In this document: in pieces, positions 1-64,000 of the stretch
Position numbering within the stretch: position 1 is the first letter of the stretch
Layout: each line of letters starts with the position of its first letter
NCBI GenBank assembly: GCA_037043015.1
Contig: CM073330.1
Coordinates: 5,915,263-5,979,262 of the forward strand
Source: Bryum argenteum
Lineage: Eukaryota; Streptophyta; Bryopsida; Bryales; Bryaceae
Direction of reading: 5' to 3'
Length of the DNA stretch: 64,000 nt
Notes under the pieces: model-generated
Told to the model about the DNA's origin: nothing
Database searches by the model: none
What the model saw: the letters and a program-made list of their open reading frames with translations, nothing else
Made by a program: the position numbers and the translations under genes

Positions 1-195
1 AGCAATAGCAAGTGAGTAACTTAGTCTTATTCACATCACTAAGACTTAGGAGAAATATTTTTCTAAGCCAAATTTAGAGTGGGATGTAAGGGCATATTCG
101 TTATATTGAGACTTTTGACGGTGCTCTTTTCTATTATCCAAAGTCCAAACTTGTACATACTTAGATCAATGATGTTTATTTGATGTGCAAAATCA

Positions 196-345
196 TTATG
201 TAGTGTTCACCCTGAGAGGGGTTAGTAGTCCTATATCACTGTTGTTAGGTCATGTGGGCATATCATCAAGGGTAGGTCAAACGGACACTTTATTCACGCC
301 AACCCTTACAGGTCTCGTCTTCTTCTTCTTCTTCTTCTTCTTGCA
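196..345 (+). repeat. Diverged SINE-related fragment ending in a TCT tract
   Basis: The segment resembles the 3' half of the tRNA-derived SINE seen at 30.6 kb and 59.4 kb: the blocks 'gtgttcaccctgagagggg' and 'cggacactttattcacgcc' match its 'gtgtccaccctcgagaggg' and 'acacttcattcacgccgg'. The middle is more diverged, and the end runs into a (TCT)n microsatellite at about 320-341. A second piece of the same diverged type lies at 34766-34858. I read both as an older subfamily; no target-site duplication was found. Confidence 0.6.
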
Positions 346-1084
346 AAACCATTACAAGGATATGTGGCATGGAGAAAAGATATTTTTAGAATATTGCCGC
401 CGAGTACGACTTCACATTTGCTATGAGGAGACCAAATTTCTCAAAGTATTCTTGGATCGAGAATGCCTCATTCTAACCCCTAAAGTCAAAATGAGCCACA
501 AATTTGATCTTTTTGCCTTTGGTCATGCTCCCATTTTTACTAGATTTTCAGACTTTGAGACTAAACCTGTTGTATTGTAGAGATTTCTCAACAAGACCAT
601 TCATGTTTCAAAATTCCTCACAATTTAGGATTTATCCACTCCCAAAGTTTAGGAGTGTAACCAACTGAAGGCATGCTAAAATCTGCACCAAATTGCAACA
701 TTTGCTTATAAATATACTTTCAAAATTTGTTAAAAATCGATAAGATACAAAACTTCAATCAAATATTTGCATTTTTCTTTGTTTTTTGTACATGGAGAAG
801 GAGTACTAAGGCATCATCTCATTAATTTGATTCTATCTCAATTCTAAATTAAATCATTTTTCAAGAGCTTTTATTTGCTCTCAATGACTAGTCTTTGTAT
901 ATGAATTTCAGCATACCTTTTGTCAAAGTTGAAGCTTTTATCTAGGTTTCACATTGTCATTCCATGAGGGAAATAATTGTATGTACATTACTACCAAATA
1001 GAAAAATTCATAAAGCCACAACTCTCAATTGTTCATTAGAATACTTTATTTTTGGCTCCAAACACACTACCTTGTGAGTCTAGA

Positions 1085-2290
1085 ACAAGTGAAAAAAATT
1101 TGCCTTCCAACTTTGAACATCACGATCTCATAAACGGTAAGGAATTTGAATTCAAGATTTGGTACATATGTATGTATACAAGTCAATTATTATATCCTAC
1201 AATCAAATTCCTCAAAATTCATTGAAAATTACACCTCACTTAAAAGAGGGTAGTTTTGAGGCCTTCCAACTTTAGGGCTTAACCCCTAAACGTGTCGAAT
1301 GTCGAAAAACAACTATTCGAATGAAAGGCAAAAATGTTGGAGAGCCATAACTTCTTCATCTAGCCCTTAAGCGCCCACAGTGTCGTTTTTCGACATTCTG
1401 GATGTGAGGCTCCGTCTTTGGTGCACAACCCCGCTTTCATCCCATCGATTTTTCATCCGCCGTTTTTTTTGCCCAACTCATCGGCGGGTTTATTGTACTC
1501 CCTCCTTGGGTAAATAGTAAAAACCTTGATTCTCAATTTGTGAGAGTGGGCGAAAGAGATTTTGCATGAAAGTTTTGGTGGTGTGATCTTCACCCCTTTT
1601 TTGCATGGATCTTGAAATCCATAGCTCCAAATGACATGCAACTTGGTGGTTATACTAATTGCCATGCTTCAAAAAGATCATACGGTTGGATTTTTCATTT
1701 TCATCTTTTATTTGTTTTTACGCAGTTTTGAAAAAATCAGCGTTATTACCAACTATTAGGAGCTTTACCCCCCCTTGGGCGTTTAGGGGCTAGACTTCGT
1801 TTTGGACAAAATCACTTGAATTGGGTAACTATTAAATAAAGTCTTGTTTGTGTGGTAAAAATTATAGCCCCATGTATTCTCAAAATTTGCCCAAGATTAT
1901 TGAAATCGCAGAAACTTCAAAACTTCACCCATATAGGTTGTATGAGGGTACAAATTGCATAGACATGTTCTTAACTCACCTGGGAACAAGAATGTAAAGA
2001 GCCTCATTTTAAAGCTTCTACCATAAATGGTTCTTTCCCCTCAAAAACTAGAACTTTACCCCTTTTACAATAAGGAAAAACAGCTTCCCCTCCAACTTTG
2101 AACATTATGATCTCACAAATGTTAAGAATTTTGAATTTAAGATGTGATATACATATACGCATACAAGTTATGTACTAGATCCTACACTTACATACCTGAA
2201 AATACATCAAAATTTGAAAATTTCACCTTACATCAAAATAGGGTACTTTTGGCTGTTTTGGGGCTAATTGACTTTAGGGGTTAAGAAGTG
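1085..2290. repeat. Two neighbouring copies of a dispersed AT-rich repeat
   Basis: A block starting 'ccttccaactttgaacat' with 'gatctcaca/taaa' occurs at about 1102 and again at about 2090. In both copies it is followed by 'atatgtatgtatacaagt'-like text, a 'gatcctac' core, and a run ending near 'ctttagggcttaa' (1269) or 'ctttaggggttaa' (2273). Related blocks occur near 18.9 kb (inverted), 41.8 kb and 62.4-63.7 kb. There is no long ORF. The sequence between the copies (1300-2060) carries another repeat piece, shared with 17.45 kb and 30.35 kb ('gttttggacaaaatcactt'). Confidence 0.65.
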
Positions 2291-2698
2291 ATAAACATTT
2301 CTTTGAGGAATTGGTTTCGGAGGAGGTGTAAAAATTTGGTTCTCCGAAGGAAGGCGGTTTGTGGTTGTCTGTACAATCAGTGCGAGCGGGAGTTTTGAAT
2401 TCTTGAAAGGAATTTCCAGTGGCCTGCCTGGCGTTCGTCTTCTTCGAAAGTGCAGGGAGATGCTGTTTGTAGAATGGTGTAGGGCCACTTGGATCAGGAA
2501 TCCGGCCGCACTTGGACCTCAAGATTCTACCGATTGACTAACCTTTGTGTGGCAAGCTCCCCCACAGTCGGTCTGTACTCTGTACAGACAATCTCTCAAG
2601 CCCCGGCCAGTATAAGAAACGAGGTAGAACCGGCTGCAATCATCATAGTACGAGTTTTGCAAACAAGATAGATAGTCTCAATGTTGGAATGGGATTAA

Positions 2699-3475
2699 AT
2701 GGGTAGCTTGGGGGCTCAGCAGCAGCAGCAGCAGGGCAGCGATTCAGTAGCGAGCGGCAGTCATGCGATCACTATCCAGCCAGCGAGCGGCAATCATCGC
2801 CGCATGCCCATGAATGAGATCGAGGCGGTCGGATTGGAGCAGATCGAGAGTGTGCCGCACCTGAAGCTCATATTGGCAGACTGGACGGTGAAGTACAAGG
2901 AGTCTCAGAGCCGGATCGACCGCAAGGAGTCACTAAGCGTGAACGTGAAGAACGAGATTTACCACCTGGTCGGCTTCTTCAGCGTGTTCCAAGGCGTGGT
3001 GCTCACCACCGTTTCGCAAGCCAGCGCTCTCACCTGCCACAACTGGTGGGCACCATTCGCCTTGTCGCTCCTCTGCACCCTCGCTACTCTGTTCGGCATC
3101 TGTCACAAGTTCTACAACTTCTTTGAGTGGAAAGAACAGGCCGCAAAGGAGACTAAGAACGCCAAGGTATGGTAGAATCCGGCCTCCACTCCTGACAGTT
3201 TTCAAGCACCCGTGGACTGAACAGTGGATATGCAGGTCTTGAAGAATCAAATTCGGACTTTGAAGAAGCGTGGGACAAGTTTCGACTTCGCAAGGGATGC
3301 TCCCGACCAAGACGATCAGAAGGAGAGCGAGAAGCGAAACAAGCCGATAACCCGTTTGCAGTATCTGATATCTATCCGCTACCAACTCTTCGCTCTGTGT
3401 GTGATTCTCTCCATGCTTGGGTTCTCCGCCATCATCCTCCTTTCATGTCACCGAATTCTGTGTGATCGCAATTGA
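2699..3475 (+). CDS. Two-exon membrane protein of unknown function
   Basis: Exon 1 is 2699-3166 and exon 2 is 3236-3475. The 69-bp GT-AG intron (3167-3235) is phase 0, giving 235 residues. The N-terminus has a short glutamine run (residues 7-12) encoded by CAG repeats. Residues 40-85 are charged and probably helical. Two membrane segments follow at about 88-111 and 117-140, then a charged loop containing a possible short coiled coil (145-195), and a third membrane segment at about 205-229. I recall similar proteins as multi-copy families in mosses and lycophytes, but no function is known to me. The next gene starts only 29 bp after this stop, so the two could be co-transcribed or wrongly separated. 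The ATG is the first in frame and lies just after an in-frame TAA. Confidence 0.75.
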
Positions 3476-3504
3476 TTCCCCTGCCTCGTGTATCCTTGGC
3501 TCAA

Positions 3505-4210
3505 ATGTTAGAATTTTTCAATATGAGGGTTACAACGATACTAGAAAATGATTCTGATTACCCGATCGAGGTGAGAACCGAAAGCTCCTCGGGAGTTCAC
3601 TCGTTTATAAAGACGATTAGTCCTGGGGAAACGGTTGAGGTACGCGTAAGGCCCGGTGACACCTACTTGACACACTGGGTGATGGTCGGGAATGCTCAAG
3701 TTCAGCAGTTCAGCAGCGACGATGTAGTGGACAACAAGAGAATCAAGTTCACCATGGATAACGGCTCGTACTCGATTGAGAAAATTTCTAGGCACGGCGT
3801 TACGAGGCCGGCCACAACGTGAGTCTTGCATTGAAACAACAGCTCTCCTGTTTTCCTGCTTTCCTATTTAGAATGAGAGATTCTGATGGGAATGGTGTGG
3901 TGGTTGTTATGAGTTCAGGGCAAGAAATGAGGGATCGCAATCTGACGGTGCAGGAAGCGATGTAGGCAGCCCTCCGACGGTTTTAAGAAGGTGGTGGTCT
4001 GCACTAGTGTCTTCCTTTAGCAGACGTTCTCCGGAAGCCAATCCGATCACATCCGTCCACTCCGAACCTGCCCACAGACTGAGTAGCGAATTGGATACCG
4101 TTGTGAGATCCGTCCACTCCGAACCTGCCCACAGACTGAGTAGCGAATTGGATACCGTTGTGAGAACCGTCCACTCCGACCCTAATATTACCGTACCTCC
4201 GGAGACTTAG
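3505..4210 (+). CDS. Two-exon protein with small beta-rich domain and 19-residue tandem repeat
   Basis: Exon 1 is 3505-3818 and exon 2 is 3919-4210, with a 100-bp GT-AG intron in phase 2, giving 201 residues. Residues 8-95 look like a small beta-strand domain (runs such as TILENDSDYPIEVRTE and GETVEVRVRPGDTYLTHW). Exon 2 starts with a Gly/Ser-rich linker, a basic and tryptophan-rich patch, and then two perfect 19-residue repeats plus part of a third. I cannot name the family. The ATG at 3505 was chosen as the first ATG in frame; a second at 3523 is possible. The splice is supported because it joins the domain in frame to the repeat-bearing ORF. Confidence 0.65.
4052..4183 (+). repeat. 57-bp coding tandem repeat (two full copies plus part of a third)
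   Basis: Copies lie at 4052-4108 and 4109-4165 and look identical; a diverged partial third copy starts at 4166. The unit is 19 codons long and keeps the reading frame of the gene that contains it. Near-identity suggests a recent duplication or homogenisation. Confidence 0.9.
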
Positions 4211-5395
4211 GTCACTCGCGTTTTGTTGACGTGAGCGAGAGTCTACTTCGAAAAGGTGGGACGAGGAGGCACCGACAGACTCTCGATCTAAGGTGCTCCA
4301 AGGACCTGTTTCTCCCCCAAGAACCTGTTTCTCTCCTTTCTTTTTCTTTATCTTGGTATGAGTGGTTTCAAATGAGGCTGGGCATTATCACGGCCAAGTG
4401 ACATTTGGTTGTAAGTTAGGGTTAGGGGTAGGGTACGTACGCACATGGATATATCAATGGTGTTAATGTTAAGGTGCAACAATGGATCTAGGCATAGGTA
4501 TGGACCACATTCATTGTTGGCACTTTTGTTACCACACCACATATCACGTTGTGTAAACATACTCTTATTTTAATAAGGGATTGTTTATTCATAGGAAGTG
4601 GGCAAGGTGGAACCCTAGCACCCTACCTAGGATTCCTACAGCGATCCAAAGACTACAGCGGCTTAGATGAGTGATCCAAAGAGTTCCTAGAACGGCTTAG
4701 ATGAGTGATTCAAAGAGCGGCTTTGATGAGTATATTTTGCTCAAGCATGCATGTAACTTCAATCTCAAAATGAGACCCTGATGTAGAGATTGCTCAAGTT
4801 AATTTGCTTCTAATCCAACATTGGTCATTTTCCATATCACAGTATTTGTTCAAGCCATTTTGTTGGATCGAAACAACCTTTCAGGTCCCATATACTTATC
4901 GTTTGATCTGGAATTGGTGAGAAGGGTGTGCGTTGAATAATCCATACCCACCCACGAAATAAAACGTGCATTTGAATCTTCCTTTCCTAAAATCTATCGT
5001 CAATTCTTCGAACTTTCATACTATCCGAATGTAAGGACCATTTTGAGTTCATGCTTTAGACAAGATTGTCAATTCATTGTCCGAAGATGATGTAGGCAGT
5101 GGACAAACAAAAGAGAAATGAATAGATTCAGATGAACCTTCTCAATGGGTAGCATTCATTCATCCAGTAGCTTATCCTGCTCGACACGAGTACCGCCCGC
5201 TGTCACGAATGCAGCCTCCCGAATCAGCAATTCCAATTCATGAAGTGGCAATCGTTGCCACATTTTCAAATTTGGATGGACACTTCTTCGATTCAGCAAT
5301 TTCTTGCAGGGTCCAAGGTACAAGTTATCGTGAAGGAATTGCACTAGAATGTTATCAGCAACCTCGTAGGGAACGTGGCGTTGACGACGCCTACA
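4211..5395. other. Intergenic region, no gene seen
   Basis: This holds the 3' side of the preceding gene and the probable 5' region of the plastid-type gene. Short direct repeats occur at 4650-4725 ('cggcttagatgagtgat' and variants). No convincing ORF, RNA gene or transposon end was found. Confidence 0.6.
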
Positions 5396-6412
5396 ATGGC
5401 TATGGTGGCAACAGCAGCAGCAGCAGCAGGAACTCCTTGTCTTCCAGCTCGCACTCTCACGCCAAAGAAATCAGCATTGCGGTTTGGGAACACCTCTCAA
5501 GTTCCGGTGCTTGATAATTCGCAAGCTCTGAGCCGGGCGTTGTTTTTGCGCGAGATTCCTTCAGCAATGCAATGGAGAGGGCCACGAGCTGTCAAATCCG
5601 AAACAGTTTCGGGAGAGGTTAGCAGCGCAGTCGGAGGCGGCAACAGGAACGGCGATGGCGGGGATGGTGGCAACGGCGGCAACGGAGGAGGCGGGGAAGC
5701 ACTCGGATGGATATCGAGCGCACTTGTGTTCGCATTCTACGGCGCGCTCATCTACTACGCCGCAGCCATAGCGCCCGCACAGACGCCTTACCGCGACCAG
5801 TACTTCATCGAGAAGCTGGTGGGGTTACGTTCCGACGACGGCTTCGTGATCAACACCATTCTCTGGTGCGAGTTTTTCATCATGGGATTGTGGCCAGTGG
5901 TGTATTCTGCACTCTTGCTCCCGTCGGCTCGAAACAAGAAAAGCGGACCACCGGCATGGCCGTTTCTGACCCTTTCCTTCGGAGTTGGAGCTTTTGCGCT
6001 TCTGCCTTACTTCGGGCTCTGGCAACCCCCGCCTCCGAAGGTTACCAAGGCCGAGCTCAGCAAGTTTCCGCTGAATCTGCTAGAGAATAAGCTGGTCGCG
6101 GTCGGAGCGCTTCTTTCCGGATTGGGATTGCTCGTCACTGCTGGATTGGCCGGCGAAGCGCAGTGGACTGAGATGTATCAGTATGTGCGGGAAAGCAGGT
6201 TTATCAACGTGATGAGCGTGGATTTCTTGACGTTGAGTACTCTGGCGCCATTCTGGGTGTACAATGACATGTCTACGAGGAGATGGCTCGATAAAGGCTC
6301 GTGGCTGTTGCCCCTCTCGCTCGTGCCGTACCTTGGTCCTGCTCTGTATCTCGTTCTTCGACCTCCTCTGCCTCTGTCCATGGTTGCCGATGATGACACT
6401 GCGGAGACTTAG
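5396..6412 (+). CDS. Probable chloroplast multi-pass membrane protein of unknown function
   Basis: This is a single-exon gene of 338 residues. The start is set at ATG 5396 because the longer ORF begins with GTG. The first ~70 residues are rich in Ala, Ser, Thr, Arg and Lys with few acidic residues, as in a plastid transit peptide. A Gly/Asn-rich linker follows (about 78-100). About six hydrophobic segments then lie near residues 104-127, 151-176, 188-209, 232-252, 270-290 and 302-322. The tail, with FWVYNDMSTRRW followed by a final membrane span and a prolines-and-leucines end, resembles uncharacterised plant and cyanobacterial membrane proteins (possibly the DUF2834 type, from memory). Location in the plastid envelope or thylakoid is inferred. 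The coding sequence is clearly GC-richer than its flanks. Confidence 0.75.
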   Translation: MAMVATAAAAAGTPCLPARTLTPKKSALRFGNTSQVPVLDNSQALSRALFLREIPSAMQWRGPRAVKSETVSGEVSSAVGGGNRNGDGGDGGNGGNGGGGEALGWISSALVFAFYGALIYYAAAIAPAQTPYRDQYFIEKLVGLRSDDGFVINTILWCEFFIMGLWPVVYSALLLPSARNKKSGPPAWPFLTLSFGVGAFALLPYFGLWQPPPPKVTKAELSKFPLNLLENKLVAVGALLSGLGLLVTAGLAGEAQWTEMYQYVRESRFINVMSVDFLTLSTLAPFWVYNDMSTRRWLDKGSWLLPLSLVPYLGPALYLVLRPPLPLSMVADDDTAET

Positions 6413-7805
6413 TCTGTTCTAGAGCTTCCAATTCATATTTTTGGAGACGGGCTTGTAACATAACAACATGAGAAAACGCGTGCGGTGTACAGGATTCTGA
6501 TATCAATATGAAGCAATCCCTGAATTGGCTGAAGGATTCGATCTTATTCATGTTACCATGTTTGCTTCTGAGGGAATGGCATGAGTTGATGGACAAATCC
6601 TTTTGCTGTGCTACAGCTCACCTACTTTGTGATAGAATTGCAATGCAGTGCATGCTTCGTACAGTATGCAAAACCTTCCTCATTCTCGTATCATGCCACA
6701 TGCCTGTTTTTGTATGTTACTTTTATACTCTAATGTTGCAGCACCTTCAGCTTTACATAGGGAGTCCTTGTTGTCGGCTGTGTGCATGCCACATGTTGAG
6801 GAAATGAGTGCCCTTGGATAATGTTGTTGACTGGCCTAAATCATCGAGGAGAATTGTTTTTCGACGTTCAAGTTTTAGCTTCGCAAAATCGCTTCAAGAA
6901 CTGCAGTACATAGCACATGCATTCGTCAGTTCCAATTAGAAACTAGAACGAGCCGGTATATCAAAGGATGTGACTACTCAATGTAGCACCGAAAAGGAGG
7001 CTTTCAAATTTAATTCGGTTGAAATGCAAAGAAGCAAGGCAGTGGTAGTGGATGGAAACCACGACGACCTAAAACCCTAAACCCCAGAAGCCAGTCGTCA
7101 GACTCTAATGTAGTCCCCACCTAATAAACACTTACGCTTGACCATCTTTGAAGCAAACAAACCGACACCTCAGAAATTGCATAAGAGTCAGACGAATGCA
7201 TTTAAAGCATTTACAAGCTCGATACTCTGTGTCAACCCAAGCAGCATTCGAGGAAAAACTCAGAACTGCAAGCATGGCTCTGCATACTATGAGGTATTAC
7301 AGAAGGTCGATCGAAAAACCGGCGAGAAGGAGAATCTGTAAGAGCCATAAACCCTTAACATGAAGCAACGAAGTGAATGCAGAGAATCAAGGGACGAGTG
7401 ATCACGCATACTGCGAGTCAGCAGAACTCGAGACGTGCAGGGCAACTATTGTAGCACGACAAAGATTCCGATTCTTGGAATAAAGCAATTACTAAGGCTC
7501 CTCATTACCGGAGCTTTGGCTTTCAAAGGACGTGACAATGGAATATTCTGTCACGTCTTCGTCTCCTGCAGGTGAGTGACTCTGACCATCGACTGACTTG
7601 TCCGGAGAATAATCCCATAGGGCCTGCAGTCTGCAGTCATTTTGGTTGCAGGGCCAGCACCTGATTTATCCAATGAATGTCGTTGAATAGTCAAGGTCGT
7701 CAAATTTCAAGGGCTTTTCGTCTTTGCTTGACTATCCCGAAAAGGGGTTGTTCTGAGCTTGTTGCTTATTTCCTTTCAGTGTTGTTGTTGTAACTCTCTC
7801 TGGCG
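6413..7805. other. Intergenic region upstream of the ALF4-like gene
   Basis: The first part is probably 3' UTR of the membrane-protein gene. No ORF here looks real. A telo-box-like element lies at 7071-7085. The last 150 bp, rich in pyrimidines, should be the 5' UTR of the ALF4-like gene. Confidence 0.5.
7071..7085 (+). promoter_or_regulatory. Telo-box-like motif
   Basis: The sequence AAAACCCTAAACCCC contains the plant telo-box core AAACCCTAA. Such boxes are common in plant promoters of growth-related genes. It lies about 730 bp upstream of the ALF4-like start codon, so a role is possible but unproven; a chance match or telomere-repeat remnant cannot be excluded. Confidence 0.35.
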
Positions 7806-10800
7806 ATGGCGGCAATGGCGGAGCGATTGTGTCAGGCTGCCGATCGCTGCTGTCAGGTAAACTTGTAGACATTTTCTTGTTTCTTGTTCTTTACTGTATT
7901 TTGATCTGTACCAATGCTGGGTTGGAGTTTTCAGAGTGAGGAGGGGTTTGAGGCAATGGAAGCGTCCAGTAAGGCATTTCTGGATCTGCTCGAAAGTCCA
8001 CTGCATGATCAGGAGCTCAAAGACGGCTCGTTGGAGGATTGGTTGGCCGAATGCGAGCAAACACTGCAGCAAGCTGGGGAGTTACTGGATCCCTCGGCTT
8101 CTGCTTCAGGCCTCGTAAGTGATCCACTCATTTGCGAGCTTCAGAAGCTTTTTAATGATGTTTCTCTCAAGCTTGCCACTAGTAAAGGATCAGATTCTTA
8201 ATGCGGCCATGGCTTGCAGGCTCTATGTGAGAGAATAGGGTTGGACATTCCTAAAGTGGTGGTGAAGTTCGTGACCCTTTCGAAAGCGTGTCAAGACCAT
8301 TGTCTTAGCATCATCGAGGTGTTGGCGGAGAATTGCAACCCTCTTGAAATGTTCACCGCTTTCATGGAGGTATCGCAAAAGTGGACAATGAAGCATATTG
8401 CATTGCTTATAAAATTTGGAGTTGGCTACATGTGGTTCCACTCATCTCTTTCCTTTTGTGATAATTAGGGTTGGGAATCGAGATCTTGTTGTTGTGAGAT
8501 TTCCTCATGGGTGATTGTTAGTGAGCGATGCAGGCCTTGAGTATGTACACAGCACCTCGGACTTTGATATGTTGTATTCCTCTTGTACAGGGGCTTTCTA
8601 TGAGTAAGTCCCGATCTCCCATCCGAGATTGATTGAAAAGGTGCATTAAGATCGCTCCATGGAATGATGCTAGAAACATGAATAGCTAAACAATAAGCTC
8701 AACAGTGGCTTATATGCTTACAATGTACTCTTCGAGATTAGAGGCTTTGTAAATACATTCGAAAGAAGAGTGTTACGCGTTTGTGATCGATGCGTAATCA
8801 AAGGCACTTAAGGCTAAACTCTGGAAATTGCATCCGACATCAGGAACATAATAAGTTGAAGAGTGGCTACCGACATACTTGGAGTTGTTTCTGCAGCTTT
8901 TTCACGACTTCAGAGGAGGCATGTTAGGTTTCTTCAGGAGGCCGCGGCAGGGCTTCTGCCGTTGATTCGTTTGATCCAAGAAGTCGAAGGAGATGAGGAC
9001 AAAGAGGAGGAAGAAGACGCAACGACTTCAACGGGAATAGGAGGGGAGAATTTGGTACCTCCGGAACTAGTTCATGCCGCAATACTGGAGAACGTTGTGC
9101 AGTTTGCCCAGGTTGTGAGAGATCTCTTCGATACTGTGGAAGTAAGTTCCTCATTGCACATTCCTGTAGCTTCTCACCATTAAAATAGACTGGAGAAACA
9201 TTTGCGTTCTACTAGACTTAAAGAAGGATATTACATGTGACGATCAAGGCAGAATGTTCTCCTTGAAATGCTTCAGGAACTGCATCAGACCAATTATTTG
9301 GTTAATTTGCGCCCTCTGTCAACGTTGCTTATTGTTAGAGTATGGGGGATGGATGGGCAGGTTCCAGAACAGTTGGAGACTTTGCAGCGAAAACTCGGAT
9401 TGTTCGCACTTCACATACTGGTGGGTACTCGAATATATATCTCAAAAGCTACACTGAAACCTTATTCATTGATTTGACCTGCTACATCCTTTTTTGGATT
9501 GAATCATGCGCTTCGGTGACTGCAGGGCATCACTGTGGAAAAGATTGCTGTGTCAGATTCGGAGGTTCCAGCTCCTGCGATGGAGCTTGTTGCGCTGCTA
9601 CCGCACTGCGGCCTTTCTATACCTTGGTTGCTCACAAAGAGCCAGATTGACATTTATGGTAAGCACCTTCCCCTCTGTAACAGTGGTGAGTATATCTGGT
9701 CCCTAAGGACAGATTGATCGAAGCAGAATTCAGCACAATATGCAATACCTGGTGAAGATGTGATAGTTTCTGCCTTTCGGTAAGAAGTACAGGAATCATC
9801 AGGTTAGCATCTCTGCTGAGATTGTGGTCTGTGACAGCATGTACAGAGAAGGACATTTATGACGACCAGAGTAAAATAGAGGCCACGAAGGGAGCCGCGC
9901 TTGCAGGTTAATCTTTACCCTTCATGCTTGTAGGTGATGATATTCGACTATCAACTACAGTTTTTATATGCTTCGATTAGGAGCTCGCATTTTAAGCAAC
10001 GAAAGTGATAGAAATGACCACTATTCACTTGGGCTGAAGCTGATCCAGGTGCTTACCTTGGTGTGTCAGAACAGCCTACTGGGCCCTATCCAATAACCAA
10101 GGAGCAGAAGCTGCGAGCTGTGTCGAGAGAGAGCTGCAAACTAGTGGTAGGAAAGGAGTGGTAGCCGCTCTGTCCGCTGCATCGTTACTGCTAACGGGAA
10201 GTTCATCAAGGCCTTTATCATCAGTGCCTGCCTTCGGATTGACGCTTTTCGAAACCATTCTCAAGTCGGCGTCGTCCGTGGAGTTTTCAGATGATGACGA
10301 ATACGAGGACGACTGTATAGCTCTTAGCTTACAGATTCTTCCTACTCTTCAGGTCCACTCTCTTATCCCATATCATAGCAATCAGTGGACTGCCCTATTG
10401 CTTGCATGATAGGCTCGCATATGAGATTTTCTAATCCCTCAGAATGGATTTGCAGAGAGTTCAGAATGTGGTTGTGTATGCACCCAGCTTAGAGTCGAGG
10501 CGCCAAGGTTATGCCGCCCTAAGAAAAGTGAGCCTTCGAAGCTAGTCTATGCCATTTTTCTCCACTCGAAGGATGTATGTGAGCAATCGCTTATCTGACG
10601 TTCCGGTAAAATCAGATACCATCATAAGAGAACATCTTAAATCATGGGTAGTTCTGCTGATGTACCTTGTAACCTATGATTCATGGCCAGTTAAAAAGTC
10701 TGGTTGTGTATGACTGGGAGACATAGTGACAATGAGGAGTTCTCCCCATGAAATTATGGAGATCATTCTTATAATAGCACATAATAAGATACTACGAAGT

Positions 10801-11982
10801 ATTATCTTGATGGACGCGTGTGCTATTTAGATTCAGAATCCTTGCCTTGCTATTGAATGCCAGGTTATTCAAGAAATAGTTCCACCCGTGGCCAGGTTGC
10901 GATGTCTACAAATGCTCATCAACAATTGCCTCTTCCCATCTTTGGTAAGTCGACATTAACTTTGGTTTAAGCTGCAAGAGCTCGTCTTCTAGGGTGTTCG
11001 ATTTGTTGCTGAAGGTGAATCCTGTTGCAGGTGGCGCTTCATTTGACTATTGTACGAGACGAGGTGAACAGAGCTTGGCCTTCAAGTCAAGCGAGCACTG
11101 TGAAGGAGGGCCAACAAGCTGACAATCTTGTAGCATCTCCTTTTGTTAGTAAAGAAGTTCTCGAAGTAATCGGCGATGTACTGAGACCGAATACTGGAGC
11201 TCCTCCTCAACTACCTGCCGAAGTCGATTCTGTGAGCCTCCTTTTATATAACTTGGTTTCTAGTGACTTTGAGGTGTTGTTCCCATCTGTTGTTCTCAAC
11301 ACTTTTGCATCTGTAATTGAAATATTACCTTCTATGCTATGTGACAGGTGCTAAATGCTCTCAATCTCTACCGATTCATCCTCATCCGAGAATCTTCCGG
11401 TTCGTCACTACTCTGCGCTATGAATTTCTTAAAAGATGCTGTGTTTCCATCGCTCTTTAGAGAGATTTAACAGTCGAGTGCTATTAAGCTCTTCCTTGCA
11501 AGCACAAAGTAGGAGGCTGTAGATTATTGTAACTCCATATTTATATCGAAGATGAGTGTCATGCTTACACTACGGGAGTCAAAGTAGAGACCTGATCAGG
11601 TTCCTCGCGAAAAAGCGCATGAGAACAGTTAAATTTGAAGCAAAGTCAAATTTGGGGATGCGAAAGTGAGAAATTATGGGTGAATTGCTGCGAGGTGTTG
11701 ATAGATAATGCTTGGTCGTTGTAATGTTGGTTTTTTAAGGATGTCTTGACTTTCGGTTGTGTAGGGAAAACGAATCACACGGGAGTACTCTCAAACGAGG
11801 CATTGACGAAAGCTCGCAACCAATGGCTACTGCCTCTGCGAGAACTGGTGGGAGGGGTGAGCTTGGGACTGGTGGTGGAGGACAATGAAATGGCGGCCGA
11901 CATGAGCCTCGCCATTGACACTTTACAAAGTGTTGTGATCCGGTGCCTTGAACTCAATGAGGAAGCACTTGCTCGCTTTTAA
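7806..11982 (+). CDS. ALF4: ALF4 / glomulin-like protein
   Basis: The thirteen-exon model is 7806-7856, 7935-8114, 8220-8369, 8914-9141, 9253-9420, 9526-9658, 9981-10060, 10134-10352, 10456-10527, 10864-10944, 11031-11231, 11348-11399 and 11765-11982, giving about 610 residues. Arabidopsis ALF4 is of similar length. The best-matching part is the C-terminus: LNLYRFILIRESSGKTN, then NQWLLPLRELVGG and a final RCLELNEEALARF. ALF4 and animal glomulin are helical-repeat proteins. Glomulin binds RBX1 and restrains cullin-RING ubiquitin ligases, and ALF4 is needed for lateral root initiation. An acidic insert (DEDKEEEED) sits near residue 160. The exon 7/8 junction is uncertain (candidate donors 10048 or 10060, acceptors 10127 or 10133), and the exon 8 donor at 10353 (GTCCAC) is weak. 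All other junctions are GT-AG and keep phase. The gene converges on the Egt1-like gene. Confidence 0.85.
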
Positions 11983-12975
11983 AGCCATCTCTCTTCTTCG
12001 CCTTATTCTGCTCCAGCCTTATTCGCCCATGCAGTTAGTTCCTCGACATTTAGAAGCCATTAACCTCACAGGATCTTTGTAAATTTAGTCTGTAGAAACT
12101 CTTTGTGTTCGCACTAAGCGTAAGTGAATTTTTTTTGCTTCAATGAGAGGCTAAAAGTTTTTGGTGTGTAAAGAATGAGTTTCAATCGTGTTGAGCTTGG
12201 TGATTCGTGAACACTGAGCGTAAGCAAGACGTTTTACTCATAAAATGTTACAAGTTTGGTTGTGTAGAGAATGGATGCGTTATGAGTGGAGTCTCGGCTA
12301 GCTCGGTGATACACACCACAAATTATGAAGAACTTGTAGAGCGTTGTGTAGAGCATGGAGTTTTTGGAATGTTTGTGTCATTAAATATGTCGCACGAGGA
12401 AATCAAAATCATCCCATCCTCTGTACTCAATATTTCTCATTCCAATACTACCGATTTCAACATTCATTTGTAAGTTCGTCGCGAGGCAAACATTCTACAC
12501 GGAACAGTAATAGTGTAGACAGAAGAACTTTTTATTTTCAATATAGATATGTACATATAATACTAGATCCAAAAAAAAACTACTCTGTTTCCACGCTTTC
12601 CATTTCTATCCACTTCATCTCAAATAAAAACATAATCGTGTAAAAAGAAAGATGAAGATGAAGGTCTGTGATGTAGCCAACAAACGTTGAATTTTCAACG
12701 ATTGTTGAAAACAGAAGTGTATTGGCAGGCAGTACCGCCTTATTTGACACTGGAAAAACATAAACCAGTACAATGAGTTTCTTTTATCTCCTTCAAGCGG
12801 AGAAAGTAAAGTTAATGACAGTCATCATGCTCAAAGAATCAGAAAAAGCAAACCACACGCGGCCAAAATGGTGGATGAAATCAGCGTCCGCGGAAAGAGT
12901 CTTCAACCTCTTCCACTTTGTATACTCGCCTCCTCAAAACTGTCACTCAAAACTCGGTCAGAACCTCTGTCCCGC
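11983..12975. other. Convergent 3' intergenic region
   Basis: The region lies between the stop codons of two converging genes and should hold both 3' UTRs. A short repeat ('ttggtgtgtaaagaatgagt' and 'ttggttgtgtagagaatgga') occurs at about 12160-12275. I see no coding gene. Confidence 0.6.
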
Positions 12976-15580
12976 TCATTTGCAGACTCGGAACTTGGCA
13001 AAAACATAGGGATACTGGCGCTGGTAAAAATTTCGGAACGTGTCACGCCACATGCAGCGGTGCGTCAGTGGCGACGCGCCCTTCAACACGTAGTGACTAC
13101 CGTCGAAGAAATCAGCTGAGTATTCGGGATACTCCGGCATGGGAACGAACCCAGGAAACGGCATGAACTCTGTGGAAGTCCATTCCCATCCTCCCGACCT
13201 CATCATCTCCACTTTCTCGGCGTTTGCATCGTTCACGATCAAGCTCCACTCGGGCTCGGTCATGATCCGGCCGCGTTGCCACGAGCAGTAAGCCTCGGCC
13301 TCCGAGAGGCTTGCGTATACTGGCTCGTTCGCCACCCGGGACCAGTGATTCGTGCCCGACGCGTTGTGGACGTAAAACTCGCCCTCGATCTTGCTCCAGG
13401 TCGCTGGCTCTGTCAGATTCTCACGCTGGAAGAACGCGAAGTCCAGTGGTTTCCAATACTCTTGCTTTCTGTACCCTCCCGCTTTGATGAAGTTCAGATA
13501 CTCCCCGATAGTCACTGGCTTGGTCGAGACTTTCAGTGGCTTGGTGACTGTCGTTATGAGCTTTGGGTACTCATTGTCCCACATAAAAGTGTCGTCTTTT
13601 GGATCGCCGCCGAGTGTTACGGTTCCTGGGGCAATTTCCACCATCGCAGGCTCCTCGGGCTCTACTATGTTGTGTACTCGAGCTCCGTTGCTCCGCACAC
13701 CATTCGTGACCCCATTGAAGCCCTGGCCACCAAGCATGATTGTTACTAACAATGCTCCAATGTCCAGTCGGAGCTCAAATGCTATTAATGGATCCATATT
13801 CCCTTCAGAAAACGCAACATATGTACAACGAGATAATGCAGAATTGTTACCTTTTTTATCAACCCATTCGTGGTCTGATGTGCACCATTTGTAATACCGT
13901 TCGTGGTCGTTCTAGTGGTTGCTGCAAACAAAAGATCACACATTATTAGAGAAGATGAAAGGGATAAGGTGAAAATGGCTTTCGAGGTCAGAGCAAGGGG
14001 CTTACTGTCATGGCCGTTTGAGGGCTGTTTGCGCATCTTCTTTTCGAAGCAGGTTTTGCGATATTGGGCCCGCATGTACCCCAGGGTTTCCAAGTGCATG
14101 TACTCGTGCTCGAGCGCCAGGATGATGAGCCGCGGGGTCAATTTGTTGCGGGACAGGGCCGAGAGGATGGTGGCTCGCATTTTCTGTACATAAGCTTCGA
14201 TTTCCTCGCGGCTGGGCCATTCAGGGGGCACTTCAGGATGGGAGTGACACTGCGTAGGATCCACCACGTTGGGATCAATGCCACGCGAGAACATGATGTC
14301 CATGGCAGACGGCGGACTATCAGAGCAAAGCTTCAGCTTCGCAAACGCTTGCAGATGTCCATAATAGAACTTGAACGGGTGACGAACATCGATGGGCTTC
14401 TCGCACCAGTCCATAAGCGACTGAAAAAAGATGTCCGTCGTAGCCCAGCACCGCTGAAACGCTTCTCGAAACGGGATAAGCATCTGCATTCCCCACATGG
14501 CATCACGCCACGCAACATCGATATGAAACCCAGCTTCGTTCGCCAGCCGATTGAAATCCCCGACGGTGAACTTGCGGGAAACTTCGACCAGCACGCGCTC
14601 GTCACGTTTGATGTGCACATCGTGCTCGGGAAGCGAAAGCTCCTCCGGGAAATTGAGGTGCATCTCCACGCGCCGCAACTTATCGTTCACGATCACCTCG
14701 TAGCGCCACGCCGCCTCTTCGGCTTCCGTGGTCGTGTGCCCCAGTAACGCGAGCGCGCACCGCATTCCGTTCTTGATGAAAAGCTCCGTCACGCCGGGAC
14801 GATCGTGGTAAGCTGCGTACAGCTTGCGCTTGTCCTTCCACATGTCTGCAAAGAAATGGCCATGTCAGGTGCGATCCATGCCAAGAATTGGAACGGGCGA
14901 GCTTGCTCAATTGCGTACTACTAACCAGCGCAGAGGAAGATCTGACACCGCATGCCAACGGCCGTAGACACATCGCGGAAAAATTGCACAGCGCCTTCGT
15001 CGGAGAAGTTGCCGACCGAACTCCCCAGCCACATGATGCACAGGTTCGCGTTCGGGTGCATGGCGCGCACCTGCCTCAGCCCTTGCATGTACTCACCCTC
15101 CACCATCTCAATACTGTCGGGAGCGATGCCTTGCGCCTCCAAATTCTGGCGAGCCTCCGCTAGAAACGAGCTCGAAACATCAATGCCCGCAAACTTGCAC
15201 CTGAACAATCACCACCCACTCTCCAATCAGTCTCGCATAAACAACAACAACAAAAATAATGCAATTGCAGAGAGTGTGTACGATACGGACCGGCCACGGA
15301 GTTTCTGATAGGCGGTTAAGACGATGCTCGATTTGCGAGCAGTGCCACACCCAAGCTCCACGATCACGCTTCCGTCGGGGATCGAGGCCGCGATCTCGTC
15401 CGCATGCTGCTTCAATCGACACTCCTCCACTTTAAACGGGTAATACTCTTCCAATTCCGTAATCTGCTCGTAGAGCTCGCTGCCACGCGCATCGTACAAT
15501 AAGCTGCAAGGTATCGATTTCACGGCTTTCTGCAGCCCGGCCAACACTTGCGACCGCGGCGACTCCCGAAAATTCCCCAT
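12976..15580 (-). CDS. EGT1: Egt1-type ergothioneine biosynthesis protein (EgtD methyltransferase + EgtB sulfoxide synthase fusion)
   Basis: Exons on the minus strand are 15580-15291, 15200-14926, 14845-14006, 13921-13851 and 13722-12976, with all phases matching, giving about 740 residues. Residues ~10-320 form a histidine-specific methyltransferase: YDARGSELYEQITELEEYYP, the SAM site VELGCGTARK (about 74-83) and LGSSVGNFS (155-163). Residues ~325-460 form a DinB-like domain with candidate iron-binding His352 (YYGHLQAF) and His435/His439 (LEHEYMHLETL). Residues ~520-740 form an FGE-sulfatase domain ending GGWEWTSTEF...PFPGF...HYVLKGASPLTHRCMWRDTFRNF. Fungal Egt1 has this order and makes hercynine and then hercynylcysteine sulfoxide; OvoA has the methyltransferase last, so it fits less well. 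Exon 4 encodes a Thr/Asn/Gly linker between the two halves. The last acceptor could instead lie about 54 bp further upstream (reading ..LRLDIG). A leader exon with donor near 15688 probably precedes the start. Confidence 0.9.
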
Positions 15581-15687
15581 CGCACTGACACAAAACCTGC
15601 CGAACACAAAACTCCCCGCATTACAAAACCACGACACATTGCAACAATCCCGTCAATTCCCAACAACCCAAACCGTTTCCACTCACC

Positions 15688-15756
15688 TGGTGAGCGAATA
15701 GTCGTCGTAAGGGAAAGAAGATCAAAGCAGTGCAAAGCACTAGGGGGTGTTGGCAT
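15688..15756 (-). other. Probable untranslated leader exon of the Egt1-like gene
   Basis: A CAG|GTGAGT donor on the minus strand lies at about 15688, and a 'tttgtgtcag' acceptor lies just before the chosen ATG at 15580. Joining them gives a leader in which the frame of the methyltransferase is closed by a TGA upstream, so it would be 5' UTR. The 5' limit shown is nominal. Confidence 0.4.
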
Positions 15757-17070
15757 TCACGCGCTACTCGCCGAAACAGAGAGCAACGTCAGGAGCAGCA
15801 AAAAAACCATGAGCCGATGTAATCCACTAAGGCGCAAGTTCATTGTCGGGCCGATCACATCAACTTCCCAGCTCGACAAACCTGTAAACAAAGAACAATT
15901 GCACACCCCCTCCAATTAATAAAACATACACCCTTCCTCCTCGATGATCACTGCAAGAAGTCGGAAAGGTGCGCACACCTCATTGCTTGGGTGGAGGCGC
16001 CCACTACGATTTAGTCAGAATGCAACGGTATTGACCGGAATTGAAATCATCAATGGAATGATCCTTCCTAGTCTAGCGCCGGTAAGCAGTGCAATGCCCC
16101 CGCAGGAGGTTATATAAGCGTTTTGTCGTCGTCATCTACTGCTACTACTACTACGACTACTACGACGCATGCCCACGCAGGTGACGAGGCGCGAACACGC
16201 GGCGAAAGAGTGACAACCCACACGACGTGCCAAATGATCGCAGCTGCTTACCCAAGGAATGATTACAAGGCACTCCATCATTGCATCGATCTCTGTGCTT
16301 CAACACCCAGAAATTACTTCATCCATAAACCGCGCCACATCCACCGCAGGGTTGCAAGCTTTTAACCGAAAATGGTTGACGAGGTCAGTACCCTGTTCAT
16401 CGAACAGTACATGCACAACCGTTACCCGCTTCCTGCACACTTTGTTACAGTAGGTACAGCCCATTTACTGTTTTATGCATATGCGAAAACAGTGAGTTCG
16501 ATGCTCACAAGTGAATTAACGAATAAGCGATGACTACTCCGGTAGCCCATTTAGTGTTACTATATCCGCAAACAGTGAGTTCGATGCTTACGAGTGAATG
16601 AACGAATGTGCGATGACTGGTGGGGTGAGTAAGTTAAGAGTGAGAGGAGTTGGAAAAAGAGAGGAAGTGGGCGAGTCATGCGGGCGTTCTCCTTCATCGA
16701 TTGCTGCGAAGAGGAGAGGCTGCTCGAGAGTTTGGGGGCGAGGATTGGATAGATAAGAAAGAGTATTAAGTGGGTCGTAGTGCGTGCCACCTGCGGTGAC
16801 GACCACGAGCTCAGGTGGTCGCCACGACCGTGGCGTGGGCTGCATGAGCGTTGCTTGCCTCGGTCGTAGGCCGGTCTCACCACTTGGCGCACATAAAACT
16901 CCCCTGCATGTCACCACGCCTTTTCTGCGTTTTTCCCCATTTGCTGAGGAGAACCCTCTTTTTGTTTTCCTCTCGCGTTTCGGTTCGGGGAAATGAGGTT
17001 CAGTTCTGGAGGTATGACTTTCGCTGGGCACTGCCACTTTACCGTGTGCCATTTGACCCATGATTACCAC
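15757..17070. other. Intergenic region with an ~80-bp direct repeat
   Basis: The two repeat copies start 'gcccattta' at about 16458 and 16544. They share 'aaacagtgagttcgatgct' and 'gcgatgact'. A 160-codon open frame on the minus strand (16588-17070) shows no recognisable domain and is treated as chance. A (CTA)n/(ACT)n tract lies near 16137-16160. Confidence 0.55.
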
Positions 17071-17221
17071 ACTCCAATGTATTTATGATAGATTTTTTTA
17101 TGTTCACACGCACATGTTCTTTCCTTTTTCCGATGTCCAGTATTTTGACATGTGACGAGTGCAAAGAATTTTTTTCGAACAATTTGTACTTGGGTATCTA
17201 TTATTTAAGCCTTTCAGTGGA

Positions 17222-17340
17222 CCAGCCTCAAAACTACCCGAGAGACTCAACACTGCCTGGGAGACTCAAACCTGCCCGAGAGACTCCAACCTGCCCGAGA
17301 GACTCAAAACTGCCCGGGAGACTCAAAACTGACACATCTA
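17222..17340. repeat. About 20-bp minisatellite, six units
   Basis: The unit 'gagactcaaaactgcccg' recurs with small changes (acccgagagactcaacact, tgcctgggagactcaaacc, and so on). The array is directly followed by a copy of the dispersed repeat found at 30.3 kb. Confidence 0.85.
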
Positions 17341-18480
17341 AGGTTGAATGCCCTAAAACCACCAACTTAACCCCAAAACGTCCCCAATGTCGTTTTTCTA
17401 CATTTTGGATGGAGGGCAGAAACTTTGAAGAGCCATAACGCCTTCATCCAAACTCCGTTTTGGATGAAATCACTTGTGTTGGGTTCCAAATCAAGTCTAG
17501 TTTGTGTTGTTAAATTTGCAAGCCCATACAATAAAGTATGAATTAATGGAATGCACTTTAGTGAAGGCAGCTCTTGTTTTTGGGTTTCCAAGCATGGGGC
17601 ATGTATTACCATTGCAAGCCAATTATGTGAAATTAAAAATAGTTTTTCATGATTTTTTTTTTTCATGGTCATGATTTTAAGGTGATTCTTAACAACTTTG
17701 TAGTGAGAAGTTTTTTGATCCAAATGATTTTGCTATTGGATTTGCAATGATGTTTTGTCAACAGAAAAAGTGAGAAAATGGATGATATTTGAGGAGCTAT
17801 ATCTCCTTCATCCACCATTGGATTTCAACTTAATTTTTTGGAATGGCCTCCAATTAGAGTCTAGTCTAAGTGGTAGAAACCTTAACAAGATCGAAGATGT
17901 TTTGAAGATAAGGCATGGAATTGAATGCAAAGGGTCTAGTTTTGGACTATTTTTCCTTTGTAAATTTATCGGCAGTTTTTACCATTGCATGGCTTTTATT
18001 TGAGCCAAGAAATTTTTTTTATGAATTTTTTTGGAGTAAAGGACTTATTAAGATGAAGGTGAACATCTTTCTAGTTGGTGACTTTTTCATTGCAATAGGT
18101 ATATTGGTAGCATTTCCACCTCAAAGTGAAAATGATGAAATTTTGCAGTTTTTTTTCAGTATTAATATGTTATGATCTCCCGATCTATAAGGCCTCATGA
18201 CTCAAATTTTGGTCCACATGATCTTCGATAAGTCTAATACAAGTTTGTACGGTTGAGATCTTATTAGCTTCTCTTCATTTTCATCTATGACGATTTTTAT
18301 GGAAATGTGCTTTTCTGCTAAAAATAGGCTGGGACGTTTAGGGGTTAAGCTTGTTGAGGTTTTTTTAGAATGGTTGTTTTTGGGGTATATTTTTCCCATG
18401 TAGGAAAGAATTTTTCTCATAGGATGCAAATTTTTTCAAAATTTAACTCCCATTACATAAATAAATATAAATTTTTAGAG
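17341..18480. repeat. Dispersed repeat shared with 1.75 kb and 30.3 kb
   Basis: The block around 17455-17600 ('cgttttggatgaaatcactt', 'caaatcaagtctagtttgtg', 'tttccaagcatgggg') reappears at 30360-30510 in the same order and orientation, and partly at 1795-1870. A 'cgtttaggggttaagc' boundary-like motif is at about 18335. No coding sequence is supported. Confidence 0.7.
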
Positions 18481-18859
18481 GCAAAAGTACTTGGTGACCC
18501 AAAACTAATCTGTAGACTTTCCCATTGTCACACCTAGCTTGTACAAATTTCCATTCATGATTTGACCCAAAACCACCAACTTTTTGATTGTTTTGTGTCA
18601 GTTTGAATTGAGTGTTCTGGCAATGCTAGTTCAGGCTAGGTGCGGTTATGGGGAGACCTATAGGTTGATACTGGGGCTGTTGGTGGTTTTAGGTAGTTCT
18701 ACCATAGCCGGTTTGCAACAATTCTCTTGCGGGCTGCAAAAGGTAGCAGGTCCTTTAGCCATTCCGTTGGGAATGGAAAATGACATTTGCCTCGCTAAAT
18801 GTACTAATTTTGTCCCTTTGGCTAGTCCGTGGGGAATGCTCTAACCGTAAGATTTGGTA

Positions 18860-19600
18860 CCTTGGTACCTAACTTCTATGTGTATATGGATATCCAATCT
18901 CAAATTCAAAATCCTTACCAATTGTGGACTCATAATGTTCAAAGTTGAAGAAAAAGTTTCATTCCCTTGTTTTGGAAAGGTTGACTAGTTCTTTGAGGGC
19001 CATAAAACCCATATTGATAGAAAATTAGATTTGAGGGTCTTCGAAGTCTTGTTCCTCGGTGAGTTAGGAACATGACTATGCAATTTTTACCCTCATGCAA
19101 CCTATAAAGCCTAAGGAAATGCTTGATTATTTCCATGGAGGTATGCTGAAATTCAACTATGAAGGCTAATCTTTGACAATAAAAATGTTATGTGAAGAAT
19201 AATTGGATCAAAAATCCAAACATGAGATCATGACTTAAGACTTTGTTTACATGTACAAAAACCAAAACTTGAAAAAAATTAAAATCTCAGTTTTTGGTGA
19301 ATTTTTGAAGTTATTGTGGTGTCATTGACTTTCAGCAGATTTTGAGAACAAATGAGCATATATTGCAATCTCGGCAGTTCTAGGCAGATTTCAAATATTG
19401 TTTTCAAACGTTGACCGCGATTATCTCCTAGAGTATGAGGAATTTTGAAGCGCAAAATCCTTTTTTGGAAAGGTATGGAGAACGTCTACAACCAGAAAAA
19501 GGTTTCAACTTCATGCGAGCTGATAGAGGTTGCCGAAAGCCCAAACGACCACAATTTGGCCTTGGTCCACTTTAGGAGTTAAGGCAAGTAGTTTGTTTGT
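18860..19600 (-). repeat. Dispersed repeat copy related to 1.1-2.3 kb and 62.4-63.7 kb
   Basis: The left part is the reverse complement of the 1.1/2.1-kb block. The right part ('cccttgttttggaaagg', 'gagttaggaacatgactatg', 'ccctcatgcaacctataaa', 'tttaggagttaa') matches 63160-63680 in the same order. It spans about 0.7 kb with no ORF. It is probably a non-autonomous element of unknown class. Confidence 0.65.
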
Positions 19601-21338
19601 TTATATACACACACACCTTCCACTAACCATGCATGGCATAACAAGTTGTCCGATAGTGGATTCCCTTCCATGAGGCAAATCGGTCGACCATAGTTCATGG
19701 TAAGGCATCTCCGTGGAGATGGAGATGAGGATTTGAGTCTCTTGGCGTGCATTTGCCCCACGCATCACTACGTGGCCGAAGGGAGACTAGGGTTCTCCCT
19801 TACTATGCGCACGCTTTTCTTGAAGTGCTTCATCAACCTTTGTGGAATTTTCAATCTCTCCATACTCTATAAAGGCTTCACGTGGTATTTATTGTTTATT
19901 TATGCTTGTGGCTTTCTAAACCAGGCCACCTATTGGAGCACGCGATAGTATACTCACCACTTTGCATGTACTGGGATGTGTAAAACTTTAGACCAAATTT
20001 GAATTAGTGTGATATACACATAGAACTTATATACTCTTTAATATGCATGGAGATCATACACAAGTCTCTTGTACACATCGACTTGCCAAACTTTCCTATT
20101 TTAACTCCAAATTTTCAATCCCTATATATTGATGAACATATATCCACACTTAGGATTTTCAGTAGTGCTATAAAGTCTACCACCAATGGATCTAGTTCAT
20201 GTGTGTGTCTAAATTCATTGCTAATATTCTAGTCAACACTACTACAAATATTTCTATGCACATCAAGTATGCACCCAATCCAATCCTTTTCGAGACTTTA
20301 TAGAACTTCGGACTTCTTTTAACTTTCTATTGAAGTGAATAAAAATGATAAAGCTCCAGGGAATCATAATCTCAGTTTCCTGTCCCCATAGTGTCTATAA
20401 ACATTTTTGTATGATAATAATTTTATCATATTAATTATCGACTGGCTGTTACAGCATTTGGAGTATGAAATCATCATCATATATCTCAAATTTGTAACAA
20501 GAACTTTCTTTAACTTATAGACAATCCAAATCCTGTTTTTGAAAATTACTATATTATTGATAAGAGCTTCTCTTGAGGCCGGACAAGAAATCAGTGTTCC
20601 GGAGAAGCCCTCGAGCAAAAAACACCACCACCTAAGCCGCACTATCATTTTTTTCATCCATGACAAAAGTTCACCACCATTCATTCCTTCCCCAAGAATA
20701 AACACCCACTGGTCAAGAATGGCGTTTTCGACCAATCACAATGAAGAAACTGCCATTCTTCTTGACTATGGTAGTGGACTTCTCCACCGTAGTGTAAACC
20801 AGCCCTAAGTACAGTCTGTGGGCATGGCGAGCTTGACTTTCTACAGTAATTTTATCAAAATGTTCGACTGGTTGTTATGAGTGTGGCCTCATCATGAGTC
20901 TCATATTGGTAACAGAAACGTTCTTTACCTTATGGAAGTGCAAGTACAGTCTTTTTGGCATGGCGAGCTTGACTTTCAAGCGGAGATGTGGAACTGTGGT
21001 CCCTTCTGAAGCTCTCATTGTGTATCAAGACACACTTCTTTGTTTGCTCAGACAAGCCCCCACATGCATGAAAGGCTCACGCCCCCAAATAAGCTCCATT
21101 TACGTACCTTTGTGAACAATCCTTCACATATTTGTCAGGTTCTAGAATAGGACTTTCGTTACAACATTTAAGGTTTTATGACTATGGGCGTACGTAGTCA
21201 TATTGTCCAAAGTGACATGATTGAAAAATTGATAATTAATAGTCATCTTATAACCACGATAAAAATAGCTTGGGAAGAATACTCGGATTGGAGAACCAAA
21301 TAGTGAGATTTCGATGATTCTCTTGAAGGGTAATGCGC
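19601..21338. other. AT-rich stretch with a partial tandem duplication
   Basis: Blocks at about 20415-20530 and 20850-20945 share 'ttttatca', 'cgactggctgttac' or 'cgactggttgttat', and 'aacaagaactttctttaact'-like text. The GC-richer segment 20560-20805 between them may be an insertion. No gene is recognised. Confidence 0.45.
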
Positions 21339-21341
21339 TAA

Positions 21342-21731
21342 GAGCATCTCTACCAGACGCCTTGGTACGCACCTGTGAGGCCATTGTAGCTCCAAACGGT
21401 CCCCACCAACAGGATGATTGAGGCCAAATGGCCTTGAGGGCCTCCATACAAGCAGCGCGACAAGCAAAACGAGCACTTCTCTCCAGTGCCACTTCAAGCC
21501 AGTGTAGCTCTCAAGATTCTCTCCCAATCAAACTTTATCCTCAACCATGACTCCCTCTCTCTCCTCCCTGCATGCACGTCTCTGTAGAAGCCCCTCTCCT
21601 GTAGCTCTTCCCGATGACACGGGTTACGGGTTTGTCAGGACCTTGGTGTGGCAGCAGTCTGGCGCCAGCCTGAGGCCACGGCAAGCCGCCAGTTGCGGGG
21701 AAGCCCGGGCCCGCAACTGGTGGAGATGCTC
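21342..21731. mobile_element. Tourist-like (PIF/Harbinger) MITE
   Basis: The ends are inverted repeats: GAGCATCTCTACCAG at the left and the complement of CTGGTGGAGATGCTC at the right. The 390-bp element is flanked by TAA on both sides (21339-21341 and 21732-21734). The 3-bp TAA duplication and terminal GAGCATC are typical of Tourist/PIF-type MITEs. There is no internal transposase. Confidence 0.85.
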
Positions 21732-22081
21732 TAATATGAGCTCCCAAGAGTGCAAAGATTGCCAATGAATATAAAAAATATTGTGAACCTTCAAAAGAGT
21801 GGTGAAAGCTCCCCCAAATTGGTGAGGAGGAAGGGGAGCAATATCACCGGATGCAGGATAGGCTGGTCTACATGGCATTCGGCATTCCCCAAGAAACTCA
21901 AATATAGAAGAAATACAGGAGGGGGGCCCAACTGGAGAGCCAGGTTTAGAAACCAAGACTGGAGTGAAGTCAGTGAAGTGGCTGCGGGGTGGGCATCTAC
22001 TGTAAAAAGAGAGCTCTAGGTCACATGCCACAATCATGAGCTGTAGGAGAGGATGGGATGATTCCTCCAGTTTGATGCCCA

Positions 22082-22122
22082 TGCTATTGTATTCCTTTAT
22101 TATTATTATTATTATGATTATT
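22082..22122. repeat. (ATT)n microsatellite
   Basis: A run of 'tattattattattatgattatta' lies in an otherwise unremarkable spacer. Confidence 0.8.
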
Positions 22123-22313
22123 AGAGTGGAATCTGCTCTTTGGCATCTCCCCCTGATACTTTCTTCCTTACACTTGCTGACTGGACTCATCCGAGTGGTC
22201 ACCAACCTTTGTCCTCCTTTGCTTCTTCCCCTGTGCCCGCCTCTTGGATGATCTTCCTCCACTTGGATAACGTTTCGTAACTACCTCAATATATCTATAT
22301 TCCTCTGTGCTAA

Positions 22314-22731
22314 AGGCATGTTCGCACTTGGCCTTAGTGGAGGTCTTAGGAGGGGGTCTTAACTCTATTAAAAACTGTGTGTTCGCACCTACATTCATTA
22401 GTAATTACCAATCCTACATGGATGTCCACATGGCACACTTTAAAGAGTAGGGTATTAGCAAACATTTAGGAGGACAAAAGAGCTTTGAGCAATAGTAGGC
22501 AATACTTAAGGGAGCACCAATATTGGAAAGATTCTCAAATTTTCGTCACTTAAGAGTGGTCTTATGTATTGTCCCACTTGAGGGGCCATTACATAATCCT
22601 CTCACTATTGATTACACCTTTACGAGCCTCATTGATGACATCTTTCCTCAAAAGAAGGTATTCCTCCCCAAATTGTGGGGGTGTTAAATTTTTAGCCACG
22701 CTCTTTGCAAAGGCCAAGTGCGAATGGGCCT
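22314..22731. mobile_element. TAA-flanked MITE (PIF/Harbinger type)
   Basis: The left end AGGCATGTTCGCACTTGGCC matches the reverse complement of the right end GGCCAAGTGCGAATGGGCCT with few differences. TAA flanks both ends (22311-22313, 22732-22734). The element is 418 bp and has no coding capacity. Its ends differ from the GAGCATC pair, so it belongs to another family. Confidence 0.8.
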
Positions 22732-23099
22732 TAAGGTGTGTTTAGAGTATGTTTAGTAGGCTGCGTGAAAATCTTGTAGGTGCTGTTGGGCCGGGCATCG
22801 CAACCCCACCGGAGTCCCGGAGAGAGAGCAGAGGAAAAGGCGGCCCACTAATCACATTTGGTGACAAGCCGGTTATGATAGAAATTCTTTTCTCCTAATA
22901 GAGTCTCTGCCACGTGGCACTCTCTAATGGTTAATGAGGAGGCTAAAATGTGAATGAAGGCAAGGGATGACTTATGGTTATTTTTTTGTAAGTTAGGCAA
23001 TTTTTTGCACCAAGGATTTTTAGGGGTTAGATCCTTTATTTATGAAAATCGTTCAATTCTTTTTGTATAACTAATTTGCTTGCAAATTTGCCCACTCAC

Positions 23100-23450
23100 A
23101 CAACTTTCTTTCATGACAAAACTCTGCACAACTTTCTTTCATGACGAAACTCCACACAGTTTTCTCCCATGACTAAACTCTCCACACAATTTTCTCCCAT
23201 GACAAAACTCCACACAATTTACTCCCCACAGTTTTCTCCCATGACGAAACTCTACACAACTTTCTCCCATGACGAAACCCCACACAATTTTCTCTCGTGA
23301 CAAAACTCCACACACTTTTCTTCCATGACAAAACTCCACACAATTATCTCCCGTGCAAAACTCCACACACTTTTCTTCCATGACGTGAAACTCAACACAA
23401 TTCTCTCCCATGACGAAACTCCACACAATTTTCTTTCATGACGAAACTCG
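23100..23450. repeat. 28-33-bp minisatellite, about eleven units
   Basis: The unit reads 'acacaattttctcccatgac' followed by 'gaaactcc', with variable length and substitutions. Its open reading frame on the minus strand is a by-product of the repeat. Confidence 0.9.
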
Positions 23451-23844
23451 CCGCATACTGATGCTCACACTGAAACTTGCTCCGACTCCTTTATATTATA
23501 TTATATTAGAGCAAGTTGAGAACAGGCTTTATACAGCCAAAGGTGATGACCATGTAGTCAAAAGCAGAGACTTTGGTGAAAGACTGAAAGGCTGAAGCCA
23601 ATGAAGCAAGCGAAATGTCAAGAAAGACGTGCCACTGGTTACAAAATGATGACAGAACTTCGAAGTTCGTTTGTTCTTTTCTTGCAATCCTGCATGTTTG
23701 ATGATTGATGATCCTGTGTACACATTGGAAAAATTATCTCTTATACTCCTTCGCTACTACCACCTCTTTCTAACTCAATTAATTACTCTAAGCCGTGAAT
23801 AAAATCATTGAAAGTACGTAGGGTCCATAATTTTAAGTACATGT

Positions 23845-24109
23845 CCATAACTTCATAGTCCACCCAACTATTGTGGGGTCCTTGGACCTTGTTGTATGGG
23901 TACCTCAAAGCCCTTTGGGGGGATACTATGTCAAGTATCTTCAAGGCACCAGTAACTAGCTAGAAACTAGCATAGTTATAGTGTTCATCCTCGAGAGGGC
24001 GAAGTAGTATAATTCTAATTTCCCCTTGTTTGGTGACCATCGGGTTATTAGCATTACGAACGAACACTTCATTCACGTCGCCCCCTTAGAAAGGGACAGG
24101 AGTTTCTAT
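23845..24109 (+). mobile_element. 5'-truncated tRNA-derived SINE
   Basis: It matches the body and tail of the full-length copies at 33.7 and 59.4 kb but lacks the tRNA-like head. It is flanked by a 20-bp duplication (23825-23844 and 24110-24129; 'aagtacatgt' at the right end of each) with two mismatches, which fixes both ends and indicates target-primed insertion. Confidence 0.85.
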
Positions 24110-24400
24110 CCATAAATTCAAGTACATGTTAGTTTAATTTAAAGTTACATTGATTGGTTGGACAAATAAAGTAAGTAGGTTAAAAAATAATAATCTGAAG
24201 TACATGTAAGAGATGTCTTATCCTGCAAATGTGCTGTCAGACAGACATGTTTTCGTCTCTAGCAAAGTTGTATGATATGAATGTGACTCATCCAAAGCCA
24301 CCGTCTGCTTCCAGCTGGTAACATACATGCAATCATCCTTCAAGCAACTCTCTCCCTCCCTCTCTGCTGTGAACACTTAACACAAGCACAATTCTAGTAA

Positions 24401-24844
24401 GAGCATTCGCACCGGCGGTCCTCAAGCGTGTAAATCACGAACTATCGAGGGGGTTGAGCGGTGCGGCATCAGCGCTCCAAACCCTGTCCTTATTCAAGCT
24501 TGCGAGCTCCAAAATATGACACTTGTTGAGTCGTGCAAGGGCCCTCTAGCTTTTTTATCGGGTGATTGATGTGTGATTAATGCTTATTAGTGGGTAGGTT
24601 AGGGCTTCTCGGTGCAGAATCTTTTTTACGAATTGCAATGGCAGTTATATACACTATTTCCGGCTCCCCTTTATGGACCCAAACAAGATGAGGGAGATAA
24701 AGGCCCTAAAGTTGCCACGTGGACCTACTAGAATAGCGCGTCCGGGTTCGTGGAGCAGTGCAGGGCGCTCAAGTGAAAGCATTAAGCGGGCGCATCAAGA
24801 CTCCGCTTTGAAGCCCGGGTTGAGGACCTCAGGTAGGGATGCTC
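24401..24844. mobile_element. Tourist-like MITE, second copy type
   Basis: The ends GAGCATTCGCACC and (reverse complement) GAGCATCCCTACC, followed by related 'ggtcctcaa' on both sides, form imperfect inverted repeats. TAA flanks both ends (24398-24400, 24845-24847). The element is 444 bp with a GC-rich interior and no transposase. Confidence 0.8.
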
Positions 24845-25475
24845 TAAGGTGTTCAAAAATGGCTCTATTTTCCTGAGCTATCTTGGTACTAGGCTATGAT
24901 TTTATTACTTGGGTGTGACGTTACTTGACTACTTGGTCAATTAATTAGCTTCTAGTGATCTAAAAAATTAGTTAGTTGGTCCTTGTCACTTGAGTTCTCA
25001 AAGATATTGGTAAATGTGGCTTCTTAGTTCTTGACTCTAATATGTGGGATTGAGAAGTGAGATTGCTAGCTCTGGCAGTATACTCCTAGAGGTAGTTCTA
25101 GTAAGACCTCTTCTTAGATTGTGGGAAATACAAAATATTCCCCACCCCCCCCTAGCTTTTGGCTTGGGTGTTGATGTAATGCTCAAATGATTAATACATT
25201 GCTTGGTTTAGAAAAGAAAAATAATGTAATGGATCAATTTTCAACAAGTGAATTGCATACAAATGTTACTAGTGCAAGCAATTTTAGTGCATGAGAAAAA
25301 TTAGTAGAAATTTATAGCAAGTGGAAATCAATCATCATTTCTGAACTCTTCTACGATTAGTTATGACTTTTTGAAGTTGGAAATATAGATGTTATTAGAG
25401 TGGTGCCATAAAAGTGACATCGTATAATATCTACAGTGAAGACTTGGTATTTTTATATGACATTACTATCAAGTA

Positions 25476-26044
25476 CAGTGGGGTACCAATCAAAATGTCG
25501 TTTCTGACTCTGCAGTGAGAAAAAATTCAGCACTGCCAACTTTGAAAGCCTCGTGAGAGCTCAAAAATTGGTATTTTAACTCGAAATTTTTAAGAAAGGT
25601 TTATCTTTAAGTTAATTACATGTATGCCAAATTTCAAGGCCAAACGTTTCACTGAAAAAAAGTTATTCAAAATCTACCAACATTGGTAGCTGCGGAATTT
25701 TTTTCACTGCTGCCAACTTTGACAGCGTCCCAAAGATTGAATAAATTTTTTATTACCATGAAATTCTTGGACCAAAAACCTCTTTAGGTTAAGAACATAT
25801 GAAAAAAAATTCAAGGCCAAAAGATTAATAAAAAAAAAGAAATCCACATTCTACCAACATGTGTAGTTGTGGGAAACAAATGGGGGAAACCATTTTGTTG
25901 CTACCAACTTTGACACCCTCCCCACGGTTGAGAAATTGTCTATTTACCATGAAATTTTTGGCACAATATGCTCTTTATGATGCCAACATTCATACCAAAT
26001 TTCAAGGTCAAAAATTATATATATAAAAAAAAACATTTACAATC
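25476..26044 (+). repeat. Left terminal inverted repeat of the Tc1-like element
   Basis: It pairs with 27689-28255 over nearly its whole length, ending at 'catttacaatc'. Sub-repeats recur at roughly 25530, 25705 and 25895. Confidence 0.9.
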
Positions 26045-26174
26045 ACAACGTGTATGTCTTCCTTTTGCCTCAATCACTTTGCTTGTAACCTAGAGGGCAT
26101 AGAATGACATAGTTGAAGGAGCTTTGTATCATTGATTAACCTCCACTCTCTTTCAATAACTACCTTCAAGTCAC

Positions 26175-27047
26175 CTAAATTTTTGGACATATGGGGCCAT
26201 GTTGCACAACATCTTTCACAATCTTCCAAAGGTTTTCAATTGGATTGAGATCGGGAGAATTTGCAGGTCAATCGAGCTTCTCCAAAAGGTGTGTTTGTCT
26301 CCATTCATCACATACTTTGCTACGATGAACGGGTGCGCCATCTTCCATGAGTAGTCCGTGTGGCACTCTACTCATAAAATGAAGCAACTCGACATTGTAA
26401 ACCATTTCAACAAAATCCTTACCAGAACGTCTATCATTGGACATAAAAACAAGTTGTGACTTTTGCCCTCCAAAGAAATGCACCCCAAATCATCAAAGAA
26501 GTTCTTCCACTCTTAAAAGTTGGAACTATACAACTTGATGCATAGCGCTCATATGCATTTCTCCAAAATGAATCTATTTAGAAATTTTTCCAACTTCAAA
26601 GGTAGACTCATATGTCCAAACAACTCTCTCCCATTCTTTTATAGTCCACCCACAATACTTTTGAGCAAATGCCAATCGTTTAGACATGTGACAATGTGTC
26701 GAAATGGTTTTTTAACAAATCGTCAAAAATGCCATTCTCATGTAAGGCCCTTCGAATAGTCGATCTAGACACTTGAGTAGAGCATATGTTAGTGATCTCA
26801 GAGTGTGTCGAGGTCGATGAGTTTTTGAAACACGTATACTAGCACGAACATCTCTATCACTAAGTTTTTCAAAGATGACTTCCACTACAAGGTTTTGCAC
26901 TTATAGGTTCCATTTTCTCAAAATCTTTTCACTATCCTCTCGAACTGTTCTAACATGGACACTAACAATAGATGCAATGTCAACTCCTGTTTTCCTTGCC
27001 TCACTCAAACCTACTATACGAGCTTGAGTTTCATCCGAAATGACCAT
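26175..27047 (-). pseudogene. Broken Tc1-type (DD34E) transposase
   Basis: Reading the minus strand with frame changes gives, in order, an N-terminal helix-turn-helix start (MVISDETQARIVGLSEA), a middle KRLAFAQKYCGWTIKEWERV and a catalytic region. WTYESTF stands where W-D-E-S is expected, so the first catalytic Asp appears to be Tyr. LLMEDGAPVHRSK carries the second Asp, and PANSPDLNPIEN carries the Glu. Counting the stop as one residue, 34 positions separate the second Asp from the Glu, the Tc1 spacing. Damage includes a TGA at 26268-26270 where Trp is expected before PANSPDLN, a frame change near 26895, and several stops at about 26500-26720. It cannot be active. Confidence 0.88.
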
Positions 27048-27688
27048 CACTCACCATCATCCCGCCTCACAACCTTCACTCAATCACCATACCTCACCGG
27101 TCACCACAAATCATCCATTAAAACTTAAAACCCATTCGGAATGCGTAAATAAATAAGTAACTTACAAGGTGGCTTGTCCTCTAAATTGCACCACACTCAT
27201 CTCACATACCTCACCAATCGGTTGTTAAGTCCCTTTTCTAGGTAACTCGAATGGAATGAAGTTCCGTGTGAGAGAGACATACCTCACTAGTCACCACAGG
27301 CATCTCATATACCTCGGAAATCATACCTCATACATTCATTCCATGCCTCATTCTCTCAATTAACTCATGTCATACAACATCACTTATTTCTCTCATCAAT
27401 CCACATAAATCCACCTCCTATAATGCTTCATTGCAAATGCAAGCAATCTTGTTGAGAGAAAAAATCTTCTTCATGCACGTATGGTCTCCAATTTTTGAAC
27501 AAGTGCACTTTTTGAGATGTGACAAGTGCACACAACTAAATTTGGCTATCCTTGATTTTTTTGAGAAGCATCTATGATTAGAGATTGCATCATCTTGAAA
27601 ATTTCAATCTAGAAGCATGATTGTATGACAGACTTCAACCATTTCAATATCTTTGATAAAAGGTATCTTACAACTACACACAATGGTA

Positions 27689-28255
27689 GATTGTAAATGT
27701 TTTTTTTTATATATATAATTTTTGACCTTGAAATTTGGTATGAATGTTGGCATCATAAAGAGCATATTGTGCCAAAAATTTCATGGTAAATAGACAATTT
27801 CTCAACCGTGGGGAGGGTGTCAAAGTTGGTAGCAACAAAATGGTTTCCCCCATTTGTTTCCCACAACTACACATGTTGGTAGAATGTGGATTTCTTTTTT
27901 TTATTAATCTTTTGGCCTTGAATTTTTTTCATATGTTCTTAACCTAAAGAGGTTTTTGGTCCAAGAATTTCATGGTAATAAAAAATTTATTCAATCTTTG
28001 GGACGCTGTCAAAGTTGGCAGCAGTGAAAAAAATTCCGCAGCTACCAATGTTGGTAGATTTTGAATAACTTTTTTTCAGTGAAACGTTTGGCCTTGAAAT
28101 TTGGCATACATGTAATTAACTTAAAGATAAACCTTTCTTAAAAATTTCGAGTTAAAATACCAATTTTTGAGCTCTCACGAGGCTTTCAAAGTTGGCAGTG
28201 CTGAATTTTTTCTCACTGCAGAGTCAGAAACGACATTTTGATTGGTACCCCACTG
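27689..28255 (-). repeat. Right terminal inverted repeat of the Tc1-like element
   Basis: It is the mirror of the left repeat, starting at 'gattgtaaatg' and ending at CAGTG/TA. The high identity of the two arms contrasts with the decayed transposase. Confidence 0.9.
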
Positions 28256-28257
28256 TA

Positions 28258-28632
28258 CATGTGACGGAAGATTAATATAGCTCCATTATGAGACCTACTC
28301 CACTTTAGACCACTTTACTATCACACATGAAGGGAAGAGCACAAGCCTCCTGAAAGGGGAAGGGCAGGAGCACCTTCTTTCACCTACTGATGTTGATTCG
28401 CAGAATATTTGAAGCCAGAATTAAATCACTTGATTTGGTAGAATTTTGAAGAATGAAATCAAATGTTGTCCAAAAAGAGCGTTTGCGTTTTTATTAGATT
28501 TTGTTTTCTTGTTTATTTTGTACCTAGTTTTGATTCAGTGCACTTTTCTGGTGCTTTGGAATCAGTTCGATTCTTTCAAGCTATGTTTGTTCTTTCTGGA
28601 GATTCTTAGGGATACACTATTTATGCATTTCA

Positions 28633-28663
<31 letters not shown>

Positions 28664-30551
28664 CAATGTAAAAATGCTTCTATCCATGTTTGTACGTTTT
28701 ATTGGAGGATAAAGTATTTTTATAAATAATTTGATTTTTTGAACTGTCCACCAAATTTTTACTCTAAGATCGACCTAGGGACTAAACTCAAAAATGCATG
28801 ATTTTGATGGTTTTCTGAGTTTGGTGCACAGTCCGCAACGTGATGTGCGGAAGATCGAGGAATTTGGTCTCTAGTTTACATTTAGTCCCCAGTTTGGTGC
28901 ATTTGGTCCCCAGTCCGTTCTACTTAGCGGATAACTAAAAATAGGGCACGAAACTAAGGACTAAGGACCAACTGGGAACTACTTAGCGGATTTCTCTATT
29001 ATGTGAGTCAAATTTGAGTAATGAGGCCTCATAGATTGTGAGATCATATCATATTAGTACTTTAAAAATATCACAAAGTCTTAGCATTTTCACAAATAGA
29101 CTTGTTGCGATGAAAAAATCACCAACTACCATTGTCCCGTTGTATATGTGATTCATCTCCTTTCGATCGTTTCTACTCTACATGAGTTCGGCACATAGCT
29201 TTCATGTCAGAAAGTCAAAATAATGACTTTTGACTGAAAAGTTGAAATACTATGCAATTGTAACAAAGATATATTGAGGATGAATTGTTCTAGATTGTTC
29301 AAAACTTGTATGATATGAATTGAAACCCAACCAAAGTGTTAAGTTTTTACATATGCATTCAAAATTGGTGATTATAATATTCAAAATTATTCCCCAAAAA
29401 ATGTGCACATTTCAATGGGCACTTTTAATGAAACCCTTGTTCAAGATGTTTTTTTTCATCTTGATAACACCATATAAAAATAAAAATATAAAAAAAAATT
29501 AAAAAAAAATAAATCTTTGTGTAAAAAATGGCCTTGCAATGATAAAAATTTCCCCAAAATTAATGAAGATCAAGGGAAAAAACATGTCCAAAACTAGGCC
29601 CCTTTCACGAAAATGGATGTGATAACCTCCTCACATCTTCAATAGCATTATTTAAGGTTTCTATTTCAGATTCAAATTCCAAATTGGAATCCAACCCAAG
29701 AAAGAAATTGAAATCTAACCGTGGATAAAAGAGAAACTTCTCCTTAAATCCATGTATTCTTTTGAAGTTTTTTCTAGATAATAACATCGTTGCAAATCCA
29801 ACCCCTAATTAATTCAATGCACAAATCTATAAACTACAAAGTTGTTGGATTCATTTTGAGGTCATACTTATGCAAAAGAAATTCATGAAAAACTAAATTG
29901 GACTTTACATAACTGGCTTGCAATAGTAAAACATGCCCCATGTTTAAAAACCCATAAACAAGAGTTGTTTTCACTTAATTGCATGCCATCAATTTAAACT
30001 TCATTGTATGGGTTTGCATTTTCAAAAACCATTTTTTTTTAATCCAAAGTTTGTTTTCAACAAAATTTGTTGAACTGGATTCCAGTCAATTCTAGTTTGT
30101 GTAGTAAAATAATTTAATCCGTCCAAAATGGTATGAATTTGCAGCATGCATTTTGAAATATTAGCAGCTATTGTTGTAGGTTTTTCCAACATGGGCAAGT
30201 TCTACGATTACAAGCCAATCATGTGAAAATCAAAATTAGTTTATCAAAATTTATTTTACATAATCATGATCTTAACCTCATAAGGCATCGAATGTAGAGA
30301 AATGAAATTGTAGATGGAAGGCAACAATTTTCAAGAGCCATAACTTCTTTATGCAAGGTCCGTTTTGGATAAAATCACTTGAGTTAGGTCCCAAATCAAG
30401 TGTAGTTTGTGTGGTAAAAATTGCAGACCCCTAAAATACAGTATGAATTAATGGCCAGCATTTTAGTGAAGACAACTCTTGGTTTTAAGTTTCCAAGCAT
30501 GGGGATTTCCCATTGCAAGACAAATTATCCAATTTCATGTCCACTAGAAAA
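28258..30551. other. AT-rich intergenic DNA
   Basis: It holds a poly-T tract (28635-28663), a short segment with internal 'ggtccccagt/ttagtccccag' repeats (28770-28990), an A-rich patch near 29475-29515, and a dispersed repeat copy at 30290-30520 shared with 17.4 kb. No gene was found. Confidence 0.55.
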
Positions 30552-30566
30552 GTGCAAGAAACTATG

Positions 30567-30878
30567 AGGAGGTCGTGGGTTCTAAATCCCATGCCGGTGT
30601 GGTGCTCACCACTATAGTCCACCCAACTATTGTGGGAGGTCCTTGGACCTTGTTGTATGGGTACCTCAAAGCCCTTTGGGGGGATACTATGTCAAGTATC
30701 TTCAAGGCACTAGTAACTAGGCTAAAAACTAGCGTAGTTATAGTGTCCACCCTCGAGAGGGGGAAGTAGTATTGTTCTAATTTCCCCTTGTCCGGTGGCC
30801 ATTGGGATATTAGCATAATGAACAGACACTTCATTCACGCCGGCCCCTTAGAAAGGACTAGAGTTTCTACCTATCTAC
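30567..30878 (+). mobile_element. tRNA-derived SINE, head-truncated copy
   Basis: It begins inside the tRNA-like head at the box-B region (GTGGGTTCTAAATCCC) and runs through the family body to 'tttctacctatcta'. A 15-bp duplication flanks it: GTGCAAGAAACTATG at 30552-30566 and GTGCAGGAAACTATG at 30879-30893. Confidence 0.88.
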
Positions 30879-30893
30879 GTGCAGGAAACTATG

Positions 30894-33639
30894 GTAGCAG
30901 TGCCAAAAATGGCGCAGTGCCGAAAATGGAGCCCTAGTAATCTTGAGTCAGAGGTACATAATAGATTCCCCACGCAATAGTATCATGTACTCACTGCAGA
31001 CATTATAGGGTATCTTTTTAGGGCACCATTTTAGGAACACCTATACTTTCAACTTCAAAAATTCATAACTCATTGTAGAAGAGTCCAAAAATGATGATTC
31101 CACTTGCTCTATTCTTCTACTAGTTTTCCCCAATCACCAAAATTGCTTGTACTGGTGACATCCCTGTAGATTTCTCGTGCTGAAAATTGAGCCATTATAG
31201 AGCACCATACCATAATGTGTGAGAAAGTTTAGGGTGGAAGTGGGAGTGATTAGCGCAAGAAAAAGAGTCTACAAAGAAAGGCCTTTGGCACCTCCAAGAG
31301 CTGAGGCAGCAAAGCAAAAGGGAAGGGTGCCTGGGAGCTCAAAAAGGAGCTGACGGAGGGCCAGGGGACGTGGGATACTTCGAGGTGAGGCCAGTCAACA
31401 CCACACTTGCCACAATGCCAAGTGGATCACACAAACCCCCTCACCGAGACTTTTTCGAAAAATACAAAAACCATACATCAAAATTTGAACCAATTGCAGT
31501 AATGTATGATCCCCACAATCCCAAAAAAGCAAATAAACAAACAAGCCCCCACCACCGCGCAGTCAATCAATCCAGACAGATGCTGATACTCTTGCTACCA
31601 ACCCTCCAATCCAAATCTCAGTGCACCTCTCCCACAATCAGTACGCCCTATTTTCAAAAAAGTGCTACTAACCCACCTATTTTCAGTAACACCCCCCTCT
31701 CCGAGGAGGACAGCCGCTCTACCCGTCTTGGGAGTCACGCTCGTATTTTCAGTAAGTTAACACTCCCTCTCCGAGGAGGAGCTGCTACAGTACTACCCGT
31801 CTTGGGAGTCACGCCCGGTTTTTGGTTGGAGTCTACAACCTTTTCAATCCCCCACATTCCAATGGAGATTTGCCCCACCCCTACCCGTTTTTCGAGCCCA
31901 TTGATGCAAAAAGCATATTCCGTCTCTTGCTATCCACCACAAGTTAACATTCCCTCTTTGCACACTCTTTTAAAAAATTTCAATTTTTGGGGTGTTCATT
32001 GTTTGTGGTGGTCCATGTGATTTTTGTTTTTTGACAAAAATTATGGTGTTGTTGCTGTCCTTGGTGCGAATACGGTACCCAAACCTCCCTCTTTCCTCAA
32101 GGTTTGGGTGGTCAAAATCTCATGTTCAATTGGAACAAGTGCAACAATGGTTGATTGTTTCCTTTTTATGTGGATTGTTGTATTCGCTTTTTCAAACAAA
32201 TATCTTTGTAGTCAATCGAGGTTCAGTCTTATATGCTTTGTTTGTTGTCATGCGTGCTTCCCTTTCTTCACGTCCAAGATCGGCTAATGTACCAATTCAA
32301 ATTTTTTGGTGCTTGAACTTGGGTATAAACTCTTGAATGATGCTTTATGTGATTCAATAAATATTAGTAGATTATTTTGGATGCTTGAGGTCAATATTGG
32401 GATTTGAAGAAGTTGGAGATGTTGTCAACACATGTAGCAAACAAGAGCTTCACTAAAATTTGTTGTCATGTGCGCCCTCCTTTCTTCACGTCGAAGAATG
32501 GCTAATGTACGGATGCAAATTTATTGGGGCTTGAACTCGAGTATAAACTCGTGGATGATGCTTAAGATGCTTTAATTAGTATCGGAAGAGTATATGGATG
32601 CTTGAGGCCAATATTGGGATTTGAAGAAGTTGGGGATGTTATCAAAAGATGTAAAAGACAAGAGCTTTACTATAAGATCAACAATTGCACTGTAGATAGG
32701 TATAGAAAATTAGTTAAGATTGTATGACATGAATTGATAAAATTGAAACCATGTCATTACCATTGAACATGTGATATTGTTGTAGAAAAAGAGTAACAAT
32801 ATGGGCATAGATGGCCAAAATTGAGGACATGTAATTTTAGCATTGTGATAGAATATACTTCTAATTGCCTTTGAGGAGGAGAAGGCTGATATTGACAATC
32901 TTTTATAAATATTGTGATAAAATATATTTCTCATTGCCTTAACCCCCAAACGGAGAAGCTCTACAATAACCCTCCATACGCTCATATCTAAAGAGTTTTG
33001 AAGAATCCAAGTGTAGGATCTTGAATGTTTATAGTTGTCTACCCATCAATTTTTATCAAATTTCACCACATGGGATCTTGAGATACACTGACTCAAAGTT
33101 TCATTTTTTGTAAAAACAACATATCTCTTCTTTGGGCCTCTCTCTCCTTTAAGGGGGTTGAAATAAATAACAGATATTTTCTTTCTCGAAAAATTCATTG
33201 TTGGTAATATCTCACATGAACCCATATTGAGCATATGATATAAAAGTTAGATGCTAGAATATTATAAAATCCAGTTTCTAGTTAGTTAAAGGCAGTAAAT
33301 TACATCATCATCATCATCAAGTACAATAGCACCACCGCATAAATAAATCCTTTTTAAGGGAAAAAGGGGGCTTTACAAAATCCGGTACGAAAGTACACTC
33401 AAATGAACTGAAAACAAGGGATAGATGCGCAGCACTTAGGCTTGCATGCTTCAAAGCTGAACACATGCAATTCAATCCCCTTTACAGTGAATGAAGAAAA
33501 GAAAGTGATATCACTATGTCATACTAATTTCAAATATAGTATTGCTCTCTTTATCTCTCTTTTAACTCTGTATGTAAACTCATTATGTCACATTTGCAAA
33601 TATCTGTTGGATATGGGTACCCTTAAAGCTCTTTGGGAG
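30894..33639. other. AT-rich intergenic DNA with local duplications
   Basis: A short direct duplication at about 31685-31820 repeats 'ctctccgaggagga' and 'cccgtcttgggagtcacgc'. A ~205-bp tandem duplication sits at about 32245-32660. A 216-codon open frame starting near 31370 has no recognisable domain and no ATG at its 5' end, so it is not called as a gene. Confidence 0.5.
32245..32660. repeat. Diverged ~205-bp tandem duplication
   Basis: Both units contain 'ccctttcttcacgtc', 'ggctaatgta', 'gcttgaactTGggtataaac'-like text and 'caatattgggatttgaagaa' in the same order. They differ by many substitutions and small indels. Confidence 0.8.
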
Positions 33640-33652
33640 ATAATAACATACA

Positions 33653-33988
33653 TATAGATAGGGGCCGGCCTAAATGAAGTGTCCGTTCGTAATGCTAATA
33701 TCCCGATGGCCACCGGACAAGGAGAAATTAGAACAATACTATTTCCCCCTCTCGAGGGTGGACACTATAACTACGCTAGTTTCTAGCCTAGTTACTAGTG
33801 CCTTGAAAATACTTGACATAGTATCCCCCCAAAGGGCTTTGAGGTACCCATACAACAATGTCCAAGGACCCCACAATAGTTGGGTGGACTATAGTGGTGA
33901 GCACCACGCCGGCATGGGGAATAGAACCCACGACCTCCTCATTGGGGGCCTGAGCCCTAACCACCAAGCCAAGGCTTGTGGTGCCTTC
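33653..33988 (-). mobile_element. tRNA-derived SINE, near full length
   Basis: In minus orientation the element starts with a tRNA-like head: box-A-like TGGCTTGGTGG and box-B-like GGGTTCTATTCCC. The conserved body follows, and it ends in 'cctatctat'. A 13-bp duplication ATAATAACATACA flanks it (33640-33652 and 33989-34001). Confidence 0.9.
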
Positions 33989-34149
33989 ATAATAACATAC
34001 ACCGTGTCACCGTGCGGTACTTAGACATTACATTGTTGAGTTCAAAGTAAAGTAGTGTCCCACTCCATTGCAAATATGTCCACATTACTTTAGAGAGTTC
34101 ATCATCGGAGCTAGTGGAAAAGTGTGGTATTTATACTACTCTCTCCATG

Positions 34150-34640
34150 AGTACGTCCACCAACAATGTCTCATTTTATCAAGTTTGGTGGAAACAGTTC
34201 GGTGGAAGTACCTCCGTCACTTCTCCACTAATATAGATAGTGTTGAAGATTATTGAAGAAAATTGTTATGATGGAGATGAATGTATACCACCTTGTTGAT
34301 GATGTGTGCCACAAATAGGGTAAATAGCGAGTATGTCCACCAAGGGTGTCTTATTTCACCAAGCTTGTGGAAACAGTTTGGTGGAAGTACCTCGTCACTT
34401 CTCGACTAATATAGATAGTGTTGAAGATTATTGAAGAAAATTGTTATGATGGAGATGAATATATGCCACCTTGTTGATGTGTGCCACAAATAGGGTAAAT
34501 AGCGAGTATGTCCACCAAGGGTGTCTTATTTCACCAAGCTTGTGGAAATACGAGTGGTGGTTGATGTGTGCCACTAATAGGGTAAATAGTGAGTATTTCC
34601 ACCATAGTGTCTTATTTCACGAGGCTTGTGGAAATACGAG
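34150..34640. repeat. ~180-bp tandem repeat, decaying copies
   Basis: Units beginning 'gagtatgtccaccaagggtg' or variants start at about 34150, 34329, 34504 and 34591; the last two are shorter by internal deletion. They share 'atatagatagtgttgaagat' and 'gtgccacaaatagggtaaat'. Confidence 0.88.
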
Positions 34641-34699
34641 CAGCGAGCGCAACACTTCAACACTTAGTTAATGAGTGTGAATCATACTTAGTTAATGAG

Positions 34700-35450
34700 T
34701 GTGAATCATAGTGTACGATTTTATTCCAAACATTCACAAGGATACTAATCAACCTAGGTTGGGGCTAGTTTAGTGTTCATCTTGAGAAATGTGATTAATG
34801 TGGATTAGTCTAATTATTGGAGTTATGACCGGCAGGCATACATCAAGGATAGGTCGACCAAATCTATATTACAATACAAGAGGCTTTGTCTCACACGACG
34901 GTTCCGCGCTGGAATCCGTCGTGGAGTCTTGCCTCCTGTATCCACACTTCCGCTCAACCAACCGCTCAATCAAGCACCGTCAAGGCTTATTGGTGCACAC
35001 CGACGTCCGCGAATTTGTGAATTGTGTGAAGTTTATGAATGTTTTATAGCTTTAGGCAATCCAAGTTGAACGTGCTCAACGGCACGGGTCCCACTAGTAC
35101 TCATTCATGCAAAGAGACTTGGAACTTTCTTGATCTAAAGTGGTAAGAGTCAATAACCCATCCTCCAATCACTCAAACCCGAAGAAACTGCTCCAATCAA
35201 GCTAAGTAGGAGAAAACAAAACAAAGCAGAGTCGTCGGAGGAGGGATGCTCACATGTGTCGGCAAATGTAAGATATGATTCCAAGGATCACACGAGGCTC
35301 CATGCTTACTGATCTGTCAAGTATTGGATGACAGCTCACTGCTGATTCACTGAAGAATATGTTCTACAGAATCTCCGGTATACCAAACTAAAAAAAAACA
35401 CTCATCCTTTCTAATGTCACTATCAGAAAACACGGGAGTGTCTAAATATC
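34700..35450. other. Intergenic DNA
   Basis: It contains a diverged SINE-like fragment (34766-34858) related to 196-345. Short open frames here show no domain. Confidence 0.5.
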
Positions 35451-35693
35451 CTCTACGAGCGTGGCTTGGATGCCAGGCTCGGGTGGGGGTGGGGAGGGTG
35501 GGGTAAAATCTGCCCCTATTTTTTAATTTTTTTAGGCCCCATTTGAACACAAAGGGGGCTTCCAAGGGTAATTTGGGGCCCCAGGCCCCAAATTTTGCAA
35601 AAAAAAATTCAAAAAATGGCCCCAAATGGGGGAAACGGGAAGGGCCAGAAAATTGATCCCCACCGAGCCTGGCATCCGAGCCACGCTCGTAGG
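35451..35693. mobile_element. GC-rich MITE-like element with ~35-bp inverted ends
   Basis: The left end 'ctctacgagcgtggcttgga' continues to 'tgccaggctcgggtgggg'. It matches the reverse complement of the right end ('ggcatccgagccacgctcgt') with a few mismatches. The interior is built of C/G runs and A/T runs and can itself fold ('ggggccccaggcccc'). A target duplication was not clear, so the superfamily is open. Confidence 0.75.
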
Positions 35694-35821
35694 GGAGAAA
35701 TAAAGAGACCCAGAAAACACCAACACACTTGCTCTCGTATACGCAACAAAATGTGGTCTCCAATCAGGAAACATACACAAGTTCAGCGAGGTTGGAGCTT
35801 TTTGCTGAGTGAGTGAATGTT

Positions 35822-38800
35822 TCATAGAAAGTCAGGTTGCCCCGTTGATGTAAGACACCTGTGCCACATGCGGCTATTGGGGTCGACGTTTCGTGCATAG
35901 GCGATGACCTCTGGAATGGGTAGAAGCACATAGTGATTGTTGGCTAATCCTACCGTGATGCCGGTGAATCCAGCAAAGCCTGCATGAACCTGCAGCAGGC
36001 AACAACAACAAACCAAAAGAGCAAGTTAGAGAACGGCAAGGCTCCTCCTGCTTTTGCATGTCAAGGTTGCTCTCATCACGACTTGCATGCATGGGCAAAA
36101 GTGGCAAAGTAGGCAAAAAGCAGGGATAAGGAACTTGGAAAATGATTACAAACAACTTTTTTGATGACAACAACGTACCGCATTCTGGCCCAGTACTGCA
36201 CACAAGATTCGGTCCGATGCGTTGGCACGACAGGCTCGGATCATGTACGTCGGATCGATGTACTTCACGTCTGCTGGCATTCCTATGTTTTTGAAATGGT
36301 TCTTCACCTGCGTAACGTGCAGCAGTTGTTACTATATCCACCACCTCCACCAAAAGTCTACATAAAGCTTTCCAGTATGTAACGCTAGACTCACGATCCT
36401 CTCTATTTGGTGTCTTGTAAGGAGAGTGATCATTGTTGCTATTGACTTCCAGAAAAAGGAATGGAAGACGTGCTTACTTCTTTTGTGAGATGAACGCCAA
36501 TGTCTCCAAGGACTGGGTTACCAGAGGCATCAGTCGCATTCGACAGGCTTGTCATCAAGTTCTGAAGCAAAAGCATAAAGCGATCGTCAATCTCTTGCAA
36601 CAAACAGGATTCTTCCAGAAATAAATTGAACAATTGCACAATTGCTTAGAGACTTGGCTGTACATTCTGATTAGGTGAAGGGCTTCATATGAAAACTCAT
36701 TCTTTAAGAAAGTGCACTGGCAGCTGCGAGTTATTTGTAAGATCCTAAAGATCAATGCTTACAACTTTCGGTGCACTATGCGACTATTTGAGGTTGAGAA
36801 GATAAATTATAGCTGACCTGACCGGCACCTTCAGCCACACAAATGACAGCGCGACCTTTGGTTTCCAGCAGATATTGGATATGCTGCAGCATTCCTTCAG
36901 GTCCATCTAAAGTGAAGTTCACCTACAAGTCGCACAATATGAACGTTTTTGTCAGAGAAGTCATTGTCGAACTTAAACCCAGTGGTTAGGATGTGACCAT
37001 CAGTAGAGAGAAGGGTACACCCACCCCAAATCATAGACATGCTCTACGCAATTTGCAAGTCGGCCCACAATTGACTACATCCATTGATATTGATGACAAG
37101 TCTTCATTATCAGGATTCAAATTTCTGTTTGGATACGTTATCATAATCATGGGGTGCACACGAGGCTACGTACGGTGCCGAAACGAGACATAACTACAGT
37201 AGCACAACCCGAACTATTTCGTATTTGCATAAAACCAGGAGTAACATAGAATAACCATGTTTGAAATTTGATTACAATCTAATGCACGAAATTGTGGCAG
37301 TAAGCATATACCAATCCTTCCATCCCCTGCTGTAAGCGAGTAACTTTACTTCGAGGCTATACAATGGTACGTTAACTATGATAGCACAAACTAACTATCT
37401 TGTATCTTCATAAAACCAATAGTAACATGTTACAACCATTTTAAGAATTGGAGTACAAATAAATTCACGAGAATGTGACAGTAAGCCGCATATCAACCTT
37501 ACCTACAGGAGCTTCAGAGTCGCAAAACTCACCTCTGGTATCAAGCAGACGTCGACCTGGCCGCTGGCTAAAGATGCATGCATAGCAATGAAGCCACTTT
37601 GCCTACCCATCAACTTGACAATGCCCACGCCGTTGTAAGCACTGGTCGCCTGCACAACTTCAAAATAGTGTTAGTCAGAATAGAGCTAATCGATAAGAAA
37701 ACAGCTACCTTATAATTGAGAATTACCTCAATGTAGGCTGCGTTGATGGCTTTCTGAGCTTCCTCAACAGCTGTATCAAACCCGAACGTCCTATCCATGA
37801 GCAGAATGTCGTTATCGATTGTCTTAGGCACCCCCACGACGACAACTTTCTTGCCTCGTTTATGACACTGATAATAGCACAATTTAAAGTGAGTCCATTA
37901 TTTGCTCCACCTGAATTCAAACCTTTTGCCAGAAATTTATAACAGAAGTGTAAGACGAAAAACCAGGGATGAGGTTGGTTCTTACCTCGTTATGGATGGC
38001 TAATGCACCTGCATGCGTCCCATTCCCTCCAAGCACAAACAGCATGTTGATCCCCTTCTTCTGTATAACACAAGCATTATCAAACTCTTGAGACAGCCAG
38101 CCCTCTTGAACTTTGAGCCGTTTTTAGGAGTATGTATCGTTATCGCACAAATGCGATTCAATCAAACTAAGTAACGTATCTGTATGTGAAGGAATGTTTT
38201 TTCTATTGTAGCACATGGAAGTTGACATTGAGATTAGTACTGTTGAAATCATGGCATTATGCACGTAAGTAGTCATAGATATGTATACTTCCTCTCGCCA
38301 GTGATATAACGTAAAATGGAGACTGTTCCATTAATTGAATAGCAATGGAGTACTTTGTTCTACAATCATGTAAAATTTCTAAGCTTTCTCTCATTAAGTA
38401 TATTCACCAATATCAGATTCGGAGTGATCATAGCGTGTAAAGTAGCAAAAACTAGTTGCACTGACTAGTGAGCGAACCCATGAGAAACGAAGATTTCCTT
38501 ACCTCTATGCTATCCACAATGTCGGTAGTTCTACCTCCTCCACGAGAAACGCCCAAAAGACTTCCTCCTTCGAGATGAATGTTCTGTACTATTTTCCTTG
38601 ATAGCTGCAACCCTACAAACTATCAGTTCAAGCACTTGCAAAAGAAAGAGGCAAACATCGGATTTATATGAATGATATTTGGGTAGACAGAAGTGGCGCT
38701 TACAGGAATGTCGTGAAGATGTTCATCAAAAAACCCTCGGTAGCCATTACTGATTCCTCGAATGTCCTCAACTCCGTAGCAATCCAATGTCAAGACGATC

Positions 38801-40355
38801 TGCAAAAACTCAAGCACAAGTCGATTCTCGTCCTATTCTTGCAAAATCTACATATAGAAAATGAGGACATAGAGATCTCACTTGTCGAATAACGTCGTTC
38901 AAGCCAGGGCATAAACCTCCACATGTAACAATGGCAGCCTTGACCTCTACCGGGTCGAAGTAAATATGCGACCGAGGTCCAGCCCTTGCAACCCTTCACA
39001 AAACTCAAAAGTCAATAATTGGAGTCTCAGCATATCATGCAAATGTGCGATGATTATAAGACTTCGTTATGTGGCAGCACTGACAGTACATTTCAGAGCT
39101 CCATTGATTGTTGATCTTTTACTAATGTAAGAGAGAGTTCATTCAGCATGTTGTCTACACTCATAATAAGAGTTCAGGTAAAAAATAAAAGAAAGGGGTT
39201 TGCCCTACCATTGATTCTGAAAATTGCAATTGCGGTCCACGCACTCTGCTCCAGCCGATGCTGGTGATGCATACTTAATCGTCTGAGAATAACATGAGCG
39301 TAAGTTGTCAGAGTCCACAATCTTCGACTTCGAATTCTCATTACAGTCTTGATTACAGTCTTTGTTGCTTCGAACTCTGATATAGTCAAGTCTGTCTTAC
39401 AAGATACTAATATGACATTCTTGATCCAGTTCCGTGCTCATTCTTGTAAAGAGAAACATTGTGTAAACTCTTTTGAGATGGTCATTTCAGGAATGTTCTA
39501 ATGCTCAATTGTTTGGAGCCGAAAGCAAAACGGAGAATAATACCTTGAGAAGGACCCGATCGTCTTCATGCACGAAAATTTTGCCAAGGTTGTTGCTGAA
39601 GCGAGGAGTCTGTCGGCCTTCTGGCAATGGCAGACTGTTGGCCTTTCAACTGGTTAGTTCAAAACGTCTCCAATGTCACGCCCAAAATGAGTTCTGAATC
39701 AATGATATTCTATGTAATAATTAGTTTGAATTGCAGCAAAGTAAAAAAGGCAAGACTCCGCAACTAACAATGTGCATGAAGAGTGAGTGGAGTAGTTCCC
39801 TTTCCAACGTTCTTCACTAATCTTCACTAACTTAACAGGAAGTATCACTAGAACAGAACTCAGCAATGTAAATCTCATACTTCAAATTAACGTGCATCAT
39901 ATTAAAAAACTAATGTAACAATTCGAGGTGAAATTTTTTAGTACAATTTTATGTCGCCTTGGTCTAAATTTTTGAAGCTCTGTTCTCTGATCTCTTCTAG
40001 TGTGTGCAGATGATTCCAGGAATTTAGATTAGGGTTTAATGAGAGAGAGGTCGAATGGCACTGACCTGGTTTTGGCGCAAAAGGTGGAAGGGCGAGCAGG
40101 CACATCAAAGAGATCTGTAATGTGGGGCGGCCGGAAATTCTCCGCATAATCGTCAACATCAGAGACTCTTCCAAACCCATCGCGCGGCGTCTCCGTGCTC
40201 ACAGAATTGCAGATGATCAGGTTGCTTCTTCGGGCAGCTACTGGCACTCGAGCAGCAACTTGCAAAGGTCCGAAGCATTTTCTTGCCTGCAGGAAAGGCG
40301 AGCTAAGCTGGCCCGAGCTCGGAACCATCATCGCACCAGCAACGCTCGTCGCCAT
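35822..40355 (-). CDS. PFK: Plastid-type ATP-dependent 6-phosphofructokinase
   Basis: Eleven exons on the minus strand: 40355-40066, 38993-38882, 38799-38704, 38604-38503, 38060-37986, 37867-37727, 37649-37533, 36922-36818, 36561-36478, 36307-36179 and 35989-35822. All phases match, giving 472 residues. It phosphorylates fructose 6-phosphate to fructose 1,6-bisphosphate. The first ~60 residues are basic and Ser/Ala-rich, as in a transit peptide. Motifs in order are [16 protein letters not shown] (nucleotide site), [41 protein letters not shown] (catalytic Asp), [16 protein letters not shown] and [17 protein letters not shown] with Asn, rather than GGDGT, points to the PFK2/4/5 branch of plant PFKs, which includes the plastid forms; plastid location is inferred. 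All catalytic motifs are intact. Intron 1 (1.07 kb) is by far the longest. Confidence 0.95.
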
Positions 40356-40812
40356 TCAGCTCCGAGTACCTGTTCGATTTCGATCGGTTCTCTGGCTATA
40401 CCCCAACTGGGAGATCGAAGTGGTGCAGCATTGGATGATCGGAGCCAAGTGAGTGGGGATTGTGAAACGGGAATTCTGATCTTGAAGTGGCTCTGTGTCG
40501 CACAATCTGGGGTGCGTGAAAAGGTGCAAGAATCTTCAAAATGCGTGGCGCAATGACAAGAAAGTGGGAAACTATCTAAGAGAATCTACGACCCCACCAT
40601 GTTCACGAGGAATCTGGCAACAGTGTGAAATGCAGCGTTGCCTTGAATTCACGCACATTCATCCAGATTCATCCGGGTTCCGCTACGTTGATTAGCGTAA
40701 TTAGTGTGTCCATATTCTGATAGTGGACTGTTGACATTGATCCGGATATCAAGGTAGGTATAAGAAAGTGAGAAACTAATTGTATCTTACATTGACCAAG
40801 TGGTGTATAATA

Positions 40813-40914
40813 CTCCCTCCGTCCAATTCTTATTGTCCAATAGGTTCTCTCAAATCTACCTTGAGAAGTACATTTGAAAAAACCTACTAGATAATAAGAA
40901 TTGGACAGAGGGAG
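40813..40914. mobile_element. Stowaway-like MITE
   Basis: It begins CTCCCTCCGTCCAATTCTTA and ends with the complement of CTCCCTCTGTCCAATTCTTA, flanked by TA on both sides (40811-40812, 40915-40916). CTCCCTCCGT ends and TA targets define Stowaway MITEs in seed plants. The element is 102 bp and lies 0.46 kb upstream of the phosphofructokinase start. Confidence 0.9.
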
Positions 40915-41199
40915 TACCCTTTAGATGATTTGTGAATTCAGCACTCAGGGGCAGTTTTCTCAATCATCAACTTTGAACATTGCATGTGTACTTAGAAATC
41001 ATTTGATTTTAAAACCGTAAAGTGCATTGCAACCACAATGAAGACTACTACATCTTCAACACAATTGTACACACTCATCAATGAAAGGAATATAAACAAT
41101 TACAAATACTTTACACTCTATTCACAAACAAGTGTTACCATTCTTTGTTTCAATTTGAATGTTCATTCTAGCTTGCAACTTTGAAATGAGCTTACAAGA

Positions 41200-42240
41200 T
41201 TGTTCTTTAAATACTTGGTATGTGGTAAAATTTGCAAAGCCGAATTTCAATTTTAGAACCTTCATCTAGAAATTTTAAGTTTCAAGTCCAAAGTGGGCAG
41301 TTTAAACTTAGACTTTTCTTGAACTTTATCTTTTGAAATATTTTCATCACCAAATCATTATTCAAGTTTCCAAAATGACATAAGTCAAAAAGTTTGTCAA
41401 TTTCACAAGGCAGACTCCAAAAATTACAAAAACAAATCTTTACATTCAACTTCTGGTATTTTCTGTATTATTTCTTACAAAATTTGTCATGATTTGAGAT
41501 ATTGAAAGTTTTTGAAGTTTTTTTCCCTTAAGATTCACAAACTTAGAAAGGCACCTACTCGCTAGTCAAAACTTTAATTGGACCAAATATATTGCTGGTC
41601 AAAACTTTAATTGGACCAAATATATTTAATGAAATGCATGTTTTACTATATTGTTGTTTTTAAACATTCTTCTAAAAGATAATTAGCATGAAGGTCAATA
41701 AAGCAAAATGAGTCCCTAAAATTTTGCATGAGTGTACCCAGCTTGATTACCAACTTGGAATAAAAATGAAAAAATTGTTTAGTGCAATAATCATCAAGTC
41801 TCCCTTGGCACGATTCAAAACAATGAATTTCAAGCAAAGCACAAAAAAACTTTTCAGTCAACGTTGAACATTACGATCTTATAATTGGTAAAGATCCAAG
41901 AGTTGAAATTTTAGAGGATATTTGTGCAGGTAGTAAGGTTCAAGATCTTATGACTGAAGATACAAATAATGTGAATCAAAGTGAATCATGCCTCAACTTG
42001 TACAAGGTGGTTAAAATTGCAGTTTTTGGTTTTAGAGATCCAAAACATGCATGGGCCTTTAGGGTTTAAACATATTATTGAATTATTAGAAAAATAATTG
42101 AAAATTATTCAAATTATTAGTTAGAAATGGTTTCAACAAGACCAAGGCAATGAAATTAACTTCAAATTGTTGTGGATTTAAATTTTTAAGTAGACATTGG
42201 GGTTGTGAATTCAAATAACTTTAAATTCATAAGCATCTTA
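41200..42240. repeat. Dispersed repeat copy matching the right end of the window
   Basis: 'gtatgtggtaaaatttgcaa' to 'aagtttcaagtccaaagtgg' (41218-41298) matches 63822-63900 closely. 'gttgaacattacgatctta' and what follows (41863-41940) match 62925-62990 and the 1.1/2.1-kb copies. 'cctttagggtttaaac' (42056) is a variant of the family boundary motif. A local tandem 'ggtcaaaactttaattggac' repeat lies at 41563-41625. Confidence 0.7.
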
Positions 42241-42444
42241 CAATTTAAATATAAAAACAAATATTATTTAATTATTTATTGTAATGCATTGGTTTATGAA
42301 AAGTTTTTGATACAACCTAAAAATAAGACATATATAAGAAATGACGACCAGAATTGTATCGGAATGTACGAAAAGTATTTATCCAAACAAGGTGACTTGT
42401 AAAACGACACATTGTTCAATGCAGCTCACTTGTGAGCTGTTGTG

Positions 42445-44849
<2,405 letters not shown>

Positions 44850-45244
44850 CTGCAGCTCTTTCCGTTCCACCGACCTCGACTTCGTCAACCTTCCTCGGCA
44901 TGGCCACCCTTCCGATTCATAATCCGACCTTGCCATTCTTCTTCCGTTCAACTGCTGGATTCCGACCAAGGCTTACTAAGAGCACTGATCAGCTGTCGAT
45001 CCTGCCAACTATGGAAATAGGGATACAATTCCGGAAGAGAAGGGTCTGGTATTATGTGGAAAGACCTCGAAGCCTTGCTCCTCACTCCACTTCGCCGATG
45101 CTCTCGTCACTTCATTTCGAGACTGTGTTGATCCTTCCAGCGGAATTTCCTTTGACAAGCAACAGAAACGAGCACCGATGATTGTAGAGGTCGCACGCAC
45201 TCGGGATGATTCTTACGAACTTCGGCCTGGATCCATGCCAGACT

Positions 45245-45264
45245 CTTCCAGATCATTCAAGATT
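45245..45264 (+). promoter_or_regulatory. Heat-shock element array, copy A
   Basis: Four consecutive 5-bp units alternate between nTTCn and nGAn types (TTC-GAt-TTC-GAt). Such alternating pentamers bind heat-shock factor. The array lies ~25 bp upstream of the TATA box and is kept in all three gene copies. Confidence 0.7.
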
Positions 45265-45288
45265 CCACTAAGGCTCTAATCTATTCTG

Positions 45289-45297
45289 TATATATAG
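45289..45297 (+). promoter_or_regulatory. TATA box, small heat-shock gene A
   Basis: 'tatatatag' lies 132 bp before the ATG and just downstream of the heat-shock elements. Confidence 0.7.
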
Positions 45298-45428
45298 ACT
45301 ACTTTGCTCATTTGAGTTCATCTCAAGCGTCTTCAACTGTACCGGCAATTTAAGAAAATCAAGTGCCAGCTTCTCGCTTTACTATCTGCAGCTTCATAGT
45401 CTAGACTCGACACACTCAACATAGCAGA

Positions 45429-46008
45429 ATGGCTCTAGTATTGTCACCGTGGTTTGGGCGAGGATGTGGCCGGCGTTCCACTTCGAGGTGCGGCTTCGGC
45501 AGCCCTGCTTTGTTCACCGACCTTATCATCGTCAAAGTTCCGTTACACAGACAACCTTCCAACGCTCGGGTAGTTCAGTGGGCGGAGACTCCCGAGGCCC
45601 ATGTCTTCACGCTTCGACTGCCAGGTATGGGCATGTACACATAAGTGTCTGATTTCGTTCTTTCATTCCTGCATGCTTGGAGTGGAAACTCATGCACATG
45701 TAATTATGGACTGTTGTTCAGGATTAAAAAAGGAGGACGTGCACATCGAGCTAGAAGACGACCGAGTTCTGTATATCAACTATCAGCAGTCCAAAGAAGC
45801 AGGCGCTGGAGAGGCTTCAACATCTGGATCGAAAGAGGAGACATTCAAGCCCAAGTTCAAGCTTCCAGAGAACGTGGATCTGGAGCAGATTAAAGCAGAG
45901 GTGACAAACGAGACGTTGACGGTTACTGTACCGAAGGCGAAGTCACTTCCTCCTCGCAAGGTCGATGTTGGAGATGGTCAAGCAGCAGCAACTTCATCGA
46001 CAAGTTAA
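45429..46008 (+). CDS. Class-I-like small heat-shock protein, copy A
   Basis: Exon 1 is 45429-45624 and exon 2 is 45722-46008, with a phase-1 intron of 97 bp, giving 160 residues. The splice recreates LPGLKKEDVHIELEDDRVLY, the classic start of the alpha-crystallin domain. The second consensus half is FKLPENVDLEQIKAEVTNETLTVTVPK. The N-terminal arm starts MALVLSPWFGRGCGRRS, and WAETPEAHVF precedes the intron. Small heat-shock proteins form oligomers that hold unfolding proteins until other chaperones act. No organelle targeting signal is obvious, so it is probably cytosolic. The linker in the middle (EAGAGEASTSGSKEE) replaces the usual conserved loop. Heat-shock elements and a TATA box precede it. 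Confidence 0.93.
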
Positions 46009-46180
46009 TCAATCTTAGTACGAAAAATTAGTGAACCATTTATGATGACGGCCAGTTATCTATTTGGATGTGAGTGCATGCAAATACATCAATGAAAGCT
46101 AAAAAGGAGCCGTAGAAGTGTAGAACCGATTGATTTTGATACCTTCTCGCATCTGTAACTAAAACAAAACTTTTGGTATA

Positions 46181-46809
46181 AAATCTCTGACTCGTCTAAG
46201 TTCTTCTCGTTATCATGTCATGGCACAATTTGTGAAGAATCGCATGTACGTGACAAAGTGACAATACTACCGTACAATATTTATTCCGATTGAATTTTTC
46301 ATCCCGTGATACTAATCTAGCATCCTTGAAAGAAGCATACCACGAGTGAAAACAGACCGACTCATATTTAAACAGCTCGGTAGCTGGGGTTCAACTTTCC
46401 GCTCATGTAAAGAGACATTGACCGATTGTATGGTAGCTGAATTTCAACTTCTGTATAAAATCAGCAGAAAAATAATTCGCGACAGACCACGTTGTCTTTT
46501 GACGAGCACCGGACTAACGCACCGGATCAACGCACCGGATGTCCTACCAATGTCGGTAGACACTTCGGGCTTGGATCGAGAGGTCCCAGGTTCGATGTGG
46601 ACGATTCTCGAGTCATTACTGGCGTGTTAACCGGAGGGGTGGCGCACCGGATCCGACCTTACCCGTAACTGGGCAGGCCATCGGTGCAGAGCTTCACAAC
46701 TCTGTGCTTTTGCACATCATTTCTTGTGTATTACGGGGAAGGCTCTTTGCATGAACAGGCCGCTCGATCACTTGATACCTAGCATTCATGGCTCTTACTT
46801 CATTATTTC
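46181..46809. other. Spacer between small heat-shock genes A and B
   Basis: No gene is seen. A GC-richer patch at 46490-46690 with repeated 'gcaccggat' is not explained. Confidence 0.5.
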
Positions 46810-47174
46810 ACCATGTTCCAACGACCTCGACTCCGTCGACCTTCCTCGGCCATGGCCACCCTTCCGGCTCATACTCCGATCTCGCCATTCTCCGGCCATT
46901 CAACTACTGGATTCCGATGATGGCTCATGAAGCCCAGTGACCAGCTCTCGATCCGACGAACTATGGGAACCAGGAAAGAATTTCGGAGGAGAAGATCTGG
47001 TGATATGTGGAAGGACCTCGGAGTCTTGCTCCTCACTCCACCGGTGCTCTCGTCACTTCATTCCAAGACGGTGTCGATCCTTCCGTCCAACAAGCAACAG
47101 AATCCAGCATCGATGATTGTAGACGACGCACGCAGTCGGGATGATTCTTAAGAACTTCAGCCTGAATCCAGACT

Positions 47175-47194
47175 CTTCCAGATCATTCAAGATT
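47175..47194 (+). promoter_or_regulatory. Heat-shock element array, copy B
   Basis: The same four alternating pentamers as in copy A, with identical sequence, ~25 bp upstream of 'tatatag' (47221-47227). Confidence 0.7.
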
Positions 47195-47362
47195 CCACTT
47201 CGGCTCTAATCTAATCAGTTTATATAGACGACTTTGCTAAATAGGGTTCTCCTCAAGCGTCTTTAATTAAATGTATCTGCAATTCAAGAAATCCAAGTCT
47301 TAGCTTCTCACTTTACTACCTTCAGCTTCATAGTTTATACTCGACACACTCCACAAAGCAGA

Positions 47363-47947
47363 ATGGCACTAGTATTGTCACCGTGGTTTGGGCGAGGATG
47401 TGGCCGACGTTCCACTTCGAGGTGCGGTTTCGGCAGCCCTTCGTTGTTCACTGACCTCGTCATCGTCAAAGTTCCGCTACACAGACAACCTTCCAACGCT
47501 CGGGTAGTTCAATGGGCGGAGACTCCCGAGGCCCATGTCTTCACGCTTCGTTTACCAGGTATGGACATGTACCGTGGAGTGGTTCATTTCGTTCTTTCAT
47601 TCAGACATGCTTAGAGTGGAGGCTGGAACACATGCATGGACTGTTGTTCAGGATTAAAAAAGGAGGACGCGCACATCGAGCTAGAAGACGAACGCGTTCT
47701 GTACATCAGCTACCAGCAGCCTAAAGAAGAAGGCGCTGGAGAGGCTTCGACTTCTGGATCGAAAGAGGAGACATTGAAGCGCAAGTTCAAGCTTCCAGAG
47801 AACGTGGACATGGAGCAGATCAAAGCAGAGGTGACAAACGAGACAATGACGGTCACTGTACCGAAGTGGACGGCGAAGTCAGTCCCTCCTCGCAAGGTCG
47901 ATGTCAGTGATAATCCAGGAGCTACTACTTCGACGTCGACAAGTTGA
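47363..47947 (+). CDS. Class-I-like small heat-shock protein, copy B
   Basis: Exon 1 is 47363-47558 and exon 2 is 47652-47947, giving 163 residues with the same intron position and phase as copy A. It differs from A and C by the conservative changes SLFTDLV, KEDAHIELEDERVLY and ENVDMEQIKAEVTNETMTVTV. It also has an insert of three residues (KWTAKS) just after the last conserved motif, and its tail is different. Start, splice sites and domain are intact, so it should be functional. It is a tandem duplicate of copy A, about 1.9 kb downstream. Confidence 0.92.
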
Positions 47948-49608
47948 TCTTACTGTGTGGAAATTTATGTACCATGTATGATAACGGCTACCCATCTCTT
48001 TCGATGTGATTGTATGCAAATAGGTAGAGGCAATCACACCTGGATAGGACACCATGATGATGTGCTTTGAGGGCGACGCTGTGCACCTGTCAGTGTCAGT
48101 TGGCCCGCCAGCTTCAGACTGTAATTTGTCGATAAAAGGATATCATACGTTTCCTGGTGAGTATCCTGCCTGGTTGTCAATAGAACTTTCTGGCTTACTA
48201 GAAAAAGAAGTCGTATTGCAGAACTTGAATCTACCTTCTTCACGTTTAGTAGATGCAAAGATTAAACCAGGTCACTCTCAGTAGTGTCCACCATAAATCA
48301 AAGGCACACATAGTTTGATGCACTGACCTGTCTAACCATATCCATGGTGTTCCATCAATCTGAGGATATGCTAGCCATGTGTGTACAAGTTAGCTTTTTG
48401 TGTAAAGAAATTTCACTGAAGACAAAACGTTGATCGCCAAGAATGGCATTAGCCAGAGCAATCACCGTGTAGCCATCAGCTTGGAGGATTCATGTGAGCT
48501 GACTGTCCTCTCCATCTTTGTTTCACGGGGTCGACGGTCAATCCACACACAAGACCGCCTTCCATCTATAAGAATCGACAATCAATCTCTTAGGAATTTG
48601 CAGATAAGAAGTTGTGTACCGTCGTCTTGCATTAAGGAAACTGCCTCTGGGACAAGAAGCCCAAAGACACTGCGAGATTCAACCCCATGTTGAGTCCAAA
48701 TGAACTATCACATAGTCCCGTTCAGGTCACAAAGGTCGTGAGAGCTTGGTCTACACAAGATTTCGCACCTGGCCTTGCCTTGCACACCGAACACATTCTG
48801 CACAAAATGGGCACAGACAAGTGAGAAAGCACGCGCTCAATGGGCCTCACACATGCCTCCTCTTGATTTTGTCTTCTCAGTCGTTTCAGGAACAGAATCT
48901 CATCAATGGACCCAACTCCAACTTCCAACTTAAAGAACTGTGACAAAACCAGAAATAGAGGCCCTGCAAGATCTTTTGCAACTCTTTTGAGCCTCGACTG
49001 TGAGTCACTTGTACTAGTCTCGGAGTACTGCAATTGTAGGAAAGATGTAGATTGATTGATCCTTGCATAAAGTCGTTAGAGAAAGAAACGTAAATACCTT
49101 ATTGCCCGTTCGCAAGTTCTCAAAGGATATGGCGAACCTACTCTTGTAGAAGAACCTCAGGTGGAGGAGCTCGCTTGCGACACCAGAACGGTGTCATATT
49201 CCTGGTGCAAAGAGAAATTCGATAAGTTGCACTTGTTTGTCGACATGGTTAGATGTTCAAGTTCAAATCCACTATGCGATCTGATCAAATTTGAAATTTC
49301 ACCAAAAGCTCATAAATAATAAGATTCTCAGCATCCACAAGAAAAGCACTTAGCATTGTGTTGTTCGTCGAAGCGTACTGTGGTAAGTACCTGATGTAAC
49401 CGCAGGAAGTTCGGAGAGAATGTCGCATCTGAGAACCAGTCTTCTGGCACGGACAAAGTACTCCCCATTGACGGATGGATTGTGCTTTCATTTCAAGTGT
49501 AATGACGAATCGCTGAGATCTATGTCTCCCGAGCGAGTATTTTGGTTGGTCTCCAACCCACAGAGGAAAGCCGCTTTTCACAAGTTAGCCCGACTGAACA
49601 AGAGGTGG
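47948..49608. other. Intergenic region, convergent side
   Basis: It holds the 3' UTRs of heat-shock gene B and of the coiled-coil gene. Several short open frames (for example 48054-48284 and, on the minus strand, 48722-49033) show no recognisable domains. Confidence 0.5.
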
Positions 49609-52600
49609 CTACGACTGAACGGCTATAGCGTCGCCTCGCTTAGTAGTACCAGATTGTCCACCACCACTGGCTGCACCTGATCTGCGGCTCACATTCACGT
49701 GAATTCGGCCAGACTCAAGACGAATGTTGGTCTTCTGCAAATTTTTGCCACGCCGATCTGCCGGCATATACGGATCGGCATGTTCTGGCACCATGAGTGT
49801 CTGTCCAGGAAAGCGACCTTTGAAGGGGATAGCTTCTCGGGGATACGACTTGAGCCAATTGTCATCTCTAGGGGGGCTCCCTCCTTGGCTGGTCTCAATG
49901 TCTGCTTCTCCTGTCAAGACTGCTGAGGATTCTGCCTTGGCTCGATCAGGCCGCTCCCTTGTCGTTATCTCCACTTTGCGCAGCTCAGAGCTTTGGTTGT
50001 TGTTCCCTTCGTCCAAAGCACGCCTTCCGCGCACACCGAGCCCTCGTTTCTCCCGAGAAGTTCCTGCCTTCGGTCGGCTGCTAGAGCGTCGCAAGGGGGA
50101 TGACTGAACTCGGCTAGACTTCCATGCGGGGTTCCCAGTTAGCCGTGGTGGAGGTGATTGACTCCGACTATCTAGTCTCTGGGTAGCACTCCTTGATGGG
50201 GGCGAAAGGCTTCGACCCCGGGAGCCTCTCACGTTGTTCTCGTTGTTGCAATTGTCATCTGCCCAGTTGGTGCCCTCAAGTGCGGCGGCGTTGGCGTTCT
50301 TGGTCGCTGTTAGCATGCGGAATACTTTGACAAGCTCAACCCCGAGCGCACCGCATTTATTCTCTGCTAGTGCTGCACCGTCAAGAGCTGACTGCACACC
50401 CAACGAGACACGCTCCACCTTGTTGTCCAGTAGTCTGCAAAGAACCGAGAAACTTGTCCAGATTAATCAATAGAATGCTCATTTGATTTTCTCACGCATC
50501 TGATGCAAGTTATAACTTACTGTAGATTACTGAATGTTGCAGACGCCACGTGCTCCACCCGATTCTCCAAAGCTACAACACGAGCACCAGTAACTGGTTC
50601 TTGGTCGCTCAGGATACCGTTTTGCTCCAACAGGGCCACTTTCCTGCAAAACATGAGCGCAGACGATATCAGCTGACGTGAACGATAGTGAATCACTTTC
50701 TCACATGATGCGCAGTTCGTAGATATTTCATCGCTCAAGCAAAAAGAGTTGAGACTTTCATTCATCGAAATATTATTGGAGTCAGGTTGATAATGTACAT
50801 GGAGGCAGAATCATTGCTTAATGCGTAGTGCGTAAGAATGTAACCTCCGTAATGCGTCGACATTTTCTGTCATTGTTTCGATGTCTGCTCTTTCCGACAT
50901 TCCACCATTCTGGATGTCACTTATTGTGCATTCCGCCACAGCTACACGAGATTCCACCTCAGCAATTGCCTGCAATCAGAAACATCAATTATCAGCAATG
51001 CGTGGAAAACTCGTTGCCATTAGTATTTCAGAGCACCCATGATGCAAGAATGATAACATCAATAACCTTCATGAAGCCGATGACACGACTACTTATGTAT
51101 GAAGCCGATGATTGACACGAAGACTTCTATTATAGTCTCCACCTGTAGTTAAGATTTATAGCATGGGTTGGTGAACCTGGCAATGGCTATGGTCGTTATT
51201 CTCAACACGGCCCTGAAGGTCTCGAAGATCTCGTCCAAGGTCTTGTAATTCGACATTGGCATGAGCCATATCTTTCAAACTTTCTATTTTAGTTTCAGCT
51301 AGTCGAGAGATGACTTGGGCAAGACCCTCATCACAAGCGAAGCCCTCAACTCTCTCCTCCAGACGGTCCACCTTGCAGGATATGCTATCTACGATTCGGG
51401 CTGCGGCGTCATATTGAGGAAGAAACAGGTTCACAGTTTTCTCAAGCGTACACGTATTCGACCGCACTTCTCCAACAGAGTGGATCAGGTCAGTCTGGAT
51501 ACCCTCAAACCTCTTTAATCTTTTACGCAATTCCGATTGCTCTGAGGAAGTTTCATTCACTCTTCCTTCCACAGTTCGAACAACCTGAATTGAACTTACT
51601 AACAAGTCAACACTCTATTCATTTACTTGAGATAGAAAAAATCCGAACAAGTGTTGTTAAGCAAGACTGTCTTCTGACAATTCATGAAGTATAATGGCGG
51701 AAAATCAACCAATTATTACGATACGCAGTCTAAGAGGTCGAGCTCTGTATTGTATAGTATGGTTCTCCTTGCGGAACAATGAATTAGGAAGACGTTGACC
51801 TGATTCAGCTGACTTATGTTAGCTGACCAATCTTTTTCGTTTCGCTCACTCTCGTTCTGTTTTAGTCGTTTCTTTTCATCACGGTAGTTGGATGTTGAGT
51901 CTTGCAATTGTTCAATAGTTTCCATGAGGCTACTCAACTCCTCTTCCGTCTGTACTAAGGCATACAGTCAATGAGTTGGAACTAATATCACCACCGAAGA
52001 GAGAGCCAGACATATTTAAAACGATAGCACTATGTAAAGCAGAGAAGAATAATGAAGAATTATGATCTAGATTATCGCGGAAGATGGTTTACCTTCAAGA
52101 TGTAATTTTCTAGGTCGAGTGGAGTAGAGAAACCAGACAGCTGCCTGAAATTTTCATGGCCTAATACCCCCTCGGCAATCTCCTTTGCTTTAGCAAGTTC
52201 ATCGTTCATTGCATTTTTCCAGGTGGCTATGGCGGCTTCAAGCTCCTCGCTGATACGGTCTTGCACTTCCTGATTATGCTGGGTGCCAAGCCCACGCTCG
52301 TGCTCCAGCTCCTCCTACACGACATTTCTGTGATTTAGTTGGCAAGACACAATTCAAATGACCGCTCTAAAAAGGTGCAATATCATGTTCTTGGAGGACA
52401 AGGTACTGGAAATGAACCTGAAGTTGCATGTTGATGTGACGCGCTTTAGCCATCTCTAGGTTGAAGGAGCCTAGAACCTCAGCCAGCACTTCACCTGCCT
52501 TCATGGCAGACGAAGTAGCCTCAGCAGCGGCTTGTGATGCCGTGTCCCGTTCTTTTTGAACAACTACCATGGCGGTCAACAGTTTCGGACTCTCTTTCTC

Positions 52601-55600
52601 CAAGTAGGCCTGCAATTCGTGGCTCTTTTGTCGCACTTCTTGAAAAGCAGCAAGTGCAGCTTCTTTCTCCTTCAGTACCTCCTCGCTAACTATCCGTGCC
52701 TCGGATGCCGCAGCAATTGCGATATCCTTCTCAGCTGCCAATTTCCCCTGTGGGCGATAACAGTAGCTTAGAAGATGGACTGAGAAATGGCAATGTGGGA
52801 TGATAACCTCAGCTCTCGAGTTGAAGTCAACGTCAATTTCTATTGTGTGTGGTTCTACAAAAGTACAAAATTCTACAATCGAATAAACGATAAAGAACCC
52901 TAAAGAGATAATGTCGTACCTGGAGCTGGACGCTTTCCTGCCGTGCGTTGGACATTTCGCTTTCAATGGATGTCAACATGTCAGTCAATACCTCTCTTGC
53001 TTTAGATGCTGAGGAAGTGGCATCAAGTGCTGCTTGAGCAGCTACCTCCTTCTGACCTTCCGCAGTTGAAATGATTTGTGTTAACTCCTTCGCTCCATTC
53101 TGCCACAACAAGCAATGCATGTGAGCTCAACCCCGTCTTGGCCACAATGCATGTATGTACGTAGTAAAATGGGTCAAGATAGATGCGCACCTTCGTTTCA
53201 CTCAACTCCGTTTTCAAGGCGTCCATGTCACACTTGAGAGCATCTGTCATAAGGAGAACCTTTTCACGCGCACTATGCAACTGCTTCTGAATCTCCAGTT
53301 TCAACATATTCAACATCTCGCTCTTGTTATTGGCATATGCATCCATAACTTTGCGCCAAATCGAAGTGCTCTCCTTTTCAAGCATTTCCTTGAGAAGGGC
53401 ACGTTCAATGTCCACCATCTCCGCAATCTCGCTACGAAATTGGTCCAGTTCATCTAGCAGCACCTAAACGCATAAGAACAGTTTGGAAGCTTAGGCACAA
53501 AGACTTGCATAACAGTCATAATGTCATATTGCAATATACGGTCAAAAAGACTTCATGGTCATCAAACACGGTATATTATTACCTGGCGTGGCAACAAGGT
53601 GTTGCCATCGTTGCGAGGTATCCCCTGATTTTTGTTTAAGCCGATCCACTGACTTTCAATCTCTTCAACACGCTCGCTGAAGCCAAATTTCAAATTTCCA
53701 AGATCTTGTCGAACTTCCTCCAAACCGCCCAAATAGAGCTGGGACAAGCTTTCGACCCTTTCCATGATCAATAGCCTCTCACGAGCGCCTTCCACCAATG
53801 TCATTTCCTTCTCTCGCTCCAATTCTTCTGTCTCGTCTTGCACTTTTCCCAATCTTGTCCGCAAGTCTCCCATTTCAACCTGACAAAATTCCAAAGTAAT
53901 ATTCAGAAGGCAAAATCGGTCCTTGCCTTCATCAAACATTTGCTGGGCGCCAGCTTGATTCATTTCAACTTACAATTCTGGATGTAACTTAATATGCAGG
54001 CACCTTCAAAATCTTCTCGATATTCTTCAGCCCTTGAATCTCCAATTTCATGTCATTTCCGTCGTTCTTAAGCTTCTCTACTTCTTGTCTTAAGTCTTCT
54101 TTGTCAGTTTCAGAACACACCTGCACCACAGTATACATTTGATTTATCCGTAGCATCTCAGCAAGCAGAAACGATATTCGCTCCGCTGAAGCGCTACATA
54201 CTGCGGGGATTAGAAAGATTGCTGACCGGAATATTGTCACTGTGGAAGGATTGCAACTGTTTGCGCAATAGACCATTCTCTGAATTCAGCATGCCCTGTT
54301 CGCGGCTCGAATGCTCCTGCATCTTTTTGGTAAAGAACGTGAGGTGTTCAACGTGGCCTGCCATGTCCTCCCTGGTCTTAATCAAAGAATCCATCTCGTT
54401 CCACAGAAGGTGCATCTCATCCTTCATTTCTGCCAAATGCTGCGCCTTGAGTTGCTTTTCAATCCTCTCCTCAACCATCACCTGCACCTGAGATCAAATA
54501 CCACAATTTCAACCCCGTGTTCAGTATACAGTAATGAGACGGAACATGCGTGATGTACACTGCCATCGGATGAAATGTGAACGATTACTACAATCGGCTT
54601 GCTTCATTCAAAGACAATTTCTGAGTGTTGTTTAGAAGAAGAAGAAACCTGTTCTCTCTCTCGTAGTAAGAGTTTCTCCGTGTCGGCCATAAATTCTGAC
54701 AACTTCATAGTGAGCTCGTTCTTAAAGTCGTGCTTCGCTGCAAGCATTTCTTCATCAACCTCCTTTATTCTCTCCAGCTCCTTCTCCAGGCGGTCAACAC
54801 GACCCCGCCATCCTTCGCCCTCAACCTCAATACGGATCTTTACTCCTTCCATGGAACCTCTCAGTTCCCCAAGTACCCTCTGTAGGTGCGCAATTTTTTC
54901 ATCGTTTACGTCGTGTTGCACAGTCTGCAAAGAGCACATGGCATTATCGACCTCGACGCAAAGTGCGTTCGAAGTAAAAAGAAGATCAATCGAGGGTAAT
55001 AGGAAAAGAAGAGGTGTTATTACGCCAAGATGGTGGGGTTCAGGAATCCTCACCTCGTACATACTGCGACTCAAGGCTCGCGCTCTCGATTCACCTGGGG
55101 AATAGCAGATTGCAGGCTGACCTTGCAACTTGCCTCCATCTTTCAGGTAGTTGACCATTGCGCCAGTCATCCGAACCATAGCCACTGAGCTTGTGTCCGA
55201 CTTGGGTATGCTATTTTGGTAACCCTGTGACTTTAACCTCTTGCCATGGTGCGAAAGGGGCGGGTGGCGATGAGTTCCTTTGGGACTGCCGCTCGAGGAA
55301 CTGGCGGGCAGCAAGATCGCCGGAGTAGAAGATCCCGGCGATGAGAGACTTAATTCTCGCCGCTCGCTCGAGTCTGTCCTGGAGACCGTCATCGATAGAA
55401 TCTCAGCGTCCCCGTTCTGAGCTCCAGCTTTGTGCTCCATGACCTCGAATCGGTGTTGATTGGCACCACTCCCAGCCGCATTGGTCTTGAGTCGAGTTTC
55501 TCTTAGCTTCTGAACGTAATGGGAGAGGGGGAGAGAGGACTGAGAAGAGGTACCCGATGAGCCTGAATTCGATGCACTCCCTACCACAGCTTCGATTTTC

Positions 55601-57685
55601 TTGGTTGTTTGACTTATAACCAATGGTGTTGACGGGTTCAAATAATCTCCACTCATGAGTCTGGTCATGGTTCTGTTAAGAGACTCCAGCGACGTTCGCT
55701 CCATATCTGGTTGACCAACTCCATGCAGATCACACATTTCTTCAGATTCTTCCTCATGAAGAATTTGAGCGTTGGTGTTGCGCCATATGTTGCCTCCATG
55801 ATCAAGGTCTATTTCGTCCTCCAGTTGCCGTTGTAACCTCTCGGCCATGCTTTCCACTTCCTCTTCCCTCATTCTCGTGTCCTCTGCTTTCTCTTTCAGC
55901 AGCCTCATCTGACGCCGGAAACGCTCACAGCTTTCCTTAACCCCGCCGCGCTGCTGAACACTTGACGATGGCGAGGTACCTTTGACAACTCTAGCGGGTG
56001 CCTTGCGAACTGGTGCCGATGCCGCCCGATTCGAGTCCACAGGTCTTCGTACTCCGTCATTAGCCCTTAACTCTCGAAGCTCTCCTTGGTTGTGGTCACG
56101 CTGCTTGCTCTCCAATTCTAAGCCCTCATCGCCATAGCTTCCCGGCTCATTTACGCTACGACGGGGCATTCTAGACTTCTCATTTCGACTCGGCACTGGT
56201 ATCCAAGTAATTAACTCTTCTTCATCTTCTGAGTTTGTCTTCTTTGCCATGCTATCTACTGCCGTATCATCCTCGGAACTGTTTCTCAGTATTCCGCGAG
56301 CCCATGGTCCTCCTGAGCTTGCACGATGGTTGGCAAGCTTCGAAGTAGAAGCAGGCCTCGCCACTGAACTTGATCCGGAAGCACAACCTCGCATGGAAAC
56401 TCCATTAGATTCGACACAACCTCGATTACTCGAGCTGCTCAATGGTTGGAAACAATCCTCATCTAATGCCCTTCCTTTGGTCGCACTTGATGTCAGAGCC
56501 TTCAATGCAGTGCTTCCGCGGCCGGATGGAGGCATCGAGGGTCCTGCTCCTCCTCTTATGCGCGATGAGTCTCGACTCCTGGGAATTGGTCGCATTGACG
56601 AACTCTCACCTATACAGCAAGCAAGCTTTTACCATAAGAGCGGCCAACATACTCTGATGTTAAATTTGTCATATCACAGGTCTACTCTGTCCATGTGACT
56701 CCAAGACTATCACAGCTTCCTCTAATTCATCTGTGAGAGAATTTTGCGTATTCCAATTTAGGTCACGACAATACTTCGTTGATTGAGAACGAAATTATCC
56801 GTTCGTACTCAACAGATTATTAATTGCTTCTTAAATACTTTGAATTGCCGATTCTGTGTTTCAAGGTTGATGAGCTTTGAGTGCACAATCATACCAGAAA
56901 GTATATAAGAAACGTATAGATAGTTTCCGATTAACAGAATCTGCTTTTACTGTAACAAAGCAACTGCGCCATTCATTTATATGTAGCAGAATTCGATGTC
57001 TTCTCAGACATAGAAATAACATTCATGAAACAGGGAGCTTACCTGAAGTAGAGTTGTAAGCACCAAGCGCAGACAACGGCCTGGCAACATCCTTTCCAGC
57101 AAGTGCGCGCGTGGGCGAAGCTTTAGAAACTTCAGCCCGTTCTCTCTTGAGCCGTTGGATCAAAGAGACAGGTCTGGCCGTGGACGACTTGGCGACGTGA
57201 CCATAAGTTTCCGTCATGGCGATGTCCCAGCGTTGCGGTGGCCGCTGCTTGGGCGTTGAGGCTTCACTAATTCTCACACTCTTGGAAGTTTTCAACATCA
57301 CTTCGGACGAAGAGGAGTTATTAATTTTCGAGCGTGGCGAGGTCACACTCTTCGATCGACTTGGCTCTAATACCGGCCTTGACTTCTGTCCATTTGTGGT
57401 TGACGCTGGCCGCTCCAAATGACTCCCAGTATCCTCAAGCTCCCTTATTCTCTGTTTCGCCTCTGAAATGTGCGCATGCAAATCCACGGGCTGTACCTCT
57501 TGAATGTCCTTCCAGCCCCGAAACTGCGGGTGTGTCGGGATGGACGACGTCACCAGCGTCGTGAACGCCTTCAGGTGTTGCAGCTCCTCCTCCACCAGTT
57601 TCGATTTCCGCGACTCCGCAGCTTTCTGTAGGTACAGCTGCGCATTGCGACAATAGAATGCTAACGGTAACACCCCGCCATCCAT
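49609..57685 (-). CDS. Large coiled-coil protein (1926 residues), function unknown
   Basis: Fifteen exons on the minus strand: 57685-57043, 56609-55054, 54924-54649, 54481-54227, 54120-54004, 53879-53583, 53463-53191, 53099-52920, 52747-52418, 52314-52093, 51949-51800, 51584-51177, 50969-50845, 50643-50521 and 50434-49609. Every junction is GT-AG and in phase. Residues 1-95 form a helical head (YCRNAQLYLQKAAESRKSK, then FTTLVTSSIPTHPQFRGWKD). Residues ~95-730 are Ser/Pro/Arg-rich and mostly disordered, with a short coiled coil (CERFRRQMRLLKEKAEDTRM). Exons 3-12, residues ~734-1569, are almost continuous coiled coil. The tail is basic and Ser-Pro-rich and ends in a distinct motif with YPREAIPFKGRFPGQTLMVP and ADPYMPADRRGKN. 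A structural role at the cytoskeleton, centrosome/basal body or chromosomes is possible, but I recognise no family. Confidence 0.85.
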
Positions 57686-59403
57686 GCTTCACTCATCACC
57701 GAATCATCATAACGGCCCGGCACCAAAACCTATCAACTCATTTAGGGTTCCACCTTCAATTTTTCTCTGCAATGTCCATCAGCCATGGCGGCCTCCCATC
57801 GCCAACTTCTCAAGCCTCTCGATAAGTTTGCAACATGACGGGATTTTTCGCCCTTTCATCGCCAGCGACCGCAAAACACTAATGTACACAAGGCCTCGAA
57901 TGTCCGCAATCTCCATGCGGTTGTCAAAGTTTCCATTTAAGACCGCCGCCAAATTCAAAATTACAGGAGAATCGTGATGAATCACAAGAAGTCTGGATCC
58001 AAATACAAGAACTTGATGATTAATGCTGCCGAAAATTCGTAGTTGCCATGATAATCTGCAGCAAGTTAACCGAACAGCAGGTTGAAGCTATGGTGTCCTG
58101 GGTCCAGGACACTACCGCCTCCCGCCTCTCTGTAACCGTTAGAACGGACGCCACAGGCCGTCCGATCTATATTCATCCTACGGTCATGCTTCTCCATCGT
58201 CTCGAAAATAGATAACAGTAGATAACAGTCACAACTTACAAAAGTTTCTCAAATCAAATTTACCACTGTTGGTGTTGTAAGGTAGAGGAACCCATAGTCG
58301 ATAAGCTAAAGGCGATTTGCATAGTAGAAGTTGTATTACTCATGGGGAGAAATTTTTCTCGTATAAGGAAATAAGGTTTAGGTAGAATGCACATTTTTCC
58401 AATTTTTTTTTCTCAAAATTGAAATTACTACAAATTAAAAAGGTGAAAAGTTGATCCGGACTAGTTACCAATATGTAGCTTCACCTGTAACCGATAACTA
58501 TAAGACTTGTTCACAGACACAAATTCACTAATTCCCGTGATGGAAACTGATGTAATTAAGCTAACCACATAACTAATAGTTGATATTGTCGTTCAGTCCG
58601 AAGTTGGAAAACCAGCACACCATGGCACCTAATTTTGCTGCTTAATTTATTGTTTTTTTGGCATGGTAGTCATTGCTTACCAATCTTGGGTGCAGCCATT
58701 CTAAACTGTTGAATACCAGGAAGCCACCATGTTGACAATTGGTCAATCAGACCGCGGCAATGGGGGAGTCTACAACTTGGGCATGGGGACCATATCGACT
58801 ATGGGTTCCGCTACCTTAGTAGTTCTTATATATAAAGTACATAGGATTTTACCCAGTATTGGGTCTTTTTTAAGAAAAAACTTGGGTAGTTACTATAGTT
58901 GTGAAATACTCACTTTGATGAGGAGATTCACTAATTTGAGAATATTCATTATCTTTAATCTAAAATGAACTTGATCCAAGATGATCTTGGTTCAAGAATG
59001 TATATGTACTCAAAATTCTATGAGGATAATAAAAACTTTCAATTTTAACGAATTTTGCAATTCAGATTCAAAAGTTGATTGCATTTGAATATTCAAGTTC
59101 GAATCCAAGCTCAAAAAACCTCAATCATCTCAAAATCATCATTTTTAATGATAAGTTGTTGAAGAACTGGTGAGAACACTATAACTCAACTAGTAGTGTG
59201 ATTTATCGCTTATAGAAGTGAAGTAGTGTGAGCAATTAAATTATGTAAGTAAGCAAGCTACTTAGTTTGCAATCACTTAGTAGGTATTGACATTAAACGG
59301 CCTTTTAGGTCCCATAAAGTGATAAAGGGCCCGATTGAATGACCTTGAATTTAAGTTTCAGAATGTTTGAGCTTATTGAACTTTGGCATGATGAGCTTAG
59401 TCC
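57686..59403. other. Upstream region of the coiled-coil gene
   Basis: The first 400 bp should contain its promoter and 5' UTR. A palindrome 'gtcctgggtccaggac' lies at 58097-58112. The remainder is AT-rich with no supported gene. Confidence 0.5.
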
Positions 59404-59414
59404 ACCATGACTCA

Positions 59415-59781
59415 GATAGATAGATAGATAGAAACTCCGGTCCCTTTCTAAGGGGCCGGCGTGAATGAAGTGTCCGTTCGTAATGCTAATATCCCGATGG
59501 CCACCGGACAAGGGGAAATTGGAACAATACTACTTCCCCCTCTCGAGGGTGGACACTATAACTACGCTAGTTTCTAGCCTAGTTACTAGTGCCTTGAGGA
59601 TACTTGACATAGTATCCCCCCAAAGGACTTTGAGGTACCCATACAACAAGGTCCAAGGACCTCCCACAATAGTTGGGTGGACTATAGTGGTGAGCACCAC
59701 GCCGGCATGGGGAATGGAACCCACAACCTCCTCAATGGGGGCCATGAGCCCCAACCACCAAGCCAAGGCTTGTGGTGCCTG
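59415..59781 (-). mobile_element. Full-length tRNA-derived SINE with (TCTA)n tail
   Basis: Reading the minus strand: box A-like TGGCTTGGTGG, box B-like GGGTTCCATTCCC, and a body of ~280 bp. A tail of tetranucleotide repeats (GATA on the + strand, 59415-59431) ends it. An 11-bp duplication ACCATGACTCA flanks it (59404-59414 and 59782-59792). It is the longest family member here (367 bp). Confidence 0.93.
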
Positions 59782-59792
59782 ACCATGACTCA

Positions 59793-61049
59793 ATTAATGA
59801 TAGGATTGCAACCACCTTCAAGGTTGTGTGCTTCCTCAAACCTACCTGTTCAAATTTATATCACTCACACATTTGTGATTTGAGTTGTAAGATCTCCCTT
59901 TACAAATGCATCAAAAGAAGAAAACAACAATGTTACTTAAAGAATAGTTGAGTGAAGAAAGTGCCACAATGCAGCTTCCAAGGAAATCCTGGCCAAGGGG
60001 CATCAAAGGGGATTAAAAGGCTTGGTTCACATTTTTTCTGAGTTTGTATATAAACTACTCATGGAATACATTTTGGCATTTGAGTCACTGAACACAGTTT
60101 CCCTTTAGAATATAGCTTCACGTAAGGAGGATGCCAATCATAAATGGCACCTAAATGGTCAATCAATGCCAATATGATAAATCAGCTTCTTGTGAACAAT
60201 GTAGAAAACTATGATCATCTTGAGCTATATTGAATATAGCGAGAGGACTTCATGCCAGTGATGAAAGTTCGACATTCGAAGCTTCGGCGATGAAGAACCC
60301 TTAATCTATGTATTCACCATTGTGTATGAGATAGCATGTAGTCAAACTTCAGAGAGAATCATATTAAAGGCATAGCTAGATAATAATTTAGTGTTCAATT
60401 CAGTTCTAGCTTTCACACTAAACGCAAATTTTGTCAAAATAGCGTTTTCAGTCTAAATGGCACTCCTCCTTCAAGATTGGCAATTTGGAAAACTATGTGA
60501 CATTATAAAAGTCAAAGGTGATATTACAGAATATGAATTGATATTATATAAATATGAGTGATTTTCTAGAAAAAATGTGATTCACATAGAATACCATTGT
60601 GTAGATATGCAAATGCAAGCTTTGGTGTGACAAAAATGGCACATGACATAGTGCCATTTTATAAAATTAAAGTTACTTTCTAAGGTCAAACACAATGAAT
60701 TGATTTCTTTGGATAGATATTGCTACACAATACATAGATTTGAAGTGATATACTGGATGTTCTAAGACCATGTTGGTATTTTGTGAAATTGGGTCTCCAC
60801 GTAACATCTCTGGAAATGGAGTAAATTTCTGTACCATTCTCACTTGATTGAAGCTTGTTTTAGGAAATACCTCGAAGTATGATTCCTCAGCAAGAAAACT
60901 GAGTATCACAGATCCCCTGACTTGCTGCATCGTTACTGCAGGTTAATTGCTCCTTGTGAACTTTGTCATGAACATGCGATTCTTCACAAATTGTGCCATG
61001 CCTCGATTGATAAGCGGAGGAAATTTAGACGGGAGTTTTTTTTACAAGA
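59793..61049. other. AT-rich intergenic DNA
   Basis: No ORF with a recognisable domain and no transposon ends were found. Confidence 0.5.
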
Positions 61050-61217
61050 AGTTTTGTTTCAATTTCAGATGCAAGAAAGCATCAAGATCAATCGGTTCTA
61101 CACTTCTACAGCTCCTATTTAGATTTGATTGCTTTGATGTATTTGTATGCATTCACATCTTAATGAATAACTGGCCGTCATCATAAATGGTACACTACTT
61201 TTTTGTACTAAGATTCA

Positions 61218-61797
61218 CTAACTTGTCGATGTAGTTGCTGCTGCTTGACCATCACCAACATCGACCTTGCGAGGAGGGACTGACTTCGCCTTCGGTACAG
61301 TGACCGTCAACGTCTCGTTTGTCACCTCTGCTTTGATGTGCTCCAGATCCACGTTCTCTGGAAGCTTGAACTTGCGCTTGAATGTCTCCTCTTTCGATCC
61401 AGATGTTGAAGCCTCTCCAGCGCCTGCTTCTTTGGGCTGCTGGTAGCTGATGTACAGAACTCGGTCGTCTTCTAGCTCGATGTGCACGTCCTCCTTTTTC
61501 AATCCTGAGCAACAGTCCATAATTACATGTGCATGAGTTTCCACTCCAAGCATGCATGAATGAAAGAACGAAATCAGACACTTATGGGTACATGCCCATA
61601 CCTGGCAGACGAAGCGTGAAGACATGGGCCTCGGGAGTCTCCGCCCATTGAACTACCCGAGCGTTGGAAGGTTGTCTGTGTAACGGAACTTTGACGATGA
61701 TAAGGTCGGTGAACAAAGCAGGGCTGCCGAAGCCGCACCTCGAAGTGGAACGCCGGCCACATCCTCGCCCAAACCACGGTGACAATACTAGAGCCAT
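61218..61797 (-). CDS. Class-I-like small heat-shock protein, copy C (inverted)
   Basis: Exon 1 is 61797-61602 and exon 2 is 61504-61218, giving 160 residues. It is closer to copy A than B is: the first exon encodes the same protein as A, and exon 2 differs by only a few residues (YISYQQPKE, FKRKFKLPENVDLEHIKAE, TTSTS). The alpha-crystallin domain is intact with GLKKEDVHIELEDDRVLY. It lies on the opposite strand about 13 kb from copies A and B, beyond the large coiled-coil gene, with promoter and intron conserved. Confidence 0.93.
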
Positions 61798-61928
61798 TCT
61801 GCTATGTTGAGTGTGTCGAGTCTAGACTATGAAGCTGAAGATTGTAAAGTGAGAAGCTGGCACTTAATGTTCTTGAATTGCAGATACAATTGAAGACGCT
61901 TGAGATGAACTCAGATGAGTAAATTCGT

Positions 61929-61981
61929 CTATATATACTGATTTGATTAGAGCTGTAGTGGAATCTTGAATGGACTGGAAG
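61929..61981 (-). promoter_or_regulatory. Heat-shock elements and TATA box of copy C
   Basis: The minus strand carries TTC-G-TTC-GA pentamers (61981-61962; the second unit has lost the A) and then a 'tatata' at about 61936-61930. The layout equals copies A and B. Confidence 0.65.
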
Positions 61982-62379
61982 AGTCTGGATCCAGGCAGAA
62001 GTTCGTAAGAATCATCCCGAGTGCGTGCGACCTCTACAATCATCGGTGCTCGTTTCTGTTGCTTGTTGGAGGAAATTCCGACGGAAGGATCAACACCGTC
62101 TCGGAATGATGTGACGAGAGCAACGGCGAAGTGGAGTGAGGAGCAAGACTTCGAGGTCCTTCTACATAATACCAGACCCTTCTCCGTGGGAATTTTTTCC
62201 CGATTCCCATAGATCGTAGGATTGAGAGCTGGTCCCTTTGCTTCATTAGCCTCGGTCGGAACCCAGCAATTGAACGGATGAAGAATGGCGACATCAGAGT
62301 ATGAGCCGGATGGGTGGCCATGGCTGGCGAGTCGCGACGTCAGGGTCGGTGGAACGGAAAGAGCTGCGGAGGGTTAACC

Positions 62380-64000
62380 CCAAAACTACCAAAAAGCTAC
62401 CCTCTTTTGATTCAAGGAGAAAATTTTCAAATTTTGGCGTACTTTCAGGTATGTAATCGTAGGATCTAGTACTTAACTTGTTTTACTATATGTATAATTA
62501 ATTTATCTCAGAGTTAAATTCCTTATTAACTGTGAAATGATAATGTTTAACCCCTGAAGGCCCGAGCAACCCAAAATGGGTATTTGCTCTTTCGGGCAAC
62601 CTAGATGAAAGGGTTAAAATCTGTATTTTTGCCTAAGATTATTTCTAGATGTTTGCTATACTACGAGGTGAATTTGCAAAGTCGAATTCCAATCTAAGAA
62701 ATTTTTAACAAATTTTTTAGTTTTCAAGCCCAAATAGGGGAGTTCAGACAATTATAAATTTGGTATTTTTTATAAATTTTTTTTAGAATTATGTTTATGG
62801 TGATACTTTTAGTCAAGAAATATTCAAGAAATCCATGTTCAAGCTCTTACCAACTTTACAAGGGTAGCCCTCAAAATTTAGGAGAGCACGCTTCAAAAGT
62901 TGCAAAAAAACTTTACACATTAACTTTGACGCTACAATCTCACAAATGGTAAAGATTTAACGGTTGAGATTTGACATGGTGTTTATGCAAGTAGTCATTT
63001 TAAAGATATTCTGGTTCAAAATATCAAAAAAGTAAAAGATATTTGAATCATATCTCAATTTGCATAAAGTGGTCAATAATCGCAATTTTTGATCTTGAAG
63101 GCTAAAAAACATGCTTGAACCTATTGGGATTGAAGTTGGAGCAAATGTTTTTTTTCCCTTGTTGTGGAAAGGGTATCTAGTCTTCGAGGGCCGAAAACAA
63201 TTGTTTTTGATAGAAAATTTGATATGAGGCTCTTTACATGATTCTTGTTCCTAGGTGAGTTAAAAACATGTCTATGCAATTTTAACCCTCATGCAAGCTA
63301 CAAAACCAAGATCATGCCTTGAAACCTAACCTTATTTACACATACAAAATATAAAAACTTGAAAAAAAGTAAAGGCTCATTTATTATTTGTAGTGAATTT
63401 TTGAATTTTCTATGATTTAAATAATTTAGGGCTGATTTTGAAAATAAATGAGTATATACCGCAATTTGGGAAGTTTTGGGCAAACTTCAAACAATGTTTT
63501 CAAACTTTGACCTTGAATTTCTCTTGAATTTTGAAGCTTGTAAGGATTTTCTCGAAAGGTATAGAAAAGCTTTCCACCTTGTCTGAGAAAGGTTTCAACT
63601 TCATATGATCCAAATTTAAAAAGCAGCTGATCAAACTCTAATCAACCTGAATATGGCCTCAGTCAACTTTAGGGATTAAAGGTCCCTTTCTATGTGGAAT
63701 TTGTTAACCCTAAAAATCCAAGAAAACCGATTCGGTTTTCTGAGATTTCGGGGAGCTCATTTTAAGAAGATAAATTGATATTTCTGCCTAAGATTTTTAC
63801 TGGGTGCTCCCCATAGTGTAATGTGTATGTCGTAAAATTTGCAAAGCCAAATTTTAATTTTAAAATCTCCATCTAGAAATTTTAGATTTCAAGTCCAAAA
63901 CGGGAAGTTTGAAATTAGTTGTTCATAAGTATTTTTTCTTCAAAATATGTTCATTAACAAATTATTATTTAAATTTTAAAGTGTCCGAAGTCAAAAAGTT
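62380..64000. repeat. Dispersed repeat block, several pieces
   Basis: 'aaccccaaaactaccaaaaa' through 'gatctagtacttaactt' (62375-62480) is the reverse complement of 2165-2270. 'aactttgacgctacaatctc' (62930 on) matches 41865 and 1105. 63160-63680 matches 18960-19570. 63820-63900 matches 41218-41298. 'tttaacccctgaaggcc' (62549) and 'ctttagggattaaagg' (63668) are boundary-like motifs. The block runs off the window. Confidence 0.7.

Follow-up and report, generated by a model that had tools for sequence, protein, structure and literature searches.

A gene on the minus strand of a 64-kb stretch of Bryum argenteum DNA (the window, C10:5915263-5979262) encodes, from 15580 to 12976, a predicted 740-residue fusion protein. 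We assign it with high confidence as nuclear moss EGT1, in which the EgtD half would make hercynine and the EgtB half hercynylcysteine sulfoxide, while a separate EGT2 lyase would release ergothioneine. The assignment is based on the gene structure, the domain order, the conserved residues, the fold predicted for a close relative (P0001), the single locus found, the placement in a green clade and the presence of Egt2-like genes. In the proposed pathway, histidine would be trimethylated with SAM to hercynine by the EgtD half; the three-histidine iron site of the EgtB half would then use O2 to convert hercynine and cysteine to hercynylcysteine sulfoxide, and a PLP-dependent C-S lyase, for which the genome holds two candidates, would release ergothioneine. 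The first two of these conversions had been proposed in the initial annotation of this DNA and are likewise predicted from the conserved residues described below.

Gene model and domain architecture

The gene comprises five exons, with GT-AG borders at all junctions. Exon 1 (15291..15580, with the ATG at 15580) and exon 2 (14926..15200) are separated by intron 1 (15201..15290, 90 nt) and encode the EgtD domain, with the SAM motif VELGCGTARK in exon 1, where the gene model is joined by a PF10017 match. Intron 2 (14846..14925, 80 nt) precedes exon 3 (14006..14845), which contains the end of the EgtD domain and a DinB-like iron domain with His352, His435, His439 and Glu441, as indicated by residue conservation and alignment to EgtB-IV. 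After intron 3 (13922..14005, 84 nt), the 71-nt exon 4 (13851..13921) lies within an Asn-Gly-rich linker according to the gene model and the pLDDT of the P0001 model. Intron 4 (13723..13850, 128 nt) is followed by exon 5 (12976..13722), which encodes the remainder of the linker and the FGE/sulfoxide synthase domain with Tyr690 (PF03781; equivalent to MthEgtB Tyr377) and ends in the stop codon at 12976-12978. The coordinates, exon number, protein length, SAM motif and three histidines of the initial annotation all proved correct, and the gene model supplied the strand.

The relative P0001 (739 aa, 96% identical to B. argenteum EGT1) is continuous across all four exon junctions, and its 2,697-base contig may be a transcript. 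The longest minus-strand stop-free frame of the stretch spans 359 aa, against a mean of 136 and a maximum of 262 in 500 Markov-sampled sequences, and the model has no frame breaks. The locus was the only EGT1 found in the genome (258.8 Mb, 25 contigs). Judged from the sequence, it is a genuine intron-bearing nuclear moss gene.

Pfam reports Methyltransf_33 (PF10017) at residues 9-304 (E 1.4e-70) and FGE-sulfatase (PF03781) at residues 516-652 (E 1.1e-23). Since no DinB domain was reported by Pfam at E<=1e-3, its assignment rests on the alignment of this part of the protein to EgtB-IV and OvoA and on the P0001 model. In the one predicted polypeptide, a histidine methyltransferase (EgtD) forms the N-terminal part and an iron-dependent sulfoxide synthase (EgtB) the C-terminal part. 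Among 7995 scored candidates, 97 proteins matched at E<=1e-3, and an alignment of 50 of these relatives underlies the structure model, which is of P0001 rather than of the B. argenteum protein. The model resembles solved EgtD and EgtB structures, the fold match extending over the entire EgtB half; its linker (469-510) has pLDDT <50, and exon 4 (residues ~469-492) falls inside it. Domain order, conserved residues and the continuity of P0001 through all junctions thus bear out the earlier description of an Egt1-type fusion in plant DNA. The Asn-Gly-rich linker (13851-13921 and the start of exon 5) is expanded in another moss relative, P0002, to repeats of approximately NG(A/V)HQT.

Elsewhere in the window, an Hsp20 (small heat-shock) gene region is present in three copies, one of them inverted (44852-46259 and 46815-48022 on the plus strand, 60960-62367 on the minus strand); they are 83-90% alike and two match Pfam HSP20. 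Two inverted repeats of 572 nt (25473-26044 and 27689-28258, 99.65% identical) enclose about 2.8 kb, and the interval 25473-28258 has the appearance of a terminal-inverted-repeat element that inserted recently; a search there for a target-site duplication found no clear one. A further repeat family has members scattered in the window (23855-24113, 30565-30877, 33660-33986 and 59424-59780); they are about 230-330 nt long and share 90-95% identity. Rfam and tRNA scans of the 64-kb window gave no matches.

Active-site residues and enzyme identity

Residue conservation was counted over 84 of the 97 matches plus the window protein (48 green, 21 fungal, 14 bacterial EgtB and one Binatia row, P0085), omitting 13 partial, odd or short rows and grouping unnamed rows by tree position or similarity. 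In the EgtD half, the equivalents Tyr29, Tyr46, Asn161, Tyr201, Glu276 and Ser278, which correspond by alignment to the residues forming the histidine site in M. smegmatis EgtD, are conserved in 45-48 of the 48 green and 20-21 of the 21 fungal rows. In the EgtB half, His352, His435, His439 and Glu441 are conserved in 46-48 of 48 green, 21/21 fungal and 14/14 bacterial EgtB rows. Tyr690 aligns with the catalytic Tyr377 of MthEgtB, whose replacement by Phe greatly reduces synthase activity (PMC10903977, available text). It is very improbable that the enzyme is conserved but altered, with for example hercynine alone as its product, or that the gene is silent, given the intact key residues of both catalytic halves, the unbroken reading frame of the model and the ergothioneine present in the moss Physcomitrium patens, which has both genes (PMC13358676).

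The NCBIfam matches of EGT1 (EgtD, SenA, EgtB and OvoA-N) all score under their curated cut-offs, SenA above EgtB. A selenoneine synthase (SenA-like) or ovothiol enzyme (OvoA-like) in place of an ergothioneine enzyme is nevertheless quite unlikely as the identity of the EgtB half, as neither profile attains its cut-off: the SenA score (NF041186) is 190 bits against 420 and that of the ovoA N-terminal family (TIGR04344) 143 bits against 400. Moreover, the EgtB half shares its polypeptide with a histidine methyltransferase whose EgtD histidine site is intact, and it groups with fungal Egt1 against bacteria in trees built without SenA or OvoA rows. To our knowledge, SenA has no EgtD fusion. The methyltransferase of OvoA sits at the C terminus (PMC10903977). 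With EGT1 as an ergothioneine enzyme, selenoneine could be a side product, by analogy with S. pombe egt1 (PMC4020840, as far as its available text goes).

The substrate-binding residues of MthEgtB include Trp415, Asp416 and Arg420 (PMC4768315, in part). Their places are taken by Phe724, Tyr725 and Tyr729 in B. argenteum EGT1; tyrosines equivalent to Tyr725 and Tyr729 are present in 19 and 20 of the 21 fungal rows, and Trp at the Trp415 place is conserved in 17. Asp416 and Arg420 presumably bind the glutamyl part of gamma-glutamylcysteine. Because both places hold Tyr, as in fungi, we infer that plant EGT1 would take its sulfur from free cysteine rather than from gamma-glutamylcysteine, as fungal Egt1 does.

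Relatives and origin of the fusion

The best named relatives among the 97 matches are two proteins of the moss Ceratodon purpureus, encoded on two chromosomes and sharing 70% and 67% identity with B. argenteum EGT1. Named liverworts, ferns, gymnosperms and Selaginella reach 44-52%, and named fungi 25-31%. The initial annotation had set the gene against seed plants, held to take up ergothioneine rather than make it, a framing that misses the nearest named relative, the moss at 70%. In a full-length tree of 78 rows (77 of the 97 matches, of 560-960 aa, and the window protein), B. argenteum EGT1 groups with the mosses, within a green clade supported by SH-aLRT 100. Since this clade broadly tracks plant groups, the gene was probably inherited within green plants. 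Fungal Egt1 has the same domain order, but contamination from a fungus or bacterium, or a recent horizontal transfer to this moss, is extremely improbable in view of identities that are highest in Ceratodon and higher in the other named plants than in named fungi, of a tree that tracks plant groups and of a position at ~5.93 Mb within a 16.8 Mb contig. These findings uphold the initial argument against contamination. Of the two origins then offered, loss in other lineages agrees with the lack of EGT1 in angiosperms described in the available text of Kock et al. (PMC13358676), while ancient transfer fits less well than inheritance within green plants.

The two halves were also placed in separate quick, unrooted trees, each made up of the window protein, 15 green rows, 10 fungal rows and a bacterial set. 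The EgtB-half tree had 44 bacterial rows (40 of 80 prokaryote loci and 4 database proteins) and the EgtD-half tree 37 (25 of 45 loci and 12 database proteins). In both unrooted trees the green and fungal rows came together against all bacteria placed, with SH-aLRT 98.9 for the EgtD half and 99 for the EgtB half with P0058 inside; constraining green and fungal EgtB halves together without P0058 gave p-AU 0.56. The grouping with fungal Egt1 that the initial annotation had suggested examining was thus recovered for each half. A common eukaryotic origin of the green and fungal fusion is favoured, though not established, by these quick, unrooted trees; the root may be an ancient eukaryotic gene or an old transfer between eukaryotes. 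P0058, a 787-aa fusion, adjoins the green clade both in the full-length tree and in that of the EgtB half; in EgtD-half trees it grouped with a bacterial row in one and was unresolved in another. In the EgtD-half tree that put P0058 with a bacterial row, seven environmental rows fell inside green algae.

Prokaryote loci were examined for fusions on the match strand among ORFs of at least 300 aa. No single ORF covered both halves in the 80 loci retained of 207, and in 45 of these 80 an egtD-like ORF lay near egtB in the same orientation. Rare bacterial fusions are P0085 (Candidatus Binatia) and P0261 (partial, Myxococcales).

Egt2-like partners and comparison with known systems

A search for the C-S lyase gene, as recommended in the initial annotation, found two Egt2-like loci, on C8 (L024, ~9119222-9120966) and C7 (L025, ~13562300-13564229), both with Neurospora Egt2 (5uts) as best PDB match (E 1.5e-29 and 7.4e-29, respectively). 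They were the sole Egt2-like loci found when the genome was queried with the C8 protein. These Egt2/L-cysteine-desulfhydrase paralogues are 43-53% identical per exon and have introns at corresponding places. A PF00266 profile search (38 candidates, 12 scored) recovered Nfs1-like loci and others and missed the Egt2-like loci; L008 was confirmed as a cysteine desulfurase, to which L007 is similar. A TIGR04343 search gave seven matches, all under the cut-off, two of which led to the Egt2-like loci.

The two proteins were compared with the best 120 of 3223 matches, giving 122 rows, a sample biased by the choice of rows for their similarity to the moss proteins. The key residues of Neurospora Egt2 were taken from the available text on a pepper desulfhydrase, which has Phe at the Tyr134 place and lacks Arg75 and Phe343 (PMC10585658). 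The PLP lysine is retained in both B. argenteum proteins, and so is Tyr134. In the multiple alignment Arg75 is replaced by Trp in the C8 protein and by Phe in the C7 protein, the HMMER pairwise alignment giving Pro for C7, and none of the 122 rows, non-angiosperms included, has Arg there. As plant Egt2-like proteins lack this Neurospora residue, the final step of the pathway in moss is less certain, with the two paralogues as its candidate enzymes. Among the same 122 rows (best 120 of 3223 and two moss), 96 have Tyr and 26 have Phe at the Tyr134 place. Tyr stands in each of the 13 rows that could be recognised as non-angiosperm, the two moss loci included; two of the 13 we take to be Ginkgo from their Gb_ prefix. 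The named rows with Phe are all angiosperm (17/17).

A pairing of Egt2 residue loss with the loss of EGT1 in angiosperms was considered and rejected: many angiosperm rows retain Tyr134, so there is no clean co-loss of this residue and EGT1, and Arg75 is replaced throughout the sampled rows. A broader, tentative reading, which we consider possible but doubtful, is that the fusion is an ancient eukaryotic gene of plants and fungi rather than a passed-on fungal invention, and that the L-cysteine desulfhydrases of flowering plants are EGT2 remnants left after EGT1 was lost. Its second part draws on Tyr134 being kept in the recognised non-angiosperms and from Phe occurring, among named rows, in angiosperms alone. 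If true, the reading would explain the retention of an Egt2-like enzyme in flowering plants that have no Egt1, and moss knockouts could then test what ergothioneine does in plants.

For plants, both EGT1 and ergothioneine synthesis have already been published, contrary to the novelty implied by the initial annotation. A Physcomitrella homologue with three domains was described in 2015, the function of such sequences being left open (PMC4659905, available text). In April 2026, Kock et al. reported EGT1 and EGT2 in bryophytes, lycophytes, ferns and gymnosperms and ergothioneine in sterile cultures; Thuja callus gave no detectable ergothioneine despite both genes (PMC13358676). The surprise of plants making ergothioneine was therefore valid until 2026 and is now in print. 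Across titles and the starts of abstracts, with few subscription papers covered, we recognised no further report of plant EGT1. The available text of Kock et al. describes neither a gene tree nor an Egt2 residue comparison (PMC13358676). B. argenteum EGT1 is a well-supported addition to the published family, bringing a moss genome in which EGT1 looks complete and is accompanied by two Egt2-like genes; added here are the half-gene trees, with green and fungal rows set against bacteria, and the residue comparison of plant Egt2-like proteins. The tree evidence suggests that the pathway came to present-day plants by descent within the plant lineage.

The closest known system is EGT1 of Physcomitrium patens (Pp3c20_13320), likened here by publication rather than by sequence, which shares the SAM methyltransferase-DinB-FGE order, the moss lineage and a two-gene pathway with EGT2 (PMC13358676, PMC4659905; both available in part). 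One EGT1 locus was found in B. argenteum against two proteins in Ceratodon, with no functional difference known. Fungal Egt1 (S. pombe SPBC1604.01, Neurospora crassa NcEgt-1) also joins EgtD to EgtB, shares the iron ligands and the catalytic tyrosine and, like B. argenteum EGT1, has tyrosines at the MthEgtB Asp416 and Arg420 places, the residues having been compared in other fungi; it differs in its low identity (25-31% for named matches) and in forming a clade separate from the green rows. Bacterial EgtD and EgtB (best loci in Rokubacteria, Acidobacteriota and others, with cyanobacterial EgtB-IV among the solved structures) share the folds and active-site residues, but are encoded by separate genes, whereas in B. 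argenteum a single fused gene encodes both.
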